The notes beneath the pieces were generated by a model that was given only the letters and a program-made list of their open reading frames with translations, searched no databases and was not told where the DNA came from. Source: Niastella koreensis GR20-10 (lineage in GTDB: Bacteria > Bacteroidota > Bacteroidia > Chitinophagales > Chitinophagaceae). Taken from it: a DNA stretch of 64,000 nucleotides. The position numbers and the translations under genes were made by a program. Numbering within the stretch: the first letter of the stretch is position 1; every line of letters begins with the position of its first letter. Shown here piece after piece: positions 1 to 64,000 of the stretch. Location of the stretch: positions 7,886,744 to 7,950,743 of the forward strand of contig NC_016609.1 of NCBI RefSeq assembly GCF_000246855.1. The letters run 5' to 3'.

Positions 1-1
1 G

Positions 2-463
2 CATAATAAGAACAGTCCTTTCAAAGTGAAATTGAACAACCAGCAGGTTGAAGTATTGGGAACACACTTTAATGTAATGGCTTACAGAGATGAGAGCGCC
101 ATCAAAACAACCCTTTTGGAAGGATCTGTAAAACTCACTGCTCCGGTTGGTTCTATATTGTTACAACCGGGCCAGCAGGGATACATAGCTGAATCCAAAT
201 TCCAAAGTGAGCAGGTAGACGTTACCATTGTAACGGCCTGGAAGGATGGCTTATTCAAATTCAACGGCATCGGGCTGCGCACGTTGATGCGCCAGATAAG
301 CCGTTGGTATGATATAGAGATTGAGTATGAACCCGGCATAAAAGATGATGTGGTGTTTGGCGCTATCAGCCGTACCTCCGACCTCTCCAAACTACTGCAT
401 GTCCTGGAGTTGGGCGGGGTACATTTTAAACTGAATGGCCGCAGGCTGATGGTGCTGCAATAG
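2..463 (+). CDS. FecR-family anti-sigma factor, C-terminal part (5' end outside window)
   Basis: The reading frame is open from base 2, so the gene starts before the window; about 153 C-terminal residues are visible. The stretch with LGTHFNVMAY followed by TTLLEGSVKL is the FecR signature. The last about 70 residues (FKFNGIGLRTLMRQISRWYDIEIEY...) match the DUF4974 domain found at the C-terminus of Bacteroidetes FecR proteins. In this family the protein spans the inner membrane and controls an ECF sigma factor in response to a TonB-dependent transducer. The SusC gene that follows carries the STN domain such a transducer needs, so this FecR probably controls the 0.6-8.7 kb locus. The sigma factor gene would lie to the left of the window. 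Confidence 0.92.
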   Translation, partial: HNKNSPFKVKLNNQQVEVLGTHFNVMAYRDESAIKTTLLEGSVKLTAPVGSILLQPGQQGYIAESKFQSEQVDVTIVTAWKDGLFKFNGIGLRTLMRQISRWYDIEIEYEPGIKDDVVFGAISRTSDLSKLLHVLELGGVHFKLNGRRLMVLQ

Positions 464-529
464 CAATTCTGATGACTAAATTATTAACAACAAAAACAAG
501 GGGGGCTGCATGATAACATGATTACCTGC

Positions 530-565
530 CATAAATAAAAACCGGAAGTGCTCCAACACTCCCGG
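530..565 (-). terminator. Possible minus-strand intrinsic terminator upstream of susC
   Basis: The arms CCGGAAGTG (542-550) and CACTCCCGG (557-565) can form an 8-of-9 bp hairpin. Read on the minus strand it is followed by a U-rich tract (complement of 533-541). No gene points this way here, so it would stop antisense transcription running back into fecR. The U-tract is moderate. Confidence 0.35.
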
Positions 566-631
566 CAATTAGGCAATCAGAAAATAAAGCGTTAACCAAA
601 TTATCTCTCATCACCTAAACTTCGCAAAAGT

Positions 632-3600
632 ATGTATTTAAGCCATGGAATGAAAATGCCCTTTCAACTAAGGTTTGGAAGCGTAAAATTCCTGCTGCTA
701 CTGGCTGGTCTATTGGCGATTGCTGGCTCCTATGCCCAGGAGATCAGTTTTTCCGAAAAGAATGCGCCTTTAAACAAGGTGTTCAATATCATAAAACAGC
801 AAAGCGGCTTTGATTTCTTTTACAAAGGAAATGCCATCAACAATATTAAAGTAACTGCTACGGTAAACAAGGCTTCCATTGACCAGGTACTTAGCCTTAT
901 ATTAAAAGACCAACCGTATACTTATGTGGTGACCGATAAAACAGTGATCATCAGGCAAAAGCAGCCCGAGAATAAACCGGAAAAACAGGTTACTGCGCCT
1001 GCACCAGCCGATAGTACTATTAAAGGAAAGGTGACCGATAAAAAAGGCGACCCTTTACCAGCTGTAACAGTACGGTTAAAAGGTGCGCTAACAGCTACGG
1101 CTACCGCCGCTGATGGTAGCTTTAGTATAGCCGTACCAAACGGAAATGGCGTGCTGGAATTTTCTTATATCGGGTATGTAGCTGAATCTATAGCCATCAA
1201 CCACCAGGCAACGATCAATATACAACTGGCGGCTGAAGATAAATCGATGAGCGAAGTGGTGATCGTTGGTTATGGCGAGGTTGCCAAAAAAGACCTTACC
1301 GGTTCCGTATCGACCATAAAATCGGAAGCGTTTGAAAACGTGCCCATTGTTACCATTGACCAAATGTTACAAGGTAAAGCGCCGGGTTTACAGGTAAGCA
1401 GCATTAGCGGTCAGCCTGGTGATGGTACTACCATTCGCATCAGGGGTGGAAATTCACTTAGCGCCAGTAATGAACCATTGTATGTGGTAGATGGTATTGT
1501 TGCGGGTGATGATTTCAACCCCAACTTATTGAACCCCGAAGATGTAAGCAGCATCGACATCCTGAAAGATGCCTCCTCCACCGCTATTTATGGTGCACGC
1601 GGATCAAACGGCGTAATACTCATTACCACCAAACGTGGAAAGAGCGGCAGGGACCGGATTTCCCTGAACGCCTATACCGGTTTTCAGGAAATTCCCAAGT
1701 ATATAGCCATGATGAATGGCCGCGAATACGCTCAATTAGTAAATGATCAGTTGGTTTCACAAGGGAAACCTATTTTTTACACCAACATCGATACAGTAGC
1801 CAATACCAACTGGCAAAGAGAGATCACACAAAAAGCCAATCAATCGAATTTATCAGCACAGATCTCCGGTGGCGATCAAAAATCAACCTACCTGCTTTCT
1901 GCCAACTACAGCGATCAGGAAGGGATCATCATGAACTCCGGTTATAAAAGGTACCAGTTTCGCAGCAACGTAGCGCGTAACGTAAACAAAATGCTGGAAG
2001 TAAATTCAACGTTGAATGTAGCCAGTTCGCTAACAGAAAATAACCCCGTATCGTTGGGCGGGTTGGATTATTACTCTTCGGCATTAGGCGTGGCGCCCAG
2101 TATGCCTGTGTATAAGCCGGACGGTACCTTTTTTCTGAAAAGAGAATATAGCTCCGGAAACCTTAACCACCCGCTGGCGCAGGCTACTTATATTACCAAT
2201 CCAATAAAAAGAAACAACGTGCTGGGTAATATTACCCTAAACTTCAAACCAGTTGAAGGACTTACCATCAAATCGTCTTTCGGCAGCCAGTTAGATTTTA
2301 TCAAAAACAACCGGTATGAATCAGGGCAGTTACCCGTTGCCAAAGCCAATAATACCGGTGGGGTAGCCAAAATATCGAGCTCACAGGAAATTATGTATTT
2401 GCTGGAGAATACGGTTTCCTACAACAAACAAATGGGCGAACACAATTTTAACGCCCTGGCCGGTATGACCTATCAGAAAGATTATAAAGAATCGGTGAAC
2501 GCCAGCGGATCAAAATATCCTACCGATGGCATGAGCTATAACAACCTGAGTGGGACCGATCAAACTACGTATGCCATTGGATCTGATTATACCGATTATG
2601 CCATCGTATCGTACCTCGGTCGGGTGAACTATGGGTTTAAAAGCAAATACCTGGTTACTGTAACCGGACGTGTAGATGGTTCCTCCCGCTTTGCGGTTAA
2701 TAACAAATACGCTTTCTTCCCCGCAGTTGCCTTTGCCTGGCGGGCTATTGAAGAACCCTGGCTCAAAAACATAACTGCGCTTTCCAATTTGAAATTACGG
2801 GCCAGTTATGGTAAAGTGGGTAACCAGGCCATCCCTTCCTATGGGTCGTTAACAACGTTGAATCAAGCGCGTTACATTCTTGGCGCCAACAACAATACGC
2901 TTGGTTATATCCAGGGCAATTATGGCAATTCTAATTTGAAATGGGAAACTACTTCCCAATACGACCTGGGCATTGAAGTGGGGTTGTTGAAAAACCGGTT
3001 GAATTTTGAGATTGACCTCTATTCAAAACGTACCGACAACCTGCTTAACAACCAGCAGTTGCCCGAGCAAACCGGTTATTCAAGTATGCTGACCAACATC
3101 GGAGCTGTGAGCAATAAAGGAATTGAGTTAATGATAAATTCAGTAAACGTCAAGACCAGGCGTTTTTCCTGGACTTCCTCTTTCAATATTGCCGCCAACA
3201 AAAACAAAGTGGTTGACCTGGGTGGTGTTGATTATATTCTTACCAAGAATATCACTTACGCAGGTAACGTAAGCCGGTTAACGTTGGGTGGCCCTGTAGG
3301 AACATTTTGGGGAGCTACCTATTATGGAACCCGCAAAACCCTCGATCCGGTAAAGGGTGCAGTAGGAGTAAGCTCAACTCCCAAATTGGGCGAAGCCTTA
3401 TACGTTGACCGTAAAGAAGATGGCGTATTAAGCGTGGATGATTATGGCGTGATCGGTAATTCGAACCCCGACTTCTTCGGCGGTTTTTCCAACTCATTTA
3501 CCTATGGCCGCTTCAGTCTTGATTTTTATATGTCGTTCTCCAGTGGCAACCAGATCATGAACATTGCAGATGCCTTTTATAATTCAGGCGATCTGTTGTC

Positions 3601-3952
3601 GAACCAGTATAAGACAATGGTCAATCGTTGGTCGCCAGACAATCCTACATCTGATATCCCCAGGTTTTCACGGGATTACATTCCCAACACCCGCTGGGTA
3701 TACGATGGCTCATACCTGCGTATGAAGTCGTTAACACTGGGCTACAACCTGCCTGGCCGGGTGCTTAAAGCCAAATGGATCCAGAACATTAATGTATATG
3801 TTTCAGCCTCGAACCTGTTTTTGCTCACAAGCTATCCGTATTACGATCCTGAAAGCAACGCCTACGGCAAAGATGCAACCGTACGTGGCTTTGATGCAAC
3901 CAACTATCCTCAAAACCGCGCTTTTGTGGGTGGGGTGAAGTTCGATTTATAA
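632..3952 (+). CDS. SusC/RagA-family TonB-dependent outer membrane transducer
   Basis: The product has 1106 residues. It has a signal peptide (about residues 9-36, ending GSYAQ), then an STN domain (about 37-112), a carboxypeptidase-regulatory-like domain (about 128-205, GKVTDKKGDPLPAVTV), a TonB-box/plug region with VVIVGYGEVAKKDLTGSVS, and a long beta-barrel. This is the standard SusC architecture with the extra N-terminal STN domain that contacts FecR. It imports a glycan or oligosaccharide across the outer membrane together with the SusD lipoprotein, whose gene starts 28 bp later. ATG codons at 632, 650 and 656 are all possible starts; 650 gives a more compact signal peptide. The substrate cannot be read from the sequence, but the neighbouring GH31 enzyme suggests an alpha-linked glycan. 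Confidence 0.95.
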   Translation: MYLSHGMKMPFQLRFGSVKFLLLLAGLLAIAGSYAQEISFSEKNAPLNKVFNIIKQQSGFDFFYKGNAINNIKVTATVNKASIDQVLSLILKDQPYTYVVTDKTVIIRQKQPENKPEKQVTAPAPADSTIKGKVTDKKGDPLPAVTVRLKGALTATATAADGSFSIAVPNGNGVLEFSYIGYVAESIAINHQATINIQLAAEDKSMSEVVIVGYGEVAKKDLTGSVSTIKSEAFENVPIVTIDQMLQGKAPGLQVSSISGQPGDGTTIRIRGGNSLSASNEPLYVVDGIVAGDDFNPNLLNPEDVSSIDILKDASSTAIYGARGSNGVILITTKRGKSGRDRISLNAYTGFQEIPKYIAMMNGREYAQLVNDQLVSQGKPIFYTNIDTVANTNWQREITQKANQSNLSAQISGGDQKSTYLLSANYSDQEGIIMNSGYKRYQFRSNVARNVNKMLEVNSTLNVASSLTENNPVSLGGLDYYSSALGVAPSMPVYKPDGTFFLKREYSSGNLNHPLAQATYITNPIKRNNVLGNITLNFKPVEGLTIKSSFGSQLDFIKNNRYESGQLPVAKANNTGGVAKISSSQEIMYLLENTVSYNKQMGEHNFNALAGMTYQKDYKESVNASGSKYPTDGMSYNNLSGTDQTTYAIGSDYTDYAIVSYLGRVNYGFKSKYLVTVTGRVDGSSRFAVNNKYAFFPAVAFAWRAIEEPWLKNITALSNLKLRASYGKVGNQAIPSYGSLTTLNQARYILGANNNTLGYIQGNYGNSNLKWETTSQYDLGIEVGLLKNRLNFEIDLYSKRTDNLLNNQQLPEQTGYSSMLTNIGAVSNKGIELMINSVNVKTRRFSWTSSFNIAANKNKVVDLGGVDYILTKNITYAGNVSRLTLGGPVGTFWGATYYGTRKTLDPVKGAVGVSSTPKLGEALYVDRKEDGVLSVDDYGVIGNSNPDFFGGFSNSFTYGRFSLDFYMSFSSGNQIMNIADAFYNSGDLLSNQYKTMVNRWSPDNPTSDIPRFSRDYIPNTRWVYDGSYLRMKSLTLGYNLPGRVLKAKWIQNINVYVSASNLFLLTSYPYYDPESNAYGKDATVRGFDATNYPQNRAFVGGVKFDL

Positions 3953-3980
3953 TATTATTAAACTATCAGCCGAAATACTG

Positions 3981-5444
3981 ATGAAAAAGATATGCTATAT
4001 TTTATTCCTGGCCACCGTGTTCACCGCATGTGACAAACAATTGCAGGAGAGCCCGAAGAACAGGATAACGACCGATAATTTTTATTCCAGCGATAACGAA
4101 GCCATCCTTGGCGTGAATGGCGTGTATTCCTGGCTGGGCACTTCCGGAGGTTTTAAAAGCAGCCTGTGGCGCGCCCTTGATGAAGGAACGGATGTAATCC
4201 GCGTTCGCAAAAGACCTACCGATCCCGAACCTAATTATACCATGTCCTCATTCAGTCCGGGATATACGCTGGCCATCTGGACCAATCTATATAAAGGCAT
4301 CAGCAATGCCAACCTGGTAATTGATAAAGTTAGCAAAGCGACGGGTGTTAGCGATGCAATCAAAAACAGGGTAGTAGCCGAATCAAAGTTTTTGAGATCG
4401 CTTTATTATTACTACCTCACCGGCCTGTTTGGAAATGCGGTTTATTACGATGAAACTAATTATAGTTTAGCAGAAACGAGCGTCCTTCCACGCATTGCAG
4501 CTGATGATATCCGCAATAAAATAGTGCAAAGCCTTATAGAAGCGGAGCAATACCTGCCGGCAAAATTTACCGGCGCCGATATAGGCCGGGCCACCAAAGG
4601 CGCCGCACAAACGCTGCTGGTAAAAACATATATGTGGCTTAAACAGTGGGACAATGCACAAAAGAAAGCTCAGGAAATTATAGATTCAAAAACCTATACC
4701 CTGCAGGCCAACTATGCCGATATTTTTACCGAGGCTAATGAAATGATAGGTACAGAAATAATCTTTGAAGTAGATTTTGAACCTGTACTGAATGGCCAGG
4801 ACCACCAGGCCTGGTACGAACCCGAAAAGCAAGTGGGCGTTTCACCTTTCTCTGGCCGTAGCTGGTATGGCACGTATATCCCTTATACCACCTTCCTGAA
4901 TTACATTGAGCCGAACGATAAGCGCAGGGCATCCATTTTAGCTACCAGCTATAATGGCCAGCAATTCAAAGTTGATCCGGTTGAACAGATCGCTACCTGG
5001 TCGGGTCCCAAATTCTGGCGATTAACCCAGGCGGCAGATGCAGACGGTGGCCTGGATATGTATGTATTCCGCTATGCAGATGTATGGTTAATGCTGGCAG
5101 AATCTGCCAATGAAAACAACGACCCCACTACTGCGTTGACTGCTGTAAATGAAATAAGGAAAAGATCTTTCGGTACCACTGGCGTATTTACCGCCAATCT
5201 TACCAAAGATGATATGACCAATTATTTATTTAAGGAACGCGCCATTGAGTTTTATGGCGAAGGTCAGCGCCGCCTCGATCTTATCAGGTGGGGAAAACTG
5301 GCCAGCTCAGTAAAAACAGCTGCCGCTACCGAAGATGCATATGTAGCGGGCAACGTGCAACCCTTTAACGATCTGTATCCCATTGCGGCCGTTGAAATTC
5401 AAAAGAACCCCAATCTGGCGCCGAATAATCCAGGTTATCAATAA
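3981..5444 (+). CDS. SusD/RagB-family surface glycan-binding lipoprotein
   Basis: The product has 487 residues and an N-terminal lipoprotein signal with the lipobox cysteine at residue 17 (FTACDKQ). The SusD-like N-terminal region and the C-terminal RagB/SusD block (LFKERAIEFYGEGQRRLDLIRWGKL region) are both recognisable. In the family it is the lid-like surface lipoprotein that hands ligand to the SusC channel. The gene follows susC by 28 bp on the same strand, so the pair is almost certainly co-transcribed. Its length is normal for the family. Confidence 0.94.
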   Translation: MKKICYILFLATVFTACDKQLQESPKNRITTDNFYSSDNEAILGVNGVYSWLGTSGGFKSSLWRALDEGTDVIRVRKRPTDPEPNYTMSSFSPGYTLAIWTNLYKGISNANLVIDKVSKATGVSDAIKNRVVAESKFLRSLYYYYLTGLFGNAVYYDETNYSLAETSVLPRIAADDIRNKIVQSLIEAEQYLPAKFTGADIGRATKGAAQTLLVKTYMWLKQWDNAQKKAQEIIDSKTYTLQANYADIFTEANEMIGTEIIFEVDFEPVLNGQDHQAWYEPEKQVGVSPFSGRSWYGTYIPYTTFLNYIEPNDKRRASILATSYNGQQFKVDPVEQIATWSGPKFWRLTQAADADGGLDMYVFRYADVWLMLAESANENNDPTTALTAVNEIRKRSFGTTGVFTANLTKDDMTNYLFKERAIEFYGEGQRRLDLIRWGKLASSVKTAAATEDAYVAGNVQPFNDLYPIAAVEIQKNPNLAPNNPGYQ

Positions 5445-5469
5445 GAAAATATTACAACTGGACCCACCA

Positions 5470-5513
5470 CCTCTCCGCCGGCTGGCGGAGAGGCAAGGAG
5501 GGGGGCTTTTTCA
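5470..5513. repeat. Perfect hairpin repeat between susD and the GH31 gene
   Basis: CCTCTCCGCC (5470-5479) and GGCGGAGAGG (5484-5493) form a perfect 10-bp stem with a 4-base loop. A G-rich run and a T5 tract (5507-5511) follow. In composition it resembles the C-rich/GGAG repeat copies at 41728-41762 and 47310-47343, read on the other strand. It lies inside the operon, 26 bp after the susD stop, and could act as a partial terminator or protect the susCD part of the mRNA. That role is inference. Confidence 0.6.
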
Positions 5514-5544
5514 ATTCTATTTATTACTTAAAAAATCTTCCGGA

Positions 5545-7149
5545 ATGAAGAGGGTCATCCTATTGTCTCTATTGAACGTATTGCTTGCCCATGTAATCGC
5601 GCAGGACAGCCTGCGGTTAGTTTTACTGAACAACGAACAGTGGTGGGGCGGTTCTTCCAACTACGGGCATTTTATGCCGTTTCATGCAAACGAATACGCA
5701 GCCAATTTATATGGCGACAGATCAGTAAATCAAAGCGCACCTTTATTTATTTCAAACGCGGGCCGTTGGGTGTGGAGTGATGAACCGTTTGCGTACCGGT
5801 TTATAAAAGATACATTGATAATAAATAAAGCGCATGGCAGAATCCAAAGCGGACAGGCCGGTAGCACTCTTGCAACTGCTTATTCATTTGTTTCAAAAAC
5901 TTTCTTTCCAACCTCGGGCAAGTGGATCGATTCATTGTTGATAAAGTCGCCACAATATAACCTGTGGATTGAACTGGGTTATCACCCCAATCAACGGGCG
6001 GTATTGAACTATGCAAATGAGGTACTTAAAAATAATTATCCACCCGGCGTGTTGATGATAGATGATAACTGGACAGATTATTATGGTCAGTTTGATTTTA
6101 ACCGCGACAGGTTTCCCGATGCGGCAGCGCTCATTGACAGTTTGCATAGGAAAGGGTTTAAAGTAATGGTGTGGATAAGTCCGTTCATAAGTCCCGATAG
6201 CGAAACATTCAGGGAGTTGATGCAAAAAAGATTATTGCTGCTCGATAATGGCGGCGACGCTGCTATGGCATGGAACGATAAAAAAGCAAAGCCGTTGATC
6301 ACGTATTGGTGGAATGGGTTCAGCGCCACGCTCGACCTTAGCAATCCTGCTGCCCAGCAATGGTTAAAAGATAAATTACATTGGTTACAAAAAACGTATG
6401 GTATTGATGGCTTTAAGTTTGATGCCGGTGAGCCGCATTATTACGATTATCCACAATTGCTGTCATTCAAAAAAAGCAGTGCGAACGATCATTGTATGTA
6501 TTGGGCGCAGATAGGGCTTGATTTCCCCTTTAACGAATACCGTGCTATGTGGAAAATGGGTGGACAGCCATTAGGTGAAAGATTGAATGACAAAGCGCAT
6601 ACCTGGACCGACCTGCAAACTTTAATTCCCAATACCATTGCGCAACAGTTGATGGGGTACACTTTTACCTGTCCTGATATAATTGGCGGCGGCTTGTTAT
6701 CCTCTTTTGCACCCGGCAAAAAGATAGATCAGCAATTAATAGTTCGCTCCGCACAATGCCATGCCTTAATGCCTATGATGCAGTTTTCGGCAGGGCCCTG
6801 GCGCGTACTGGATTCAGTAAATGAACGGGCTGTGCATAAAGCGGTTGAATTACGGCAGCAACATGTGAGTTACATAATGGAAGTACTGCGGCAGTCAGCA
6901 GCCACCGGTGAGCCGGCCTTGCGCCCGCTGGAATACAATTATCCTAATCAGGGTTATGCTGCTGTGCAGGACCAGTTCCTGTTGGGAAACAGGTTTATGG
7001 TAGCTCCGGTGGTCACCAGTAGTAACACGCGCACTGTTTTGGTGCCCAAAGGCAAATGGCGCTTTAGAGGAAACATAATAAAGGGTCCATTAAAACAAAC
7101 TATCGATGTAGCGCCGGACGAGTTGCCTGTATATGAAAAAGTTGATTAA
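5545..7149 (+). CDS. Secreted GH31-family glycoside hydrolase (alpha-glycosidase)
   Basis: The product has 534 residues from the ATG at 5545, which opens a clear signal peptide (MKRVILLSLLNVLLAHVIA). The frame is open further upstream, but that stretch crosses a hairpin repeat and has no signal sequence. The TIM-barrel motifs fit GH31: GVLMIDDNW, then DGFKFDAGEP with the expected nucleophile at about Asp293, and CPDIIGGG with the likely acid/base at about Asp378. The pattern resembles the compact MYORG/alpha-galactosidase-like branch of GH31 more than large alpha-glucosidases, so the sugar (glucose, galactose or another) is uncertain. As the third gene of the SusCD locus it probably trims the glycan in the periplasm or at the surface. 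Confidence 0.85.
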   Translation: MKRVILLSLLNVLLAHVIAQDSLRLVLLNNEQWWGGSSNYGHFMPFHANEYAANLYGDRSVNQSAPLFISNAGRWVWSDEPFAYRFIKDTLIINKAHGRIQSGQAGSTLATAYSFVSKTFFPTSGKWIDSLLIKSPQYNLWIELGYHPNQRAVLNYANEVLKNNYPPGVLMIDDNWTDYYGQFDFNRDRFPDAAALIDSLHRKGFKVMVWISPFISPDSETFRELMQKRLLLLDNGGDAAMAWNDKKAKPLITYWWNGFSATLDLSNPAAQQWLKDKLHWLQKTYGIDGFKFDAGEPHYYDYPQLLSFKKSSANDHCMYWAQIGLDFPFNEYRAMWKMGGQPLGERLNDKAHTWTDLQTLIPNTIAQQLMGYTFTCPDIIGGGLLSSFAPGKKIDQQLIVRSAQCHALMPMMQFSAGPWRVLDSVNERAVHKAVELRQQHVSYIMEVLRQSAATGEPALRPLEYNYPNQGYAAVQDQFLLGNRFMVAPVVTSSNTRTVLVPKGKWRFRGNIIKGPLKQTIDVAPDELPVYEKVD

Positions 7150-7176
7150 TCAAATTACATAAACCAAACACTTACT

Positions 7177-8682
7177 ATGAAAAGAATTAACAAACTGGGC
7201 ATTGCAGCATTTTTATGCTGCGGCCTTTCCTGTACTACCAAATCATTAACTGAAAATGAAACAGACACCGGAAAAACTGTCAAAACAGAAGCCCTGGCTG
7301 CCGGTGATTTTACCATTGTGGTAATGCCCGATACGCAGAATTATATGTCGGGTTATTTTGGCGCCACCTATGCCATGTTCACCGCACAAATTGATTGGAT
7401 CAAAGCCAATAAAACGGCTATGAATATTGCTTATGTAGTTGGGGTGGGAGATATTGTTGAGCATGGCGATGAGTCCGCTTACGCCAGCGAATGGACGGAG
7501 GCAGCTACCAATGGCTATTACCGCCTGGAGCCGGATGGCATTCCATATGGATTGGCGGTTGGTAACCATGATCAAACGCCGGTGAATACTTCCATTCTTA
7601 CCGCCACCACTACAAAATATAACCAGTATTTTGGCAGGAACCACTTTGCTGCGAAACCATATTATGGCGGCAACCTGGCTGGATCAGGAAGTAATAACAA
7701 CAACAGCCATTATGATCTGTTCTCGGCAGGCGGAGTGGATTTCATTGTTATTTACCTGGAGTACGATCATTTGAATGAACAAAGCACTTTATTAAACGAC
7801 TGGGCGTATAACCTGTGCACAACGAATGCATCGCGAAAAGCAATTATTGTAACTCATTATGCAGCACAGGCGCCAACCGGGGCCTGGGGCAGACAGGGTT
7901 ATCGCATCTGGAACCGGCTGAAAGGCTGTGACAATGTATTTATGATATTGGGTGGTCACGTTACCGGCGATGCTTCCTTACCCGATCTGCAAAAAGGAGA
8001 AGCGTATCGCGAGGACACCTACAACGGCCACACCATTCGTACGTATGTGAGCGATTACCAGGGCCGTGCTACCACCGGTGGCGCAGGTAAAATACGCCTC
8101 ATGAAATTTTCGGTAACCAATGACGATGTAACGGTAAAAACTTTTTCACCCTGGAATAACACCGGCTATGAAACCGATGTGAGCAGCCAGTTTACCAAGC
8201 CATTGTTTGGACCCGCGCCAACAGCCCAGGTGCCTGATGGAAAATATAAAGTGGTGGCCCGCCACAGCGGCAAGGTGCTCACCGTATATAATGCATCAAC
8301 AGCTGCCGGTGCGGATATTGTACAATGGGATTATACTTCCGGTACAGGCAATTTGCCGAACGATGAATGGAACCTTACACAAACCGGAACATCCGGGTAT
8401 TACAAGTTTATAAATGTGCACAGTGGCCTGGGCATGAATGTGCAGGGTGTTTCCACGGCAGTAGGGGGATTGGTAAAACAATATAATTATGGTGCCGACA
8501 GCATCTATAATGATGAGTTTGCGCTTATTCCTGTAGGTGGTGGTTACTATAAGATCATTGCCCGCCACAGCGGACTTTGTATGAATGTGGCCGGCGCCAG
8601 TCAGAGTAACGGTGCATTGATAAAGCAATGGGATTATGTTGGCGATTTGCATACCCAATTTCAGTTGGTGCCATTACCGTAA
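7177..8682 (+). CDS. Lipoprotein metallophosphoesterase with C-terminal ricin-type lectin domain
   Basis: The product has 501 residues. The N-terminus has a lipoprotein signal with Cys19 (or Cys15) as the likely lipidated residue. Residues about 45-330 carry calcineurin-like phosphoesterase metal-binding motifs: VVMPDTQNY, GVGDIVEHGD, AVGNHDQ, VTHYA and LGGHVTGD. Residues about 350-500 form a ricin B-like beta-trefoil with three repeats of the type ARHSGKVLTV...IVQWDY, HSGLGMNVQG...VKQYNY and ARHSGLCMNVAG...IKQWDY. It follows the GH31 gene by 27 bp and is probably the last gene of the operon. The lectin tail suggests it acts on a phosphorylated glycan or is tethered to one. The substrate is unknown. 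Confidence 0.88.
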   Translation: MKRINKLGIAAFLCCGLSCTTKSLTENETDTGKTVKTEALAAGDFTIVVMPDTQNYMSGYFGATYAMFTAQIDWIKANKTAMNIAYVVGVGDIVEHGDESAYASEWTEAATNGYYRLEPDGIPYGLAVGNHDQTPVNTSILTATTTKYNQYFGRNHFAAKPYYGGNLAGSGSNNNNSHYDLFSAGGVDFIVIYLEYDHLNEQSTLLNDWAYNLCTTNASRKAIIVTHYAAQAPTGAWGRQGYRIWNRLKGCDNVFMILGGHVTGDASLPDLQKGEAYREDTYNGHTIRTYVSDYQGRATTGGAGKIRLMKFSVTNDDVTVKTFSPWNNTGYETDVSSQFTKPLFGPAPTAQVPDGKYKVVARHSGKVLTVYNASTAAGADIVQWDYTSGTGNLPNDEWNLTQTGTSGYYKFINVHSGLGMNVQGVSTAVGGLVKQYNYGADSIYNDEFALIPVGGGYYKIIARHSGLCMNVAGASQSNGALIKQWDYVGDLHTQFQLVPLP

Positions 8683-8702
8683 GAAATAATTGTTGAGAGT
8701 GT

Positions 8703-8732
8703 TTTGTTATTTGGAAACTTTCTTTAGCTTTG
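8703..8732 (+). promoter_or_regulatory. Bacteroidetes-type promoter before the tRNA cluster
   Basis: TTTG at 8703-8706 and TAGCTTTG at 8725-8732 are separated by 18 bp and match the Bacteroidetes -33 (TTG) and -7 (TAnnTTTG) elements. Transcription would start near 8737-8740. The first downstream element is a predicted small RNA ending in a strong terminator, then the tRNA cluster. Confidence 0.6.
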
Positions 8733-8738
8733 CACTAT

Positions 8739-8893
8739 GATTCGCACTAATTCATATTTACTGTCAGGCTCGCTCAGTTGTTATAGCAACGAGCTGAAAG
8801 GCAGTTATATGTTCGCGAATAAAGTTGATAGATAAAAATACACTTTAATAAACGCACTAAAGCCCTTCAGGTCAAGCACCTGAGGGGCTTTTT
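8739..8893 (+). ncRNA. Candidate small RNA (promoter to terminator, no ORF)
   Basis: The segment runs from the start predicted by the promoter at 8703-8732 to the terminator at 8859-8893. It holds no credible ORF. Short internal hairpins are visible, for example GTTG...CAAC near 8778-8791 nested near CTCG/CGAG. The length (about 155 nt) and layout fit an independent small RNA. It could instead be the leader of the tRNA transcript with the terminator acting as attenuator. No known RNA family is recognised. Confidence 0.35.
8859..8893 (+). terminator. Intrinsic terminator
   Basis: AAGCCCTTCAGGT (8860-8872) pairs with ACCTGAGGGGCTT (8878-8890), with one G-T pair, and is followed by a T-run. The outer seven bases of each arm are identical to the acceptor-stem arms of the tRNA-like gene just downstream (8900-8906 and 8967-8973). 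Confidence 0.8.
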
Positions 8894-8899
8894 GATTTT

Positions 8900-8974
8900 A
8901 GCCCTTTAGCCCAACGGGAGAGGCGTCCCGACTTTAGTCGGGATACGGTGTGAGTTCGAATCTCTCAGGGGCTA
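8900..8974 (+). tRNA. tRNA-like gene with abnormal anticodon arm (possible pseudo-tRNA)
   Basis: A tRNA fold is visible. The acceptor arms are AGCCCTT (8900-8906) and AGGGGCT (8967-8973), with an A discriminator. The D-arm has a 3-bp stem and loop bases AACGGGAGA. The T-arm is GTGAG-TTCGAAT-CTCTC with one mismatch. The anticodon arm is wrong: 8926-8943 is a perfect 18-bp palindrome, TCCCGAC-TTTA-GTCGGGA. A 5-bp stem leaves an 8-base loop, and full pairing leaves only a 4-base loop. With an 8-base loop the anticodon could be read as TTA, complementary to UAA, but this is speculative. It is either a pseudogene or a tRNA whose anticodon arm was overwritten by a palindromic repeat. Confidence 0.5.
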
Positions 8975-9012
8975 CTGCTATGCCTAACGGTAATAGGCAA
9001 TAGTAATAACAA

Positions 9013-9088
9013 GAGCAGGTACTCAATACTGACATGGAGATTGGTCTGCAAAACCAATTCAATATGGGTTTAATTCCCATCCTGCTCT
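9013..9088 (+). tRNA. tRNA-Cys(GCA) with non-canonical T-loop
   Basis: The acceptor stem GAGCAGG/CCTGCTC is perfect, and the discriminator is T, as expected for tRNA-Cys. The anticodon arm TTGGT-CTGCAAA-ACCAA gives anticodon GCA. The T-arm stem is perfect (ATGGG/CCCAT), but its loop is TTTAATT, not TTCRANN, so C56 is replaced by T. The D-loop (AATACTGACATG) also lacks the usual GG. The G19-C56 tertiary pair therefore appears to be lost on both sides. The next tRNA begins 4 bases after the end. Confidence 0.82.
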
Positions 9089-9092
9089 CAAT

Positions 9093-9179
9093 GGAAGGTT
9101 AGCATAATTGGTAATGCAGCAGTCTTGAAAACTGCCGTACGTGTAATAACGTTTACAGGTTCGAGTCCTGTACCTTCCG
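9093..9179 (+). tRNA. tRNA-Ser(TGA)
   Basis: This is a class II tRNA. The acceptor stem is GGAAGGT/ACCTTCC with a G discriminator, as in serine tRNAs. The anticodon arm GCAGT-CTTGAAA-ACTGC gives anticodon TGA. A long variable arm contains an ACGT...ACGT hairpin, and the T-arm is ACAGG-TTCGAGT-CCTGT. The D-arm (GCATAATTGGTAATGC) is not typical of bacterial tRNA-Ser. CCA is not encoded. Confidence 0.9.
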
Positions 9180-9289
9180 CCTTCGCTCGCAGTATCCGCC
9201 AGCCGGTGGAGTAGGCGAGCTTCGGACGCTTGCGCCAGAATTTTGGCGTCGGCGCACGGACGATGTCCGCGTGATATGAGATATTTTTT

Positions 9290-9380
9290 GGAGAGTAGAC
9301 AGATACTGGTTTGCTGTGGCATCCTGCTAAGATGTTTCTCGTTTAACAACGGGATGAAGGTTCGATTCCTTTGCTCTCCG
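9290..9380 (+). tRNA. tRNA-Ser(GCT)
   Basis: This is a class II tRNA. The acceptor is GGAGAGT/GCTCTCC with one G-T pair and a G discriminator. The D-arm stem is ACAG/CTGT. The anticodon arm GCATC-CTGCTAA-GATGT gives anticodon GCT. The long variable arm TCTCG...CGGGA forms a 5-bp stem. The T-arm is GAAGG-TTCGATT-CCTTT. The spacer before it (9180-9289) holds small palindromes (for example CGCCA...TGGCG near 9232 and CGGAC...GTCCG near 9257) but no gene. CCA is not encoded. Confidence 0.9.
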
Positions 9381-9383
9381 CTA

Positions 9384-9418
9384 TTACCCGCCGAAGTCTT
9401 GACGAAGGCGGGTATTTT
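9384..9418 (+). terminator. Intrinsic terminator of the tRNA cluster
   Basis: TACCCGCC (9385-9392) pairs with GGCGGGTA (9407-9414), followed by TTTT. It begins 5 bases after the last tRNA and probably ends the cluster transcript. Confidence 0.75.
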
Positions 9419-9537
9419 CTCCGGGGCGTCGGTAACGATGGCGGCGTAACGCCAGCCATCCTGCTTAATAATTAGGTTTCTCTTAACATGGTAGTTCCAA
9501 AGCAAATTGGTAATATTATAATCTAACACCTACCAAC

Positions 9538-9657
9538 ATGGCTGCAGTTCTTATTCTTGTCTTAATTCTGTTTCTCACAGGCCGGGCTTCCTATGGCATT
9601 GCCAACGTAGTACATAAAATGCTGGTAAAGGCAGATAACCCCAACGCTATTCAATAG
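9538..9657 (+). CDS. Hypothetical 39-residue membrane micro-protein
   Basis: ATG at 9538 opens a 39-codon frame beginning MAAVLILVLILFLTGRASYG, a convincing single transmembrane segment, then a basic/polar tail ending in NPNAIQ. Codon use is like the neighbours and the frame ends in TAG. I recognise no family. A hydrophobic minus-strand frame without an ATG (9647-9736) overlaps its 3' end. Support is the coherent membrane topology only. Confidence 0.4.
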   Translation: MAAVLILVLILFLTGRASYGIANVVHKMLVKADNPNAIQ

Positions 9658-9810
9658 CCATATGCAGCATCAGGTAGGTGGCTACACAAAGCAGGTAGGC
9701 AATCAGGGAACCCAGGATATAAATGGCTGTTTTCAAGTAATGTTTGGATGGCCAGATTTAAAATTAAAGGATAGTAAGTATTAATTCACATACATTATAC
9801 TTTTCCTAAC

Positions 9811-9846
9811 CAAAAAAACCATCCCGACACGTCAGGATGGTTTTTT
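9811..9846. terminator. Bidirectional intrinsic terminator
   Basis: An A-run and ACCATCC are followed by a 10-base loop, then GGATGGT and a T-run. The hairpin has A's before and T's after, so it works on both strands. It ends the minus-strand BON/SH3 operon and any plus-strand transcript from the micro-ORF. Confidence 0.85.
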
Positions 9847-9878
9847 GCACCGGAAATCATTCTTTGTTATGGGTACTT

Positions 9879-10301
9879 TCAACTTTGGGGTGACAAGTAT
9901 TGTGCATAAGCATACCCTTCCTCGCCCGCATCAGTTCTGATAAGCCACCATTGTTCATTGGTTTTGCTAACCAGGGTAACAATTTCATGATGCGCTGCTT
10001 TACCCACAATTGGCTGATCGGTTCCTGGCCCTTTTCTGATATTCAGGTTCGATTTATCAGTGGTTACCATTGCCTTTCCTCCCGGTGTCATAGTAGAAAC
10101 ATTTACATTCATTACCACATCACCTGACCGGTAGTCAGGATCAATTTTGCCATAGATGTTCCACAAAGTATCCTTTGCCGTACCGCTCGGGGCCTCACCA
10201 TCAATATACAATACATTATCCTGCTCCCGTACCTGTAAGTTGGTAATGCCAACATTTTTTGCTGTACTCAGTAATTCCAGGTATTTATCCTGTAATGCCA
10301 T
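9879..10301 (-). CDS. BON-like and bacterial SH3 domain protein
   Basis: The product has 140 residues. Residues about 10-65 resemble a BON (OsmY/nodulation) domain (VREQDNVLYIDGEAPSGTAK). Residues about 78-138 form a bacterial SH3 domain (NLNIRKGPGTDQPIVG...WWLIRTDAGEEGYAYAQYL). No signal peptide is visible, so it may be cytoplasmic or non-classically exported. SH3b domains often bind peptidoglycan stem peptides, and BON domains bind phospholipid or act in envelope integrity. It sits 15 bp after the BON lipoprotein in a three-gene minus-strand unit, so an envelope role is likely. Confidence 0.75.
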   Translation of the reverse strand: MALQDKYLELLSTAKNVGITNLQVREQDNVLYIDGEAPSGTAKDTLWNIYGKIDPDYRSGDVVMNVNVSTMTPGGKAMVTTDKSNLNIRKGPGTDQPIVGKAAHHEIVTLVSKTNEQWWLIRTDAGEEGYAYAQYLSPQS

Positions 10302-10316
10302 AGTTGGACCCTCCTT

Positions 10317-10814
10317 TTATTTAATGGTAAGCTTATTGTTTATTTTTTTAGGATGCAATGATTGCAGGCTCATCATCAGTTTTTGAAGATTGGCCCGTTT
10401 GATCTCGCCTGTGAGTGTAACTACTCCATCAGTCACAGTTGCGTTTACTCCCGGGTAACCCGCGATGGCATCTTTTACATTTTTACTCAATGTATCGTCC
10501 GGGGATATGGTTACCGGGGCCTGCTGCTGCATTGGTGGCGGAGTAATTGTACAATTATTGACCACCCTCTTAACCCCTTTTACTTTAGCTGCTTCCGCCT
10601 CAACAGCCGATTTACTGGCTTCATCTTTACATTCTCCCGAAAGCGTAACAACCCCATCCTGTACGCTGGCAGATATGCCGGTTACCGCAGCGTTGTTCTT
10701 AATAGCCGTTTCTACCGCTGCCTGAATATTGCTATCTTTTGGCCCGCAGGCATATAGGGAAAACAGCGTTATGAAAACGAATAAAAGCGTTCCTGAAAAT
10801 CTAATCTTGCTCAT
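10317..10814 (-). CDS. Lipoprotein with two BON domains (OsmY-like)
   Basis: The product has 165 residues. The signal peptide ends in a lipobox, LYACGPKD. Two BON domains follow, about residues 28-90 (SASVQDGVVTLSGECKDEASK) and 105-165 (NATVTDGVVTLTGEIKRANL), joined by a Pro/Gln-rich linker. Family members are periplasmic or outer-membrane-attached proteins linked to osmotic stress and envelope stability. It lies between the OmpA-like gene and the BON/SH3 gene on the same strand. Confidence 0.85.
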   Translation of the reverse strand: MSKIRFSGTLLFVFITLFSLYACGPKDSNIQAAVETAIKNNAAVTGISASVQDGVVTLSGECKDEASKSAVEAEAAKVKGVKRVVNNCTITPPPMQQQAPVTISPDDTLSKNVKDAIAGYPGVNATVTDGVVTLTGEIKRANLQKLMMSLQSLHPKKINNKLTIK

Positions 10815-10876
10815 ATGTTACCTGATTTTAAACAAACTTGTAGCGCCGCCGCCGGTGGTGGCTTCATTTTAGAGAA

Positions 10877-12127
10877 TTATTTGCGCCGTACATTCACTGC
10901 CATCCTTCTGTCTGTTTTTCTTTCTTCATCAGAAGCATCGGCCGCTAGCTTTGCAAACTGTGAACCGTAACCTTCAGCGCCTGCAAGCTGGGATGCTGGC
11001 ACCCCATTTTCTTTTAGTGCCGTCAATACAGCGTCTGCTCTTGATTGCGATAGTTTCATGTTATTGCTTTCATCGCCTGTTTTATCTGTGTAGCCACCGA
11101 TCTTTATTACAGCATTTGGAAATGCTTTCAGGATAACAGCGATGTTTTTTATTTGTGTCATGCTTTCAGGCATAATAGTAGCGCTGCCGGTTTCAAAATT
11201 CACATTATCAAAATCGAACCAGGTTGTTTTATCAACTTTTTGTGATGGGTCGTTTAAATACTTTACCAGCTGATCTTCTATGCCACCCTTATAAGCATTG
11301 ATCTCTGTGCCATTGGGTAATTGTACCATGATCGATGCCCGGGTAGCAGGGCGGTTGGCGGGCGCAGCAGAAGCAATGGCAGAGTCGGGACGCATGTTAA
11401 TACTTGATTGCATGTTTTCTTCCCTGTTACCTCTTTTGCCCATAAAAAGCCAGATAAGCGCAATAAGCGCCAGGGCTAATAAAGCCGGAACAAACCAGTT
11501 GGTTTTTTTAGGTGTGCTTGTAAGATTTGCTGCGGTGCTTTTAACAGACCCGCTAATGCCCGATAAGGCATTATTTAATCTGCTCCCGATGCTTCCCAGG
11601 CTACTCAGGCCAAGGGCGCCGGCCAGGTTCAACCCGGATGGAACCGCATTCAAAATGTTTTCTTTTTGATTGTTAAGAAAGGTAAGAAAGCCGGCCGTGT
11701 TCATGTTGGTTGAACTGGCATGACTGCCTAATGCACCCAGGGCGGCAGGTGCAATTGCACTCAGCAAAGCCGTTGCCGAACTGGATTTAATGCCTGCGTA
11801 ATTGGCAATCATGCTGGAAACATTATTCAGGCGGTCGCCAAAAATTCCTTTCAAAAATTCTGTTCCTCTGCCGATTAAATTATTGTCGGTAAAAAAACGG
11901 CCTATATTGGAAAGCATGCCGCTGTTAAAAGTTTCTTTAGCCATTCTAAGGAGGTTTCCTGCGTCACCCGAACTGGCTTTATCCATAATGCCGGTTAATA
12001 CCGCAGGAATTGCTCCAGATACTGCTTTCTGCATGTTGCCTTCACTCTCACCTAAAACATTACTGGCATTGTCAATGACATCATTGCTCAGAAACCCTCT
12101 TACGGAATCAAATAAGTTGAATGACAT
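10877..12127 (-). CDS. DUF937 and OmpA-like peptidoglycan-binding membrane protein
   Basis: The product has 416 residues. The N-terminal about 190 residues match DUF937 (FDSVRGFLSNDVIDNASNVLGES...). One transmembrane helix follows at about 210-230 (FVPALLALALIALIWLFMG). The C-terminal OmpA domain occupies about 295-414 and has the peptidoglycan-binding pattern GGYTDKTGDESNNMKLSQSR followed by ERKTDRRMAV. The topology suggests a cytoplasmic DUF937 part anchored to the membrane with the OmpA part binding cell wall. It is the first gene of a minus-strand operon with the two BON proteins, which supports an envelope-integrity role. Confidence 0.85.
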   Translation of the reverse strand: MSFNLFDSVRGFLSNDVIDNASNVLGESEGNMQKAVSGAIPAVLTGIMDKASSGDAGNLLRMAKETFNSGMLSNIGRFFTDNNLIGRGTEFLKGIFGDRLNNVSSMIANYAGIKSSSATALLSAIAPAALGALGSHASSTNMNTAGFLTFLNNQKENILNAVPSGLNLAGALGLSSLGSIGSRLNNALSGISGSVKSTAANLTSTPKKTNWFVPALLALALIALIWLFMGKRGNREENMQSSINMRPDSAIASAAPANRPATRASIMVQLPNGTEINAYKGGIEDQLVKYLNDPSQKVDKTTWFDFDNVNFETGSATIMPESMTQIKNIAVILKAFPNAVIKIGGYTDKTGDESNNMKLSQSRADAVLTALKENGVPASQLAGAEGYGSQFAKLAADASDEERKTDRRMAVNVRRK

Positions 12128-12803
12128 AAACCTTCATTTTTAGTGATGAATAAATAATAATGTGGAAGTTGATAAATAAGGTGCGGGCTGAATGGCTACG
12201 GTAGTGGCGGGTTGAGGAGTCAATCAATATGGTAAGTACTACCCATAATAAAACTGGTTGCGTAAGGGTGAGTTCGCAATACGAGGGGTTAGTTAGGCTA
12301 AACGTAAGTTAGACCTCTTCATAGCGGATTCCAAATTAAGTTTGCCTGCTTTTCGAATGACTGGTACGTATGTGATACGCATTTTGATTGGGTGATAACA
12401 CCGTTTTCTATACTATAGAATTGCTGTAACATTGAATTATTAAAAATGACAATTGGGAGCGAACGCTTTCCACCGCTTAGCAATTGCAGCACCGCATTAC
12501 CGGGTTTTGTAGGAAAAAGTAGTACGTTATCTTTTCCCTATAATCCCTCAGATGGCAAAACCATAACTGTAGTGGTTAGTGGTTGCCTGGGCAGCGGCAC
12601 TGCCTGGGATTGGGAAATGGATTGTCCATAGATATTTACCTGATATCTTAAAGCATAAAACAGATCTGGATCAGCTATTGGTTCAGGTCTGTTGTCATTT
12701 AAAACGGGATTGAACCGCCAAGGGGCTTATTGTGGCTTTTTGCAGAAGATGATAATATCTTTTTTTTGTATACTTGCTTAAAATTACCTCTAAAACCCCG
12801 AAA
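12128..12803. other. 676-bp spacer, no confident gene
   Basis: The spacer lies between divergent genes. A 61-codon frame at 12446-12631 (plus) ends in SGCLGSGTAWDWEMDCP. It looks protein-like in its second half but has no recognised family and no signal peptide; it could be a gene remnant. An imperfect inverted repeat, AACAGATCTG...CAGGTCTGTT, occurs near 12659-12693. I see no clear promoter for either flank. Confidence 0.5.
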
Positions 12804-14321
12804 ATGTCAACCCGTTCCATGTTGCTTTTCGCAGCCTGCTTTGCACTATCATCAGGCTATGCGCAAAAGAAGGTCTTAAGCTATCCGTTTGAATTCGAAA
12901 AGAAGTTACTTGCAGACTTCGAATATGACACATATTTTCTTGACGATCCGGCCAATAATGCATTTTCGTTGGTATTTAAGGATAATAAGAAGGTAGAGTA
13001 TGTATTGCTGGATCAGAATTTTAAAACAGTGTCGAAGATCAACTCCAATAAAGACGCATCGGTTTTTAGTTCAAATAATTTCAATGAATACACCGGAGGT
13101 ACAACCAACGGCCATCAGTATAATTTTTTTTATTCCTTTTACGACAAAACATATGTAATGGAAACGGTTGATTTTGACGCTAAGGCAGTCAGCCATAAGA
13201 AATTGATCGATATTCCTAAAGGAGAAAGCCCGCTGATTGCCTTCAGCGATAATAATAAGTTTTATGCCCTTACCACGAATAATAAGGCCGGAACGCTGAA
13301 TCTTTCCGTAGTGAATGCGGCTGGTGAACTGACTCAAAAAAGCGTACCTTTTCCTATTCCGGAAGAGGCAAGCAGGCATAGGAATAAACTGGAAGATTAT
13401 CTTGCCTCAACAAAGCTCATGAGAAGCGGAGAATATCCCGATCTGTCCAATTCAATACACTTTGCAAAACTGTTCACACAACCGGATAAATTGACGTTTG
13501 TGATCAATGACGGCGACAACCCTGCGCATCTTGTATCTATTTCGATACCGGACCTGACCCTGCAAGAGAAAAAAATAGATTATTCAGCATTGATCCCCAA
13601 AGATGAAAAAGGAAAGGTATATGTAAGTTCTTTCCTGAAAGGAGAGCGTTTATTTTCCCTTGTTTTGAATAAAAAAACCATCCGCATCGTAGTCAATGAT
13701 GTGAACAGCGGTGCTATGCTGGAAAAAATAGAGATCAATGATGATGCTGCATTGGATCTGTTTGCTGATGGACCGAATTCTGAAAGGCGCTATGGTAAGA
13801 AATCGTTTACAAAAGATATTACGGATGTAAAAAAGCTGATTAAGGTGTTCAACCACGGTACCGAGGGGCTGATGGTCTGCGAGAATAATAATGGACAACT
13901 GATCTTAACGGCAGGCACATATGATCATATCCCAGACGTAGGTGGCACTGGTTGGCAGCAGTCGCAGCAGACCGTGCGGACCGGGTCTACCGACTATGCG
14001 ACTCGCACCACACCCACAAGCACGATCACTGTCTGGAACCCTGTTACTTATTACAGGCCTGGCATTCCCGGATATACCAAAGCCAATGCGCGCTATTACA
14101 CTACGACTTCTTTTAAAATTTTACTTGATCCGCAAAGTTTAAAAAATGTGCGGGGGCGCGCACCGGTTTCTGTGCCGGATCAGATTAAAAATTACATGGA
14201 GGGCAAAGACAATGATCTTAAAGCTACCAATCAATTTTCCATAGGGAATAATCAGTACTATGGATACTATGATAAGTCTGTACATAATTATGTTGTAGAA
14301 CAGATAAAAATAATTCAGTAA
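12804..14321 (+). CDS. Hypothetical secreted protein, unrecognised family
   Basis: The product has 505 residues from the ATG at 12804, the last ATG before the signal peptide (MSTRSMLLFAACFALSSGYAQ). The mature part is beta-rich, with repeated strand-turn patterns such as VEYVLLDQNFK, HLVSISIPDLTLQEKK and IRIVVNDVNSG. A beta-propeller-like fold is plausible but not demonstrated. Near residue 395 there is a Gln/Thr/Tyr-rich stretch. I recognise no domain and would not assign a function. It appears monocistronic: 676 bp lie upstream and 191 bp downstream before a convergent gene. Confidence 0.75.
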   Translation: MSTRSMLLFAACFALSSGYAQKKVLSYPFEFEKKLLADFEYDTYFLDDPANNAFSLVFKDNKKVEYVLLDQNFKTVSKINSNKDASVFSSNNFNEYTGGTTNGHQYNFFYSFYDKTYVMETVDFDAKAVSHKKLIDIPKGESPLIAFSDNNKFYALTTNNKAGTLNLSVVNAAGELTQKSVPFPIPEEASRHRNKLEDYLASTKLMRSGEYPDLSNSIHFAKLFTQPDKLTFVINDGDNPAHLVSISIPDLTLQEKKIDYSALIPKDEKGKVYVSSFLKGERLFSLVLNKKTIRIVVNDVNSGAMLEKIEINDDAALDLFADGPNSERRYGKKSFTKDITDVKKLIKVFNHGTEGLMVCENNNGQLILTAGTYDHIPDVGGTGWQQSQQTVRTGSTDYATRTTPTSTITVWNPVTYYRPGIPGYTKANARYYTTTSFKILLDPQSLKNVRGRAPVSVPDQIKNYMEGKDNDLKATNQFSIGNNQYYGYYDKSVHNYVVEQIKIIQ

Positions 14322-14512
14322 AGGTTGACATTGACATAATGAATAAAGGCCACATTGCTGTGACATTTCTTCGTGGTGTTCGGTCATTGGTTCCCCTTAA
14401 TCATGTAAATCATTATATCACAAAACCGTTAATAAACCATTAATGCTTCTATTGCAATAACCCATTGTTATAAAAAGAAACCTTTAATTCGCCTGATTGT
14501 TTGGTTGAATAT

Positions 14513-15115
14513 TTAATTATCGTTCAGGTTGGCTTTTATCAAATCGTCTAATTCGGCGTCAAAGGCTTTAAACATTTCCAGGAAGTTGTTGGCATAAAAT
14601 TCCTGCTCATTATAACCTTCTTTACGATTTTTTAGAAGTACAATAGGGTAGTCATTGTTTGCTACTTTTGCATTGGCATCGAAACAAAGAACACCGATAT
14701 CCATAAAGTGGGCAAACGGCAGGTAATTTCTTTCCAATGCTTTTTTGTATCGTATGTCAATGTTCTTTTTATAGGTTTGTACCAGTCGCTGCGGCATGTT
14801 GCCAAAAAACTTAAACCCCTCTTCGCCCGGGTATAAATCTATAAAGTGCCGGTACTTCAGCAGAAATTTAAAGGAATCAGGCAGTGGGTGCTGTAGCAGC
14901 GCTTCCAGTTCGCCTATTTCTGCATCGGTAACCGTGCTGGCAATAGCTAACCAGTAACTACTGTATTCGTCTCCCTTTCTGTTAGGGTCAATCATGATGG
15001 CGGGTATATATTCAGTTGAATCAACATTCTCGCCCAATCCATCCATAAAATCAAAATATTTGTCTACAAAAGATTTTATAAGGCTGAAATCCTGTGATGT
15101 TGTACTCATATACAC
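14513..15115 (-). CDS. SMI1/KNR4 (SUKH) domain protein
   Basis: The product has 200 residues. The central region ITDAEIGELEALL-like, then LPDSFKFLLKYRHFIDLYPG and later VLCFDANAK...NDYPIVLL, fits the SUKH fold, where a short helical start is followed by the conserved P-x-x-(F/Y)-x-x-(F/L)-L motif. Many SUKH proteins in bacteria are immunity proteins of polymorphic toxin systems; others are of unknown role. No toxin gene is adjacent. A broken small gene and a decayed repeat-rich stretch lie immediately upstream, so this may be an orphan left from a toxin-immunity region (inference). ATG at 15109 is an alternative start. Confidence 0.75.
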   Translation of the reverse strand: MYMSTTSQDFSLIKSFVDKYFDFMDGLGENVDSTEYIPAIMIDPNRKGDEYSSYWLAIASTVTDAEIGELEALLQHPLPDSFKFLLKYRHFIDLYPGEEGFKFFGNMPQRLVQTYKKNIDIRYKKALERNYLPFAHFMDIGVLCFDANAKVANNDYPIVLLKNRKEGYNEQEFYANNFLEMFKAFDAELDDLIKANLNDN

Positions 15116-15180
15116 AAAATATGATTTTAAGTTTTCATAGAGAATAGCAATGTATTTAATTTTACTTCACGTAATCTTAA

Positions 15181-15401
15181 ATGTATATGCAAACCCACAC
15201 CTTCATAAAAGAACCCAATGGCAATTGGTTTATTGATTTACCCGCCTATACTGCCAATGGTGCTGCAAGGGGTGATTTGCAAATGGTTGCCGGCGCCGAT
15301 ACCATGCTGGATGTTATGGCCAATGCCAGCAACACCGTTACAATGCCGATGTAATAGAACTGCTGGAAGTATGCGACCCCGATTGGGGTGGCGGCATCTG
15401 A
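15181..15401 (+). pseudogene. Frameshifted, internally deleted small conserved gene
   Basis: ATG at 15181 opens 57 codons (MYMQTHTFIKEPNGNWFIDL ... MLDVMANASNTVTM) that end at TAA near 15352-15354. Directly after the break, another frame continues with protein-like sequence ADVIELLEVCDPDWGGG and stops at 15399-15401. The two parts read like the beginning and middle of one small protein (resembling the DUF6717 type, from memory), with some intervening codons lost, a frame change and a premature end. It lies divergent from the SUKH gene, 65 bp away. Confidence 0.65.
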
Positions 15402-15814
15402 TTTAACGGGACATAAATTCAATCGCCCTGTATATGGTATTGGTGTAGTTGCTCGGTTTACATTATCTCTAAATACTATTCCATGATTATCAATTGCCGC
15501 TATCAGCGTTCCAAAAGTTTGGTGGCTGCCCGCTGTGTGAGCCAATTGCCTGTAAGATTTAAAGCGAATATGAGCCTCAAGAACATTGCGTAGTAAACCT
15601 AATATTGTATCCTTTTTGTGATGTCGGGCTGCGTTAAAAACAGTTCTAATTCTTTAACATTTTTGAAATAAGCATTTCATGAACCCAGCATTAAACTGTG
15701 CTGTATAGGCTGTGATAATGTCAAGCGGGTCATCAATTGATTTGTTACAAGGACAGGATTTAATAGGATCAAGTGAAAAAATCGGGGGATTTGAAGAGGT
15801 ATGTGCAAATATTG

Positions 15815-16014
15815 TTGTTGCGAACTTTTCAGCAAAAATTCCATACTTCTCCCATAGAATGACTGATTTTTCTAATCTTATTGTAAACGTTCGGGCAAAA
15901 GTTGCGAACTTATGCCATTGTTGCGAACTTTTCGACATAAGTTGCTTATTATACCGCATTTCCAACTGACTATGACTCATTAACGCTGAACATTATGGCA
16001 TTTGTTGCGAATTT
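15815..16014. repeat. Dispersed TTGTTGCGAACTTTTC words
   Basis: TTGTTGCGAACTTTTC occurs exactly at 15815-15830 and 15918-15933. GTTGCGAACTT recurs at 15901-15911 and TTGTTGCGAATTT at 16002-16014. Variants continue to the right as GTAGCGAACCT (about 16044), with inverted AAGTTCGCTAC further on. Confidence 0.8.
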
Positions 16015-16111
16015 GAGGCTATTTGCACAACTTCAGAGCACAAGTAGCGAACCTGGAGCGTTTACTTTTAAACATGGGCGCAAAAGTTTAAGATCTACAG
16101 TAAAAGGTTGG

Positions 16112-16153
16112 TTACTTACGCGTCAAAGTTCGCTACTTACGCATCAAAGTTCG
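16112..16153. repeat. 21-bp tandem duplication
   Basis: Units 16112-16132 and 16133-16153 differ at 2 of 21 positions. Each unit contains TACTTACGC and CAAAGTTCG, the latter being the reverse complement of the CGAACTT word repeated to the left. Confidence 0.85.
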
Positions 16154-16379
16154 AAATTGATGACTTATATCAGGCTGCGAATATAGTGGGGTACTGAGAA
16201 CAGAGAGTGAAGCGTTTTGCCTGCCTATCCGGCGTGGGAAGGCTCTTCTAAATCCCCCAATTTTTCAATCTGATCCATTTAATAGTTCAGTATGAATTTA
16301 TAATCCAATGTCGCAGTATTGTTGTAGTGGCATGAAAAAAGCGATTACACATTTCTGCATAACCGCTTGATCTTGTTCG

Positions 16380-16452
16380 TGGTGTGGGGCGGGATCGAAC
16401 CGCCGACACAAGGATTTTCAGTCCTTTGCTCTACCGACTGAGCTACCGCACC
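16380..16452 (-). tRNA. tRNA-Phe(GAA)
   Basis: On the minus strand the gene starts at 16452. The acceptor GGTGCGG/CCACACC has one C-A mismatch. The D-arm is GCTC-AGTCGGTA-GAGC, the anticodon arm AAGGA-CTGAAAA-TCCTT (anticodon GAA), the variable loop GTGTC, and the T-arm GGCGG-TTCGATC-CCGCC. The discriminator is A and CCA is not encoded. The length of 73 nt is standard. Confidence 0.95.
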
Positions 16453-16487
16453 TTTTCGATTTTTACCTATTTGGCTAAATCGGGCTG

Positions 16488-16516
16488 CAAAAATAGGGGA
16501 TATTCTGAATAAACAA
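16488..16516 (-). promoter_or_regulatory. Promoter of tRNA-Phe
   Basis: On the minus strand TATTTTTG (complement of 16488-16495) matches TAnnTTTG, and TTG (complement of 16514-16516) lies 18 bp further upstream. Transcription would start about 30 bases before the tRNA. Confidence 0.65.
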
Positions 16517-16550
16517 GCAAAATGCGCAAAAAGAATTCCAATTTTTTTCA

Positions 16551-16580
16551 ATAAAAAAGCACCCGGCTCGGGGTGCTCAT
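16551..16580 (-). terminator. Intrinsic terminator of the small exported protein gene
   Basis: On the minus strand GCACCC, a short GC-rich loop and GGGTGC are followed by TTTTTT. It sits about 60 bp after the stop of the gene at 16636-17070. Confidence 0.8.
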
Positions 16581-16635
16581 TGGCTTATTCATTATTCATG
16601 CCCTTATTGCAGTCTCTTTATATAAATGCTTTCTT

Positions 16636-17070
16636 TTAAATTGATTCTACCGGCACCTTACCAACAGTACTATCCGCATCCAGTTCCAAAATCAGTTGCT
16701 TAACCTCAGGACTGGCCTGGGGAGAAGTCTCCTGGCGGGGAGCGGTTTGCTTAATAATTTCCGGATTCGATGGTGACTGGGGAAGGTCTACTTCATTATC
16801 TGTGATTAGATCAGAACCTACAGCCTTTTCAAACAGCGGATCATCGATCCAATGGCTGTCGTCGAGGGTTTTTGAGGTAGATGCTTTATGATCGGTATGC
16901 CCGTTTGTTAACCCGTTGTTTGTATCCTTATCGCCGGCATCAATTGGTGATGCTGCCCCATGGGCCTGGTTAAAGGAAAATACCTTGCTGACTGCGCTCT
17001 CTTTATCCATTACTCCATACACCCCTGCCAGCATCAGGCATGAAACGCCCATCAATACAATGGTTTTCAT
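16636..17070 (-). CDS. Hypothetical small exported protein
   Basis: The product has 144 residues with an N-terminal hydrophobic segment (KTIVLMGVSCLMLAGVYGV) that may be a signal peptide or anchor. The rest is polar, Asp/Ser/Pro-rich and probably disordered (DNEVDLPQSPSNPEI, RQETSPQASPEVKQL). No family is recognised. A strong terminator follows it. It lies between recQ and tRNA-Phe, on the same strand as both. Confidence 0.65.
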   Translation of the reverse strand: MKTIVLMGVSCLMLAGVYGVMDKESAVSKVFSFNQAHGAASPIDAGDKDTNNGLTNGHTDHKASTSKTLDDSHWIDDPLFEKAVGSDLITDNEVDLPQSPSNPEIIKQTAPRQETSPQASPEVKQLILELDADSTVGKVPVESI

Positions 17071-17225
17071 TAGGATCTTAATTTTAGCGTTTAGGAGTTA
17101 TTACTTACTCATAAACGGGATTATGAAATCTAAAGTATTAAGACGGAATCAAATCTGTCTCTTATTTCGATTAATGCTCCCTAATGTTCGATGAATGCCT
17201 GTCAAACTCAGGCTGGCTATATAAT

Positions 17226-17262
17226 AAAAAATGTATGCCACCGCAAGGCGGGGCATACATTC
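17226..17262 (-). terminator. Intrinsic terminator of recQ
   Basis: On the minus strand AATGTATGCC pairs with GGCATACATT around an inner CCGCC...GGCGG-like stem, and a T-run follows. It begins about 27 bp after the recQ stop codon. Confidence 0.88.
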
Positions 17263-17288
17263 CAGATTGAGTAATTTATGTAGTGTGA

Positions 17289-19580
17289 TTACATTCCGTA
17301 AAGTGCCAGGAACTTGATACGCATGATCTTTAACTGCTCCCAGTTAAAGTTGTGTTCAGCCAGTTCTTCCAGGGCTAACTGCAGCGAGGAGGTTTCGCAC
17401 CCTTTGAAATATTCTAAAATCTCTTCCTGCTCATTATCATCCAGCATTTCGGCAATGGCATAATCAAGGTTAAGCTTGGTGCCGCTGGCAGCAATGGTTT
17501 CCATTTCTTCCAGCATTTCATCCATGCGCCAGCCCTTGTTTTTAGCAATTACCTCCAGCGGGATCTTTTTATCCGTTTGTTGAATAATGTATACTTTATT
17601 ACCGCTCTTGTTCACCACGCTTTTCATTACGAAATCATCGGGGCGAACAATATTGTTTTCCTCAACGTAGCGGGCAACCAGTTCAATAAACGGTTTGCCG
17701 TAACGAAGGGCTTTACCCTTACTTACGCCTGAGCATTTTTCCAGCTCTTCGAGTTTGGTAGGGTATAGGGTAGCCATATCCTGCAAAGATGTTTCCAGGA
17801 AGATCACAAACGGCGGCAGTGATTTACGCTTGGCTTCTTTCTGGCGCAGCTCCTTCAGCATTTCAAACAGCTTTTCATCAGCCGCGGCGCCGGTGGCAGC
17901 TTCAGAACCTTCATCATCATCGGCATTCGCCTCTTCATACAAATTGTTCAGAACAATCTTGAACGATTTGGGCTTTTTGGCAAATGCTTCCCCATTCTTA
18001 GTGATCTTTAATACACCATATTCTTCAATATCCTTGCTTAGTAAACCTTCCAGCAGCATTTGCCGGATCAATGAATTCCAGTAATGGTCTGGCTGGTCGT
18101 TACCAATGGCAAACTCAGGAAGGCTTTCATGTCGGTACATGGCAATATTGGGGGTTAAACGCCCAATAATGATGTTAACAGTGTAGTCTGCAGCAAAGCG
18201 TTCATCAAGCGCTTTGATAGCCTTCAACACCTTCACCACGTTATCTTTTGCTTCAACCTGTTCTTTCGGATGTAAACAGTTATCGCATTGTCCGCAATTA
18301 GGCTCGGAGTATTCTTCTCCAAAATAGCTCATCAGAATCTTACGGCGGCATACACCGCTTTCGGAATAGGCTACTGTTTCGCTGATCAACTGAGCGCCAA
18401 CTTCACGTTCACTAAGCGGTTTGTCGCGCATCAAATGCTCCAGCTTTGATACGTCTTTATGCGAATAGTATAAAATACATTTTCCTTCCAGTCCATCACG
18501 ACCTGCACGGCCTGTTTCCTGGTAATAGTTTTCAATGCTCTTGGGAATGTTAAAGTGAATTACAAAACGGATATCCGGTTTGTCGATCCCCATTCCAAAA
18601 GCGATGGTGGCAACAATCACCTGAACATCTTCATTTAAAAAGAGGTCCTGGCGTTCTGCGCGCAACTTACTGTCTAAACCGGCATGGTACGCAACGGCTT
18701 TAATGCCATTGGCCATCAGCATGTCGGCCAGCTCTTCAGTTGTTTTACGGTTCAACGTATAAATGATACCGCTCTTGCCTTTCATTGAAACAATGAAACG
18801 CACAATGTTTTTGATCGTTTGATCTTTCTTGATCTTGGGCTGTATTTCGTAATACAGGTTGGGGCGGTTAAAAGAAGAAATATAGATCTCCGGGTCTTTC
18901 AGAGCCAGGTTCTTTATAATGTCACTTTGTACTTTAGGAGTAGCTGTGGCGGTTAAGGCTATAACCGGAATGTCTGGATTGATCTGCGTCATCATTTCAC
19001 GCAGTCTTCTGTATTCTGGGCGGAAATCATGTCCCCACTCAGAAATACAGTGTGCTTCATCAACCGCAAAAAAAGAAAGCTTCAGATCTGAGAAGAACTC
19101 CAGGTTTTCCTGCTTGGTCAATGTTTCGGGCGCTACATACAACATCTTTGTACGTCCGCTAAGCAGGTCATCGTGCACCTCGCGTATTTCCTTTTTTGTT
19201 AAAGTGGAGTTAAGAAAATGCGCTACATCATCTTTACTACTGTAACTCCGCACCAGGTCAACCTGGTTTTTCATCAACGCAATAAGCGGGCTAATGATTA
19301 TAGCAACGCCTTCGCTCATGATGGCCGGTAACTGGTAGCACAAGCTTTTGCCGCCACCGGTAGGCTTAATTACAAACGTATCTTTTCCTGCTAATAATGT
19401 TTTTATAATGGCTTCCTGGTTGCCCTTGAAATGATCGAATCCAAATTGCTCCTGAAGTGCTTGATGTAAGGAAGCGCTGGAGATAGTAGTAGAAGAGTTT
19501 GACGCTTTTTTCTTTGCTACTGTAGTGTCTTTCTGAAGTTTTGCCGTTTTAGACGACGTTTTTTTTGATGTGGTTGACAT
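17289..19580 (-). CDS. recQ: ATP-dependent DNA helicase RecQ
   Basis: The product has 763 residues. The first about 35 residues are Lys/Ser/Thr-rich, a low-complexity extension. Helicase motifs follow: IKPTGGGKSLCYQLPA (Walker A), FAVDEAHCISEWGHDFRPEY (DEAH box plus the RecQ aromatic loop), ALTATATPKV, GIIYTLNRKTTEELA, ATIAFGMGIDKPDIRFV and YYQETGRAGRDG. The RecQ zinc-binding segment has CRRKILMSYFGE then CGQCDNCLHP. A winged-helix region and an HRDC-like domain (about 600-680) come next, then an acidic C-terminal tail. It is a 3'-5' helicase for recombination and replication repair. The gene is divergent from kdsD. Confidence 0.96.
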   Translation of the reverse strand: MSTTSKKTSSKTAKLQKDTTVAKKKASNSSTTISSASLHQALQEQFGFDHFKGNQEAIIKTLLAGKDTFVIKPTGGGKSLCYQLPAIMSEGVAIIISPLIALMKNQVDLVRSYSSKDDVAHFLNSTLTKKEIREVHDDLLSGRTKMLYVAPETLTKQENLEFFSDLKLSFFAVDEAHCISEWGHDFRPEYRRLREMMTQINPDIPVIALTATATPKVQSDIIKNLALKDPEIYISSFNRPNLYYEIQPKIKKDQTIKNIVRFIVSMKGKSGIIYTLNRKTTEELADMLMANGIKAVAYHAGLDSKLRAERQDLFLNEDVQVIVATIAFGMGIDKPDIRFVIHFNIPKSIENYYQETGRAGRDGLEGKCILYYSHKDVSKLEHLMRDKPLSEREVGAQLISETVAYSESGVCRRKILMSYFGEEYSEPNCGQCDNCLHPKEQVEAKDNVVKVLKAIKALDERFAADYTVNIIIGRLTPNIAMYRHESLPEFAIGNDQPDHYWNSLIRQMLLEGLLSKDIEEYGVLKITKNGEAFAKKPKSFKIVLNNLYEEANADDDEGSEAATGAAADEKLFEMLKELRQKEAKRKSLPPFVIFLETSLQDMATLYPTKLEELEKCSGVSKGKALRYGKPFIELVARYVEENNIVRPDDFVMKSVVNKSGNKVYIIQQTDKKIPLEVIAKNKGWRMDEMLEEMETIAASGTKLNLDYAIAEMLDDNEQEEILEYFKGCETSSLQLALEELAEHNFNWEQLKIMRIKFLALYGM

Positions 19581-19980
19581 TGCTCAAATTGTTTCCTTCG
19601 CACAGATTGTTTCAGAAAATATTTATTTATGTGCCTGTTAATTGCCGATTGTTATAACGACAATAAATACTTAAAGTTGCCCTTTAGTTAGCAAATCGTC
19701 AGATCAGTTGAATGGGTTTAAAATCAGGCCATTTAGGATAAAGATGTAACAGGCATCTTGTAAAGGGATGCGAATTTAATTCATTTTTGTTGTTATGCCA
19801 ATCTTTTAATGGTCAATAAATCATATTTAAAAACCTACTTAAGTGATATTTAAGTCGTTAACATTGTTTTATATCATACTACAGTAGGATTCCTTTTAAA
19901 GTGCTTAACTTAATAAAGTCAGCGTTGTTATTGCTATAATTCTGAAAATGCCTGTCTTAGGTCAAAGGTGGGTATAAGTC
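19581..19980. other. AT-rich divergent spacer between recQ and kdsD
   Basis: No ORF or repeat is seen. The right edge carries the kdsD promoter (19981-20011). I found no full TAnnTTTG element for recQ on the minus strand. Confidence 0.5.
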
Positions 19981-20011
19981 TTTGTGTAATTAACATTTTC
20001 AAGTAGGTTTG
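19981..20011 (+). promoter_or_regulatory. kdsD promoter, predicting a leaderless mRNA
   Basis: TTTG at 19981-19984 and TAGGTTTG at 20004-20011, 19 bp apart, are a near-ideal Bacteroidetes promoter. The predicted start site (about 20016-20019) is only a few bases before the ATG at 20021. Confidence 0.75.
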
Positions 20012-20020
20012 CGCCTTAAT

Positions 20021-20998
20021 ATGTCAACTTTGTCTGCCATTGATATTAAGTCTGTTGCGCTTCGAACCATTGGGTTGGAAGCAGAGGCTATTGCATCGTT
20101 ACAAACCATGGTGAACGATGATTTTGAACGTGCGGTTAAAGCAATTTATGAAACCAAAGGCCGGGTGATTATTAGTGGTATTGGTAAGAGTGCATTGATT
20201 GCCCAGAAACTGGTGGCAACATTAAACTCAACCGGTACACCTGCTGTTTTTTTACATGCAGCCGATGCCATTCATGGCGACCTGGGTATGGTTCAGCAGG
20301 ACGATGTGGTGATGGTAATCAGTAAAAGTGGCGAAAGCCCTGAAATAAAAGTATTGGTACCGCTGGTTAAAAACTTCGGCAATACCCTCATTGGTATGGT
20401 AGGCAATATGGCCTCTTTCCTGGCCAGGCAATCGGGCATAGTGTTAAACACCACCGTATCGCAGGAAGCCTGTCCAAACAACCTGGCGCCTACCTCAAGC
20501 ACAACGGCCCAGCTGGTTATGGGTGATGCTATAGCGGTAAGCCTGATGGAATTGAGAGGGTTTACTTCCGAAGATTTTGCCCGGTTTCACCCTGGTGGAA
20601 CGTTGGGTAAAAAATTATACCTGCGGGTTTCTGAGTTGTATGTAAATAATGAAAGGCCTCAGGTAAACGAGCTGGCTTCACTAAAAGAAGTGATCGTTGA
20701 GATCTCAAAAAAGCGGCTGGGCACAACGGCGGTGATCGATGCTAACAACCAGCTGATGGGCATTATTACCGATGGTGATCTCCGCCGGATGCTTGAAAAG
20801 AATATTCCCCTGGACAGCGTTACCGCTAAAGAAATTATGACGCTGAATCCCAAAACCATAACGGCCGATGCGTTGGCGGTAGAAGCACTGGACCGTTTGC
20901 GAAAGTTCGATATCAACCAACTGGTGGTGGTAACGGGCGAAGGGGCCTACCTGGGCTTCATTCATTTGCACGATCTTATCAGGGAAGGCCTCATTTAG
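20021..20998 (+). CDS. kdsD: D-arabinose 5-phosphate isomerase (KpsF/GutQ family)
   Basis: The product has 325 residues from the ATG at 20021; an in-frame TTG at 20009 lies inside the promoter and is unlikely. An N-terminal SIS domain (about 35-175: GRVIISGIGKSALIAQK, HGDLGMVQQDDVVMVISKSG, the LAPTSSTTAQLVMGDA loop) is followed by two CBS domains (about 205-325). The enzyme converts ribulose 5-phosphate to arabinose 5-phosphate, the first step to KDO for lipopolysaccharide. It lies 131 bp before manC, another cell-surface sugar gene, which is consistent. Confidence 0.93.
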   Translation: MSTLSAIDIKSVALRTIGLEAEAIASLQTMVNDDFERAVKAIYETKGRVIISGIGKSALIAQKLVATLNSTGTPAVFLHAADAIHGDLGMVQQDDVVMVISKSGESPEIKVLVPLVKNFGNTLIGMVGNMASFLARQSGIVLNTTVSQEACPNNLAPTSSTTAQLVMGDAIAVSLMELRGFTSEDFARFHPGGTLGKKLYLRVSELYVNNERPQVNELASLKEVIVEISKKRLGTTAVIDANNQLMGIITDGDLRRMLEKNIPLDSVTAKEIMTLNPKTITADALAVEALDRLRKFDINQLVVVTGEGAYLGFIHLHDLIREGLI

Positions 20999-21129
20999 TA
21001 TAATAAATTATATAACAAGATTGTAACTTTATCAATAATGTTGTCAATCTTTCGTTTAGGAAGGAATTACACATTAACGAAAAATCCTATTAAATCTCAG
21101 GGCGTAGCCGAAGGACAACTTTACAAAAA

Positions 21130-22212
21130 ATGAACAAACAAACTTACGTAGCAATAATGGCCGGCGGTATAGGCAGTCGTTTCTGGCCTGCAAGCAGAAC
21201 CAATTACCCCAAACAGTTCCTGGATATTCTGAATACCGGTAAAACTCTTATACAAACTACCTATGACCGGTTTGCTGCTTTTATTCCTGCTGAGAACATT
21301 TATGTTGTTACCTCCAATGAATATATAAACATTGTAAAAAAGCAATTGCCTCAATTGCCGCTGCAAAATATTCTGGGAGAACCTTCGCGCAAAAATACAG
21401 CCCCCTGTATTGCCTATATCTCTTATAAATTATATCAGCTGGATCCGCAGGCTTCGCTGATCATTGCGCCTTCAGATCACCTGATCCTCGATCCGGTTGC
21501 GTTTAATAAAGTATGTTTTGAAGCGCTCAGTTTTGTGGGCAAACACAATGCCCTGGTAACGCTTGGCATTAAACCCACTTATCCCAATACCGGTTATGGT
21601 TATATCCAGTACGAACAGCAAACGGTAAGTGATAATGTGTATAAAGTAAAGACATTTACCGAAAAGCCTAACCTGGAACAGGCCAAAATGTTTATTGCTA
21701 CCGGTGAGTTTTTATGGAATGCCGGTATCTTCGTTTGGCAGGTGAAAAATATCATTACCGCGTTCGAGAAATACCTGCCCGAAATGTATGATGTGTTCGA
21801 GGCTGAAAAAGTACATTTTAATACAACAGAAGAGGGCCCGGCACTGCAACGCATTTATCCGCTTTGTACAAATATCTCTATCGACTTCGGCATCATGGAA
21901 AAAGCCGATAACGTATACGTTATTCCATCTTCCTTTGGCTGGAGCGACCTCGGCAGCTGGAACAGCGCCTGGGAAAACCTGGAAAAGGACTACATGCACA
22001 ATGCCTCCGGTGGCGGCAATGTTATTGTATTCGACACACACAGGTGCATGATACAAACTCCCACTGATAAACTCGTTGTACTACAGGGTATGGAAGATTT
22101 CATTGTAGTTGATACCAACGATGTACTGCTTATCTGTAAAAGAGAAAAAGAGCAGGACATCAAAGAATATGTAGCAGAAATAAAAAGGAATAAGGGAGAT
22201 AAGTACCTTTAG
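21130..22212 (+). CDS. manC: Mannose-1-phosphate guanylyltransferase
   Basis: The product has 360 residues. The N-terminal nucleotidyltransferase signature IMAGGIGSRFWPASRTNYPKQF is intact, as are the EPSRKNTAPCIA and FVEKP-like (TFTEKPNLEQA) motifs and the late GWSDLGSWNSAW motif. The size matches the single-domain form without the phosphomannose isomerase half. It makes GDP-mannose from mannose 1-phosphate and GTP for surface polysaccharides and glycans. The next gene starts 2 bp after its stop, so the two are co-translated from one mRNA. Confidence 0.95.
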   Translation: MNKQTYVAIMAGGIGSRFWPASRTNYPKQFLDILNTGKTLIQTTYDRFAAFIPAENIYVVTSNEYINIVKKQLPQLPLQNILGEPSRKNTAPCIAYISYKLYQLDPQASLIIAPSDHLILDPVAFNKVCFEALSFVGKHNALVTLGIKPTYPNTGYGYIQYEQQTVSDNVYKVKTFTEKPNLEQAKMFIATGEFLWNAGIFVWQVKNIITAFEKYLPEMYDVFEAEKVHFNTTEEGPALQRIYPLCTNISIDFGIMEKADNVYVIPSSFGWSDLGSWNSAWENLEKDYMHNASGGGNVIVFDTHRCMIQTPTDKLVVLQGMEDFIVVDTNDVLLICKREKEQDIKEYVAEIKRNKGDKYL

Positions 22213-22214
22213 GT

Positions 22215-22931
22215 ATGGTCACACTCAACAATATTCTTTTTCTCGACATAGAAACAGTTCCGCAACACGATAGCTATGATAAGATGGCGCCCGAATGGAA
22301 AGCCCTCTGGGACCTGAAGGCTGCTTATTTAATTCGCAATAAGGAAGAAGAAACAGTTGAATCTATTTATAACCGGGCGGGCATATATGCTGAGTTTGGT
22401 AAAGTAGTGTGTATAACCTGCGGAATTATTCAGGGCTATCATCCTTCCAAAAAGCTGGTGTTAAAATCGTTTTGCGGCGATGATGAGCGGGAGATCCTGT
22501 TGCAGTTTGCCGATATGCTGAAGCGCTGGGCAACCGATGCCAATAAATGCCTGTGCGCCCACAACGGAAAAGAATTTGACTTTCCTTTTCTGTGCCGGCG
22601 AATGATCATCCATAATATTCCGCTGCCCGGCATTCTCAATACCCGTGGTAAGAAGCCCTGGGAAATAACTCACCTCGATACCATGGAATTGTGGCGCTTT
22701 GGCGATTATAAAAATTTTACTTCATTGAACCTGCTGGCCACCACACTTGGCATTCCCACGCCAAAAGATGATATTGATGGCAGTATGGTATGGGAAGTAT
22801 ACTGGAAGGAAAGAAACCTGGAGCGCATTGTTTGTTACTGCCAGAAAGATGTGGTTACTGCCGCCCAGGTATACCTGCGAATGACGGGTGAAGAATTGCT
22901 GGATGCAGCCAGTATCGAGATCAAACAATAA
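22215..22931 (+). CDS. PolB-like 3'-5' exonuclease
   Basis: The product has 238 residues. DEDD-type exonuclease motifs are visible: ILFLDIETVPQ (Exo I, DxE), CLCAHNGKEFDFPFLCRRM (Exo II) and CYCQKDVVTAAQVY (Exo III, YxxxD-like). The family is annotated as a predicted 3'-5' exonuclease related to the proofreading domain of family B DNA polymerases. It has no polymerase domain. Its role is unknown, presumably DNA or RNA trimming in repair. It directly follows manC (2-bp gap) and precedes an MmcQ/YjbR gene by 11 bp. Confidence 0.88.
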   Translation: MVTLNNILFLDIETVPQHDSYDKMAPEWKALWDLKAAYLIRNKEEETVESIYNRAGIYAEFGKVVCITCGIIQGYHPSKKLVLKSFCGDDEREILLQFADMLKRWATDANKCLCAHNGKEFDFPFLCRRMIIHNIPLPGILNTRGKKPWEITHLDTMELWRFGDYKNFTSLNLLATTLGIPTPKDDIDGSMVWEVYWKERNLERIVCYCQKDVVTAAQVYLRMTGEELLDAASIEIKQ

Positions 22932-22942
22932 AGTTGAGATGT

Positions 22943-23302
22943 ATGGATATCGAATCATTACGCGACTATTGTTTATCAAAACCAGCGGTTGAAGAAACCT
23001 TTCCCTTTGGGGTCGAAACCCTTGTGTATAAAGTTGGTGGTAAAATATTTCTGATCTGCTCTTTAAATTCCGATTCATTCCAGTTTAATGTGAAGTGCGA
23101 TCCCGAAAAAGCCATCGAACTACGGGAGCGGTACGACTGTGTGCAGCCCGGATACCATATGAACAAAAAGCACTGGAATACCATTGTTGTTGATGGTAGC
23201 GCAAACAATTCCCTGTTGAAAGAATGGATCGATGATTCATACGACCTGATCGTGGCAAGCCTCCCGGCAAAAGCCAGGGAGCAGCTGAAAGGAAAAAAAT
23301 AA
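22943..23302 (+). CDS. MmcQ/YjbR family protein
   Basis: The product has 119 residues from the ATG at 22943; an upstream in-frame TTG at 22934 is less likely. It has the typical pattern: an N-terminal LRDYCLSKPAVEETFPFG, VYKVGGKIF, the NVKCDPEKAIELRERY segment and the HMNKKHWNTI motif, which match the CyaY-like DNA-binding fold of the YjbR family. The cellular function is unknown. It is the last gene of a tight manC-exonuclease-yjbR run. Confidence 0.9.
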   Translation: MDIESLRDYCLSKPAVEETFPFGVETLVYKVGGKIFLICSLNSDSFQFNVKCDPEKAIELRERYDCVQPGYHMNKKHWNTIVVDGSANNSLLKEWIDDSYDLIVASLPAKAREQLKGKK

Positions 23303-23327
23303 TCTCCACCAATTTCAAATTGTCAAC

Positions 23328-24479
23328 TTGAGCCAGCTATCAATCCAATCTAAATTACCCCAGGTAGGCACAACTATATTTACGGTAATGAGCGCCCTGG
23401 CTACTGAACACAATGCAGTAAACCTGGGTCAGGGATTTCCTGATTTTCCAATGAGTGCGGAGCTCACCGGGCTTGTAACAGAAGCCATGCAAAACGGGTT
23501 TAACCAATATGCACCTATGCCTGGTTATATGCCTTTACGGGAGGCCATAGCAGAAAAGATCGAATTTCTATATAACACGAAAGTTAATCCCGGTACGCAG
23601 ATCACCATCACCCCCGGTGGCACCTATGCTATTTATACCGCGCTTACAACGGTATTGCAACCAGGCGATGAAGTGATTGTTTTTGAACCGGGCTACGATA
23701 GTTATATTCCCAACATTGTGGTGAATGGCGCCATACCGGTTCGCATCGATCTGCAGTTTCCGGGGTATAAGATCAATTGGGCCGAAGTACGCCAGCGCAT
23801 TACCCCCAAAACAAAAATGATAATGCTTAACTCGCCGCACAACCCTACCGGCGCAGTGTTGGGGGAAGACGACATTCAACAATTGCGTGAGGTGGTCCAG
23901 GGCACCAACATAATAATCCTGAGCGATGAAGTGTACGAACATATTGTGTTTGATAATGTAAAGCACCAATCCATTTTACGCTATCCCGATCTGGCCAAAC
24001 GCAGCTTTGTATGTTTCTCCTTTGGTAAAACCTATCATTGCACCGGATGGAAACTGGGTTACGCCGTAGCGCCTGACGCTTTTACCCGGGAATTTCGCAA
24101 GGTGCACCAGTTCAACTGCTTTAGCTGTCATACCCCTTCTCAGGTAGCGTTGGCTACGTTTCTTCGTAATAAAGATTCTTATTTAACCCTGGGTTCCTTT
24201 CTGCAACAAAAGCGCGATTACTTTTTGCAGTTGATGACAAATACCCGGTTCTCCATGCTGGATAGTAAGGGTAGTTATTTTATATGCGCGCAGTACGATC
24301 GCATCAGCGACGAAAGCGATAAAGACTTTGCTATTCGCATTACAAAAGAGTTTGGAGTGGCCGTGATCCCCGTTTCTGCTTTTTACCAGAATGGTACCGA
24401 TAATAAAGTAGTGCGTTTTTGTTTTGGCAAAAAAGAGGAAACCCTGGCCCTGGCAGCAGAACGATTAAGCCAGGTATAG
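23328..24479 (+). CDS. Methionine aminotransferase-like PLP enzyme (YbdL type)
   Basis: The product has 383 residues, starting at a TTG codon (23328); the first internal ATG is 20 codons in and would cut the conserved SKLPQVGTTIFTVMSALA start. Class I aminotransferase motifs are present: NLGQGFPDFP, LNSPHNPTGAV, ILSDEVYEHIVFD and SFGKTYHCTGWKLGY with the PLP lysine in SFGKT. The family includes E. coli YbdL, which prefers methionine, and kynurenine aminotransferases. It is likely to be involved in methionine salvage or aromatic amino acid transamination. Confidence 0.88.
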   Translation: MSQLSIQSKLPQVGTTIFTVMSALATEHNAVNLGQGFPDFPMSAELTGLVTEAMQNGFNQYAPMPGYMPLREAIAEKIEFLYNTKVNPGTQITITPGGTYAIYTALTTVLQPGDEVIVFEPGYDSYIPNIVVNGAIPVRIDLQFPGYKINWAEVRQRITPKTKMIMLNSPHNPTGAVLGEDDIQQLREVVQGTNIIILSDEVYEHIVFDNVKHQSILRYPDLAKRSFVCFSFGKTYHCTGWKLGYAVAPDAFTREFRKVHQFNCFSCHTPSQVALATFLRNKDSYLTLGSFLQQKRDYFLQLMTNTRFSMLDSKGSYFICAQYDRISDESDKDFAIRITKEFGVAVIPVSAFYQNGTDNKVVRFCFGKKEETLALAAERLSQV

Positions 24480-24554
24480 GGTGGTCACCCTTACAGGATG
24501 GCTCACCCTTTAAAAGGTGACCTACCTTATGAAAATGCTTCTTAAATTAGCTAC

Positions 24555-25046
24555 ATGATCTCCCTGATACCAATGTTACCCGAACACGCCAGTGCTGTAC
24601 TGGAAATATATGGTCATGGCATAGCATCCGGCATGGCCACCTTTGAAACAACCGTACCCGATTGGGACACGTTCAACCTCAAATACCTTCCCCATTCAAG
24701 GATCATTGCCATTGAGGAAAATGCGCCGGTAGGCTGGGCTGCGCTTACGCCCGTATCTGCAAGGGAGTGTTACAATGGCGTGGCCGAAGTAAGTGTATAC
24801 GTGCATCAGCAACATCAACGAAAAGGCATTGGCAGAACCTTACTGGAAGAACTAATTAACACTAGTGAGCAAAACGGTATCTGGTCATTGTTAAGTGTGA
24901 TCCATGAAGAGAACAGGGCCAGCATTCATTTGCATGAACAATGCGGCTTCCGCTATATTGGCTATCGCGAACGTATTGCTCAACTCAATGGCGTTTGGCG
25001 AACAACTGTTATGCTTGAAAAGCGAAGTAAACTTGTAGGACAATAA
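24555..25046 (+). CDS. GNAT N-acetyltransferase, phosphinothricin acetyltransferase-like
   Basis: The product has 163 residues. The features are typical of the Pat/Bar subfamily: ATFETTVPDWDTF near the start, VGWAALTPVSARECYNGVAEVSVYV, the acetyl-CoA-binding HQRKGIGRTLLEELI loop and HEQCGFRYIGYRERIAQLNGVW near the end. It likely N-acetylates a small amine or amino acid analogue. The true substrate is not inferable. The 75 bp before it carries short degenerate words of the GGTCACCCTT type. Confidence 0.88.
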   Translation: MISLIPMLPEHASAVLEIYGHGIASGMATFETTVPDWDTFNLKYLPHSRIIAIEENAPVGWAALTPVSARECYNGVAEVSVYVHQQHQRKGIGRTLLEELINTSEQNGIWSLLSVIHEENRASIHLHEQCGFRYIGYRERIAQLNGVWRTTVMLEKRSKLVGQ

Positions 25047-25243
25047 CACAAGTTTATCTGCTAAGATTAAAATCACATTAAAGGAAAAGAATTAATATAA
25101 ATCTCCATTACATCCCGCAGCTTGTTGTCACTTTAAAGTCGTTATAGCAATTAACCGTTCTATAACAAACATTTCATTCTTTTTGGCGTCATATATATAT
25201 GAATTTGCAGTTGAGCTGATTAGCCTGATTTGTTAGCATTTAG

Positions 25244-25333
25244 TTAATCGGAGTCCCTGGCCAAACGCAGCGCGACTGCTTCACGTATAATTTCCTTATA
25301 ACGAATATTGCCATTGCTTTTAATAGCGTCAAG
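25244..25333 (-). pseudogene. Short coding remnant
   Basis: On the minus strand 29 codons read LDAIKSNGNIRYKEIIREAV then ALRLARDSD and a stop, clearly protein-like. In-frame stops lie just upstream, and a neighbouring frame reads RPDNIL up to the same point, as if one base had been lost at the TTGAC junction. No start is available. It is probably the tail of a lost gene. I do not recognise the family. Confidence 0.35.
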
Positions 25334-25377
25334 ATATTATCAGGACGGTTTATTTTTCATGGATTGGACAAAACACA

Positions 25378-25408
25378 AAGGGGCTTTTTCGCGAGCCCTT
25401 TTCTTTTT
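25378..25408 (+). terminator. Intrinsic terminator in the GNAT-feoB spacer
   Basis: AAAGGGGCT, an 8-base loop and AGCCCTTT (one bulge) are followed by a T-rich run, on the plus strand. Just after it, 25418-25441 holds a short direct repeat CCCTGAGCG and a GGAGTCGAAG word before the convergent feoB stop. The rest of the spacer 25047-25243 shows nothing. Confidence 0.65.
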
Positions 25409-25451
25409 ATATAGACCCTGAGCGCCCTGAGCGGAGTCGAAGTGCCTAAGT

Positions 25452-27575
25452 TTATTTCAGCAATTGATAAGCTATTAAACTCATTACATAAGCAAGCCCG
25501 GTCATATATACCAGTTGAATAAGCGGCCACTTCCAGCTACGGGTTTCGCGTTTAACAATGGCCAGCGTGCTCATACACTGCATGGCGAAAGCATAAAATA
25601 TCATGAGGGAAATACCGGTTGCCAGGGTGTATACTTTTGTTCCATCGGCCCTTACTGCCGCATTCATTTTTTGCATCAGGGTGCCTTCATCCGCATCGGA
25701 GCCGCCTTCCACACTGTATAACGTAGCCATGGTTCCAACAAAAACTTCCCGGGCGGCAAAAGAGGTAATTAATGCAATGCCAATCTTCCAGTCGTAGCCC
25801 AGTGGCTTAATAACGGGTTCAATGCTATGACCCAGCAAACCGGCATAGGAGTTTTGTAATAACTCAGTATTCTTTATGCGCGTAAGCGCTGCTTCCTGTT
25901 CAGGATGTAGTTTTACCTGTTGCTCGTAACGCGCCTTTACCTCATTCATTCTTTCCCGTGGGCCATAGGTGCTCAATGCCCAAAGAATAAGACTGATGAC
26001 CATGATGACTCTACCGGCGTCAAATACAAAGATCTTCGCCTTGTTAATCATAGTTACAATTACATTCTTCCAGCGGGGCGCACGGTATACCGGCAACTCA
26101 AGAATGAAAAAGCTTTTCTCTTTAATATCAATAAACAGCCGGGCAATATACGATACCAGCATCGACATAATAGGTCCCAGCAGGTACAGGCCCATCATCA
26201 CCAGACCCTGCAACCCTAAAAAGCCAAGGAACATTTTTTTCGGAATAACCAATCCTATCAGAATGGTATATACCGGCAGGCGCGCGCTGCAGCTCATCAA
26301 TGGGGTAACCAGTATAGTAAGTAATCTTTCTTTTTTGTTTTCAATATTCCGTGCGCTCATAATGGCGGGCACGGCGCAGGCAAACCCACTGATCATGGGC
26401 ATAACGCTCTTACCGTTCAGCCCAACCTTACGCATTAACTTATCGGTTAAAAAACTAATGCGGGCCATGTAACCGGTGTCTTCCAATATGGTCACCAGGC
26501 CAAACAGGATCATGATCTGCGGTACAAAAACCAGGATGCCACCCAGCCCGGCCATAATACCGTTAATGAACAGATCGGTTAACCAGCCACCTGGCAATAC
26601 ATTGCTGAACCAGTTGCTGAGCGCTGTAAAGCTCCAGTCAATAAAGTTCATCGGATACTCGGCCAGCCAGAACACGCTTTGAAACAGAAGGAACAATACG
26701 GAAAGCAATATGAGGTATCCCCAGCGCCGGTGCAGGAAGATGTTATCCAGCTTTTCGGTGAACAGGGTTTTTTGCAGCGGTGATGGTTCCGTTACTGATT
26801 GTTTCAGAATGGCGCCAATGCGTTGATACCGTTGTAATATTTCTTCCGCCTGCGTTTTGGTATGGTTGAAATTATTCTCTTCCTCGATCGCTTCTATTTT
26901 ATCCTGCAGGGTTTTGCTGAGGGTAAAAGATTCATGATTGATGAGGTAATGAATGGCTTTGTAATCACTTAATTCGGGAAACAACTGTTTTACGCTGCCA
27001 ATGGCGGTGGGAGCCAGGGCTTCGTTATTAATAAAATCGCGTACAGGCGCTTTGTATAATTCCAGGGCAGTTTGCTCGATGGCCTTCTTTAAAGGTTGAA
27101 TGCCCTTGTTTTTGCGTGGGTTAATGGGAATTACGGGCACACCCAGCTCTCTTTCCAGTTCCGGCACATCAATTTGGATGCCCTTTTGGCGGGCAATATC
27201 CATCATGGTAAGGCCCACCACCACCCGTATCTTCAGATCAATGATCTGGGAGGCGAATAACAAATTGCGTTTCAGGTTGCTGGCATCAGCAATCAACACC
27301 ACCATTTCCGGCGCATCCACATCTTTATCCTGCTGCATTAAAACGCGGTATGCCACCCATTCATCTTCCCGCCGCGGGTACAAACTGTACGTTCCGGGCA
27401 GGTCAATAATAGAGGCATTTAACCCATCAGACAACTGACAGGAACCTACTTTTTTGTCTACCGTTACCCCAGGAAAGTTACCCACTTGCTGGTTCAGGCC
27501 GGTTAAAACATTGAAAAGGGAACTTTTGCCGCTGTTTGGATTTCCAACTAATGCAATATGTATCGTCTTCGCCAT
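25452..27575 (-). CDS. feoB: Ferrous iron transporter FeoB
   Basis: The product has 707 residues. The N-terminal G-protein domain has GNPNSGKSSLFNVLTG (G1), NFPGVTVDKKVG (switch/G2), IDLPGTYSLYPR (G3) and a G4-like region. A helical regulatory domain leads to two Gate repeats and the multi-helix transport core, including MISGFACAVPAIMSARNIEN and SFAAREVFVGTMATLYSVEG. It takes up Fe(II) across the inner membrane, driven by GTP. No feoA gene precedes it within 120 bp, and no FeoA (SH3-like) domain is fused. A TAnnTTTG element (complement of 27623-27630) lies 48 bp upstream, with no clear -33. Confidence 0.96.
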   Translation of the reverse strand: MAKTIHIALVGNPNSGKSSLFNVLTGLNQQVGNFPGVTVDKKVGSCQLSDGLNASIIDLPGTYSLYPRREDEWVAYRVLMQQDKDVDAPEMVVLIADASNLKRNLLFASQIIDLKIRVVVGLTMMDIARQKGIQIDVPELERELGVPVIPINPRKNKGIQPLKKAIEQTALELYKAPVRDFINNEALAPTAIGSVKQLFPELSDYKAIHYLINHESFTLSKTLQDKIEAIEEENNFNHTKTQAEEILQRYQRIGAILKQSVTEPSPLQKTLFTEKLDNIFLHRRWGYLILLSVLFLLFQSVFWLAEYPMNFIDWSFTALSNWFSNVLPGGWLTDLFINGIMAGLGGILVFVPQIMILFGLVTILEDTGYMARISFLTDKLMRKVGLNGKSVMPMISGFACAVPAIMSARNIENKKERLLTILVTPLMSCSARLPVYTILIGLVIPKKMFLGFLGLQGLVMMGLYLLGPIMSMLVSYIARLFIDIKEKSFFILELPVYRAPRWKNVIVTMINKAKIFVFDAGRVIMVISLILWALSTYGPRERMNEVKARYEQQVKLHPEQEAALTRIKNTELLQNSYAGLLGHSIEPVIKPLGYDWKIGIALITSFAAREVFVGTMATLYSVEGGSDADEGTLMQKMNAAVRADGTKVYTLATGISLMIFYAFAMQCMSTLAIVKRETRSWKWPLIQLVYMTGLAYVMSLIAYQLLK

Positions 27576-27700
27576 TATTAAAAATACCCTTTCACCTAAG
27601 CAAAAGGGTTAAAACAAGGTTGCAAAAGTACCGATTTAACCGGCCCCGGATTTACGAGATAAGTAAAAACTAAGTAAATATTAATCTGAAAGTTAGCTGG

Positions 27701-29641
27701 CTATTCCAGCACCATCACAAAACCGTCGTGCGCGCCCAGGGTAATGTTTTCTTTTTTATTGGGTAGAAGGGTAACAGCTTGCTGGTCAATATAATTAGCG
27801 CCCTGGCTGTTTTTAAGCAGCAGAGCTTTTTTTGCTTTATAGGCAGAGAGGTCAAGCGACAGCGATCTTTCCTGGCCGGAACCGTTTATGCCGGCGATGT
27901 ACCACTTGTTACCCCATTTACGGGCCAGCACCACAAATTCACCTGGAAAGCCATCGATGAACCGTACATCGTCCCAACCAGTGGGAAGTTGCTGCAAAAA
28001 CTCCTTTACATAACCAGGCATATGGCTCATACCCACCGGAGTTTCAGCAAAATGCTGGGCGCCTGAAAGGAACAATACCGACAGGGCCAGCTCAAAAGCC
28101 GAAGTGGTTTGGCGGTTTATGCGGGGTATTTTATATAAACACATGGGCGTAAAGTCCATGGGGTCAAAAGCATTGCGGGTAAAGGGAAGCATGGCGGCAT
28201 GGGCCGGTTCTTCATTGGCGGCCGGCTGGCCGAAGGTGATATATTCAAAACCCTTAATAGCTTCTACACTCATTAAATTGGGCCAGGTACGCTGCCAGCC
28301 ACGGGGCAGGGTGGCGCCATGAAAGTTCACCATTAAATGGTGAGCTTCCGCGTCGTTTAAAATGTCGATATAATACTGCATCATCGACTGGCCATCGCCC
28401 CCGAAAAAGTCGATCTTGATGCCGGCCACACCCATTTTCTCCAACCGGCTGAATTCTTTTTCCCGGTCCTCATGCGTAAGCAATTTATTGCGCGGATGGT
28501 AGGGCGTCGTATTCCAGCTGCCTGCAGAATTATACCATAACCAAACACCCACCTTCTTTTGTTTGGCGTAATTGATCAGCAATTGAATGCTGTCATAGCC
28601 GATCCTGGTATCCCAGTTCACATCAATCAGGCTGTATTGCCAGTGCATATCGGCCGCATAATCAATAAAGCGTTTTTGAACATCGTATACAATGGAATCA
28701 TCTTTCAACAACGCCCAGCTCCAGGCAGATTTGCCTGCTTTGGCAAAAGAGAAATTCTGCGAGGCAGCCGCAGGTTTGGCCAAATCGGTACCCAGTGAGG
28801 ATTCAATGATAGTGGCCAGGCTGCCTATAGTTATTATGCGCCAGGGCGAATAAAAGGGCAGGGTAGCCTGTGGTTTTAACCCCTTGCCCGGGATCACTTC
28901 CCGCGCATCGGGAAAAGCAATGCGGTAATTGGTGTTTGCCGAATCATTATCCAGCCGGGTGCCACAATAATAACCATCCATTCCCGATTCGGTTATCAGC
29001 AGCCAGTGACCGGCTGATTGAAAAAGGGCAGGGTATACCCAACCTGCTTTAAGCGGAGAAGGAGTACCGGCAGCAATGCCCTTTTCGTAATATTCTTCAT
29101 AACAGGGGTTCACCTGTTCCCAGCCTGATTTGGCTACGCTCATGGGCTGCAGCCAGCCTTTTGCAGCGGCGGGCAGGTGAAAGGATGTATATTCTGTATC
29201 TACTTTTTTAGGTTCGGTAGCTGTACCGGGAAAATAATAGCGAAAAGCCACACCGTCGTTCGATACCTGCCAGATGATGTCCAGTAAACCACCGTTCGCA
29301 TTTTTATACTGAATGATTTGCCGGTTAGCCATGTACGCATTCAACCGGCGTTTGCCGGTTAATAACCGGTAATGGTCTTTTACAATGGAGGGCGGCGTTA
29401 CGGAGATTTTCACCAATCCTTTTGAGAAATCGCCATCAGGGCGAACCAGGCCCAATTGTGATTGCTCCAGCACCATGCTGTTTTTATATTGAACAGTATA
29501 AGAGGGCTTGCCTTCATTATCGAGCGTGCAGGTTACCTGTATTGATTTATCGGGACTGGAAATAGTAACACCTGAAGATTGGGTAAAAGCGGAACTGTAA
29601 ACAACAAGCAGCGGAATGCACAAGGCAACCAGTTTATTCAT
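27701..29641 (-). CDS. Secreted GH97 glycoside hydrolase, retaining (alpha-galactosidase-like) type
   Basis: The product has 646 residues with a signal peptide (MNKLVALCIPLLVVYSSAFT). The N-terminal GH97 beta-sandwich (about 25-280) is followed by the TIM barrel with VGVWLWYNS, GIKIDFFGGDGQ and NFHGATLPRGWQRTWPNL, then a C-terminal beta domain. Asp411 in KIDFF sits where retaining GH97 enzymes (alpha-galactosidase group) have their nucleophile; the inverting SusB-type alpha-glucosidases use a glutamate base instead. I therefore favour alpha-galactosidase or a related retaining activity. It is not next to a SusCD pair and appears to be a single gene. Confidence 0.88.
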   Translation of the reverse strand: MNKLVALCIPLLVVYSSAFTQSSGVTISSPDKSIQVTCTLDNEGKPSYTVQYKNSMVLEQSQLGLVRPDGDFSKGLVKISVTPPSIVKDHYRLLTGKRRLNAYMANRQIIQYKNANGGLLDIIWQVSNDGVAFRYYFPGTATEPKKVDTEYTSFHLPAAAKGWLQPMSVAKSGWEQVNPCYEEYYEKGIAAGTPSPLKAGWVYPALFQSAGHWLLITESGMDGYYCGTRLDNDSANTNYRIAFPDAREVIPGKGLKPQATLPFYSPWRIITIGSLATIIESSLGTDLAKPAAASQNFSFAKAGKSAWSWALLKDDSIVYDVQKRFIDYAADMHWQYSLIDVNWDTRIGYDSIQLLINYAKQKKVGVWLWYNSAGSWNTTPYHPRNKLLTHEDREKEFSRLEKMGVAGIKIDFFGGDGQSMMQYYIDILNDAEAHHLMVNFHGATLPRGWQRTWPNLMSVEAIKGFEYITFGQPAANEEPAHAAMLPFTRNAFDPMDFTPMCLYKIPRINRQTTSAFELALSVLFLSGAQHFAETPVGMSHMPGYVKEFLQQLPTGWDDVRFIDGFPGEFVVLARKWGNKWYIAGINGSGQERSLSLDLSAYKAKKALLLKNSQGANYIDQQAVTLLPNKKENITLGAHDGFVMVLE

Positions 29642-29743
29642 GTGGCAAATTCGTTAGTGTGTACAATGGTTATTCAGCGAGCCGAAAATAAGTAAAATAA
29701 ATGTATGGATGACATTATAGTATTCTATACTGATAATACAACC

Positions 29744-30727
29744 TCATATAACTTTATTCACCAATGGCTTGCCGGCCTCAAAATCATCAATATTCTGCAG
29801 GGTGACCTGGGCGATCTGCGTCAACGCTTCATCGGTAAAAAATCCCTGGTGGCTGGTGACCAGTACATTCGGAAAGCTCATGAGCCGCATAATTGCATCA
29901 TCTGGAATGATCTCTTCCGACAAATTATGAAAGAACAATTTTTCTTCCTGTTCATACACATCTATGCCCAGGTAACCTATTTGTCCGGTTTTTAAGGCCT
30001 CAATGGCTGCGTGGGTATGTATCAGGGCACCCCGGCTGGTATTGATGAGCATTACACCCGGTTTCATTAAGTTAATTGTTTCTGCATTTATGAGGTGCCG
30101 GGTTTGTTCGGTAAGCGGGCAATGCAGGGAGATAATATCACATTGGGGCAGCAGCTTAACCAGCGGCAGATAATGAACGCCTTTGGCTTCTATTCCTCTA
30201 TTCGCCACCAGGTCAAAGGCCAATACCCGGCAACCAAAGCCTTTCATAATGTCACAAAACACTTCCCCTATTTTGCCGGTGCCAATAACTCCCACGGTTT
30301 TCCCGTATACATCAAACCCAATGAGTTTATCCAGCGAAAAATTACCTTCCCGTACCCGGTTATAGGCCTTATGGATTTTACGGTTTAAGGTCAGTATAAG
30401 GGCTACTGCATGTTCGGCCACCGCATGGGGTGAATAGGCCGGCACCCGCACCACTTTAATAATATGCTTTTGGGCAGCTTCCAGGGCTATGTTATTATAA
30501 CCTGCACACCGCATGGCAATGAGTTGTATACCCGTTTTAGCCAGCCCTTCCATCACCGTTGCATTTAATTCGTCGTTCACAAAAGCACAAACAGCCTGAC
30601 AGCCGTCGGCCAGCGCCACTGTTTTTTCATTCAGGGGCGCCTCAAAAAACACCAGCTCATGGCGGGTATTGTAGCGGGTGAAATAAGTTTTGTCGTATGA
30701 TTGGGTGGAGAAGAAGGCGATTTTCAT
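29744..30727 (-). CDS. ldhA: D-lactate dehydrogenase (2-hydroxyacid dehydrogenase family)
   Basis: The product has 327 residues from the ATG at 30727, which gives the canonical start MKIAFFSTQSYDKTYF; a longer frame runs back into the promoter and repeats. The NAD-binding motif GTGKIGEVFCDIMKGFGC, the NTSRGALI strand, the YLGIDVYEQE segment and the catalytic histidine motif TSHQGFFT are all present, as in E. coli LdhA-type enzymes. It reduces pyruvate to D-lactate with NADH during fermentation. A TAnnTTTG element overlaps the region only 6-13 bases before the start codon, so the mRNA may be nearly leaderless. Confidence 0.92.
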   Translation of the reverse strand: MKIAFFSTQSYDKTYFTRYNTRHELVFFEAPLNEKTVALADGCQAVCAFVNDELNATVMEGLAKTGIQLIAMRCAGYNNIALEAAQKHIIKVVRVPAYSPHAVAEHAVALILTLNRKIHKAYNRVREGNFSLDKLIGFDVYGKTVGVIGTGKIGEVFCDIMKGFGCRVLAFDLVANRGIEAKGVHYLPLVKLLPQCDIISLHCPLTEQTRHLINAETINLMKPGVMLINTSRGALIHTHAAIEALKTGQIGYLGIDVYEQEEKLFFHNLSEEIIPDDAIMRLMSFPNVLVTSHQGFFTDEALTQIAQVTLQNIDDFEAGKPLVNKVI

Positions 30728-30732
30728 GGTAA

Positions 30733-30766
30733 CAAATTTACCGGAATGCGAGGTTCCAGGTTTCAA
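30733..30766 (-). promoter_or_regulatory. Predicted ldhA promoter embedded in heptamer repeat
   Basis: On the minus strand TAAATTTG (complement of 30733-30740) matches TAnnTTTG. A TTG (complement of 30764-30766) lies 23 bp upstream, at the long end of the accepted spacing, and falls inside the 7-bp tandem repeat at 30751-30785. The start site would be within a few bases of the ldhA ATG. Confidence 0.5.
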
Positions 30767-30785
30767 GTTTCAGGTTCCAGGTTGC
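30751..30785. repeat. Five tandem heptamers (AGGTTYC)
   Basis: Five consecutive 7-bp units start at 30751, 30758, 30765, 30772 and 30779, with consensus AGGTTYC; two units are identical. They overlap the -33 region of the predicted ldhA promoter. Confidence 0.9.
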
Positions 30786-30872
30786 CCGTTTATGGAAACT
30801 CCGGATTGGATGGAGCATGTTATTGTTTATGGCAAATATGAATTCCCGTTTGTGGAAAATGGCCGGTAACGC

Positions 30873-30912
30873 TTCGGTTGGTGTTCGGTTAATGTTCGGT
30901 CAAGCTTCGGTT
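30873..30912. repeat. Four TTCGGTT words at 10-12 bp spacing
   Basis: TTCGGTT or TTCGGTC occurs at 30873, 30884, 30894 and 30906, i.e. spaced 11, 10 and 12 bp, roughly one DNA helical turn. It lies between divergent ldhA and asnS. A further TAnnTTTG match (30968-30975) and one at 31026-31033 lie between it and asnS. The remainder of 30786-31087 shows no gene. Confidence 0.7.
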
Positions 30913-31025
30913 GTCCCAGATTAGGAAAAGAAGCGAAGGGGGAAGCCAAATACTACCTAACATTCATTAGTTTTGCAAATAATTTTTATGCGTTTTATTT
31001 CCACTCCCAAACTTCTGCCAAATCT

Positions 31026-31033
31026 TATCTTTG
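31026..31033 (+). promoter_or_regulatory. Candidate -7 element for asnS
   Basis: TATCTTTG matches TAnnTTTG and lies 55 bp before the asnS ATG. No TTG is found at the right distance upstream, so this is a partial match only. Confidence 0.4.
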
Positions 31034-31087
31034 CCGTCCTTCCGTCCGCCAGGATGCGGACTGGAAAACCTTAAAAATCTATTGGAT

Positions 31088-32527
31088 ATGTTCAACAAAC
31101 GGGTAAAAGTTAAAGATCTGCTGGCCAGTGAGCCTACCGGTCAGGAAGTAACAGTAATGGGTTGGGTGCGGGGTTTCCGCAATAATCAGTTTATTGCCAT
31201 TAATGACGGTAGTACCAATAATAATATCCAGGTAGTAGTGGAGCTGGGTATGCTGGATGAAGCAACTGAAAAACGTATTACCCAAAGCGCCTCAATAAAA
31301 GCCGTTGGTACCCTTATCGCTTCCCAGGGTAAAGGCCAGAAAGTAGAGGTGAAAGCATCTTCCATTGAAATACTGGGAGATTGCGACGGGGAGAAATATC
31401 CTTTACAACTTAAAAACAGACCCAGTCTTGAATACCTGCGTGAGATCGCTCACCTGCGTTTCCGTACCAATACCTTTGGCGCTGTCTTCAGGGTGCGTCA
31501 CGCATTGGCTTTTGCGGTTCATAAATTCTTTAATGAAAAAGGATTTGTGTATATGCACACGCCCATCGTTACCGCCAGTGATGCGGAAGGCGCCGGTGAA
31601 ATGTTCCGGGTAACCACCCTGCCTTTCGATAACCCACCCCGTAACGAGGATGGTACCATCAACTTCAAAGAAGATTTCTTTGGCCGCAGTACCAACTTAA
31701 CGGTGAGCGGACAGCTGGAAGGTGAGCTCGCAGCTACTGCCTTTAGCGAGATCTATACTTTCGGTCCCACTTTCAGAGCTGAAAATTCAAACACCGCCCG
31801 TCACCTGGCCGAGTTCTGGATGATTGAGCCTGAAATGGCGTTTTATGATATCGAAGACAACCAGAACCTGGCTGAAGAGTTCATCAAATACCTCATTCGC
31901 CATGTAATGGAGCACAATCGTGAAGACCTGGAGTTCCTGGCGCAACGCCTGGCAGATGAAGAAAAACAACTGCCACAGGACAAACGCAGCGAAATGGGGC
32001 TTATTGAAAAACTGGAGTTTGTTATCAACAACAACTTCGAGCGCATTACCTATACCGAAGCGATTGATATCCTGCTGCAATCACCAGCATACAAGAAAAA
32101 GAAATTCCAGTACGAAGTGAAGTGGGGCATCGATATGCAAAGCGAGCATGAGCGCTACCTGGTGGAAAAGCATTTTAAAAAACCGGTTATTGTTACCGGT
32201 TATCCAAAAGAGATCAAGGCGTTTTACATGCGCCAGAACGATGATGGCAAAACTGTGGCCGCAATGGACATCCTGGCGCCCGGTATTGGGGAGATAGTAG
32301 GTGGCTCACAAAGAGAAGAACGACTGGATAAACTCACCCAGCGTATGGAAGAAATGCACATCCCTGCTGAAGAATTGTGGTGGTACCTCGATACCCGCCG
32401 TTATGGAACAGTTCCGCACGCGGGTTTTGGCTTAGGCTTTGAGCGTATGGTGTTATTTGTAACCGGCATGACCAACATTCGTGATGTAATTGCCTTCCCA
32501 AGAACACCCAAGAACGCAGAATTTTAA
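31088..32527 (+). CDS. asnS: Asparaginyl-tRNA synthetase
   Basis: The product has 479 residues from the ATG at 31088; the upstream open frame covers a GC-rich leader and lacks an ATG. An N-terminal OB-fold anticodon-binding domain (about 10-110: [20 protein letters not shown]) is followed by a class II catalytic core. Motif 2 is [20 protein letters not shown] and motif 3 is [16 protein letters not shown] unique insertion-like segment around 270-330 ([16 protein letters not shown]) is typical of Bacteroidetes AsnRS. It charges tRNA-Asn directly. It appears monocistronic, with a strong terminator after it. Confidence 0.97.
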
Positions 32528-32548
32528 ACTTCCTTGGTACTTCTATAA

Positions 32549-32586
32549 AAGAAACGTCCCCCTGACATGTCGGGGGGACGTTTTGC
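32549..32586. terminator. Intrinsic terminator between convergent asnS and UspA gene
   Basis: AAACGTCCCCC and GGGGGGACGTTT pair around a short loop, with A's before and T's after, so it can serve both strands. Confidence 0.88.
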
Positions 32587-32595
32587 TTTGAGATT

Positions 32596-33435
32596 CTATT
32601 CATGGATAGAAACAATCGGTATATGTGCATGGGTTATTAGCTCTTTACTCTGACTCTTGTGAAACAGGCTGTCGATAAACCGGTGTTTTTTCGGGATCAC
32701 CATCACCAGGTCCAGATTATTGTTTTCGGCAAAACTGGAAATGCTGTCCACTACATTTTTACCGGTTAGCTGTACATAATTAGGCCGAACCTCTTCCAGC
32801 ATCGCATCCAGGTAAACAGCATCCATGGTTGGCGGTTCTTCACCTTCGTCTTCCACCTTTTTATCCTGCACGTTCAGCACATACAAATCGGCGCCGAATT
32901 CCTTTACCAGGTTTTTAATATACTCTACCGGAGTTGACTGTACTACATTTTTAAAATCACACGCCAGGCCAATTCTTCTGATGCCATTGTAAGTTGTGCC
33001 GGGTGGAATTACAATAACCGGGCATTTTAAATGTTTAATGGCACTCAGCGTAGTGCTGCCCATAATCAGTCGTTCAAAACCCGTAGCGCCATGGCTGCCC
33101 ATAATTACCGCCATAGGGTCGAGCGATTTACAAATGGCTTCTAACTCCTCAATGGGTTCGCCCAGGCGCGATTCGCTATAGATCTGTATTTTACCTGCAG
33201 TTTGTATCACCAGGTTTTTCTTCAATTCTTCGAGCCGCTCTACACTTGATCGTTTCACTTCCTCAAGCGAAACAGAAGATACAGGGGCAACAGGCGCTTC
33301 AGTAAAGGATACCGGTACATTGTACACGTGCAGTAGCACTAAACCGGCATTTATTGCCTGCGCCATGTCAACGGCATAATTGAGTGCATTGACCGAAACA
33401 GACGAGAAATCCGTAGGAACTACCAGTGTTTTCAT
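32596..33435 (-). CDS. Universal stress protein with two tandem Usp domains
   Basis: The product has 279 residues. The first Usp domain is residues 1-140: it starts KTLVVPTDFSSVSVNALNYA and ends with the ATP-binding-type loop GSHGATGFERLIMGSTTLSAIKHLKCPVIVIP. A more divergent second Usp-like domain follows (about 150-279), whose loop is degenerate (VMVIPKKHRFIDSLFHKSQ). Such tandem-Usp proteins are common in Bacteroidetes and are thought to act in stress survival. The ligand is unproven here. No operon partner is seen. Confidence 0.9.
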   Translation of the reverse strand: MKTLVVPTDFSSVSVNALNYAVDMAQAINAGLVLLHVYNVPVSFTEAPVAPVSSVSLEEVKRSSVERLEELKKNLVIQTAGKIQIYSESRLGEPIEELEAICKSLDPMAVIMGSHGATGFERLIMGSTTLSAIKHLKCPVIVIPPGTTYNGIRRIGLACDFKNVVQSTPVEYIKNLVKEFGADLYVLNVQDKKVEDEGEEPPTMDAVYLDAMLEEVRPNYVQLTGKNVVDSISSFAENNNLDLVMVIPKKHRFIDSLFHKSQSKELITHAHIPIVSIHE

Positions 33436-33566
33436 GGTTCAATTTTTTTGATGAATAAAAGTAAGTCCGTTCTCCGGGTAAAAAAATGACGTTTGTCAGT
33501 GGCAACACTGATATACTGTATATGGAAAAATTGTGCCACCGCATCTTATAATCAAATCAATACGTT

Positions 33567-34127
33567 ATGGCTGAAATTAATACCCCCAGTGTAGCCGGTG
33601 GCAAAGCCGGTGCACGCAGAAGCAAAAAATTAAGTACTAAAGTTGATTTAACCCCCATGGTTGATCTCGGCTTCCTGCTCATCACCTTTTTCATTTTTAC
33701 TACCACCATGTCAGAATCAAAGGCCATGAAACTGATTATGCCAGACGATTCAACCCCAGGTACAGAAATGGATCTTGCTCAAAGCAATGCGTTAACAGTT
33801 ATTCCTCTTGCTGATAATAAGGTGTTTTATTATCACGGGCAGCTCGACAATGCATTAAAAACAAATACCTGGGGCGTTACCAATTATTCAGAAAGCGACG
33901 GCCTGGGAAAAATTGTAAGGATCAAACAGGCGGCGCTCGATAAAATAAAACCCGGTAACAGAAAAGAATTGATGTTAATGATAAAACCATCGCCTGAGTC
34001 GAATTACGAAAACGTGGTAAATGCCTTGGATGAAGCGCTGATAAATGACGTAAAGCGGTATGCCATTGTTGATATTACCCCTGAAGAAAAAGAGGTAGCA
34101 GCTGCCAAAGCCTTAGCCATACATTGA
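33567..34127 (+). CDS. ExbD/TolR-family biopolymer transport protein (orphan)
   Basis: The product has 186 residues. A cytoplasmic Lys-rich N-terminus precedes one transmembrane helix with the conserved proton-channel aspartate: KVDLTPMVDLGFLLITFFIF. A periplasmic domain follows. ExbD works with ExbB and TonB to energise TonB-dependent receptors such as the SusC protein of this window. No exbB or tonB is adjacent, so it is either an additional ExbD copy or works with distant partners. Confidence 0.9.
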   Translation: MAEINTPSVAGGKAGARRSKKLSTKVDLTPMVDLGFLLITFFIFTTTMSESKAMKLIMPDDSTPGTEMDLAQSNALTVIPLADNKVFYYHGQLDNALKTNTWGVTNYSESDGLGKIVRIKQAALDKIKPGNRKELMLMIKPSPESNYENVVNALDEALINDVKRYAIVDITPEEKEVAAAKALAIH

Positions 34128-34263
34128 TAGGATAATGACCTAACGGTTGCCTAATTACCGGAAATTGCTGCTTTAATTTTGTCGGGGTACCAATAGTTTT
34201 GTAAATTGTCTACCCCACATCATTTTAGGTAATTAAAGTGTAAACCATTTTTAAAATACTTTT

Positions 34264-35208
34264 ATGGCAATACCGGTAGTAAATCTCGCCGATTTTTTAT
34301 CAGGCGACCCCCAACTGAAGCAGGCATTCGTAAATCAACTGGGTAAAGCATACGAAGACGTTGGCTTTGTAGCTGTGAAGAATCATGGCATTCCCGATGA
34401 ACTGATAGCCGATCTGTACAAATACGTACAACAGTTTTTTGCATTGCCGCGCGATGCAAAAGAGAAATACGAAATACCGGGGTTGGCGGGTCAGCGGGGC
34501 TATACTTCTTTCGGTAAAGAACATGCAAAAGGCAGTGAGGCGCCGGATTTGAAAGAGTTCTATCAGTTTGGGCAAACTGTTGAAGACAACGACCCCATAA
34601 AAAGCGAATATCCCGATAATGTGCAGGTAAATGATTTGGGTGCTTTTAATACCACTTTTACCAAAGCCTACCGGGCGTTTGAAAAATCGGGCCGGGCATT
34701 GTTACAGGCCATTGCCATCTACCTGGGTTTAGATGAACATTATTTCGATGAACATATCCACAACGGGAATTCCATTTTGCGGGCCATTCACTATCCGCCA
34801 ATAACGCAGGAACCGAAATCAGCAATTAGGGCCGAACAGCATGAGGATATTAACCTGATTACCCTGTTAGTAGGCGCTTCGGCAGATGGGTTGCAAATCT
34901 TAACAAAGCAAAATGAATGGGTGCCTGTTACCTCGTTACCCGAACAAATTGTGGTGAATGTAGGCGATATGTTACAACGCCTTACCAATAACAAACTGAA
35001 ATCTACTACGCACCGTGTCGTAAATCCACCAAGGGAAATGTGGAATACTTCGAGATATTCGATCCCGTTCTTCCTGCATCCTAAAGGAGAAATGAGTTTG
35101 GCCTGCCTGGCAAGCTGCATAGACGCCGGTCACCCAAAGGCCTATCCCGATGCGACAGCCGGAGAATACCTGGATGAACGGTTACGAGAAATCGGACTTA
35201 AAAAATAA
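34264..35208 (+). CDS. 2-oxoglutarate/Fe(II)-dependent oxygenase, isopenicillin N synthase-like
   Basis: The product has 314 residues. The N-terminal DIOX_N region (PVVNLADFLSGD..., VGFVAVKNHGIPDELI) is followed by the jelly-roll catalytic domain. The iron ligands are His193 and Asp195 in RAEQHEDINLITLL and His250 in STTHRVVNPP. Arg264 in SRYSIPFF is the expected 2-oxoglutarate-binding arginine. The subfamily includes plant-like and bacterial hydroxylases of diverse substrates; the specific reaction cannot be inferred. A terminator follows at 35231-35269. A TAnnTTTG match (34194-34201) lies upstream with no well-placed -33. Confidence 0.88.
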   Translation: MAIPVVNLADFLSGDPQLKQAFVNQLGKAYEDVGFVAVKNHGIPDELIADLYKYVQQFFALPRDAKEKYEIPGLAGQRGYTSFGKEHAKGSEAPDLKEFYQFGQTVEDNDPIKSEYPDNVQVNDLGAFNTTFTKAYRAFEKSGRALLQAIAIYLGLDEHYFDEHIHNGNSILRAIHYPPITQEPKSAIRAEQHEDINLITLLVGASADGLQILTKQNEWVPVTSLPEQIVVNVGDMLQRLTNNKLKSTTHRVVNPPREMWNTSRYSIPFFLHPKGEMSLACLASCIDAGHPKAYPDATAGEYLDERLREIGLKK

Positions 35209-35230
35209 CAAATTGATTGTTAATATATAG

Positions 35231-35269
35231 AAGTCCTGGGCGCCAGTTGGTGCCCGGGACTTTTGTTTT
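35231..35269 (+). terminator. Intrinsic terminator of the oxygenase gene
   Basis: AAGTCC...GGGC..CC and GG..GCCC..GGACTT form a long stem around AGTT, followed by TTTTGTTTT. Confidence 0.85.
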
Positions 35270-35401
35270 AACCCTGGCTTAACGATTTGCTTATTAATTT
35301 AGATTGATCGAAAAAAAATGTAATTCATCCGGCGCCGGATAATTAATGCATGATCTTTTTCGTTAATAACAATGGTCTCTTTAAAAGTAAAACCCCAATC
35401 A

Positions 35402-35905
35402 ATGAAAAGAAATGTACTCTATAACCTGATGCTGTTACCTGTAGCTATGCTTATAGCCGCCGGAGCCATGTCACAAGCCCTGGTTGAAGACCAGAATCCT
35501 GATTACATGATCAGTCAGGTAAAATACCTCGGCATGGCCGATTCCCTCAATGCGCTGCACGGCACTACTCCCCAGGAAACTTACAAGGCTATTGACTGGA
35601 TGGAACAAAGACAGGAGCGTCGTGATGCACGCCGCGCCTTCCGCCGCGAACTTCGTTTGGCAAGGGCCCAATATGGCTGGTATTATAATGACTATGGTTA
35701 TTATAACTACTATCCTAATTATTACCGGAATAATAGTGGCTATTACAGTTCTTATTACCCGGCTTATAATGGTAATTATTACGACAATTACACTCCCTAT
35801 CGTTCTTATAACAATTCGCGGTATTATAATACCCGGTGGAATAACTGGAACTGGGTACCATTGGCAGCAACCGCTGCAACTGTTGGTTGGTTATTAACCC
35901 GCTAA
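35402..35905 (+). CDS. Hypothetical exported Tyr/Asn-rich protein
   Basis: The product has 167 residues from the ATG at 35402, which opens a signal peptide (MKRNVLYNLMLLPVAMLIAA, then GAMS-Q). The middle is basic (RQERRDARRAFRRELRLARA). Residues about 95-150 are extremely rich in Tyr, Asn and Ser (YNDYGYYNYYPNYYRNNSGY), a low-complexity pattern. The protein ends in a hydrophobic stretch, VPLAATAATVGWLLTR. No function is recognised. It lies 60 bp before lpoB and may share its promoter. Confidence 0.75.
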   Translation: MKRNVLYNLMLLPVAMLIAAGAMSQALVEDQNPDYMISQVKYLGMADSLNALHGTTPQETYKAIDWMEQRQERRDARRAFRRELRLARAQYGWYYNDYGYYNYYPNYYRNNSGYYSSYYPAYNGNYYDNYTPYRSYNNSRYYNTRWNNWNWVPLAATAATVGWLLTR

Positions 35906-35965
35906 AAAACAGGCACGTCCCAATCAACACATTCATTACTGTTCCCTTTTTAAATAAAAGCAAAA

Positions 35966-36553
35966 ATGAAAAACATTTATCTGGCCGTTATGGCCCTGGT
36001 TGTAGCTGGTACAAGTATCTCCTGTTCGCATAAAGTAACCCGTATTGATCCAAAGGAACAGGTTGACCTGAGTGGCCGCTGGAATAATACCGACTCCCGC
36101 CTGGTGGCAGAACAAATGATTGACCAGGTGTTGCATGAAAGATGGGTAGGCGATCACCAGGAAGCACACGGTGGACAAAAACCCGTGGTGATCGTTGGCT
36201 TTGTTACCAATAAAAGCCATGAGCACATTGAAGCCGAAACTTTTGTTACAGATGTAGAACAATCCTTTATAAGATCCGGAAGAGTGCGCCTGGTACAGGG
36301 TGGTAAAAAAAGAGATGAGCTGCGTGCTGAAAAAGCCGATCAGCAAACAAACGCTTCTGCCTCCAGCATGAAAAAGTTTGGGTTGGAACAGGGCGCCGAC
36401 TATATTCTGCAAGGCGAAATTAACTCCATTGTTGATTCTCAAAAACGCAGAAAAGTGGTGTACTACCAGATCAACCTGGAGTTAACCAATATCCAAAGCA
36501 ATGAAGTGGTATGGTTAGGTGACAAGAAGATTGCCAAATACGTGAAAAACTAA
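35966..36553 (+). CDS. LpoB-like penicillin-binding protein activator lipoprotein
   Basis: The product has 195 residues, with a lipobox in GTSISCSHKV. The mature part opens with VDLSGRWNNTDSRLVAEQMI and includes VVIVGFVTNKSHEHIEAETF and QGADYILQGEINSI, which match the LpoB family. In enterobacteria LpoB is an outer membrane lipoprotein that activates the peptidoglycan synthase PBP1B; Bacteroidetes homologues probably work in cell-wall synthesis too, but this is not shown. The next gene, a COG3014-type lipoprotein, begins 39 bp later. The two are commonly neighbours. Confidence 0.88.
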   Translation: MKNIYLAVMALVVAGTSISCSHKVTRIDPKEQVDLSGRWNNTDSRLVAEQMIDQVLHERWVGDHQEAHGGQKPVVIVGFVTNKSHEHIEAETFVTDVEQSFIRSGRVRLVQGGKKRDELRAEKADQQTNASASSMKKFGLEQGADYILQGEINSIVDSQKRRKVVYYQINLELTNIQSNEVVWLGDKKIAKYVKN

Positions 36554-36592
36554 TTGATCTCACGCAGCAGGTCAGTTGCAATTATACCCGGA

Positions 36593-38017
36593 ATGGCTTT
36601 ACCTCTTAAACATACGATAAGAGCATTGGGCCTTGCGTGCCCGATGCTCTTGTTATTCTCCTGCGCCACTTACAATAATCGAATTGGTAGTTATTACGAC
36701 CAGGTGGTAAATAACCAGTTCGATAAAGCGTACCTGTCAATAGACCATAACAAACTATTGCAACGCAGACGCAACAGGTTGCTGTACCTTTTTGAAAAAG
36801 GGAAGATGGCCCATTTACTGAAACAATACGACAGCAGCAATGTGTACTTTAATGAGGCCGATCTGTTTATTGAAGATGCCCGCACTACTGCAGGAGATAT
36901 AGCGCTCGGCACCCTGCTGAACCCCATGATGGAAACTTACAAGGGTGAAGATTTTGAAAAGTTCATGGTGCATTACTATAAAGCCCTTAACTATCTGAAC
37001 CTTGGTCAGCGGGAGGACGCAATGGTAGAAGCCCGCCGCATTTCCCTTACCAGCTATGCGCAGCAGGACAAAACCGGTAATAAAAACAACCGGTATTCAG
37101 ATGATGCATTTTCGCTGATGATGCAGGGCATTATTTATGAACAGGATGGCGATATCAACAATGCATTCATTTCCTACAGAAATGCCGCGGACCTTTTTTT
37201 GAAAAATAATAACCTGTGGTATGGCGTTAGCCTGCCTGAGCAGTTAAAGCAGGACGTATTACGTACCGCCAACACCATGGGCTTTATGGATGAAGTGCAG
37301 CATTATTCCACTTTATTGAATACCACTTTGCAGCCGGTTAGCAAAACCCCGGGTGGCGAGCTGGTGTTGTTTTGGGAAAACGGGCTGGCGCCGGTAAAGC
37401 AGGAACAGGATTTCATTTTCGCCCTAACAAAAGACGGGTTGGGCAATTTTACTTTTACCGATGCTACCGGCACGGTGAATGTGCCTTTTATTTTCGACGA
37501 CAAGTTTATTAATAAGGATAGTTTAAAGGCATCGGACATCCGCTCGTTGCGGGTGGCATTTCCTAAATACCAGGAACAACCGGTATTTTATACCCGGGCA
37601 AGCATTACGGCCAACAATGCCAGCTACAATTTTGAAAGTGCCGAAGACATCAATGACCTGGCCTTTGCCACGTTGAAAGAACGGTTCGCTAAAGAAATGG
37701 CCAAAACCCTGAGCCGCCTGGCGGTTAAAAAGCTGGCCGAAGCGGCAGCCCGGCCTAAAAGCGACGATAAAAACAAGGATGAAAAAGAAGCGCTGGCCAC
37801 GGCCATCCAGGTTTTTAGTTTTGTTACCGAAAAAGCCGATACCCGCAACTGGCAGAGTTTACCCCATACTATATTATATACCCGTATTCCCCTGCAAGAG
37901 GGCGCCAATACCATTCAGATCAACTTTACAGGGGCTAACCAGCAAACCAAACCCATTACCCTTACGGTACAGGGCAATGGCCGGTTGCAGGTACAGAATG
38001 TATGCACCCTGCGGTAA
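36593..38017 (+). CDS. COG3014-type lipoprotein (LpoB partner)
   Basis: The product has 474 residues from the ATG at 36593; the upstream in-frame TTG abuts the lpoB stop and is less likely. The lipobox cysteine is residue 24 (LLLFSCATYNN). The body has TPR-like helical repeats (KAYLSIDHNKLLQRRRNRLL, MVHYYKALNYLNLGQREDAM, GIIYEQDGDINNAFISYRNA), then a beta-rich C-terminal half. The family is uncharacterised but typically encoded beside lpoB-like genes, suggesting a joint envelope role. Strong terminator hairpins follow. Confidence 0.85.
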   Translation: MALPLKHTIRALGLACPMLLLFSCATYNNRIGSYYDQVVNNQFDKAYLSIDHNKLLQRRRNRLLYLFEKGKMAHLLKQYDSSNVYFNEADLFIEDARTTAGDIALGTLLNPMMETYKGEDFEKFMVHYYKALNYLNLGQREDAMVEARRISLTSYAQQDKTGNKNNRYSDDAFSLMMQGIIYEQDGDINNAFISYRNAADLFLKNNNLWYGVSLPEQLKQDVLRTANTMGFMDEVQHYSTLLNTTLQPVSKTPGGELVLFWENGLAPVKQEQDFIFALTKDGLGNFTFTDATGTVNVPFIFDDKFINKDSLKASDIRSLRVAFPKYQEQPVFYTRASITANNASYNFESAEDINDLAFATLKERFAKEMAKTLSRLAVKKLAEAAARPKSDDKNKDEKEALATAIQVFSFVTEKADTRNWQSLPHTILYTRIPLQEGANTIQINFTGANQQTKPITLTVQGNGRLQVQNVCTLR

Positions 38018-38054
38018 CTTCAAAACCGGACCCAATTTTTTTATTATATAATCA

Positions 38055-38100
38055 AGCGGATAAGCATTCCCTCAAAGGGCGGCTTATCCGCTGTCTTTTT
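38055..38100 (+). terminator. Intrinsic terminator of the lpoB operon
   Basis: AGCGGATAAGC (38055-38065) and GCTTATCCGCT (38082-38092) form a perfect 11-bp stem, followed by a T5 run. Confidence 0.92.
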
Positions 38101-38140
38101 ATACCCTTTAGCCGGATTCTTCCTTAAATCTCCATAAAGT

Positions 38141-38238
38141 AACAAGGACCAAACAGGGACCTGAGCCGGACATAACAGGGATTTTATCCCTATGAGGCCC
38201 CTGTTTGGTCCCTGTTATGTCCCTGTTATGTCCTTGTT
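38141..38238. repeat. 98-bp imperfect palindrome built from 11-bp words
   Basis: AACAAGGAC (38141-38149) is mirrored by GTCCTTGTT (38230-38238). Between them the left half carries AACAGGGAC-type words and the right half three tandem 11-bp units of the TCCCTGTTATG type (from about 38209). An inner AGGGATTTTATCCCT palindrome also lies in the centre. It sits between the terminators of the lpoB operon. Confidence 0.85.
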
Positions 38239-38289
38239 AGGTGATGAAAAGTTCCTGAAAAGCTCCGGTTCAAATCCGAAACGGGCCTG

Positions 38290-38336
38290 AAGCCGGGGCT
38301 TTGCCAGTTGGTCACCATTCAGCCCCGGTTTTTAAC
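38290..38336 (+). terminator. Second terminator-like hairpin
   Basis: CCGGGGCT and AGCCCCGG form an 8-bp stem with a 24-base loop, followed by TTTTT. Confidence 0.55.
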
Positions 38337-38460
38337 CATTCATAGAATCGAAATGTGCTCCAAATTAACCTGTGTTGCATATTAGGCTGATAATCAAGAA
38401 TTATCGGTTAAGCTCATTAGTATTTAATAGGCATTACTGTAAAAAATATGGTACTGTGTG

Positions 38461-38491
38461 TTGCATAGTACTAAAAACCACCCTATATTTG
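38461..38491 (+). promoter_or_regulatory. Promoter of the PadR-PspC operon
   Basis: TTG (38461-38463), 20 bp and TATATTTG (38484-38491) match the Bacteroidetes consensus. The start site would be about 38497, giving a leader of about 35 bases before the first gene. Confidence 0.7.
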
Positions 38492-38532
38492 TGTTGTGAA
38501 AGGAAATAAAAACTCCGACTTCACAAACAGCC

Positions 38533-38874
38533 ATGCCAATCCCAATAATTATAGCCATGTTAATTGCCCTGTTTACGCTGGGCGCCACCATGAACAAACC
38601 AGCGGGCAAACCAGAGGAAGTAGTGATCCTAGGTGGAAAACATTATAACTGGGTGGAGAAAAAAGATAATCAGAATACCTTAGTGGTAATGGCGCCCGAA
38701 CAAAATGACCATACAGTGACCATTCAGGGTCAGCGGGAGCCGGCTTTTTTTGAAAATATATTTTCAGTTTTCAGATTGATATCAGACCAGAAAGAAGAAG
38801 ATCACATGACAGCGATAAATAATTCTATTAACAGCAACATTAAACAGGCCATAGCCCTGTCAGTAAAAGAATAG
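38533..38874 (+). CDS. Hypothetical small membrane protein heading the PadR operon
   Basis: The product has 113 residues. One N-terminal transmembrane segment (PIPIIIAMLIALFTLGATM) is followed by a polar part (VVILGGKHYNWVEKKDNQNT) and a C-terminal helix. No family is recognised. The gene starts shortly after a good promoter and ends 2 bp before the padR ATG, so the two are translationally coupled. It may take part in sensing or modulating the PspC response (inference). Confidence 0.7.
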   Translation: MPIPIIIAMLIALFTLGATMNKPAGKPEEVVILGGKHYNWVEKKDNQNTLVVMAPEQNDHTVTIQGQREPAFFENIFSVFRLISDQKEEDHMTAINNSINSNIKQAIALSVKE

Positions 38875-38876
38875 CC

Positions 38877-39284
38877 ATGAATATCGAGAACACCCAAAGT
38901 CAAATGCGGAAAGGGATCCTGGAGTTTTGCATTCTTTCAATCATCCGCCGCGGGGAAGCTTACCCGAGTGATATTGTGGATGAAATGAGGGGGGCGAATC
39001 TCCAGATCCTGGAGGGAACTCTTTACCCCTTGTTAACCCGGTTGAAGAATGCCGAAATGCTAACCTATAGATGGGTTGAGAGTAACTCGGGCCCTCCCCG
39101 CAAATACTTTTCGCTTACACCCAAAGGCGAGGAGTTTTTTAAAGAGCTGGAAACTACGTGGAATGAGCTGGCCAATGCGGTGAATACACTGGCCAGCAAG
39201 CGGGAGTCGCTGGTTTCATCAGTCAATAATAGTCCGTCGGATAACACAACATACCCAACAGAAACAAACCAACCCAACAACTAA
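38877..39284 (+). CDS. PadR-family transcriptional regulator
   Basis: The product has 135 residues. The winged-helix DNA-binding domain (about 8-100) has the PadR pattern: MRKGILEFCILSIIRRGEAY, then EGTLYPLLTRLKNAEMLTYRWVES and GPPRKYFSLTPKGEEFF. The C-terminal tail is Ser/Asn/Thr-rich. It directly precedes the PspC-domain gene (27-bp gap), which it very probably represses or activates, an arrangement common in Bacteroidetes. Confidence 0.93.
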   Translation: MNIENTQSQMRKGILEFCILSIIRRGEAYPSDIVDEMRGANLQILEGTLYPLLTRLKNAEMLTYRWVESNSGPPRKYFSLTPKGEEFFKELETTWNELANAVNTLASKRESLVSSVNNSPSDNTTYPTETNQPNN

Positions 39285-39311
39285 CACTTCAACCAACAAA
39301 CATTATTCACC

Positions 39312-41615
39312 ATGAAAAAGGTAATCAACATAAATTTCCAGGGCAGGGTGATTCCTATTGAGGAGACTGCTTTTGAAATACTAAAGCAATACATAGAAAG
39401 TTTGCGAAGGTATTTTGCAAACGAAGAGGGGCGCGATGAAATTGTAAACGACATTGAAAGCCGTATTGCCGAACTGTTTTCCGAAACATTAAAGAAAGGC
39501 GCTACCTGCATCACCGACGCAGACGTACAGGCGGTAATGGCCAGCATGGGCCGCCCTGAAGATTTTGAAGCGGAGGCAGGCCTCAATGAAAATGGCGGCA
39601 CGCACGCATCAGGTTCAGGTACCGGTGCAGGAGCAGGAGCCGGTCAGCAACAACCAGGCAGCTCTTCGCAACAGTCGCAGTCAACAGGCAGCGCAGGTTC
39701 CTATAGCAGTCCCGGTGCAGGCCGCGGCCGGTTGTACCGCAATGCCGATGATAAAATTATTGCCGGTGTATGTAGCGGCCTGGCCAACTACTTCCACATA
39801 GACCCCGTGATCATGCGGATCATATTTGCCGTGTTGTTGTTCACCGGTGGTTCAGGATTTTTGGTATACATCATCCTGTGGGTAGCCGTTCCGTCACAAT
39901 CTGTTGCCTCCAACATCACCAAAAGGTTATACCGCAGTTCAGACGACAGGGTAGTAGCAGGTGTTTGCGGTGGTTTGGCTGCTTATTTCAACATCAATAC
40001 CTGGGTTCCCCGGCTCATCTTTGCCTTACCATTGATCATCGGGTTATTCTCAGGCGTGTTTAACTGGTGGTGGGGTCATGATTCGGATTTATGGTTCGGC
40101 CCACGAGTGGTGACCGGTTCTTTAACCAGCACCTTGTTTGTAACCTATATTGTTTTGTGGATAGCGGTACCCATTGCCGTTACTGCAGCCGAAAAATTGG
40201 AAATGCGGGGGGAGCGCGTTGATCTGAACTCAATACGTGATACAGTTAAGGAAGACCTGGAGAGTTTCAGATCTAAGGCACAGAACTGGGGAAATGAAGT
40301 AAAACAATCGGCCCAGCAATTTGGCGACCGCGCCAAAGAATTCAGCCAGAGCGAACGCGTAAAAACCTTCACGCACGAAGCATCGTCAACTGCCCGCAAT
40401 GCCGGCAGCGGCATCGCCCACATCATAGGGGTGTTATTCAAAGCCTTCTTTTTGTTTATTGTTGGGGTAATAGCGCTGGCCCTGTTTGGTGTATTGATGG
40501 GGTTGCTTTTTGGCGGTGCGCCGTTTATGTCGCTGAAAGGATTTTTGCTGGAAGGTTTCTGGCAGAACTTCTTTGCCTGGGCAACATTGTTCCTGTTCCT
40601 CGGCGTACCGGTGATTGCCCTTATTACCTGGTTGATCCGCCGCATCATGGGCGTACGTTCTAAAAACCATTATCTCGGTTATGTATTTGGCACTTTGTGG
40701 TTTGTTGGTATCGTATGTGCCGCCTTACTTACAGGCTCTATCTTCCGCAGTTTTAAATCGCGCGGCTTTGTAGAGGAGAAATTATCAATAACGCAGCCAG
40801 CCAAAGGAAAGTTATACCTGGAAGCAACAGCCAGTAACATTAACTATAGTTATTACAGCAACGACTGGTTCGATTGGGATGAAGACTGGCCTTTGTTTGG
40901 CGCCAACCTCGATTCGTTTATGTTGAACACCGTTCGCGTAGATGTGGTTAAAAGTACCGACAGCGCTTTTCATGCAACCAAAGTGAAATTCAGCCGCGGC
41001 AGCGATCCGGTAAACGCCCGCGACCTGGCCGAAAAGATCAATTTTCAAACCTACCAGACCGACAGTGTATTATACCTGCCCAAAGGATTTTCGATCAGTA
41101 AAAAAGAACGGTTCAGAAATCAGCAGGTATTGATTGTTTTACAGGTGCCCGTTGGTAAAAGGTTCTTTTTCGACCGGTCTATTTCAAAATACAACTGGTT
41201 CGATGTGCGGTATAACCGTCATGGTGGTTTTCAGATAGATGATACCTGGGAACGTACCTACGGGGTTGAAACAGATAAAGAATATATCATGAGCCCTGAT
41301 GGTCCTAAAAAAATACTGGACCTGGACCCCGAAGCCTTGCGTAAGGGGGAATATAAGGACCGGGAAAAAGAGGAGGATAAAGAAGAAAATAAGGAAGAAA
41401 ACGACGAACATAAAAAGAAGCACGATCGTAAAAACAACGAGTCTGCACAAAAAGATACAACCAGTGGCTATCGTTACCACAAGCAAACCCCGGTAAAGAA
41501 AACTGATTCCACGCAGGCAAAGGTGAACACTTCATCTGCCAGTGTAGAAACTATCAATGAAGAGCATTCGGGATTATTGTTTTCACCCTGGGTTGTGAAC
41601 AACGCTATTAGTTAA
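39312..41615 (+). CDS. Large PspC-domain membrane protein
   Basis: The product has 767 residues. The N-terminal cytoplasmic part (KKVININFQGRVIPIEETAF, GRPEDFEAEAG) is followed by a Gly/Gln/Ser-rich linker. Two PspC domains come next: about 140-200 (RLYRNADDKIIAGVCSGLANYF) and about 210-300 (RLYRSSDDRVVAGVCGGLAAYF). An amphipathic helix, then four or more transmembrane helices (about 375-490) and a large periplasmic beta-rich region follow. The extreme C-terminus is highly charged (EKEEDKEENKEENDEHKKKH). PspC proteins sense or relieve membrane stress. With its PadR regulator it forms a phage-shock-like module, here with a duplicated PspC domain. Confidence 0.9.
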   Translation: MKKVININFQGRVIPIEETAFEILKQYIESLRRYFANEEGRDEIVNDIESRIAELFSETLKKGATCITDADVQAVMASMGRPEDFEAEAGLNENGGTHASGSGTGAGAGAGQQQPGSSSQQSQSTGSAGSYSSPGAGRGRLYRNADDKIIAGVCSGLANYFHIDPVIMRIIFAVLLFTGGSGFLVYIILWVAVPSQSVASNITKRLYRSSDDRVVAGVCGGLAAYFNINTWVPRLIFALPLIIGLFSGVFNWWWGHDSDLWFGPRVVTGSLTSTLFVTYIVLWIAVPIAVTAAEKLEMRGERVDLNSIRDTVKEDLESFRSKAQNWGNEVKQSAQQFGDRAKEFSQSERVKTFTHEASSTARNAGSGIAHIIGVLFKAFFLFIVGVIALALFGVLMGLLFGGAPFMSLKGFLLEGFWQNFFAWATLFLFLGVPVIALITWLIRRIMGVRSKNHYLGYVFGTLWFVGIVCAALLTGSIFRSFKSRGFVEEKLSITQPAKGKLYLEATASNINYSYYSNDWFDWDEDWPLFGANLDSFMLNTVRVDVVKSTDSAFHATKVKFSRGSDPVNARDLAEKINFQTYQTDSVLYLPKGFSISKKERFRNQQVLIVLQVPVGKRFFFDRSISKYNWFDVRYNRHGGFQIDDTWERTYGVETDKEYIMSPDGPKKILDLDPEALRKGEYKDREKEEDKEENKEENDEHKKKHDRKNNESAQKDTTSGYRYHKQTPVKKTDSTQAKVNTSSASVETINEEHSGLLFSPWVVNNAIS

Positions 41616-41697
41616 CAGCCGCATGAAAAAAATTTGATTAACCCTCCCCGCCGCTTTGCTTAACCGTTAGTCGGAAGCAGGCGGGGTTGAAGTTGGA

Positions 41698-41727
41698 ACA
41701 AAGGGCCTTGTTGAGGGCCCTTTTTTG
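41698..41727 (+). terminator. Intrinsic terminator of the PspC operon
   Basis: AAAGGGCC, a 7-base loop and GGGCCCTTT are followed by TTTTT. Confidence 0.85.
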
Positions 41728-41762
41728 GGCCTCCCCCCCGACCCCCTCCGGTGGAGAGGGAG
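41728..41762. repeat. C-rich 35-bp repeat, copy A
   Basis: GGCCTCCCCCCCGACCCCCT followed by a TGGAG hairpin arm and GGGAG. It is nearly identical to 47310-47343, differing at the two loop bases and by one extra A. In both places it follows a T-run of a terminator or T-rich tract. Confidence 0.9.
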
Positions 41763-41831
41763 TTTGGCAGCCTCGCGATAAAACTTAGCCTGTTAATTTT
41801 CATACTTCCAACCTCTTACTTCGGATTTCCT

Positions 41832-41933
41832 TTATCAACTCTGTCATCCCTATCAACTACCCCACTTAGTACTGCATAGCTTCACATTAACGTGTTAACT
41901 TGTCAACATGTTAACTTATCAACTAATCAACTA
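41832..41933. repeat. 9-bp and 8-bp word arrays (ATCAAC / GTTAAC)
   Basis: Three 9-bp units ending in ATCAAC or ATC start near 41832. Further right, units ending in TTAAC or TCAAC follow at 8-bp spacing (about 41892-41930) up to the gcvT -7 element TAAATTTG (41932-41939). A sister tract with the same two word types lies at 47766-47872. The rest of the spacer 41616-41967 holds no gene. Confidence 0.75.
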
Positions 41934-41939
41934 AATTTG
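41932..41939 (+). promoter_or_regulatory. Candidate -7 element for gcvT
   Basis: TAAATTTG matches TAnnTTTG, 28 bp before the gcvT ATG. The nearest TTG upstream is 29 bp away, too far, and the intervening DNA is the 8-bp word array. Confidence 0.4.
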
Positions 41940-41967
41940 CGCCTCAAACAAAAACTACACATACTGT

Positions 41968-43053
41968 ATGAAGAACACGCCTTTCACGCAAAAGCATATT
42001 GCCCTGGGGGCTAAAATGGCGGAATTTGCCGGGTATAATATGCCCATTTCCTATAGCGGTATCAACGACGAACATGCCGCTGTGAGAACCAATGCCGGGG
42101 TATTTGACGTAAGCCATATGGGCGAGTTTATTCTGAAAGGCGAGCACGCGCTTGACCTTATTCAACGGGTTACATCCAACGACGCTTCCAAATTAACGGC
42201 AGGTAAGGCCCAATACAGCTGTTTACCCAACCAGGAAGGCGGTATCGTAGACGACCTGCTGGTTTACTGCATCGAGGAAAACAAAGTGTATATGCTGGTA
42301 GTGAACGCTTCCAACATCGAAAAAGACTGGAACTGGATCTCGCAATTCAATACCAACAAGGTGGAAATGCACAACATTTCCGACAAAACCTGTTTGCTGG
42401 CCATTCAGGGACCCAACGCCACCAAAATGTTGCAACCCCTCACAGATATCGATATTCTTAATTTAAAATATTACACGTTCGCCAAGGGCACATTTGCCGG
42501 GGTTGATAATGTGGTGATCAGCGCCACCGGTTATACCGGCGCAGGCGGCATTGAAATTTATTTTGAAGACAGGGACGGCTGCGCCGAAAAAATATGGGAC
42601 GCCATTTTTAACATCGGTACTCCCCAGGGGCTGAAACCAATTGGCCTGGGCGCCCGTGATACCCTGCGCCTTGAAATGGGTTTCTGCCTGTACGGAAACG
42701 ACATTGACGACACTACATCACCGCTGGAAGCGGGTTTGGGGTGGATCACCAAATTCACCAAAGACTTTACCGCCCGCCCCATTATTGAAAAGCAAAAGGC
42801 TGCCGGTGTTACCCGTAAACTGGTTGGGTTTGAGATGATTGACAAAGGCATTCCCCGCTACCATTACGATATTAAGGATGCCGCAGGCAATAAGATCGGG
42901 TTTGTTACTTCGGGCACCCAGGCGCCCAGCCTGCAAAAAGCCATTGGTATGGGCTATGTGAACCTGGAGCATGCCGCACTGGACACTGAAATATATATCG
43001 GGGTGCGCGACAAGCTGTTGAAAGCGAAAGTGGTAAAGTTTCCGTTTGTTTAG
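41968..43053 (+). CDS. gcvT: Aminomethyltransferase, T-protein of the glycine cleavage system
   Basis: The product has 361 residues, full length. Family landmarks include the start [49 protein letters not shown], the [14 protein letters not shown] motif near 190, [13 protein letters not shown] and the C-terminal [20 protein letters not shown]. It transfers the methylene group of aminomethyl-lipoyl-H protein to tetrahydrofolate. The gcvH and gcvP genes are not adjacent. A heptamer-bracketed inverted repeat begins 8 bp after its stop. Confidence 0.96.
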
Positions 43054-43060
43054 GCTCAAA

Positions 43061-43189
43061 ATTTAAGGCACAAGAAAAACCAAGATACAAGGCACAAGAC
43101 CTGAATTCCGGGATGGCTGAAATTTGTCGGGCACTCCGAATTTCGGAACTTGTGCCTTGCCTCTTGTACCTTGTGCCTTTGGCTTAAAT
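43061..43189. repeat. Heptamer-bracketed inverted element after gcvT (AAGGCAC family)
   Basis: The left arm (43061-43105) is made of AAGNNAC-type heptamers with AAGGCACAAG at 43065-43074 and 43089-43098. The right arm (about 43149-43189) has the reverse complement CTTGTGCCTT at 43149-43158 and 43170-43179. A 40-50 bp core lies between. The arms can form a long imperfect hairpin. The layout is the same as the two elements around comB, but the heptamer is different. Confidence 0.9.
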
Positions 43190-43232
43190 ATTGCTGCAAA
43201 GGGCTACGTTTTCCTAAATACGAGATCCCTGT

Positions 43233-43715
43233 ATGCCTACAATCCATTTAACAACCTTTATTGCCGCACCTATTGAAAGGGTTTTTGATCTGAGCCGTAG
43301 CATTGACCTGCACAAAAAATCAATGACCGATTACCGCGAAGAAGCTGTTGCCGGAACCATCACAGGTTTGATAAACCTGGATGAAACGGTAACCTGGAAG
43401 GCCAAACACCTGATGAAAACACGGGTGTTGCAAGTGAAGGTCACATCCATGCAAAGACCACTCTCTTTTACCGATGAAATGAAAAAAGGCGATTTCAGAA
43501 GCATGAAACATGAGCACCACTTCAAAGAAATTGAAAATGGCACGCTGATGATCGATGTTTTCAGGTTTGAAGCGCCCTTTGGCGGACTGGGAAGATTTTT
43601 CAGTAGCGTTTACCTTTCGGGCTACCTGGAAAAACTGCTGGAACAGCGTAACGAACTGATAAAAGAATATGCGGAAAGCAGTAAGTGGAAACACGTTTTA
43701 GACAATAAGCAATAG
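43233..43715 (+). CDS. SRPBCC-fold (START/Bet v 1-like) protein
   Basis: The product has 160 residues. It begins with the typical strand and helix of the fold (PTIHLTTFIAAPIERVFDLS) and contains the paired strands (TWKAKHLMKTRVLQVKVTSM), the MKHEHHFKEIENGTLMIDVF turn and the long C-terminal helix (YLEKLLEQRNELIKEYAESS). The fold binds hydrophobic ligands. Homologues are annotated as cell-division inhibitor-like or polyketide-cyclase-like without clear function. The last four residues before the stop (DNKQ) are encoded by the CAATA heptamer array that starts at 43701, so the repeat has defined its C-terminus. Confidence 0.85.
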   Translation: MPTIHLTTFIAAPIERVFDLSRSIDLHKKSMTDYREEAVAGTITGLINLDETVTWKAKHLMKTRVLQVKVTSMQRPLSFTDEMKKGDFRSMKHEHHFKEIENGTLMIDVFRFEAPFGGLGRFFSSVYLSGYLEKLLEQRNELIKEYAESSKWKHVLDNKQ

Positions 43716-43816
43716 ACAATAGACAAGGTCTCGCGAATTGTGGAGTGATCGACTGCAGGCAGGCTAATGTAAAGCAGGGAATTTTTGCCAATTGCTAATT
43801 GCCCATTGCCGATTGA
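43701..43816. repeat. Heptamer-bracketed element left of comB (CAATA family, copy 1)
   Basis: The left array is four 7-bp units (43701-43728, of the GACAATA type). The core, 43717-43760, overlaps the end of the array. The right array is five units of the NNATTGC type (43782-43816), the reverse complement of the left word. The element contains the stop codon of the SRPBCC gene. The core matches copy 2 (44634-44677, inverted) at 34 of 44 positions. Confidence 0.88.
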
Positions 43817-43830
43817 ATTAATTACTTTTG
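43799..43830 (+). promoter_or_regulatory. comB promoter overlapping repeat
   Basis: TTG (43799-43801), 21 bp and TACTTTTG (43823-43830) fit the consensus. The -33 TTG is itself one of the ATTGC heptamer units. The start site would be about 10 bases before the comB ATG. Confidence 0.6.
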
Positions 43831-43845
43831 CGGTTTATTAGAATT

Positions 43846-44598
43846 ATGTCAAACAACAAACCGACTCTATACACATCTCTGTCTCCTGCCTTACTTGATT
43901 TGTACGATATTAATAATACAATTGTTGTGATCATCGATGTGTTTCGCGCCACATCAACCATTGCTACCGCATTGTATAATGGCGCTAAATGCATTATCCC
44001 GGTTGACAGTGTAGCCAAGTGCATTGAGCTGGGTAAAAAAATTGAAGCCATCACTGCCGGTGAACGCGACGGTAAAATAGCAGAGGGGCTGGAGTATGGC
44101 AATTCACCCTTTGAATACTCAAAGGAATTTATCGCTGGTAAAACACTGGTGCTTACTACCACCAATGGCACTAAACTGTTGCATATGGCATTGGAGCGGG
44201 GTGCAGGCCACATAATAACCGGATCGTTCCCTAACCTGTCGGCCATTTGCGATTATCTTATTCAACAAAAACAGCCGGTACTGCTGGGTTGTGCTGCGTG
44301 GAAAGACCGCGTGAATATGGAAGATATGTTATTTGCCGGTGCAGTAATTCACCAGGTTAAAGAGCATTTCAACATTAACTGCGACAGCTCGGGCATAGCA
44401 GAAACCATGTATCTGAACGCCAAAAGCGACATGTATGGTTTCATCAAAGACAAACAGGCCACCCACTTTCAGCGACTTACCAATTTTGGGCTGGAAAAGG
44501 ATATCCGCTATTGTCTTACGCCCGATATTGCCAATGTGCTGCCGTTTTATGAAGATGGTAAACTGGTAGTACACAATACAATAGACAATTGGCAATAG
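43846..44598 (+). CDS. comB: 2-phosphosulfolactate phosphatase (ComB family)
   Basis: The product has 250 residues from the ATG at 43846. Family motifs are visible: VVIIDVFRATSTIATALYNG, the EGLEYGNSPFEYSK segment, LVLTTTNGTKLLHMALERGA, TGSFPNLSAICDYL and CAAWKDRVNMEDMLFAGAVI. In coenzyme M biosynthesis ComB hydrolyses 2-phosphosulfolactate; in bacteria without coenzyme M its product sulfolactate may serve other sulfonate metabolism, so the physiological role here is open. The C-terminal NTIDNWQ is encoded by a heptamer array (44578-44612). Inverted copies of a 120-bp element flank the gene. Confidence 0.88.
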   Translation: MSNNKPTLYTSLSPALLDLYDINNTIVVIIDVFRATSTIATALYNGAKCIIPVDSVAKCIELGKKIEAITAGERDGKIAEGLEYGNSPFEYSKEFIAGKTLVLTTTNGTKLLHMALERGAGHIITGSFPNLSAICDYLIQQKQPVLLGCAAWKDRVNMEDMLFAGAVIHQVKEHFNINCDSSGIAETMYLNAKSDMYGFIKDKQATHFQRLTNFGLEKDIRYCLTPDIANVLPFYEDGKLVVHNTIDNWQ

Positions 44599-44699
44599 AC
44601 AATAGGCAAAGCTTTCCTGTTTTACACCAGTTTGCCTATGGTCGCACACCCCGCAATTCGCGAACCCTTGTCAATTGCTATTGACTATTGCCAATTGAA
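44578..44699. repeat. Heptamer-bracketed element right of comB (CAATA family, copy 2, inverted)
   Basis: The left array is five 7-bp units (44578-44612, ACAATAG/GCAATAG type), overlapping the comB stop codon (44596-44598). The core at 44634-44677 is the reverse complement of the copy 1 core. The right array of ATTG words runs 44672-44699 (spacing 6, 7 and 7 bp). As a whole it is copy 1 in reverse orientation. Confidence 0.88.
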
Positions 44700-44720
44700 C
44701 TTTAGCTTTCCTTTAATAAA

Positions 44721-44939
44721 CTATTTCAGATCCCTGTGCGTTATTTGCACAGGGATCTTTCTTTTCAGCACTCCCGCCCAGATTTGTTCTTTCCCGGTAA
44801 AATAGTGCGTTTGTATATACCTGTTGGTGGTTAAAGTGAGGTTTTGAATAACCATCATGGTTAAGTGTTTAGCATACAATAGCTGGCTTCCGGTAAGGGT
44901 TTTATAAAAACAGGCCATTTTGAACTGGCCCGAGTACAA
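44721..44939 (-). CDS. Doubtful 72-codon frame
   Basis: The minus-strand frame reads YKTLTGSQLLYAKHLTMMVI and so on, with codon use like real genes. It has only a TTG start (or an ATG 7 codons in). Its last codons are the arm of a perfect plus-strand terminator (44728-44758). No family is recognised. It may be a remnant or chance. Confidence 0.25.
   Translation of the reverse strand: MYSGQFKMACFYKTLTGSQLLYAKHLTMMVIQNLTLTTNRYIQTHYFTGKEQIWAGVLKRKIPVQITHRDLK
44728..44765 (+). terminator. Intrinsic terminator of comB
   Basis: AGATCCCTGTGC (44728-44739) and GCACAGGGATCT (44747-44758) form a perfect 12-bp stem with a 7-base loop, followed by TTCTTTT. Confidence 0.92.
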
Positions 44940-45481
44940 TTTTGGTCCGGCAGGTGTAAGTGACTTAGTCCAACCAGGCTACTTGCCTGTTCCAGGTCAA
45001 TAAGTTATACACATAATGCCAGTTTTGGTAAAAAAAAGCAGTTAAAAGCAGCCGGTTAAGCATTATGTAAGTTATTTTTTATAATATTTGTGCTGCAAAT
45101 CAAAATGGGGGTGGAATTGGATTTGCATTATCCTCATTAAGCCTGGTTGTAGATCATTTCATTATTAGGTGCCGCAGCGATAGAAAATGTGAAAAACAGC
45201 AGAACCCGGAGCCGTAAGAAGGTAGCCCAATTGCCCTGAATGTACGCTATAGGGGCTAAAAAAGTGACAGAAAAGCGGGATCGGACCCAAAAATTTTTGC
45301 TTTTTGTAAATTTGGCGTATTATTGTGTTTGGAATAGGGCTGATAAGTCATACCCGATACTCACAAAGCTCATCAGTTATTTCATTCCACGCATATAAAA
45401 CTCATTTCAATTTTTTTTCATCAGAATTTTCAACGAACAAAGTTTGCTCGTCTGATTAGGTGTTAACTCACAAGTTATTTT
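44940..45481. other. Long leader region of rho, no gene
   Basis: About 540 bp upstream of rho hold no ORF. One TAnnTTTG match (TAAATTTG, 45307-45314) would give a leader of about 160 bases, but it lacks a placed -33. Rho genes in many bacteria have long leaders used for autoregulation, so this may be functional. I see no clear attenuator hairpin. Confidence 0.45.
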
Positions 45482-47224
45482 ATGTATGACATTTTGCAAT
45501 TGAACGACATGCTCGTTCCAGAACTGTTAGATATTGCCGAACAGTTAAAAATACCCAACGCAAAAAAATTAGACAAACAGGAGCTAGTATATAAAATCCT
45601 AGATAAGCAGGCTGTGATGGCAAGTGCAGTAAAGAGTAGTGCAGCCGATGATAAAGGTAAACGTAAAAGAGTAGTAAAGACCACTACTGCAAATGCAACG
45701 GAAGAAGCAGATGTAGTAAGTGGTGATGATAAACCAGTGCGCAAGGAACTGAAGAAGGAAGCGCCCAAAAAGAAAGTAATAGAAAAGCCCGCTCCGGCGC
45801 CAATTCCAGTGAAAAAGGGTCGCAAGAAACCAGAGCCGGAAGAAGAAGAGGAAGAAGCAACCCCGATTTTACCAGTGCTGATGGATGACGATCATGATGA
45901 ACATAATCATCATGAAGACCAGGAGGATGACGAAATGCCTCCGCATGATGATGAAGAGGAAGGCGATGATGAGGAAGAAGGTGGCACCATAGTTTCTCAC
46001 CAACACCAGCATCACGGACACCACGAACGAATGTCAGAGCCGCAACCTTCGGCAGATCAGCAACAAAAATCATATCCCCACCGCCGTGAAAGTGCCTTTA
46101 ACATTGAATTTGACGGCGTTATTATGGCAGAGGGTGTTTTGGAAATGATGCCCGACGGATATGGTTTCTTACGCTCTTCAGACTACAACTACCTTTCTTC
46201 TCCAGACGATATCTATGTTTCTCCTTCCCAGATAAAATTATTCGGCTTAAAAACAGGTGACACCATCTTCGGTGCTGTTCGTCCGCCCAAAGAAGGAGAG
46301 AAATACTTCGCGTTGCTGAAAGTGGAAACCATCAATGGTAAACAACCGGAAGATGTGCGTGACCGCGTACCTTTCGATTACCTGACCCCACTGTTCCCAT
46401 TCGAGAAGCTGAACCTGTTCACTGTTCCCAATCAATACAGCACCCGCATCATGGATCTGTTTACGCCCATTGGTAAGGGTCAGCGTGGATTGATTGTGGC
46501 GCAGCCAAAAACCGGTAAAACCGTATTGCTGAAAGAAGTGGCCAACGCCATTGCAGCCAATCACCCCGAATGTTATCTGATGGTGGTACTGGTTGATGAG
46601 CGTCCTGAGGAAGTTACCGATATGGAGCGCAGCGTACGTGCTGAAGTAATTGCTTCTACTTTCGACGAACCAGCTGAAAAGCACGTGAAAGTATCTACCA
46701 TTGCCCTGCAAAAAGCAAAACGCCTGGTAGAGTGCGGTCATGATGTAGTTATCCTGTTAGACTCTATCACCCGTTTGGCCCGCGCCCATAACACCGTAGC
46801 GCCTGCATCAGGTAAAGTATTATCCGGTGGTGTGGAAGCGAACGCCATGCAAAAGCCTAAACAATTCTTTGGCGCCGCCCGTAAAATTGAGAACGGCGGT
46901 TCATTAACCATACTGGCCACCGCATTGATAGATACCGGTTCTAAAATGGATGAGGTGATCTTTGAAGAGTTCAAGGGTACCGGTAACATGGAATTGCAGC
47001 TGGACCGCCGCCTGGCCAACAGACGCGTGTTCCCGGCCATTGACCTGGTAGCCTCTTCTACCCGTCGCGATGACCTGTTGCTGGAACGCGATGTGCTGCA
47101 ACGCATGAACCTGTTACGTGTGTATCTTACAGATATGAATACGGAAGAAGCAATGAGTGAATTGCTGAAACGTATGCGTGGTACAAAAGACAACCAAGAG
47201 TTCTTAGCAAGCATGAACGGCTGA
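45482..47224 (+). CDS. rho: Transcription termination factor Rho with Asp/Glu/His-rich insertion
   Basis: The product has 580 residues. The start [20 protein letters not shown] is the usual Bacteroidetes Rho N-terminus (Rho_N helices, 1-48). Residues about 55-200 are an insertion: a basic part ([31 protein letters not shown]) then a strongly acidic and His-rich part (about 118-196; [28 protein letters not shown]). The cold-shock RNA-binding domain follows (about 215-290, [20 protein letters not shown]), then the hexameric ATPase with Walker [11 protein letters not shown] (Lys346), [27 protein letters not shown] and the C-terminal ring contacts. All catalytic motifs are intact. E. coli Rho is about 419 residues, so the insert adds most of the extra length. 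Confidence 0.97.
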
Positions 47225-47248
47225 AGTCCATCGGCCACCCATCATACT

Positions 47249-47283
47249 AAAAAGCCACACCGGTAATGGTGTGGCTTTTTTTA
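47249..47283 (+). terminator. Intrinsic terminator of rho
   Basis: AAAAGCCACACC and GGTGTGGCTTTT form the stem around a 6-base loop, with a run of seven T's. It lies 25 bp after the rho stop. Confidence 0.93.
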
Positions 47284-47309
47284 TATATGTGCCTGTAACC
47301 TTCTTTTTT

Positions 47310-47343
47310 GGCCTCCCCCCCGACCCCCTCCAATGGAGGGGAG
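47310..47343. repeat. C-rich 34-bp repeat, copy B
   Basis: Near-identical to 41728-41762 (copy A), in the same orientation. It abuts the 3' end of the minus-strand PCD gene and again follows a T-run. Confidence 0.9.
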
Positions 47344-47352
47344 ATTGTACAT

Positions 47353-47586
47353 CTATTTTACAATAGCGTCTATCTTCTTCGCCAGCTTATGGTCTTTATC
47401 GGTAACCACATCGCCGGCATCGTGGGTGCTTAACCATACCTCTACTGTGTTCCAAACGTTGGTCCACATAGGATGATGATCCATCTTTTCAGCCTCCAGC
47501 GCCACGCGTGTCATGAATGCAAATGCTTCGGAGAAGTTCTTGAATGTAAACTTCTGGTAGAGCTTGTTGTTTTGTTCTTGCCACAT
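47353..47586 (-). CDS. 4a-hydroxytetrahydrobiopterin dehydratase (pterin carbinolamine dehydratase)
   Basis: The product has 77 residues. The active-site signature [20 protein letters not shown] is intact (the conserved [ED]-K-x-x-H-H-P pattern), followed by [20 protein letters not shown], the conserved end. The protein is shorter than most PCDs (about 95-110), lacking part of the N-terminal region, but contains the whole catalytic core. It recycles the pterin cofactor of aromatic amino acid hydroxylases. No hydroxylase gene is adjacent. Confidence 0.92.
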
Positions 47587-47647
47587 ATTGTTAGTTTTTA
47601 AAGGCAGTGGGCTCCCGATAGTGATCGGGATTCAGTAGGCAGTGGTG

Positions 47648-47872
47648 AAAGGGCAAAAGGCAAAGGGCAAAGGCCGCAACGCGGATGAAATCCGAAAGTA
47701 AAGCGAGCCCTCAACTTCGCTCGGTCTCTTCGCTGACCCTTCGACTTCGCTCTGGGTATTCGTCCTTTATCAACGCTATCAACTCCGTCAACTCTATCAA
47801 CCTGCCACTGTATACCAAAAACGCTTCACTTTAAACCCTTGTCAACACGTTAACCTGTTAACCCGTCAACTA
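47648..47872. repeat. Composite word-repeat tract (heptamers, then 9-mers and 8-mers)
   Basis: Four heptamers of the AAAGGGC type lie at 47648-47675. CTTCGCT words occur at 47715, 47728 and 47745. Four 9-bp units ending in TCAAC follow (about 47766-47801), then four 8-bp units ending in TCAAC or TTAAC (about 47839-47870). The last runs into the stop codon of the IPExxxVDY gene. The tract fills the 283-bp spacer between two minus-strand genes. A short TCCCGATAGTGATCGGGA palindrome near 47614-47631 precedes it. Confidence 0.85.
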
Positions 47873-48304
47873 GAAAATCAAGTGCCCTTTATTCTTAATC
47901 TTCTCATTCGTTAACTCCATCACCAACTGTACTCCCGTAATCGTCTTCACCGAGCCAATGATCTGCTGAAAGAATGAATCCGCCACCGTATCGCCTTTCA
48001 TCAGCCACAGAAAATCCAGGTGTCTGAATTCGGGTAACAGGTACTCTCCATCGTACTGATTATTGTATAAATAGTGTACCAGGCTGCCGGTGGGTTCCCG
48101 GTATTCAAAAACTGAAAAATAATAGTTGCGGTTTTTTTTCGCCAGCTGGATCTCGATGTCGTTGTTTATCCGGAAGTCAAAATGTAATAAATGATTCAGG
48201 TGCCAGCAGAACTGGTAACTTTTCAGGGGTGCTACAATACCGGCCAACCGGGTATCCTCAAAAAAATCATTGGCCAAATCATCCAGGTCGAGCTTAAGTT
48301 TCAT
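47870..48304 (-). CDS. IPExxxVDY family protein
   Basis: The product has 144 residues. The family motif appears as LLPEFRHLDFLWLMKGD (LPE-x3-LDF in place of IPE-x3-VDY). The N-terminal KLKLDLDDLANDFFEDTRLAGIVAPLKSY and YYFSVFEYREPTGSLVHYLY segments also fit. It is a Bacteroidetes-specific family of unknown function. Its 3' end touches the 8-bp word array. A 6-bp perfect palindrome (ATGCCA...TGGCAT) covers its start codon region at 48303-48320. Confidence 0.85.
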   Translation of the reverse strand: MKLKLDLDDLANDFFEDTRLAGIVAPLKSYQFCWHLNHLLHFDFRINNDIEIQLAKKNRNYYFSVFEYREPTGSLVHYLYNNQYDGEYLLPEFRHLDFLWLMKGDTVADSFFQQIIGSVKTITGVQLVMELTNEKIKNKGHLIF

Positions 48305-48333
48305 GCCATAATATTGGCATAAAGGTATAAAAC

Positions 48334-49983
48334 TTAAAATTCAACGGGACCTTCTTTCATTTCCTGTCCTCTTTTATACTTTACCGTGGTTTTATCGCCT
48401 TTATTGAACTTTGATAACGCCTGCATATAGGTTTCGAGCGAGCTGGTATCAAAGCTGCCCAATTGTACAATTATGTCCCCGGTTTGAATACCTGCTTTTT
48501 GTGCCGGCCGTCCATCCGTAACGCCATCCACGCGCACCCCGCCGCCCGAAAAAGTATAATCGGGCATAATGCCCAGCGTAACATTAAACCGGGCAGTGGT
48601 TGACATAGCGGGCTCGCGCGTTTTCTGAAACGCCAGCCTGCCTTTAGTATTTGTAACATCAACCAGGCTTTCAATGTATTTTACAACAAAGGCCTCACCG
48701 GTGAAATTGATCTTGTTGTAATCATCGGTAGGCTTGTGGTAATCGCTGTGTAAACCGGTGAAAAAGAACAGCACGGGAATGTTCTTTAAATAAAACGAAG
48801 TATGATCGCTGGGGCCCATGCCGCTGCTGTCGTATTTAATAGTAAAATACTTTTGTTTGCTTAGAGTGGTGAATACCGGCCCCCAGGTGGGAGAAGTGCC
48901 ATAACCGCCAACCGTAATGGCTTTGGTGCTGTCATTTAACCGGCCAACCATATCCATATTCACCATAAAGTTTACCGATTGCAGGTCGATGGTAGGGTGT
49001 TCGGTGAAATACTTTGAACCAAACAGCCCCAGTTCTTCGCCCGAAAAAGCGATGAACACGTAGTTATTGTTCTTGTCTTTCGATGCCTTCAGCAAGCGGG
49101 CCAGTTCAATCAACGCAGCTGTTCCGCTGGCATTGTCATCGGCTCCATTATGGATCTGCCGTTCACCGGAGCGCAGCATGGAGTTGCCATCTTCGCCATA
49201 ACCCAGGTGATCGTAATGCGCCCCAAAAACAATCGTATTGGGGGCGCCGTTATTAATAAATCCGATCACGTTGTGACCGGTCCTTTTTTTATCGCCAATC
49301 ACTGTTTTAAGGCGAATGTCCAATGTGGCGTTATCATCGGCCAGGAATTGTTTGCAGGCTTTTGCGGTTAAATACACAACCGGGATGGTCACCGGGCTGC
49401 TATTGTCTTTGCTATCGAATTTGAGGTTGTCGGCTATGCCGGATGTGTTATATACAAACAATGCAGTAGCGCCCTTTTCGGCAGCTTTACCGGCAATGGT
49501 TTTTATTGCAGCCGTAAGATCGAAATGCGGGTTCTCCTTATTGTCTTCAATAATGTCTTTCAGGTCATCGAACCAGGGAACGCCTTTTTCCTTCACTGCA
49601 GGCGATACAGCGGCTTCTATGCTGGATGTGGGGCAAAATACAAACGGGAAGTATTCGTCGTTTAATTTAAGCTCATGGTCATTTACAAACAATAATGTAG
49701 CCGCATTGATCTGTTTACCGTCATAGATTTCAAAAGGTTGTAACCAGCCCTGTTCTCCCTTGGGTTCAAGACCGGCTTTTTGAAATTGATCGCTTATGTA
49801 TTCATGCGCCAGTTTTTCGCCGTTAGTACCGGCCCTTCTGCCTTCGAGTTTGTCATCCGCCAGGTACATAACATGTGCCTGCAGGTTGGTAATCATAACT
49901 TTATCGGCTTTTTTCAACTTCTGGCCAACTGAAGAAAACGAGGCGAGCAATAAAATGATCAATAAGCGCATGTACAGGTTCAT
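48334..49983 (-). CDS. Exported M28-family zinc aminopeptidase with PDZ domain
   Basis: The product has 549 residues with a signal peptide (LYMRLLIILLLASFSSVGQ). A PA-like inserted domain lies at about 110-230. The M28 catalytic core has its metal ligands in VFGAHYDHLGYGEDG, GADDNASGTAALIEL, AFSGEELGLFGSKYF, NMDMVGRLN and HSDYHKPTDDYNKI. A C-terminal PDZ domain occupies about 450-540 (DGRPAQKAGIQTGDIIVQLG). It probably degrades peptides in the periplasm or outside the cell. The promoter at 50013-50043 precedes it. Confidence 0.93.
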   Translation of the reverse strand: MNLYMRLLIILLLASFSSVGQKLKKADKVMITNLQAHVMYLADDKLEGRRAGTNGEKLAHEYISDQFQKAGLEPKGEQGWLQPFEIYDGKQINAATLLFVNDHELKLNDEYFPFVFCPTSSIEAAVSPAVKEKGVPWFDDLKDIIEDNKENPHFDLTAAIKTIAGKAAEKGATALFVYNTSGIADNLKFDSKDNSSPVTIPVVYLTAKACKQFLADDNATLDIRLKTVIGDKKRTGHNVIGFINNGAPNTIVFGAHYDHLGYGEDGNSMLRSGERQIHNGADDNASGTAALIELARLLKASKDKNNNYVFIAFSGEELGLFGSKYFTEHPTIDLQSVNFMVNMDMVGRLNDSTKAITVGGYGTSPTWGPVFTTLSKQKYFTIKYDSSGMGPSDHTSFYLKNIPVLFFFTGLHSDYHKPTDDYNKINFTGEAFVVKYIESLVDVTNTKGRLAFQKTREPAMSTTARFNVTLGIMPDYTFSGGGVRVDGVTDGRPAQKAGIQTGDIIVQLGSFDTSSLETYMQALSKFNKGDKTTVKYKRGQEMKEGPVEF

Positions 49984-50012
49984 TGTACTAATTTTTCAGG
50001 CTTGGGTGCAAA

Positions 50013-50043
50013 CAAAGGTATCATTAGACAAAGCCTGTACCAA
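50013..50043 (-). promoter_or_regulatory. Promoter of the M28 peptidase gene
   Basis: On the minus strand TTG (complement of 50041-50043), 20 bp, then TACCTTTG (complement of 50013-50020) match the consensus, about 30 bp before the start codon. Confidence 0.7.
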
Positions 50044-50391
50044 TAATTGTTTGTCATAAAATCCTCAATTTGTAAAACGCCCTGGCGAAGAAAAACCTCA
50101 AGCCGGGTGATGGAAATAATACTATTTTAACAGATTTCGAGGGGAGGGATCGACCGGCGGCAAAATAATGTGCCAACAAATTACTTTATAATCTGTTTAT
50201 AAATGACTGTTAACCGGATATTTCTGAAATAAACGACTTTCAAACGGCTATATTAATTTTGTTTAACATCGTTTTTTTCTTTATAACCTCACCTTTTTTC
50301 CTTTACTTTTGCAGATTGCCCTTTTTTGATTTTGCACCCCTAAAACGGGGAAATTGATTTGTACAGCGGCAACGGAAATTTAAAATTTAGC
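50044..50391. other. Divergent spacer before the SNF2 gene
   Basis: No gene is seen. TACTTTTG (50304-50311) is a TAnnTTTG match pointing right, without a placed TTG upstream. The SNF2 frame is open back to a TTG at 50359. Confidence 0.5.
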
Positions 50392-53300
50392 ATGGCACTA
50401 CCTCATCTTATTAAGTATGTGTATACCAATGGAACTGACGAAGTGATCCGGAGGGGAAAGAAAATACACGCCATTGGATATGTTGAACTGGTGGACTATG
50501 ATGAACTACTTGATTCTGTAACCTTCAGGGTGAAAGACGACAGTTACACCACCTACTATAAAGTAAACATACAGAAGTTTAAGGATGCGCGTACCCTTTC
50601 GGTACGTTGTGCATGTCCCTATAATTTAGGCGATATCTGCCGGCACGAAGCAGCAGCGCTTATTCAGCTTCAGGAGATGCTGGATAAAAATATGCTGAAG
50701 ACGGAAAAAGTTGATTACGATCAGAAGCATACTGTTGTGAAGATGAAATTCATCGACCTCAAAACATTACGTTTGCTCTGCTCGCCTGAAGCTTATACCG
50801 AAGCAGAAAAATATTTACGCACCCAGAAGGCAAATATTGAAAATGCCCAGGACGAAGTGGTGAAAGCCACCGTAACCATCGACGGCACTCCCTGGAAAGT
50901 GGTAATACGCAAGAACGAAGAAAGAAACTTTGATACCAGTTGTAATTATGAAGATGCCCTGCATCCGCTTTGTTTGCCCAAGGTGATCGTTTTTCTGCAA
51001 CTGTTGAATGCGTATGGCCCTTATTACTTCGATACCATTCGCAACTGGGATAAAGAAAAAAATAAATTGCTGGAAGCCTATGGCTATCAGTTAAGCGATA
51101 ACCTCGAGGGCAAGTTTGAATTCACCTATAAAGATGGTAAGCCGTTTTTAAGGGTACTGGATGCTTCCATCAAACGCATTTCCCCGCAGGATGCAGCACG
51201 CTCCAAACCAAAGCCGGTTGAAGTTGTAGTGCCTGTTGCTGATGAAACAGAGGCCGTGGACGTACAGGATAACACCCCCAAATACACGCAACGTATAGGC
51301 GTGGTGTTTAATTTCAACCACGACAGTTATCCCGGTTTTGAAGTGGACGCCATCAGTGGCGAAATGAATGAAGAAGCCACACAGTTTACCGGTAAAATAG
51401 AAAAGCTGGACCTGACCAAGTTTGTGAACCTGGAAGCATACAGCGAGAGCGACCGGCAAATGATACCCCAGCTGCGTAAAATGCAGGAAGCGGAGGTAAC
51501 CAAGTACCTTAACCGCAATTCGCCTTTCAGCGGCATTTGGGAAAACATCGTACACAACGAAGAAGACGACCTGCCGGAAGAAACCAAGGCATTAATGGTA
51601 GAATACCTGCATCCCAAACTGAAAAAACTGATTGCAGAAGTAGCGGCCAACCCGTTTGTATTTTACCTTAATGGCAAAAAGCCTTTCAAAACCGAGAACC
51701 TGCATACCGCTGGTATTGTAACCGATTATATCACCCCGTTCTTTAAAGTAATTGCCGGCAAAAACAATTATGAAATTGAATGTTGGGTGAAGTTGAACGG
51801 CCAACAGGTGAACATCAGCGAGAATGGCATAGACAGCAGTTTGCTTTTCTTTTATAACGACAATTTGTTTTTGTGGGATAAACCGGAAGACGTAAGCCTG
51901 GTAACCCAGTTTCATGGTAAAGGAAAACTGGTGTATTCAAAAGCCGACTGGCCCGAACAATTGCGTAAAATGGTGCTGCCGCTTACAAAAGATTACCATG
52001 TTGACTTTGATGGCACCCTGGTAAGTGAAGTTAAAGACGGCGATCCTGAAAAAAGAGTGGTATTGCAGGAAAAAGGCGATTACCTCGTATTTCAGCCATT
52101 GTTCTCTTACAAAGGGTTTGAAACAAAACCGGGCGGTAAAGATGAACTGGTGATACCCGATACAGAAAAAGTGGTGATCGTTCACCGGAATAAAGAAAAA
52201 GAATTACAGTTTATAAAAAAGCTGGAAGCTCTGCACTCAGGATTTATTCGCCCTGAAGGCGGTCAGCAACTGGCGTTGAAAGGCAGTGATGTATTGAAGA
52301 ACAACTGGTTCTTCCTGTTTGTAGACGCCATGAAGGAATTGAAGATCCCGGTATTTGGTTTTGATGCGTTGAAGAACTTCCGCTTTAATACCGCACGCCC
52401 GCAAACGAAGATCCACATCAGCAGCAATACCGATTGGTTCGATGCGCGGGTTGATATTGTATTCGGCGATCAGAAAGTAACCATTGCCGATGTAAAGAAG
52501 GCATTGGCCAACCGCCAGCAGTTCGTACAACTGAACGATGGTACGCTGGGTATTTTGCCGGAAGAGTGGATCAAAAAGTATTCGCTCCTGTTCCGCGTGG
52601 GGGAAGGCAAACAAAACCAGTTGCGCCTGTCGAAATACCACATGAGCGTGATTGACGAATTGTACGACAATCGCAGCGAAGAAGAACTGGTATTGAAACT
52701 GGAAGAGAAATACGAACAACTGAAGAGCTTCAACAAAATAAAAGAAATCCCGCTTCCTGAGCATTTGAAAAGCATTCTGCGTCCTTACCAGGAACACGGG
52801 TATCACTGGTTGCACTATCTCAGTGAAATTGGCTGGGGTGGTATTCTGGCCGATGATATGGGTCTTGGTAAAACCGTACAGGCATTATCGTACCTGAACT
52901 ATTATCGCACCAGCCATGGTAAATTACGGGCATTGGTAGTTTGCCCTACCACACTGATGTTTAACTGGGAGAATGAGATCAAGAAATTTACGCCCAGCCT
53001 CACTTACTATATTCACCATGGAGGTGAAAGAACAAGGGGGAAGGAGCAGTTCATGAATGCCGAGATCATCATCACCACGTATGGTACATTGCGCAGCGAT
53101 ATAAAACTGCTGGTTGAAGTACCATTCGATTATGTGGTGCTGGATGAATCGCAGGCGATCAAGAACCCCACCAGTAAGGTTACCAAAGCAGCCTGTTTGC
53201 TGCAATCGAAAAACAGGATCTGTTTAAGTGGTACGCCTTTACAGAATAATACATTCGATATTTTTGCCCAAATGAACTTCCTGAACCCGGGCATGCTGGG

Positions 53301-54165
53301 CAGTGTGGAATTCTTCAGGCAGGAATTTGCTATACCTATTGATAAATTCGGCGAGGCCGATCGCAAAGATCACCTGCGCAAATTGTTATATCCTTTCATC
53401 CTGCGCCGTACCAAAGAGCAGGTGGCGAAAGACCTGCCCGATAAAATTGAGACCATCCTGTTCTGCGAAATGGAAAGCGAACAAATGGCTATTTATGATG
53501 CTTACCGCAACGATTTCCGCGATAAGATTATGGGTACCATCGAGCAGAACGGTATTCAACGGTCACAATTAACCATCTTGCAGGGTTTAATGAAACTGCG
53601 CCAGATCTGTGATTCACCAGCCATCCTGAACGAAGCGGAGAAATTCCCCAATCATTCAATAAAACTCGAAGAGTTGGGCCGTGAGATCACGGAAGGTGTC
53701 AGTAACCACAAAGCGCTGGTGTTCTCCCAGTTCCTGGGAATGCTGGCGTTGATCAAAGAAAAGCTGAAAGAGCTGGAGGTTGATTTCGAATACTTCGATG
53801 GCAGCACATCGGCTATTGACCGGGAACGGGCCATTCAGCGTTTCCAGAACGATGAGAACTGCCGGGTGTTCCTGATCTCGCTGAAAGCGGGTGGGGTGGG
53901 TTTGAACCTTACAGCCGCCGACTATGTGTACATAGTTGATCCCTGGTGGAACCCCGCGGTTGAACAACAGGCCATTGACCGTACGCATCGTATTGGACAA
54001 ACGAAGAATATCTTCGCTTACCGCATGATCTGTAAAGACACCATTGAGGACAAGATATTGCAGCTGCAGGATAAAAAACGCATGTTAGCCAAAGACCTTA
54101 TCACCGATGATGAAGGCTTTGTTAAGTCGCTTACCCGCGAAGATGTGGAATACCTGTTCAGCTAA
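50392..54165 (+). CDS. SNF2-family helicase with N-terminal SWIM zinc finger
   Basis: The product has 1257 residues from the ATG at 50392; a TTG at 50359 would add 11 residues. A SWIM-type zinc motif (CACPYNLGDICRHEAAALI, CxC...CxH) lies at about 75-95. A long middle region of unrecognised domains (about 100-780) includes an Ala/Pro/Val linker near 270. The SNF2 ATPase follows: LRPYQEHGYHWLHYLSEIGW, ADDMGLGKTVQAL, VVCPTTLMFNWENEI, VLDESQAIKNP, CLSGTPLQNNTFD, then ISLKAGGVGLNLTAADYVYI and THRIGQTKNIFAY. This is the bacterial RapA/HepA-like SWI2/SNF2 group, which remodels protein-DNA or RNA polymerase complexes. The exact target is unknown. It is transcribed alone, with a strong terminator after it. 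Confidence 0.93.
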   Translation: MALPHLIKYVYTNGTDEVIRRGKKIHAIGYVELVDYDELLDSVTFRVKDDSYTTYYKVNIQKFKDARTLSVRCACPYNLGDICRHEAAALIQLQEMLDKNMLKTEKVDYDQKHTVVKMKFIDLKTLRLLCSPEAYTEAEKYLRTQKANIENAQDEVVKATVTIDGTPWKVVIRKNEERNFDTSCNYEDALHPLCLPKVIVFLQLLNAYGPYYFDTIRNWDKEKNKLLEAYGYQLSDNLEGKFEFTYKDGKPFLRVLDASIKRISPQDAARSKPKPVEVVVPVADETEAVDVQDNTPKYTQRIGVVFNFNHDSYPGFEVDAISGEMNEEATQFTGKIEKLDLTKFVNLEAYSESDRQMIPQLRKMQEAEVTKYLNRNSPFSGIWENIVHNEEDDLPEETKALMVEYLHPKLKKLIAEVAANPFVFYLNGKKPFKTENLHTAGIVTDYITPFFKVIAGKNNYEIECWVKLNGQQVNISENGIDSSLLFFYNDNLFLWDKPEDVSLVTQFHGKGKLVYSKADWPEQLRKMVLPLTKDYHVDFDGTLVSEVKDGDPEKRVVLQEKGDYLVFQPLFSYKGFETKPGGKDELVIPDTEKVVIVHRNKEKELQFIKKLEALHSGFIRPEGGQQLALKGSDVLKNNWFFLFVDAMKELKIPVFGFDALKNFRFNTARPQTKIHISSNTDWFDARVDIVFGDQKVTIADVKKALANRQQFVQLNDGTLGILPEEWIKKYSLLFRVGEGKQNQLRLSKYHMSVIDELYDNRSEEELVLKLEEKYEQLKSFNKIKEIPLPEHLKSILRPYQEHGYHWLHYLSEIGWGGILADDMGLGKTVQALSYLNYYRTSHGKLRALVVCPTTLMFNWENEIKKFTPSLTYYIHHGGERTRGKEQFMNAEIIITTYGTLRSDIKLLVEVPFDYVVLDESQAIKNPTSKVTKAACLLQSKNRICLSGTPLQNNTFDIFAQMNFLNPGMLGSVEFFRQEFAIPIDKFGEADRKDHLRKLLYPFILRRTKEQVAKDLPDKIETILFCEMESEQMAIYDAYRNDFRDKIMGTIEQNGIQRSQLTILQGLMKLRQICDSPAILNEAEKFPNHSIKLEELGREITEGVSNHKALVFSQFLGMLALIKEKLKELEVDFEYFDGSTSAIDRERAIQRFQNDENCRVFLISLKAGGVGLNLTAADYVYIVDPWWNPAVEQQAIDRTHRIGQTKNIFAYRMICKDTIEDKILQLQDKKRMLAKDLITDDEGFVKSLTREDVEYLFS

Positions 54166-54220
54166 TAAACAACTGGTTTTCACAGTGTAACTCAAACGAT
54201 TTCTTTCGGGACAAGATAAA

Positions 54221-54267
54221 ATGCCACGATAATGCACGTACCGTGTATAATCGTGGCATATTTTTTA
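54221..54267 (+). terminator. Long-stem terminator of the SNF2 gene
   Basis: ATGCCACGAT and ATCGTGGCAT form the base, and the inner bases extend the stem to about 18 bp with 2 mismatches around a TAC loop. TTTTTT follows. Confidence 0.92.
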
Positions 54268-54387
54268 ACGTTTATGCGCCGGTAAGTTATCCTGACGCCA
54301 AAACTTTTTGACACCTATTTTGTTCACACAAGTTTTTGGGCAGGCTGTCGTCAAAACCTTTATCTGTAAGTAATAGTAAACCCATAC

Positions 54388-57300
54388 ATGAAAAAGCTTT
54401 TTACTCTGTTCCTATTTGTTATCGGATTTGCAATGGCTGGTTTTACCCAATCGGGCACCATTCAGGGCAAGTTATACGATAGCTCGTTTGTTGATAACCT
54501 GGCAGATGCTACTGTTACCGTGCTGCATGCAACGGATACATCGGTTGTAATGTATACCCTGGCGGATACCAAGGGTGAATTCAAACTTAAAAACATCCCT
54601 GTAGGCAGTTATCGTTTAATGATCAGCTACCAGGGTTATACCCCGAAGTATATTAAATTCAGTATAAAGGCCGATTCTGCCAACGTACAGCTTGGTACTG
54701 TTTACATGACCAGGAAGGATGCTATGTTACAGGAAGTGATTGTGGAAGCGCCGCCCATTGTTGTAAAAAAAGATACGGTTGAATTCAGGGCCGATGCCTT
54801 TAAAACAAAACCCAACTCTACCGCTGAAGACCTGTTGAAGAAGTTGCCCGGTGTGCAGGTAGATAAAGACGGGAACGTAAAAGCACAGGGTGAAGATATC
54901 CAGAAAGTATATGTAGATGGCAAGGAGTTCTTTGGCACCGATCCAAAAATGGCTACCAAGAACATCACGGCAGATATGATTGAATCGGTACAGGTGTATG
55001 ATGATATGAGCGACCAGGCCAAGTTCACTCGTATTGATGATGGAAGCCGGTCAAAAACAATTAATATCAAACTGAAAAAAGATAAACGCAAAGGCTATTT
55101 TGGCCGTTTTGCTGCAGGGATCGGCGATAAAGACCGCTATACTGTAAGCGGCATGTTCAACCGTTTTGATAATGACCGCCGTATTTCGGTTCTGGGCGGA
55201 TCAAACAACCTGAACAAATCGAGTTTCTCCTTTAACGACATCGTTAGCACGATGGGTGGCTATGGATCATCACGCGGTGGTAGTGGCGGCGGTGGCGGCG
55301 GAGGTGGATTTAGCGGCGGCGGTGGAGGAGGTAACCGCGGCGGCGGTAATAATGGTGGTGGTAATCGCCCGAGTGTAGGCTTCAGCAATTTTGGAAGCAA
55401 CAATACCGGTATTACAAAAGCAACCAACGTAGGTATAAACTATACCGATAAATGGGGCGGCAAGGTTGATGTGACCGGCAGTTATTTCTTTTCAAACAGC
55501 AATACGCTTAAGGAACAGGAAAGCCTTACACAACGCACTATAGCTGACTCTGTTTCGCACCAGACCGAGAATATGAATTCAAACAACAAGAACCAGAACC
55601 ACCGGTTCAACCTGCGGTTTGAATATTACATCGACTCTATGAACTCCCTGTTGTATACTCCCAGCCTGGTAGTACAACATTCTGAAACAAGCTCATACGA
55701 TACCTTGTTTACCCGGGCATTTTCCTTAAAGCATCCGGAGTTTTTAGCCAACCAGGGTAGAAATAACAACACTAATATCCGCGACGGGGTAAACCTGAAC
55801 AATAACCTATTGTATCGCCGCAGGTTTCATAAAACAGGCCGTACATTAACTATTGGCATAAACAACAGCATCAACAACAGTAATGGGAATGGTACTACCT
55901 TCTCCCCATTGCGGACGTATGATTTTAATGAAAACCTCACCGGGGTAATTAACCAGGATTTCAGATCGACACAAAAAACCAAGTCGATGAACAATGTGCT
56001 CAGCGCTTCATATACCGAGCCCATTGGCCTTAACAAGATCCTGGAATTTAACTATGCGTATACCAACCGGCATTCAACCAGCGACCGGGATGCCTTTTCA
56101 TACGATTCGGTTTCGTTGAAATATGACTCGGTATACAAGAGCCAGACCAACTACCTGGAAAATGATTTCATCGCTCACCGGGCCGGGGCCAACTTCCGCG
56201 TGCAAAATAAAATGTACAGCTGGCAAATTGGCGCAGCGGTTGAACGTTCTGAATTGAATAATTTCAACTCCCGCGCATTGTATGGCGATACCACTATAAA
56301 ACAAACGTACACCAACCTGTTCCCTACGGCGAACTTTCAATACCAGTTCAGCCGGTCGAAAACCCTGCGGTTCTTTTACCGGGGAAGAACCAACCAGCCA
56401 CAGGTTAACCAGTTACAGGAGGTGCCCGATGTATCGAATGTACTGGCGGTATCGAACGGTAACCCTTCTTTGCGGCAGGAGTTTGCGCACAACGTGAATA
56501 TCAACTATAATACATTCAATGCGCAGACCTTCAAATTCCTTTCTGTTAATATAAACCTGAGCAATACCCACAACAAGATCGTAAACAGCATAGATACGCT
56601 GCCAACAGCGGTTAGAGAAAGATATCACCTGAGTGATTCTACCATCCCGCATGGAGCTACTTATACTATTCCCATAAACATGAATGGATCGTACAGCGCT
56701 TCTTCGTTTGTAACATTTGGCATTCCTTTAAAGGGAAAGATGAAAGGAAGCAGTCTGAATTTCAACAACTCGATTACATATAACCGCGACCTGAACGTGC
56801 TGTATCAAAAGCAAAACGTAACCAACACTTTTGTAGTTACTCAAACGGCAGGTATTAACCTGAATCTTAAAGACGCGTTTATTGTTGGGTTGAACGCCAG
56901 CGTGGCTTATAATAAAGCGTCCTATTCACAACAAAAGATCCTGAACAACGAATATTATACCCAAACCTATTCAGCTGATATGAGCTATCAGTTCCTGAAA
57001 AGTTTTGTGCTGGCCTCCGACTTTGATTATTATGTAAACACCGGCCGCGCCAGTGGTTTCAACCAGTCGATACCATTATGGAATGCCAGCCTGGCCTATG
57101 AGATGTTTAAAAAGAAAAACGGAGAACTGAAATTTTCGGTGAATGACATCATGAACCAGAACCAAAGCATCACCCGTACAATAGGCGCCGATGGTTCTAT
57201 TGTGGATTCGCGGGCAAACGTATTACGCCGGTACTTTATGCTCACCTTTACTTATAACCTCAACCGGGCAGGTGGTCCGCAAAAACGTGGTGTACCAGGC

Positions 57301-57405
57301 ATGCCCCGTGGCATGGAGCGCCAAATGGAACGCCAGCAGTACGGCGGTGGGGGAGTACCCGGTATGCCAATGCCTGCACAGCAGGGCGGAGGACGCAATC
57401 AATAA
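54388..57405 (+). CDS. Outer-membrane beta-barrel protein with carboxypeptidase-regulatory-like and plug domains (paralogue 1)
   Basis: The product has 1005 residues with a signal peptide (MKKLFTLFLFVIGFAMAGFT). A CarboxypepD_reg-like domain (about 22-110: GTIQGKLYDSSFVDNLADAT) is followed by a TonB-receptor-type plug (LLKKLPGVQVDKDGNVKAQG, VYVDGKEFFGTDPKMATKNI) and a barrel of the OMP_b-brl_3 type. A Gly/Asn-rich insert is found at about 290-330 (SGGGGGGGGFSGGGGGG). The C-terminus is rich in Gly, Pro, Met, Gln and Arg (GVPGMPRGMERQMERQQYGG). It differs from SusC in lacking an STN domain and a SusD partner. The gene 58566-61376 is a close paralogue. Confidence 0.9.
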   Translation: MKKLFTLFLFVIGFAMAGFTQSGTIQGKLYDSSFVDNLADATVTVLHATDTSVVMYTLADTKGEFKLKNIPVGSYRLMISYQGYTPKYIKFSIKADSANVQLGTVYMTRKDAMLQEVIVEAPPIVVKKDTVEFRADAFKTKPNSTAEDLLKKLPGVQVDKDGNVKAQGEDIQKVYVDGKEFFGTDPKMATKNITADMIESVQVYDDMSDQAKFTRIDDGSRSKTINIKLKKDKRKGYFGRFAAGIGDKDRYTVSGMFNRFDNDRRISVLGGSNNLNKSSFSFNDIVSTMGGYGSSRGGSGGGGGGGGFSGGGGGGNRGGGNNGGGNRPSVGFSNFGSNNTGITKATNVGINYTDKWGGKVDVTGSYFFSNSNTLKEQESLTQRTIADSVSHQTENMNSNNKNQNHRFNLRFEYYIDSMNSLLYTPSLVVQHSETSSYDTLFTRAFSLKHPEFLANQGRNNNTNIRDGVNLNNNLLYRRRFHKTGRTLTIGINNSINNSNGNGTTFSPLRTYDFNENLTGVINQDFRSTQKTKSMNNVLSASYTEPIGLNKILEFNYAYTNRHSTSDRDAFSYDSVSLKYDSVYKSQTNYLENDFIAHRAGANFRVQNKMYSWQIGAAVERSELNNFNSRALYGDTTIKQTYTNLFPTANFQYQFSRSKTLRFFYRGRTNQPQVNQLQEVPDVSNVLAVSNGNPSLRQEFAHNVNINYNTFNAQTFKFLSVNINLSNTHNKIVNSIDTLPTAVRERYHLSDSTIPHGATYTIPINMNGSYSASSFVTFGIPLKGKMKGSSLNFNNSITYNRDLNVLYQKQNVTNTFVVTQTAGINLNLKDAFIVGLNASVAYNKASYSQQKILNNEYYTQTYSADMSYQFLKSFVLASDFDYYVNTGRASGFNQSIPLWNASLAYEMFKKKNGELKFSVNDIMNQNQSITRTIGADGSIVDSRANVLRRYFMLTFTYNLNRAGGPQKRGVPGMPRGMERQMERQQYGGGGVPGMPMPAQQGGGRNQ

Positions 57406-57427
57406 AGTTTAATTGGTAATAAACAGG

Positions 57428-57460
57428 AAACCCTCCCGATGCATCGGGAGGGTTTTTCTT
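57428..57460 (+). terminator. Terminator of OMP paralogue 1
   Basis: AAACCCTCCCGAT and ATCGGGAGGGTTT, a near-perfect stem around GC, are followed by TTTTTC. Confidence 0.9.
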
Positions 57461-57480
57461 TTCAGGAACCTATATAAAAT

Positions 57481-57508
57481 AAAAATCCTCCCGACGGAGC
57501 CGGGAGGT
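57481..57508 (-). terminator. Minus-strand terminator facing the previous one
   Basis: On the minus strand CCTCCCG, a 7-base loop and CGGGAGG are followed by ATTTTTATTTT. It implies a minus-strand transcript arriving from the right, which fits the small ORF at 57583-57873. Confidence 0.75.
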
Positions 57509-57582
57509 TAGCACATACTATTGTGGTTTCAGAGGTAAGTGCTATTCGTTATAATTGATCAGTTTCTATTAATGGGTAACTA

Positions 57583-57873
57583 CTAGTGGTGGAATTTTCT
57601 TCTGCCAATAGAATGCGAGCTGATGGGAGAATCGCCTAACATAACTACCGCTAACAAAGTTTTAACAAATCGAATGATGTTTGAAGAAGGGCGATAAATG
57701 GTTTTATGAATTTTCGCCGTTTGTACATCGTAATACATTAGATTACTTTTCATTGGTATTGAATTGACTATAAATAAATAGAATAAGCCGTCTAAAGTAA
57801 CGAACAAAGCAACTTTTTTATTGCGTTTGGATGAATTTAGTATAAACCCGCAAAAAAGCAGATTGGTTTTCAT
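57583..57873 (-). CDS. Hypothetical 96-residue protein
   Basis: The product has 96 residues. It is basic and contains a hydrophobic segment (KKVALFVTLDGLFYLFIVNS) and a His/Arg-rich end (SHSIGRRKFHH). No family is recognised. Support comes from a minus-strand terminator about 75 bp after the stop and from the lack of any competing gene. It is divergent from the gene at 57901 with only 27 bp between start codons, which is tight. It could be spurious. Confidence 0.4.
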   Translation of the reverse strand: MKTNLLFCGFILNSSKRNKKVALFVTLDGLFYLFIVNSIPMKSNLMYYDVQTAKIHKTIYRPSSNIIRFVKTLLAVVMLGDSPISSHSIGRRKFHH

Positions 57874-57900
57874 TACTTTTCCATTCCAAACCCTGTAATC

Positions 57901-58461
57901 ATGTGCAAAGTAACACCCATGCTACTGGCTTTATTATTAAGCCTTAGCGCTGGCGCACAGGGCGTTTTTGTTAACCAGACAAACACCGCCCTTAAAATGG
58001 TGATCGAAGACTATCCCAATCACTTCAGCAATATAAAAGGGGAAACCATCGACACCCCTGAACCAGCTGTAAATTATAAATCAAAAGTCATTATCCCCGG
58101 GTCAGTAAACTGTATGCTGACCGAATCAAAAACAACCGCGGCTTACAGCTGGAAGTGTGAGCTGTTTTCCTCTTCCGATTTTCAAAACGCTAAAGACCGT
58201 TTTAATAGTCTGTATAAAGAAATACATAACACTATCATAAAACCGGCCGGTGAAAAGCCATCCATCCTAAATGGCCAGTATGAGGAACCGGATAAGAACA
58301 GAAGGCAGAATGTTATTCATTTTCACTTTTTGCCCAATACAGGTTTAATTCAAAAACTGCACGTAGAGCTGCAATTGCAATCGGAAGGCAACGAATGGAA
58401 AATTATGCTGCAGGTTTATGAAGTAGCGGCAGAAAGCGGCAATATGCAAACGATGGCCTGA
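57901..58461 (+). CDS. Hypothetical secreted protein between the two OMP paralogues
   Basis: The product has 186 residues with a signal peptide (MCKVTPMLLALLLSLSAGAQ). The mature part has VIEDYPNHFSNIKGETIDTP, a pair of cysteines (SVNCMLTES, SWKCELFSS) that could form a disulphide, and a beta-rich C-terminus (KLHVELQLQSEGNEWKIMLQ). No family is recognised. It lies 104 bp before the second OMP gene on the same strand and may be co-transcribed with it. Confidence 0.75.
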   Translation: MCKVTPMLLALLLSLSAGAQGVFVNQTNTALKMVIEDYPNHFSNIKGETIDTPEPAVNYKSKVIIPGSVNCMLTESKTTAAYSWKCELFSSSDFQNAKDRFNSLYKEIHNTIIKPAGEKPSILNGQYEEPDKNRRQNVIHFHFLPNTGLIQKLHVELQLQSEGNEWKIMLQVYEVAAESGNMQTMA

Positions 58462-58565
58462 TAAACATTAACCTTCATTAACATTAAACCAACCCTGCTT
58501 AACCTTCATTGCCGGGGGCTGGGAATATTTTCGTAATCGCTTACAAACACGAAAATATTTCCGGT

Positions 58566-61376
58566 ATGAAGAAGCTCTACCTGCTGATCGTTTGTTGTAT
58601 CCTTTCTTCCATTACATGGGCGCAAAAGAATGGTTTGGTAAAAGGCAATGCTGTGGACACCCTGCTAAAACAGCCAGTGGTATCAGCCACCGTTACCCTG
58701 TTACTGAAAAAAGACAGCTCACTGGTTGCCTTTACCATGACTGATAGCAAAGGCCAGTTTGAAATGACCGGTTTGCCCAATGGCGACTACCGCCTGTTGA
58801 TCACTCATGTGAATTACCACAATACCAGCCAACCCTTTACACTTGACGACACCCATAAACAGGTTAACCTGGGAAACCTTATTATGAACGATGTTACCCG
58901 GGTATTAAGTGAAGTGGTGGTTACTGCCGAAGCCCCGCCGGTAACTTTACTGGATGATACGGTACAATATAACGCCGGTTCTTTTAAAACCATCCCCAAT
59001 GCTACCGTTGAACAGTTGTTAAAGAAGATGCCGGGCCTTAAAGTGGAAAAGGACGGTACCGTGAAGGCCCAGGGCCAGGAAGTAAAGAAAGTACTGGTTG
59101 ATGGCAAGGAGTTTTTTGGCAAGGATCCCAAGATTGCCACGCGCAACCTGCCCGCGGATGCGGTTGATAAAGTACAGGTGTTTGATAAAATGAGCGACCA
59201 GGCGCAGCTGACCGGTTTTGATGATGGCAACAGTGAAAAGACCATCAACCTGAAACTAAAGAAAGACAAAAAGAAAGGCATGTTCGGGAAAGTGACGGCA
59301 GGCGGCGGTACCAACGATCGCTATGAAGGTAAGTTTAATGTAAACTCCTTTCAAGGCGCCCGCCAGTTTTCGATAATAGGCATGGGCAACAACACCAATG
59401 CTGAAGGTTTTTCCTTTATGGATATGCTGAGCTTTAACGGCGGCATGAACAGCTCACCGGGCGGCGGTATGGGCGGTATTCAAATAGATATCAAAGACGC
59501 TGGCCCCACCAACTCCACCGATAACGGCAACGGAATAAGAAACATTTGGGGTGGTGGCTTTAATTACAACAACCTCATCGGCAATAAAACCCAATTTACC
59601 AGCAATTACTTTTACAACCACTATAACCCCAATACGGAAAGTCATATTCAACGGAAATACTTTCTGCCCGATTCCTCCTATTTCTATAACCAGAACTCCT
59701 TTGTAAAGAATGTGAATAACAGCCATCAGTTAAACCTGAGCGCCGATATTCAACTCGACTCTTTTACTTCCATAAAAATATCACCCTCACTGGGCTATCA
59801 GCAAACAGGCACAGTAACCCGGAGCGATTATAACCTGTTGTCATTAGACCAAACACCGGGCACCAGTGGCAGCAGTTACAATGTCACTAATAACCATGGG
59901 TATAATTTCCGTAATGACCTGCTGGTTCGCCGGAAGTTTCGCCGGGCCGGCCGCACCCTGTCGTTAAGTTTGCAGAACAATGCCAATGCCAGTGATGGTG
60001 ATGGCAGCCTTATCTCCAACAATACCTATCGCAACACCCTGGGGGTGGTTACCAGAACAGATTCCATCCAGCAGCAGAATGTCAACAGCAGTGATTTGAA
60101 CAGTTATACCGCGCGGCTGGTTTATACCGAACCCATTTTTAAAAGATCGTTGCTGGAATTTAGTGTGGCCAAAAGCAATAGTAAGAGCACCGCACAGAAA
60201 ACAACCTATGACTATAATGCCTATAGTGGCAAATATGACAGGTTGAACGATCGCTACAGCAATGATTATGAAAACAGCTATGGCTATAACTCGGCCGGTA
60301 TTCGCTGGCGGGTGCAATTAAGAAAATTCAATGCTTCGGCCGGGGTGAACTGGCAACAGGCCGAACTGGAAGGAAAGACCCTGGTATTGGGTAAAGACTC
60401 CACGTTGAATAAAACCTTTTATAATTTGCTGCCTAATGCCCGGTTGCAATATAACTTCACCAAATTCCGCAGCCTGATGCTGAATTACAACACCAGCACC
60501 AATCAGCCAACGGTATCACAATTACAACCGGTGCCAGATAACAGCGACCCGCTGAATATAAAAGCAGGTAATGCCGATTTAAAACAGGAACTAACCCATG
60601 CCATTCAACTCCACTACTTTTCGGTAAACCCATTTAAGAACCGGAACCTGTTTGCATTCTTTAATGTACGCCGCACCGATAACAAGATCGTTAATTCCGA
60701 TTTCATTGATTCGGTAGGTGTAAAAACAACCCGGCCGGTAAACGTGAATGGCGCGTATGATATTTCGGGCGATGTAAATGTTGGCTTGCCTGTTCGTTTA
60801 TGGAAAGGCACCATCAACTTCAGCACCAATGGCGGCTATACAAAAAATAAAACGTTTATAAATGGTGCGCAGAATTTGATCAGTTCCTGGAATATTGGTC
60901 CGGATGTAAGGCTTGGAATAAATGCAACGGAGAAACTGGAACTGGCGCTAACAGCAGGCATTAATTACTATAAAACGCAATACAGTTTACAGGGATCGTT
61001 AAACACAGAATACCTGAACCAGGTATACAGCACAGAAGTAAACTGGCAGCTGCCCCACAACTTTTACTTTAATACCGAGTTTACCTACACCATCAACAGT
61101 CAGCGCGCCAGCGGGTTCAATACCAGGGTGCCGTTATGGAATGCGTTTATCAGCGAACAGTTCTTACGCTTTAATCGTGGCGAACTCAGGCTTTCGGCTT
61201 TTGACCTGCTGAAACAAAACATTGGCGTAAGCCGCAGTACCAGTCAGAATTATATCGAAGACAAGCGGGTGAGAAACCTGCAACGCTTTTTCCTGTTGAG
61301 CTTTACCTATAACCTTACTAAAAACAGGTTGAGCCCCTCAGGCGGCTTCCGCAGCATACATATGATTGGCGGATAG
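58566..61376 (+). CDS. Outer-membrane beta-barrel protein (paralogue 2)
   Basis: The product has 936 residues from the ATG at 58566, which begins the signal peptide MKKLYLLIVCCILSSITWAQ. Domain order matches paralogue 1: CarboxypepD_reg-like (VKGNAVDTLLKQPVVSATVT), plug (LLKKMPGLKVEKDGTVKAQG, VLVDGKEFFGKDPKIATRNL, KVQVFDKMSDQAQLTGFDDG) and barrel. The Gly/Asn-rich insert is shorter and different (NGGMNSSPGGGMGG). It ends SFTYNLTKNRLSPSGGFRSI and lacks the Met/Gln/Arg tail of paralogue 1. The barrel C-terminus (LRRYFMLTFTYNL versus LQRFFLLSFTYNL) is conserved between the two, so both probably use the same assembly signal. Confidence 0.9.
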   Translation: MKKLYLLIVCCILSSITWAQKNGLVKGNAVDTLLKQPVVSATVTLLLKKDSSLVAFTMTDSKGQFEMTGLPNGDYRLLITHVNYHNTSQPFTLDDTHKQVNLGNLIMNDVTRVLSEVVVTAEAPPVTLLDDTVQYNAGSFKTIPNATVEQLLKKMPGLKVEKDGTVKAQGQEVKKVLVDGKEFFGKDPKIATRNLPADAVDKVQVFDKMSDQAQLTGFDDGNSEKTINLKLKKDKKKGMFGKVTAGGGTNDRYEGKFNVNSFQGARQFSIIGMGNNTNAEGFSFMDMLSFNGGMNSSPGGGMGGIQIDIKDAGPTNSTDNGNGIRNIWGGGFNYNNLIGNKTQFTSNYFYNHYNPNTESHIQRKYFLPDSSYFYNQNSFVKNVNNSHQLNLSADIQLDSFTSIKISPSLGYQQTGTVTRSDYNLLSLDQTPGTSGSSYNVTNNHGYNFRNDLLVRRKFRRAGRTLSLSLQNNANASDGDGSLISNNTYRNTLGVVTRTDSIQQQNVNSSDLNSYTARLVYTEPIFKRSLLEFSVAKSNSKSTAQKTTYDYNAYSGKYDRLNDRYSNDYENSYGYNSAGIRWRVQLRKFNASAGVNWQQAELEGKTLVLGKDSTLNKTFYNLLPNARLQYNFTKFRSLMLNYNTSTNQPTVSQLQPVPDNSDPLNIKAGNADLKQELTHAIQLHYFSVNPFKNRNLFAFFNVRRTDNKIVNSDFIDSVGVKTTRPVNVNGAYDISGDVNVGLPVRLWKGTINFSTNGGYTKNKTFINGAQNLISSWNIGPDVRLGINATEKLELALTAGINYYKTQYSLQGSLNTEYLNQVYSTEVNWQLPHNFYFNTEFTYTINSQRASGFNTRVPLWNAFISEQFLRFNRGELRLSAFDLLKQNIGVSRSTSQNYIEDKRVRNLQRFFLLSFTYNLTKNRLSPSGGFRSIHMIGG

Positions 61377-61422
61377 TATATAAGATGGATTTTGGCATGG
61401 TAGCAAAATTGCAGTGTATGGA

Positions 61423-63261
61423 ATGAAATCCACAAACACTATTACCATGTCAAAAAGTACTACAGCCGCAGCACCGGAAATCCATATAGAAGGAATGGGT
61501 TCCATCCCTCACGAGAATGGCGTATTCTTCAGAGTTTGGGCGCCACATGCAAAAAAGGTATTTGTTACCGGCGAGTTTAATAACTGGTCAAAGAATAAAC
61601 ACCCTATGACGCATGAAGGCAATGGGTATTGGGGCCTGAATATTCCTGACGCCAAAGCAGGGAATCAATATAAATACATTCTGCAAACAGATATGGGTTT
61701 GCTGCACCGCAACGACCCGTATGCAAGGGAATTAACCAACTCCGCGGGTAACTCCATTATCACCGATCCGCACTTTGAATGGACGGACCATGACTTTAAA
61801 ATGCCATCCTGGAATGAGTTGGTGATCTATGAAATGCACATTGGCACATTCAATGTAAAGGAAGACGGGAAGCCCGGTACTTTTGAAACCGCCCGGCAAC
61901 GGCTGGGGTATTTAAAAGCGCTGGGTGTGAACGCCCTTGAAATCATGCCTGCCACCGAATTTCCGGGTGGTATTTCCTGGGGGTATAATTTGTCTCACCC
62001 GTATGCTATTGAATCAGATTATGGCGGTGTAAAGGGTTTTAAAGAACTCATCAATGCTGCCCATGAATTGGGGATTGCCATTATTCTGGATGTGGTGTAT
62101 AACCATTTTGGGCCTTCAGACCTTGACCTGTGGCAATTTGATGGCTGGAGCGAGAATGGAGCAGGTGGGATCTACTTCTACCAGGACTGGCGGGCTGAAA
62201 CGCCCTGGGGCCATACCCGGCCCGATTATGGGCGCCCCGAAGTCAGGCAGTACCTGCGCGACAATGCCCTGATGTGGCTGGAAGATTATCATATAGACGG
62301 CCTGCGTACCGATGCGCTGCTTTTTGTGCGGAATGCCCAGGGTAAAAATTTACCTGAAGCCGATCTTCCCGAAGGATGGACGTTAATGAAATGGATAAAT
62401 GAAGAAGTGAAAAAACGTTTTCCCTGGAAGATCACCATTGCCGAAGACCTGCAGGACAATGAATGGATCACTAAAGGAACGGAAGATAACGGGGAAGGGT
62501 TCAATACCCAATGGGACCCTGCTTTTACCTTCAGCGTGCGGGATGTTTTGAAGGTACCTGAAGATGAGCACCGCGACCTGGACAAGATACAATTTGCCAT
62601 TAACCATAATTTTAATGGCGATGCCTTTCAACGGGTGATCTATACAGAATCGCACGATGATGTGGCCAATGGTAAAACGCGGGTACCGGAAGAAATAACA
62701 CCGGGCGATGCGCAGAGCTGGTTTGCCAAAAAGCGATCGGTGCTGGGGGCTGTGCTGGTTTTTACGGCGGCCGGCATACCCATGATTTTCCAGGGTCAGG
62801 AATTTGTGGAAGGCGGCTGGTTTGATGACACCAGGCCTCTTGACTGGTCGAAGTTCAGCGACTTTAAAGGTATTGCCCGCCTGTACCGCGATTGTATAAG
62901 TTTACGGCGCAATATGGAAGGGCTCACCAAAGGACTATCGGGCCAGCATACACGCATCATACATGTAAACAATGAAGATAAAGTAATAGCCTTTCACCGC
63001 TGGTACGAGGGCGGACCAAAAGACAGTACCATTGTTGTTTTGAACTTTATGAATAAGGAGCATAAGGACTATGTGATTGGCGTACCGGAAGAAGGGGTAT
63101 GGAAAGTACGGTTCAACAGTGACTGGAAAGGGTATGATGAATCGTTTACTGATGCGGCTGTGTTTGATGTGGAAACGTTTACAAGCAGCAAAGATGAACA
63201 GGAGTTCAGTATATCCTTAAACATGGGACCTTATAATGCATTGATCCTTTCAAGGGATTAA
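61423..63261 (+). CDS. GH13 glycogen-branching-type enzyme with CBM48 domain
   Basis: The product has 612 residues from the ATG at 61423 (another ATG at 61447 is possible). The N-terminal CBM48-like domain (about 25-115: VFFRVWAPHAKKVFVTGEFN) precedes the GH13 barrel with DVVYNHFGPSD, DGLRTDALLF (nucleophile Asp), ITIAEDLQ (acid/base Glu) and YTESHDDVANG. The C-terminal beta domain ends FSISLNMGPYNALILSRD. Active-site residues are intact. It resembles 1,4-alpha-glucan branching enzymes and trehalohydrolase-like relatives; the exact activity is uncertain. No glycogen operon partner is seen. Confidence 0.85.
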   Translation: MKSTNTITMSKSTTAAAPEIHIEGMGSIPHENGVFFRVWAPHAKKVFVTGEFNNWSKNKHPMTHEGNGYWGLNIPDAKAGNQYKYILQTDMGLLHRNDPYARELTNSAGNSIITDPHFEWTDHDFKMPSWNELVIYEMHIGTFNVKEDGKPGTFETARQRLGYLKALGVNALEIMPATEFPGGISWGYNLSHPYAIESDYGGVKGFKELINAAHELGIAIILDVVYNHFGPSDLDLWQFDGWSENGAGGIYFYQDWRAETPWGHTRPDYGRPEVRQYLRDNALMWLEDYHIDGLRTDALLFVRNAQGKNLPEADLPEGWTLMKWINEEVKKRFPWKITIAEDLQDNEWITKGTEDNGEGFNTQWDPAFTFSVRDVLKVPEDEHRDLDKIQFAINHNFNGDAFQRVIYTESHDDVANGKTRVPEEITPGDAQSWFAKKRSVLGAVLVFTAAGIPMIFQGQEFVEGGWFDDTRPLDWSKFSDFKGIARLYRDCISLRRNMEGLTKGLSGQHTRIIHVNNEDKVIAFHRWYEGGPKDSTIVVLNFMNKEHKDYVIGVPEEGVWKVRFNSDWKGYDESFTDAAVFDVETFTSSKDEQEFSISLNMGPYNALILSRD

Positions 63262-63295
63262 ATAAAAGAGGGCCGGATAGACATCCAGCCCCGTA

Positions 63296-63513
63296 TTAAT
63301 CCAATATCCTATGAAAAACCAATTGAATTTAATATCAAAATTTCATATAACCTATGACCATCATCATCGAAAACAGAAGTTTATCTATTTATTGATTAAC
63401 GCTAAGTTTTTTGAAGTAATGCAGCGAATGAAATACTACGTAATAAGTTTAGAGAAAGATAAAGGCCCCGAAGAATCGGGGCCTCGTGTTAATCCAATAT
63501 CCTATGAAAAACC
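63296..63513. repeat. 25-bp direct repeats (two copies) at start of short frames
   Basis: TTAATCCAATATCCTATGAA followed by AAACC occurs exactly at 63296-63320 and 63489-63513. Each copy is preceded by a hairpin (63270-63291 and 63463-63484) and contains an ATG as if it were the 5' end of a gene. Confidence 0.9.
63463..63484 (-). terminator. Hairpin, probably a terminator for the GLPGLI gene
   Basis: AGGCCCCGA and TCGGGGCCT form a perfect 9-bp stem with AGAA as loop. On the minus strand a T-rich run (complement of the AAAGATAAA region) follows. On the plus strand no T-run follows. Confidence 0.6.
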
Positions 63514-63548
63514 TTAATGAAAATAGAATGAATTGTACAGCTTTTTGA
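63504..63548 (+). CDS. Possible 14-residue micro-peptide
   Basis: The ATG within the second 25-bp repeat opens 14 codons (MKNLNENRMNCTAF) followed by TGA. The first repeat copy opens a different frame that runs through the hairpin, so it is not a full duplicate. There is no evidence of expression. Confidence 0.2.
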   Translation: MKNLNENRMNCTAF

Positions 63549-63628
63549 TGACGGCCATCATTATGTTTTTATGATTGTGGCAATGCTTTTTAAAAGCAAT
63601 ACTATATGCGAAAACAGGAATACCGGTA

Positions 63629-64000
63629 TTAGTTCATATGTATGGTGTTTCTTCCGCCACTACGTTGCATTTCCTGCATTGTTTTATCCCGTTCTTTAGA
63701 AAATTCCTCAGCCGTTACCTTTTTACCTTTTTTAGGCTCTTTAATGGCAGCCATATCAACTTTGGGCGATACTTCCACCGCTTTATAGGTGGTGTTACCG
63801 TTAACATCGATCTGTAAAATTAATCCCGGTAGCTGGCCTTCAAAGTCGGGGCCGGCCGAAACGGGAATAGCCGGCGTAAACCAGGCAACTATGTTGCTGG
63901 TATCCGGTACCTCTTTCCGGTTCATAACACCGTTTTCCATGGAGATCATGTTGCGTTTGCCTGACCGCATGGTAGTTGCCTGCTGGCATGCATACCCCAG
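63629..64000 (-). CDS. GLPGLI family protein, C-terminal part (5' end outside window)
   Basis: The frame is open to the right edge, so the start lies beyond the window; about 124 residues are visible. The family name motif appears as GQLPGLILQIDVNG. The upstream GYACQQATTMRSGKR block and the WFTPAIPVSAGPDF segment are also typical. The C-terminus (PKKGKKVTAEEFSKERDKTM) is charged. Members are exported proteins of unknown function often encoded near outer-membrane barrel genes such as those in this window. It is convergent with the GH13 gene. Confidence 0.88.
   Translation of the reverse strand: MGYACQQATTMRSGKRNMISMENGVMNRKEVPDTSNIVAWFTPAIPVSAGPDFEGQLPGLILQIDVNGNTTYKAVEVSPKVDMAAIKEPKKGKKVTAEEFSKERDKTMQEMQRSGGRNTIHMN

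Follow-up and report, generated by a model that had tools for sequence, protein, structure and literature searches.

The two gaps that flank comB in the soil bacterium Niastella koreensis GR20-10 are built alike, with inward-facing arrays of short tandem words on both sides of a core, and each gap begins with an array that holds the stop codon of the gene before it. What kind of element has this form, and why does it lie at gene ends? We analysed a window of 64,000 nucleotides (positions 7,886,744-7,950,743; the genome is one contig of 9,033,684 bases), with Niastella and Longitalea as the closest relatives by ComB comparison. The features concerned are as follows, in window coordinates unless the genome is named.

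43233-43715, plus strand: SRPBCC-like gene (PF10604 at 24.5 bits, below the cut-off of 27.4), its stop taken from the array
43699-43726, plus strand: left array of the SRPBCC/comB element, CAAT words at 43703, 43710 and 43717 (spacing 7, 7)
43713-43715: SRPBCC stop codon, inside that left array
43727-43784, minus strand: core of the SRPBCC/comB element, by core alignment (genome copy 7930454-7930538, minus)
43785-43815, plus strand: right array of the SRPBCC/comB element, ATTG words at 43791, 43798, 43805 and 43812 (7, 7, 7)
43846-44598, plus strand: comB (PF04029), the gene between the two elements
44574-44609, plus strand: left array of the comB-downstream element, CAAT words at 44574, 44579, 44586, 44593 and 44600 (5, 7, 7, 7)
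44596-44598: comB stop codon, inside that left array, which also encodes the ComB tail
44610-44669, plus strand: core of the comB-downstream element, by core alignment (genome copy 7931342-7931421, plus)
44670-44697, plus strand: right array of the comB-downstream element, ATTG words at 44674, 44680, 44687 and 44694 (6, 7, 7)
44728-44758, plus strand: terminator-like hairpin with a T-rich tail, separate from the element and downstream of it, kept in 7/7 relatives (by eye)

The word positions bear out the architecture that a sequence-only reading had proposed for both gaps, namely CAAT words at 7-nt spacing, a core and inverted ATTG words. The array-word consensus is a CAATWGN heptamer, CAAT being constant and W and N variable, that faces inward from both sides of a core of ~60 nt; in the comB-downstream right array, a 20-nt arm is 95% complementary to 44586-44605. 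Allowing up to two mismatches, the CAAT word pattern has 14 matches in the window versus 0.38 expected, and with up to one mismatch it has 366 in the genome versus 4 for a reversed control pattern. The SRPBCC/comB core is in minus orientation relative to the comB-downstream copy, and the agreement of the two inverted cores at 34 of 44 positions was reproduced. Ten of the 44 bases are array word; the remaining stretch matches at 25 of 34 positions, and the best match of this 34-base stretch across 1.6 million positions of the genome sample was 21.

Both stop codons had been placed within left arrays, correctly, and the arrays had further been credited with encoding the last residues of both proteins. 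This holds for ComB, whose array-encoded C-terminus reads HNTIDNWQ here and HNSTDNWQ in N. populi; N. yeongjuensis and N. soli have HNGQY and HNDQY instead (translations), TIDNWQ standing where those two have GQY or DQY. It does not hold for the DNKQ of the SRPBCC protein: the tail reads DNKQGA-stop in N. yeongjuensis and N. soli, both array-free there (translation), and the gene therefore owes its array the stop only. In N. caeni (L036:2800-2850) SRPBCC stops early (DN-stop) because its CAAT-like end reads CAATTAGCAATAG, the word changing the C-terminus. At the opposite end of the SRPBCC/comB element in our genome, the last ATTG words (43805-43832) sit just upstream of TACTTTTG, which we take to resemble a Bacteroidetes promoter box. 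Array-free relatives retain ATTGCCAA(T/C)TG at the matching site, and judging from the sequence the word remnant may serve the comB promoter.

Copies of the core elsewhere in the genome were what the sequence-only reading had made its case depend on, and such copies exist. The comB-downstream element as query gave 76 genome matches, most of them array only and several spanning the core at 71-79%. A core model built on sequence from seven copies recovered 11 genome copies at E <= 3.1e-8, seven of these being the ones used in building it; since the model takes in about two words per side, weak matches may be arrays alone. Strong copies are present in six of nine genus relatives (G198, G199, G195, G196, G071 and G150; best E-values 5.6e-19 to 2.2e-8), with six copies at E <= 2.1e-10 in G199. 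The best matches in G197 (1.4e-5), G201 (0.005) and G200 (0.01) are weak. Three of 195 family genomes, all of the same genus, had a core match at E <= 1e-5 (22 candidates scored per genome), and a search of 72,556 plasmid records for the element found no match. The two comB cores have 74% identity with one another, and 82% and 78% with the respective copies most like them at other genome sites. As each is closer to a distant copy, two elements reached comB separately, and neither gap arose as a local inverted duplicate of the other. What the gaps have in common is thus a dispersed family and not a duplicated gap. Conserved cores are not the general rule: just four similar array-bearing pairs were found among 95 array gaps. 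Similar masked non-array sequence occurs in 25 gap pairs among 409 gaps, some of it in long repeats unrelated to arrays, and the intergenic stretch 15980-16635, with 90.5% identity over 327 nt to a gap in L131 (16492-16850), is a long repeat of this unrelated sort.

The CAAT words belong to a genome-wide class of arrays. A period scan of 864 kb (40 evenly spaced 20-kb stretches plus the window, 9.6% of the genome) found periods 7, 8, 9 and 11 in 47, 18, 6 and 7 arrays, respectively, in addition to multiples such as 14, 16 and 21, and the same scan of Markov shuffles gave none. At a looser threshold, with genes taken as longest-ORF calls, intergenic arrays accounted for 68/75 of period 7, 35/38 of period 8, 8/10 of period 9, 8/10 of period 11 and 25/30 of period 14; periods 6, 12 and 15 were mostly genic, with 19 of their 21 arrays inside genes. 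The 144 intergenic arrays of periods 7, 8, 9, 11 and 14 occupy 91 of 462 gaps, and for 76 of them an inverted partner exceeding the 5% null level lies within 250 nt. The corresponding fraction is 41/68 for period 7 and 0/8 for period 9, whose unpaired arrays may differ in kind from the others. Clustering over all positions, intergenic or not, returned 23 words with four or more arrays and 26 with three or more; because two period-9 clusters look coding and some clusters are probably splits of one word, we count ~20 recurring words. The CAAT family that had been singled out is accordingly real, but one of ~20 and not a lone case. Across Chitinophagaceae the density of periods 7, 8 and 11 is patchy: 15.9 per 100 kb in our sample, 5 to 20 in seven genus relatives (40-60 kb each) and 0 to 20 in 14 other family genomes (20-40 kb each; 0 in seven), the values for G179 and G138 being biased upward as their stretches were picked around CAAT matches. 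The density was 0 in 50 kb of E. coli K-12. Of the comB loci examined elsewhere in the family, 17 of 73 have arrays, in two of the 17 of period 10 only, and the exact CAAT pattern is present in 45 of 195 family genomes.

The arrays are anchored at stop codons. Placement was measured for 139 arrays, in the 91 gaps whose flanking genes reach at least 300 nt. For 45 of them a facing stop codon lies no more than 10 nt from the near edge of the array, compared with a mean of 15.4 and a maximum of 29 under uniform placement (2000 runs); the same measure for start codons gave 4 versus 11.9 expected. Inside an array lie 35 of 582 stop codons, and arrays supply both stop codons and C-terminal residues. 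Of the 40 arrays over stops, 36 have stop triplets in more than one frame, versus 99 of 198 readings of the others (both senses), an excess that is partly forced because an array over a stop must contain one. Paired arrays carry 7.96 stop triplets per 100 nt in the outward sense versus 5.18 in the inward sense (52 arrays higher outward, 23 lower, 14 equal). The first 30 nt outward are free of stop triplets in 17 of 89 paired arrays, and several words, for instance GTTCCAG, have none at all.

Orthologous gaps were compared around five distant core copies, with slot contents classed by eye and one genome per species. The comparison covered 8/9 genus relatives at L003 (all except G199), 9/9 at L002, 8/9 at both L005 and L027 (where no orthologous flanks were found in G198) and 3/9 at L004. 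At L003, CAAT words in our genome correspond to near-empty slots in G198 and G201 (16 and 24 nt between flanks), GATTTTGA-like 8-mers in G195, G197, G071 and G150, an AAGTAGG 7-mer in G200, and CAAT plus a GAACTGT 7-mer in G196. The gene tail changes with them in translation: MRHD-stop in G198, G195, G197 and G071, MRHDG-stop in G201, and MRHDQ-stop, using the TAG of the array, in our genome and G196. The L002 slot holds CAAT words in G198, G200, G201, G071, G150 and G196, some with other words beside them, and mainly other words in G195, G197 and G199; our genome and G198 have a common left array there with different cores. At L005, 4 nt separate the flanks in G150, an array-free hairpin stands in G197, G200 and G201, CAAT in G195, and other words in G196, G199 and G071. 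The gene at L027 ends RIKSQSTISNRH in our genome and differently in each of five relatives translated, with 26 nt between flanks in G199 and a hybrid in G071 and G150 with CAAT words on just one of its sides and different words opposite. The L004 slot is array-free in all three relatives compared (G198, G201 and G200), so that gain and loss are indistinguishable from that slot alone. Homologous elements and empty slots, which the sequence-only reading had looked to relatives to supply, are therefore both present.

Nearer comB, the gaps around gcvT, SRPBCC and comB were compared in seven relatives, and 33 gaps in eight. The gap before gcvT has different words in nearly each species; the array directly before gcvT (41887-41934) is made of 8-mers like TTAACNNG/TCAACNNG, and most relatives have different words there. 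GGCACAA words fill the gcvT/SRPBCC slot in our genome, and a shorter form, seen by eye below the array threshold, does so in four Niastella. In this gap 43061-43186 forms a GGCACAA-word hairpin (z -8.1); the slot's occupant is a plain stem bordered by runs of A and T in OAS944 (L037) and a set of GTTACAG arrays in both Longitalea. At comB, several relatives carry CAAT arrays in the slots; N. yeongjuensis, N. soli and G200 do not. Elsewhere in the window, an inverted 11-mer (CCCTGTTAGGT) element at 38126-38253 folds strongly (z -7.35) and occupies the same place in four Niastella species, so that some slots, this one and those at comB among them, hold the same word across species. An AAAGGGC 7-mer plus TATCAACTC 9-mer array after rho (47648-47801) is mostly missing in N. 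soli and N. yeongjuensis, and AGGTTNC 7-mer and TTCGGTTAATG 11-mer arrays share the gap at 30751-30911, with other words there in relatives. Overall, word families are replaced at orthologous slots (L003, L002, L005 and the gap before gcvT).

We consider it probable, at roughly 60%, that the elements are slot-bound, dispersed, non-autonomous intergenic repeats that are tolerated at gene ends, those at comB belonging to the genome-wide word-array class. Their dispersal, near-empty slots, anchoring at stops, replacement of words and recoding of stops and tails are observed directly. A non-autonomous mobile repeat was among the options first listed for the comB elements, and the dispersed core copies, the near-empty slots and a core confined to the genus among 195 genomes support it. 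Such elements would be copied into slots at gene ends and would then lengthen, shrink and swap cores by recombination or template switching between like arrays; template switching may contribute. They would persist at gene ends because inward reading from either flank soon hits a stop in some frame, and would consequently do little harm to genes, tolerance that would follow from the stop codons that many words carry in several frames. No linked transposase was found for the word-array elements, and no target-site duplication is evident by eye at L003 against G198, where TAA is replaced and the flanks are only 84-90% identical. Same-word pairs 0.3-4 kb apart were inverted in 4 cases and direct in 5 in the 9.6% sample, with no excess of the inverted pairs around genes that an autonomous parent element with like ends would show. 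Also weighing against the reading are the slots that hold one word across species, the array-free L004 slots and the words and paired arrays that lack stop triplets.

A purely mutational origin, in which slippage from gene-end seeds (CAATAG) makes the words, quasi-palindromic template switching copies the arm and nothing moves, is unlikely. The SRPBCC genes of array-poor relatives already end CAATAG (L033, L037), and the gcvT/SRPBCC slot grades from the single stem with A/T runs in L037 to the many-word hairpin of our genome. Cores are also mostly unrelated between elements; with four of the array-bearing gap pairs sharing masked non-array sequence, the general want of a common core counts against copying and fits a mutational origin about as well as it fits the copying of units. 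Slippage has difficulty, however, with the same words at hundreds of places (the 366 CAAT pattern matches), with a core family common to unlinked places and other species, and with unrelated words in one slot across sister species. Against it, too, a partner arm is barely better matched than other same-word arms: it scores above their mean in 51 of 79 cases, and the mean fraction of other arms at least as good is 0.43.

This weak coupling of partner arms speaks against selection for one exact hairpin, and a hairpin maintained by compensatory change was rejected on that ground. A second alternative, which we regard as improbable, is that the elements are functional 3'-end hairpins, either terminators or mRNA-stabilising structures under selection at gene ends. 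Folding relative to shuffles is strong for the comB-downstream copy (z -5.95), as it is for the gcvT/SRPBCC and 38126-38253 elements (z -8.1 and -7.35); the anchoring at stop codons also favours this reading, as does array density: divergent gaps carry 0.67 arrays per kb, fewer than tandem gaps (1.56) and convergent gaps (1.42). Against this, the SRPBCC/comB copy does not fold (z 0.02), slots such as L027 in G071 and G150 are hybrids with different words on each side, and downstream of the comB element stands the separate, conserved terminator-like hairpin. A T-tract (at least 6 T in 10 nt) follows the last array in 3 of 69 tandem gaps, with a baseline of 7.3%, which speaks against intrinsic terminators and led us to reject them. 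An Rfam search of 41500-45500 returned nothing above gathering score and one sub-threshold match (mir-283, 21.9 of 50 bits). The structured RNA suggested at first thus keeps the one strong fold in its favour and is otherwise weak, given the unfolded copy, the loosely matched arms and the missing T-tract.

More speculatively, the genome might encode novel machinery that writes or moves short-word arrays at stop codons, extending both slot ends with one word and so rewriting C-termini by interchangeable cassettes; we hold this to be a long shot. Both ends of a break or insertion slot would gain copies of one word of 7, 8 or 11 nt, in a telomerase-like extension or one templated by existing arrays, and inward-facing arrays would be left around whatever lay between. 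Less credible still is that the words are putative binding sites of word-specific proteins, iteron-like or nucleoid-like, dispersed as the protein acts genome-wide. The constant (CAAT) and variable (W, N) positions of the words would suit a recognition site, as would the absence, by eye, of any word in both polarities among 89 paired arrays, but replacement of words at orthologous slots is difficult to reconcile with gene-specific control. Mobilisation by Y1 (HUH) transposases in a REPIN/RAYT-like system is very improbable, and RAYT-driven spread was rejected, since for all that the elements are small, dispersed, intergenic inverted repeats and the stronger Y1_Tnp match adjoins heptamer arrays, the genome has two such matches (75 and 23.3 bits) versus ~20 word families, and the arrays are tandem words, not single short palindromes. 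The arrays directly adjoining that match (L151:1870-1990) are of CGTGAAT and GATTGCC/GATTGAC heptamers.

The closest precedent is the GGGAATC arrays of Xanthomonas (Rehm et al. 2015, PMC4692102), where bracketed heptamer pairs are already known. The accessible part of that report describes degenerate heptamer arrays, mostly intergenic and on average 28 nt from the end of the upstream gene, with 70 to 75 convergent pairs per genome at different genes in sister species, and treats the one G-rich word as quadruplex-forming. Degenerate, mostly intergenic heptamer arrays (68/75 of period 7) and convergent inverted pairs (41/68) recur here. In contrast, our genome has ~20 words of several periods, GGGAATC is absent from the word clusters and CAATWGN lacks a G-run, the array edge lies at the stop codon itself, and words are replaced in orthologous slots. 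Relative to the Xanthomonas arrays as described there, the many words and periods in one genome, the tight anchoring at stops and the replacement of words are new.

Other heptamer systems are more distant. The TAACTGA repeats of Beggiatoaceae, cyanobacteria and five Bacteroidetes (MacGregor 2015, PMC4679880) are, in the portion of the paper available, intergenic heptamer direct repeats of one word that mostly sit, in the main genome, immediately before start codons, with only one inverted set and a proposed role as translational sites; in some Bacteroidetes they are mixed with other heptamer repeats and missing from the same gap of close relatives. Our period-7 arrays are likewise intergenic heptamer repeats, but of many words and anchored at stops rather than starts. 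In Geobacter metallireducens, 49 elements with four tandem heptanucleotides and a second class of five heptamers, drawn as strand-switching hairpins and mostly paired, lie within genes as well as between them and are described as putative regulator sites (PMC2700814); the sections of that article consulted mention neither stop anchoring nor word replacement. Heptamer-derived families are also noted in the available text of 'Satellites in the prokaryote world' (PMC6749651). As far as published excerpts allow comparison, the elements resemble MITEs and REP/REPIN sequences in being small, dispersed, non-coding and intergenic with inverted symmetry, and differ in having tandem word arrays as arms, no linked transposase and no target-site duplication seen. 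The core family of 11 copies with its inverted word arms is MITE-like, whereas most other elements lack a common core. REP/REPIN units are 20-40 nt palindromes with a GTAG or CGTC head, in part according to the accessible text of PMC3733652; where these depend on RAYTs, the two Y1 matches here are too few for the families. A set of many interchangeable words with several periods, placed at stop codons, was not described in the literature we searched, mostly outside subscription journals.

About 20 interchangeable short-word families at stop codons amount to a natural experiment in the spread of non-autonomous repeats and in the change of C-termini. With sister species showing either empty orthologous slots or slots filled by different words, the gains, losses and replacements can be put in order, though one genome per species does not allow them to be timed, and this makes the long-standing question of why heptamer arrays are so common in bacterial genomes directly testable.
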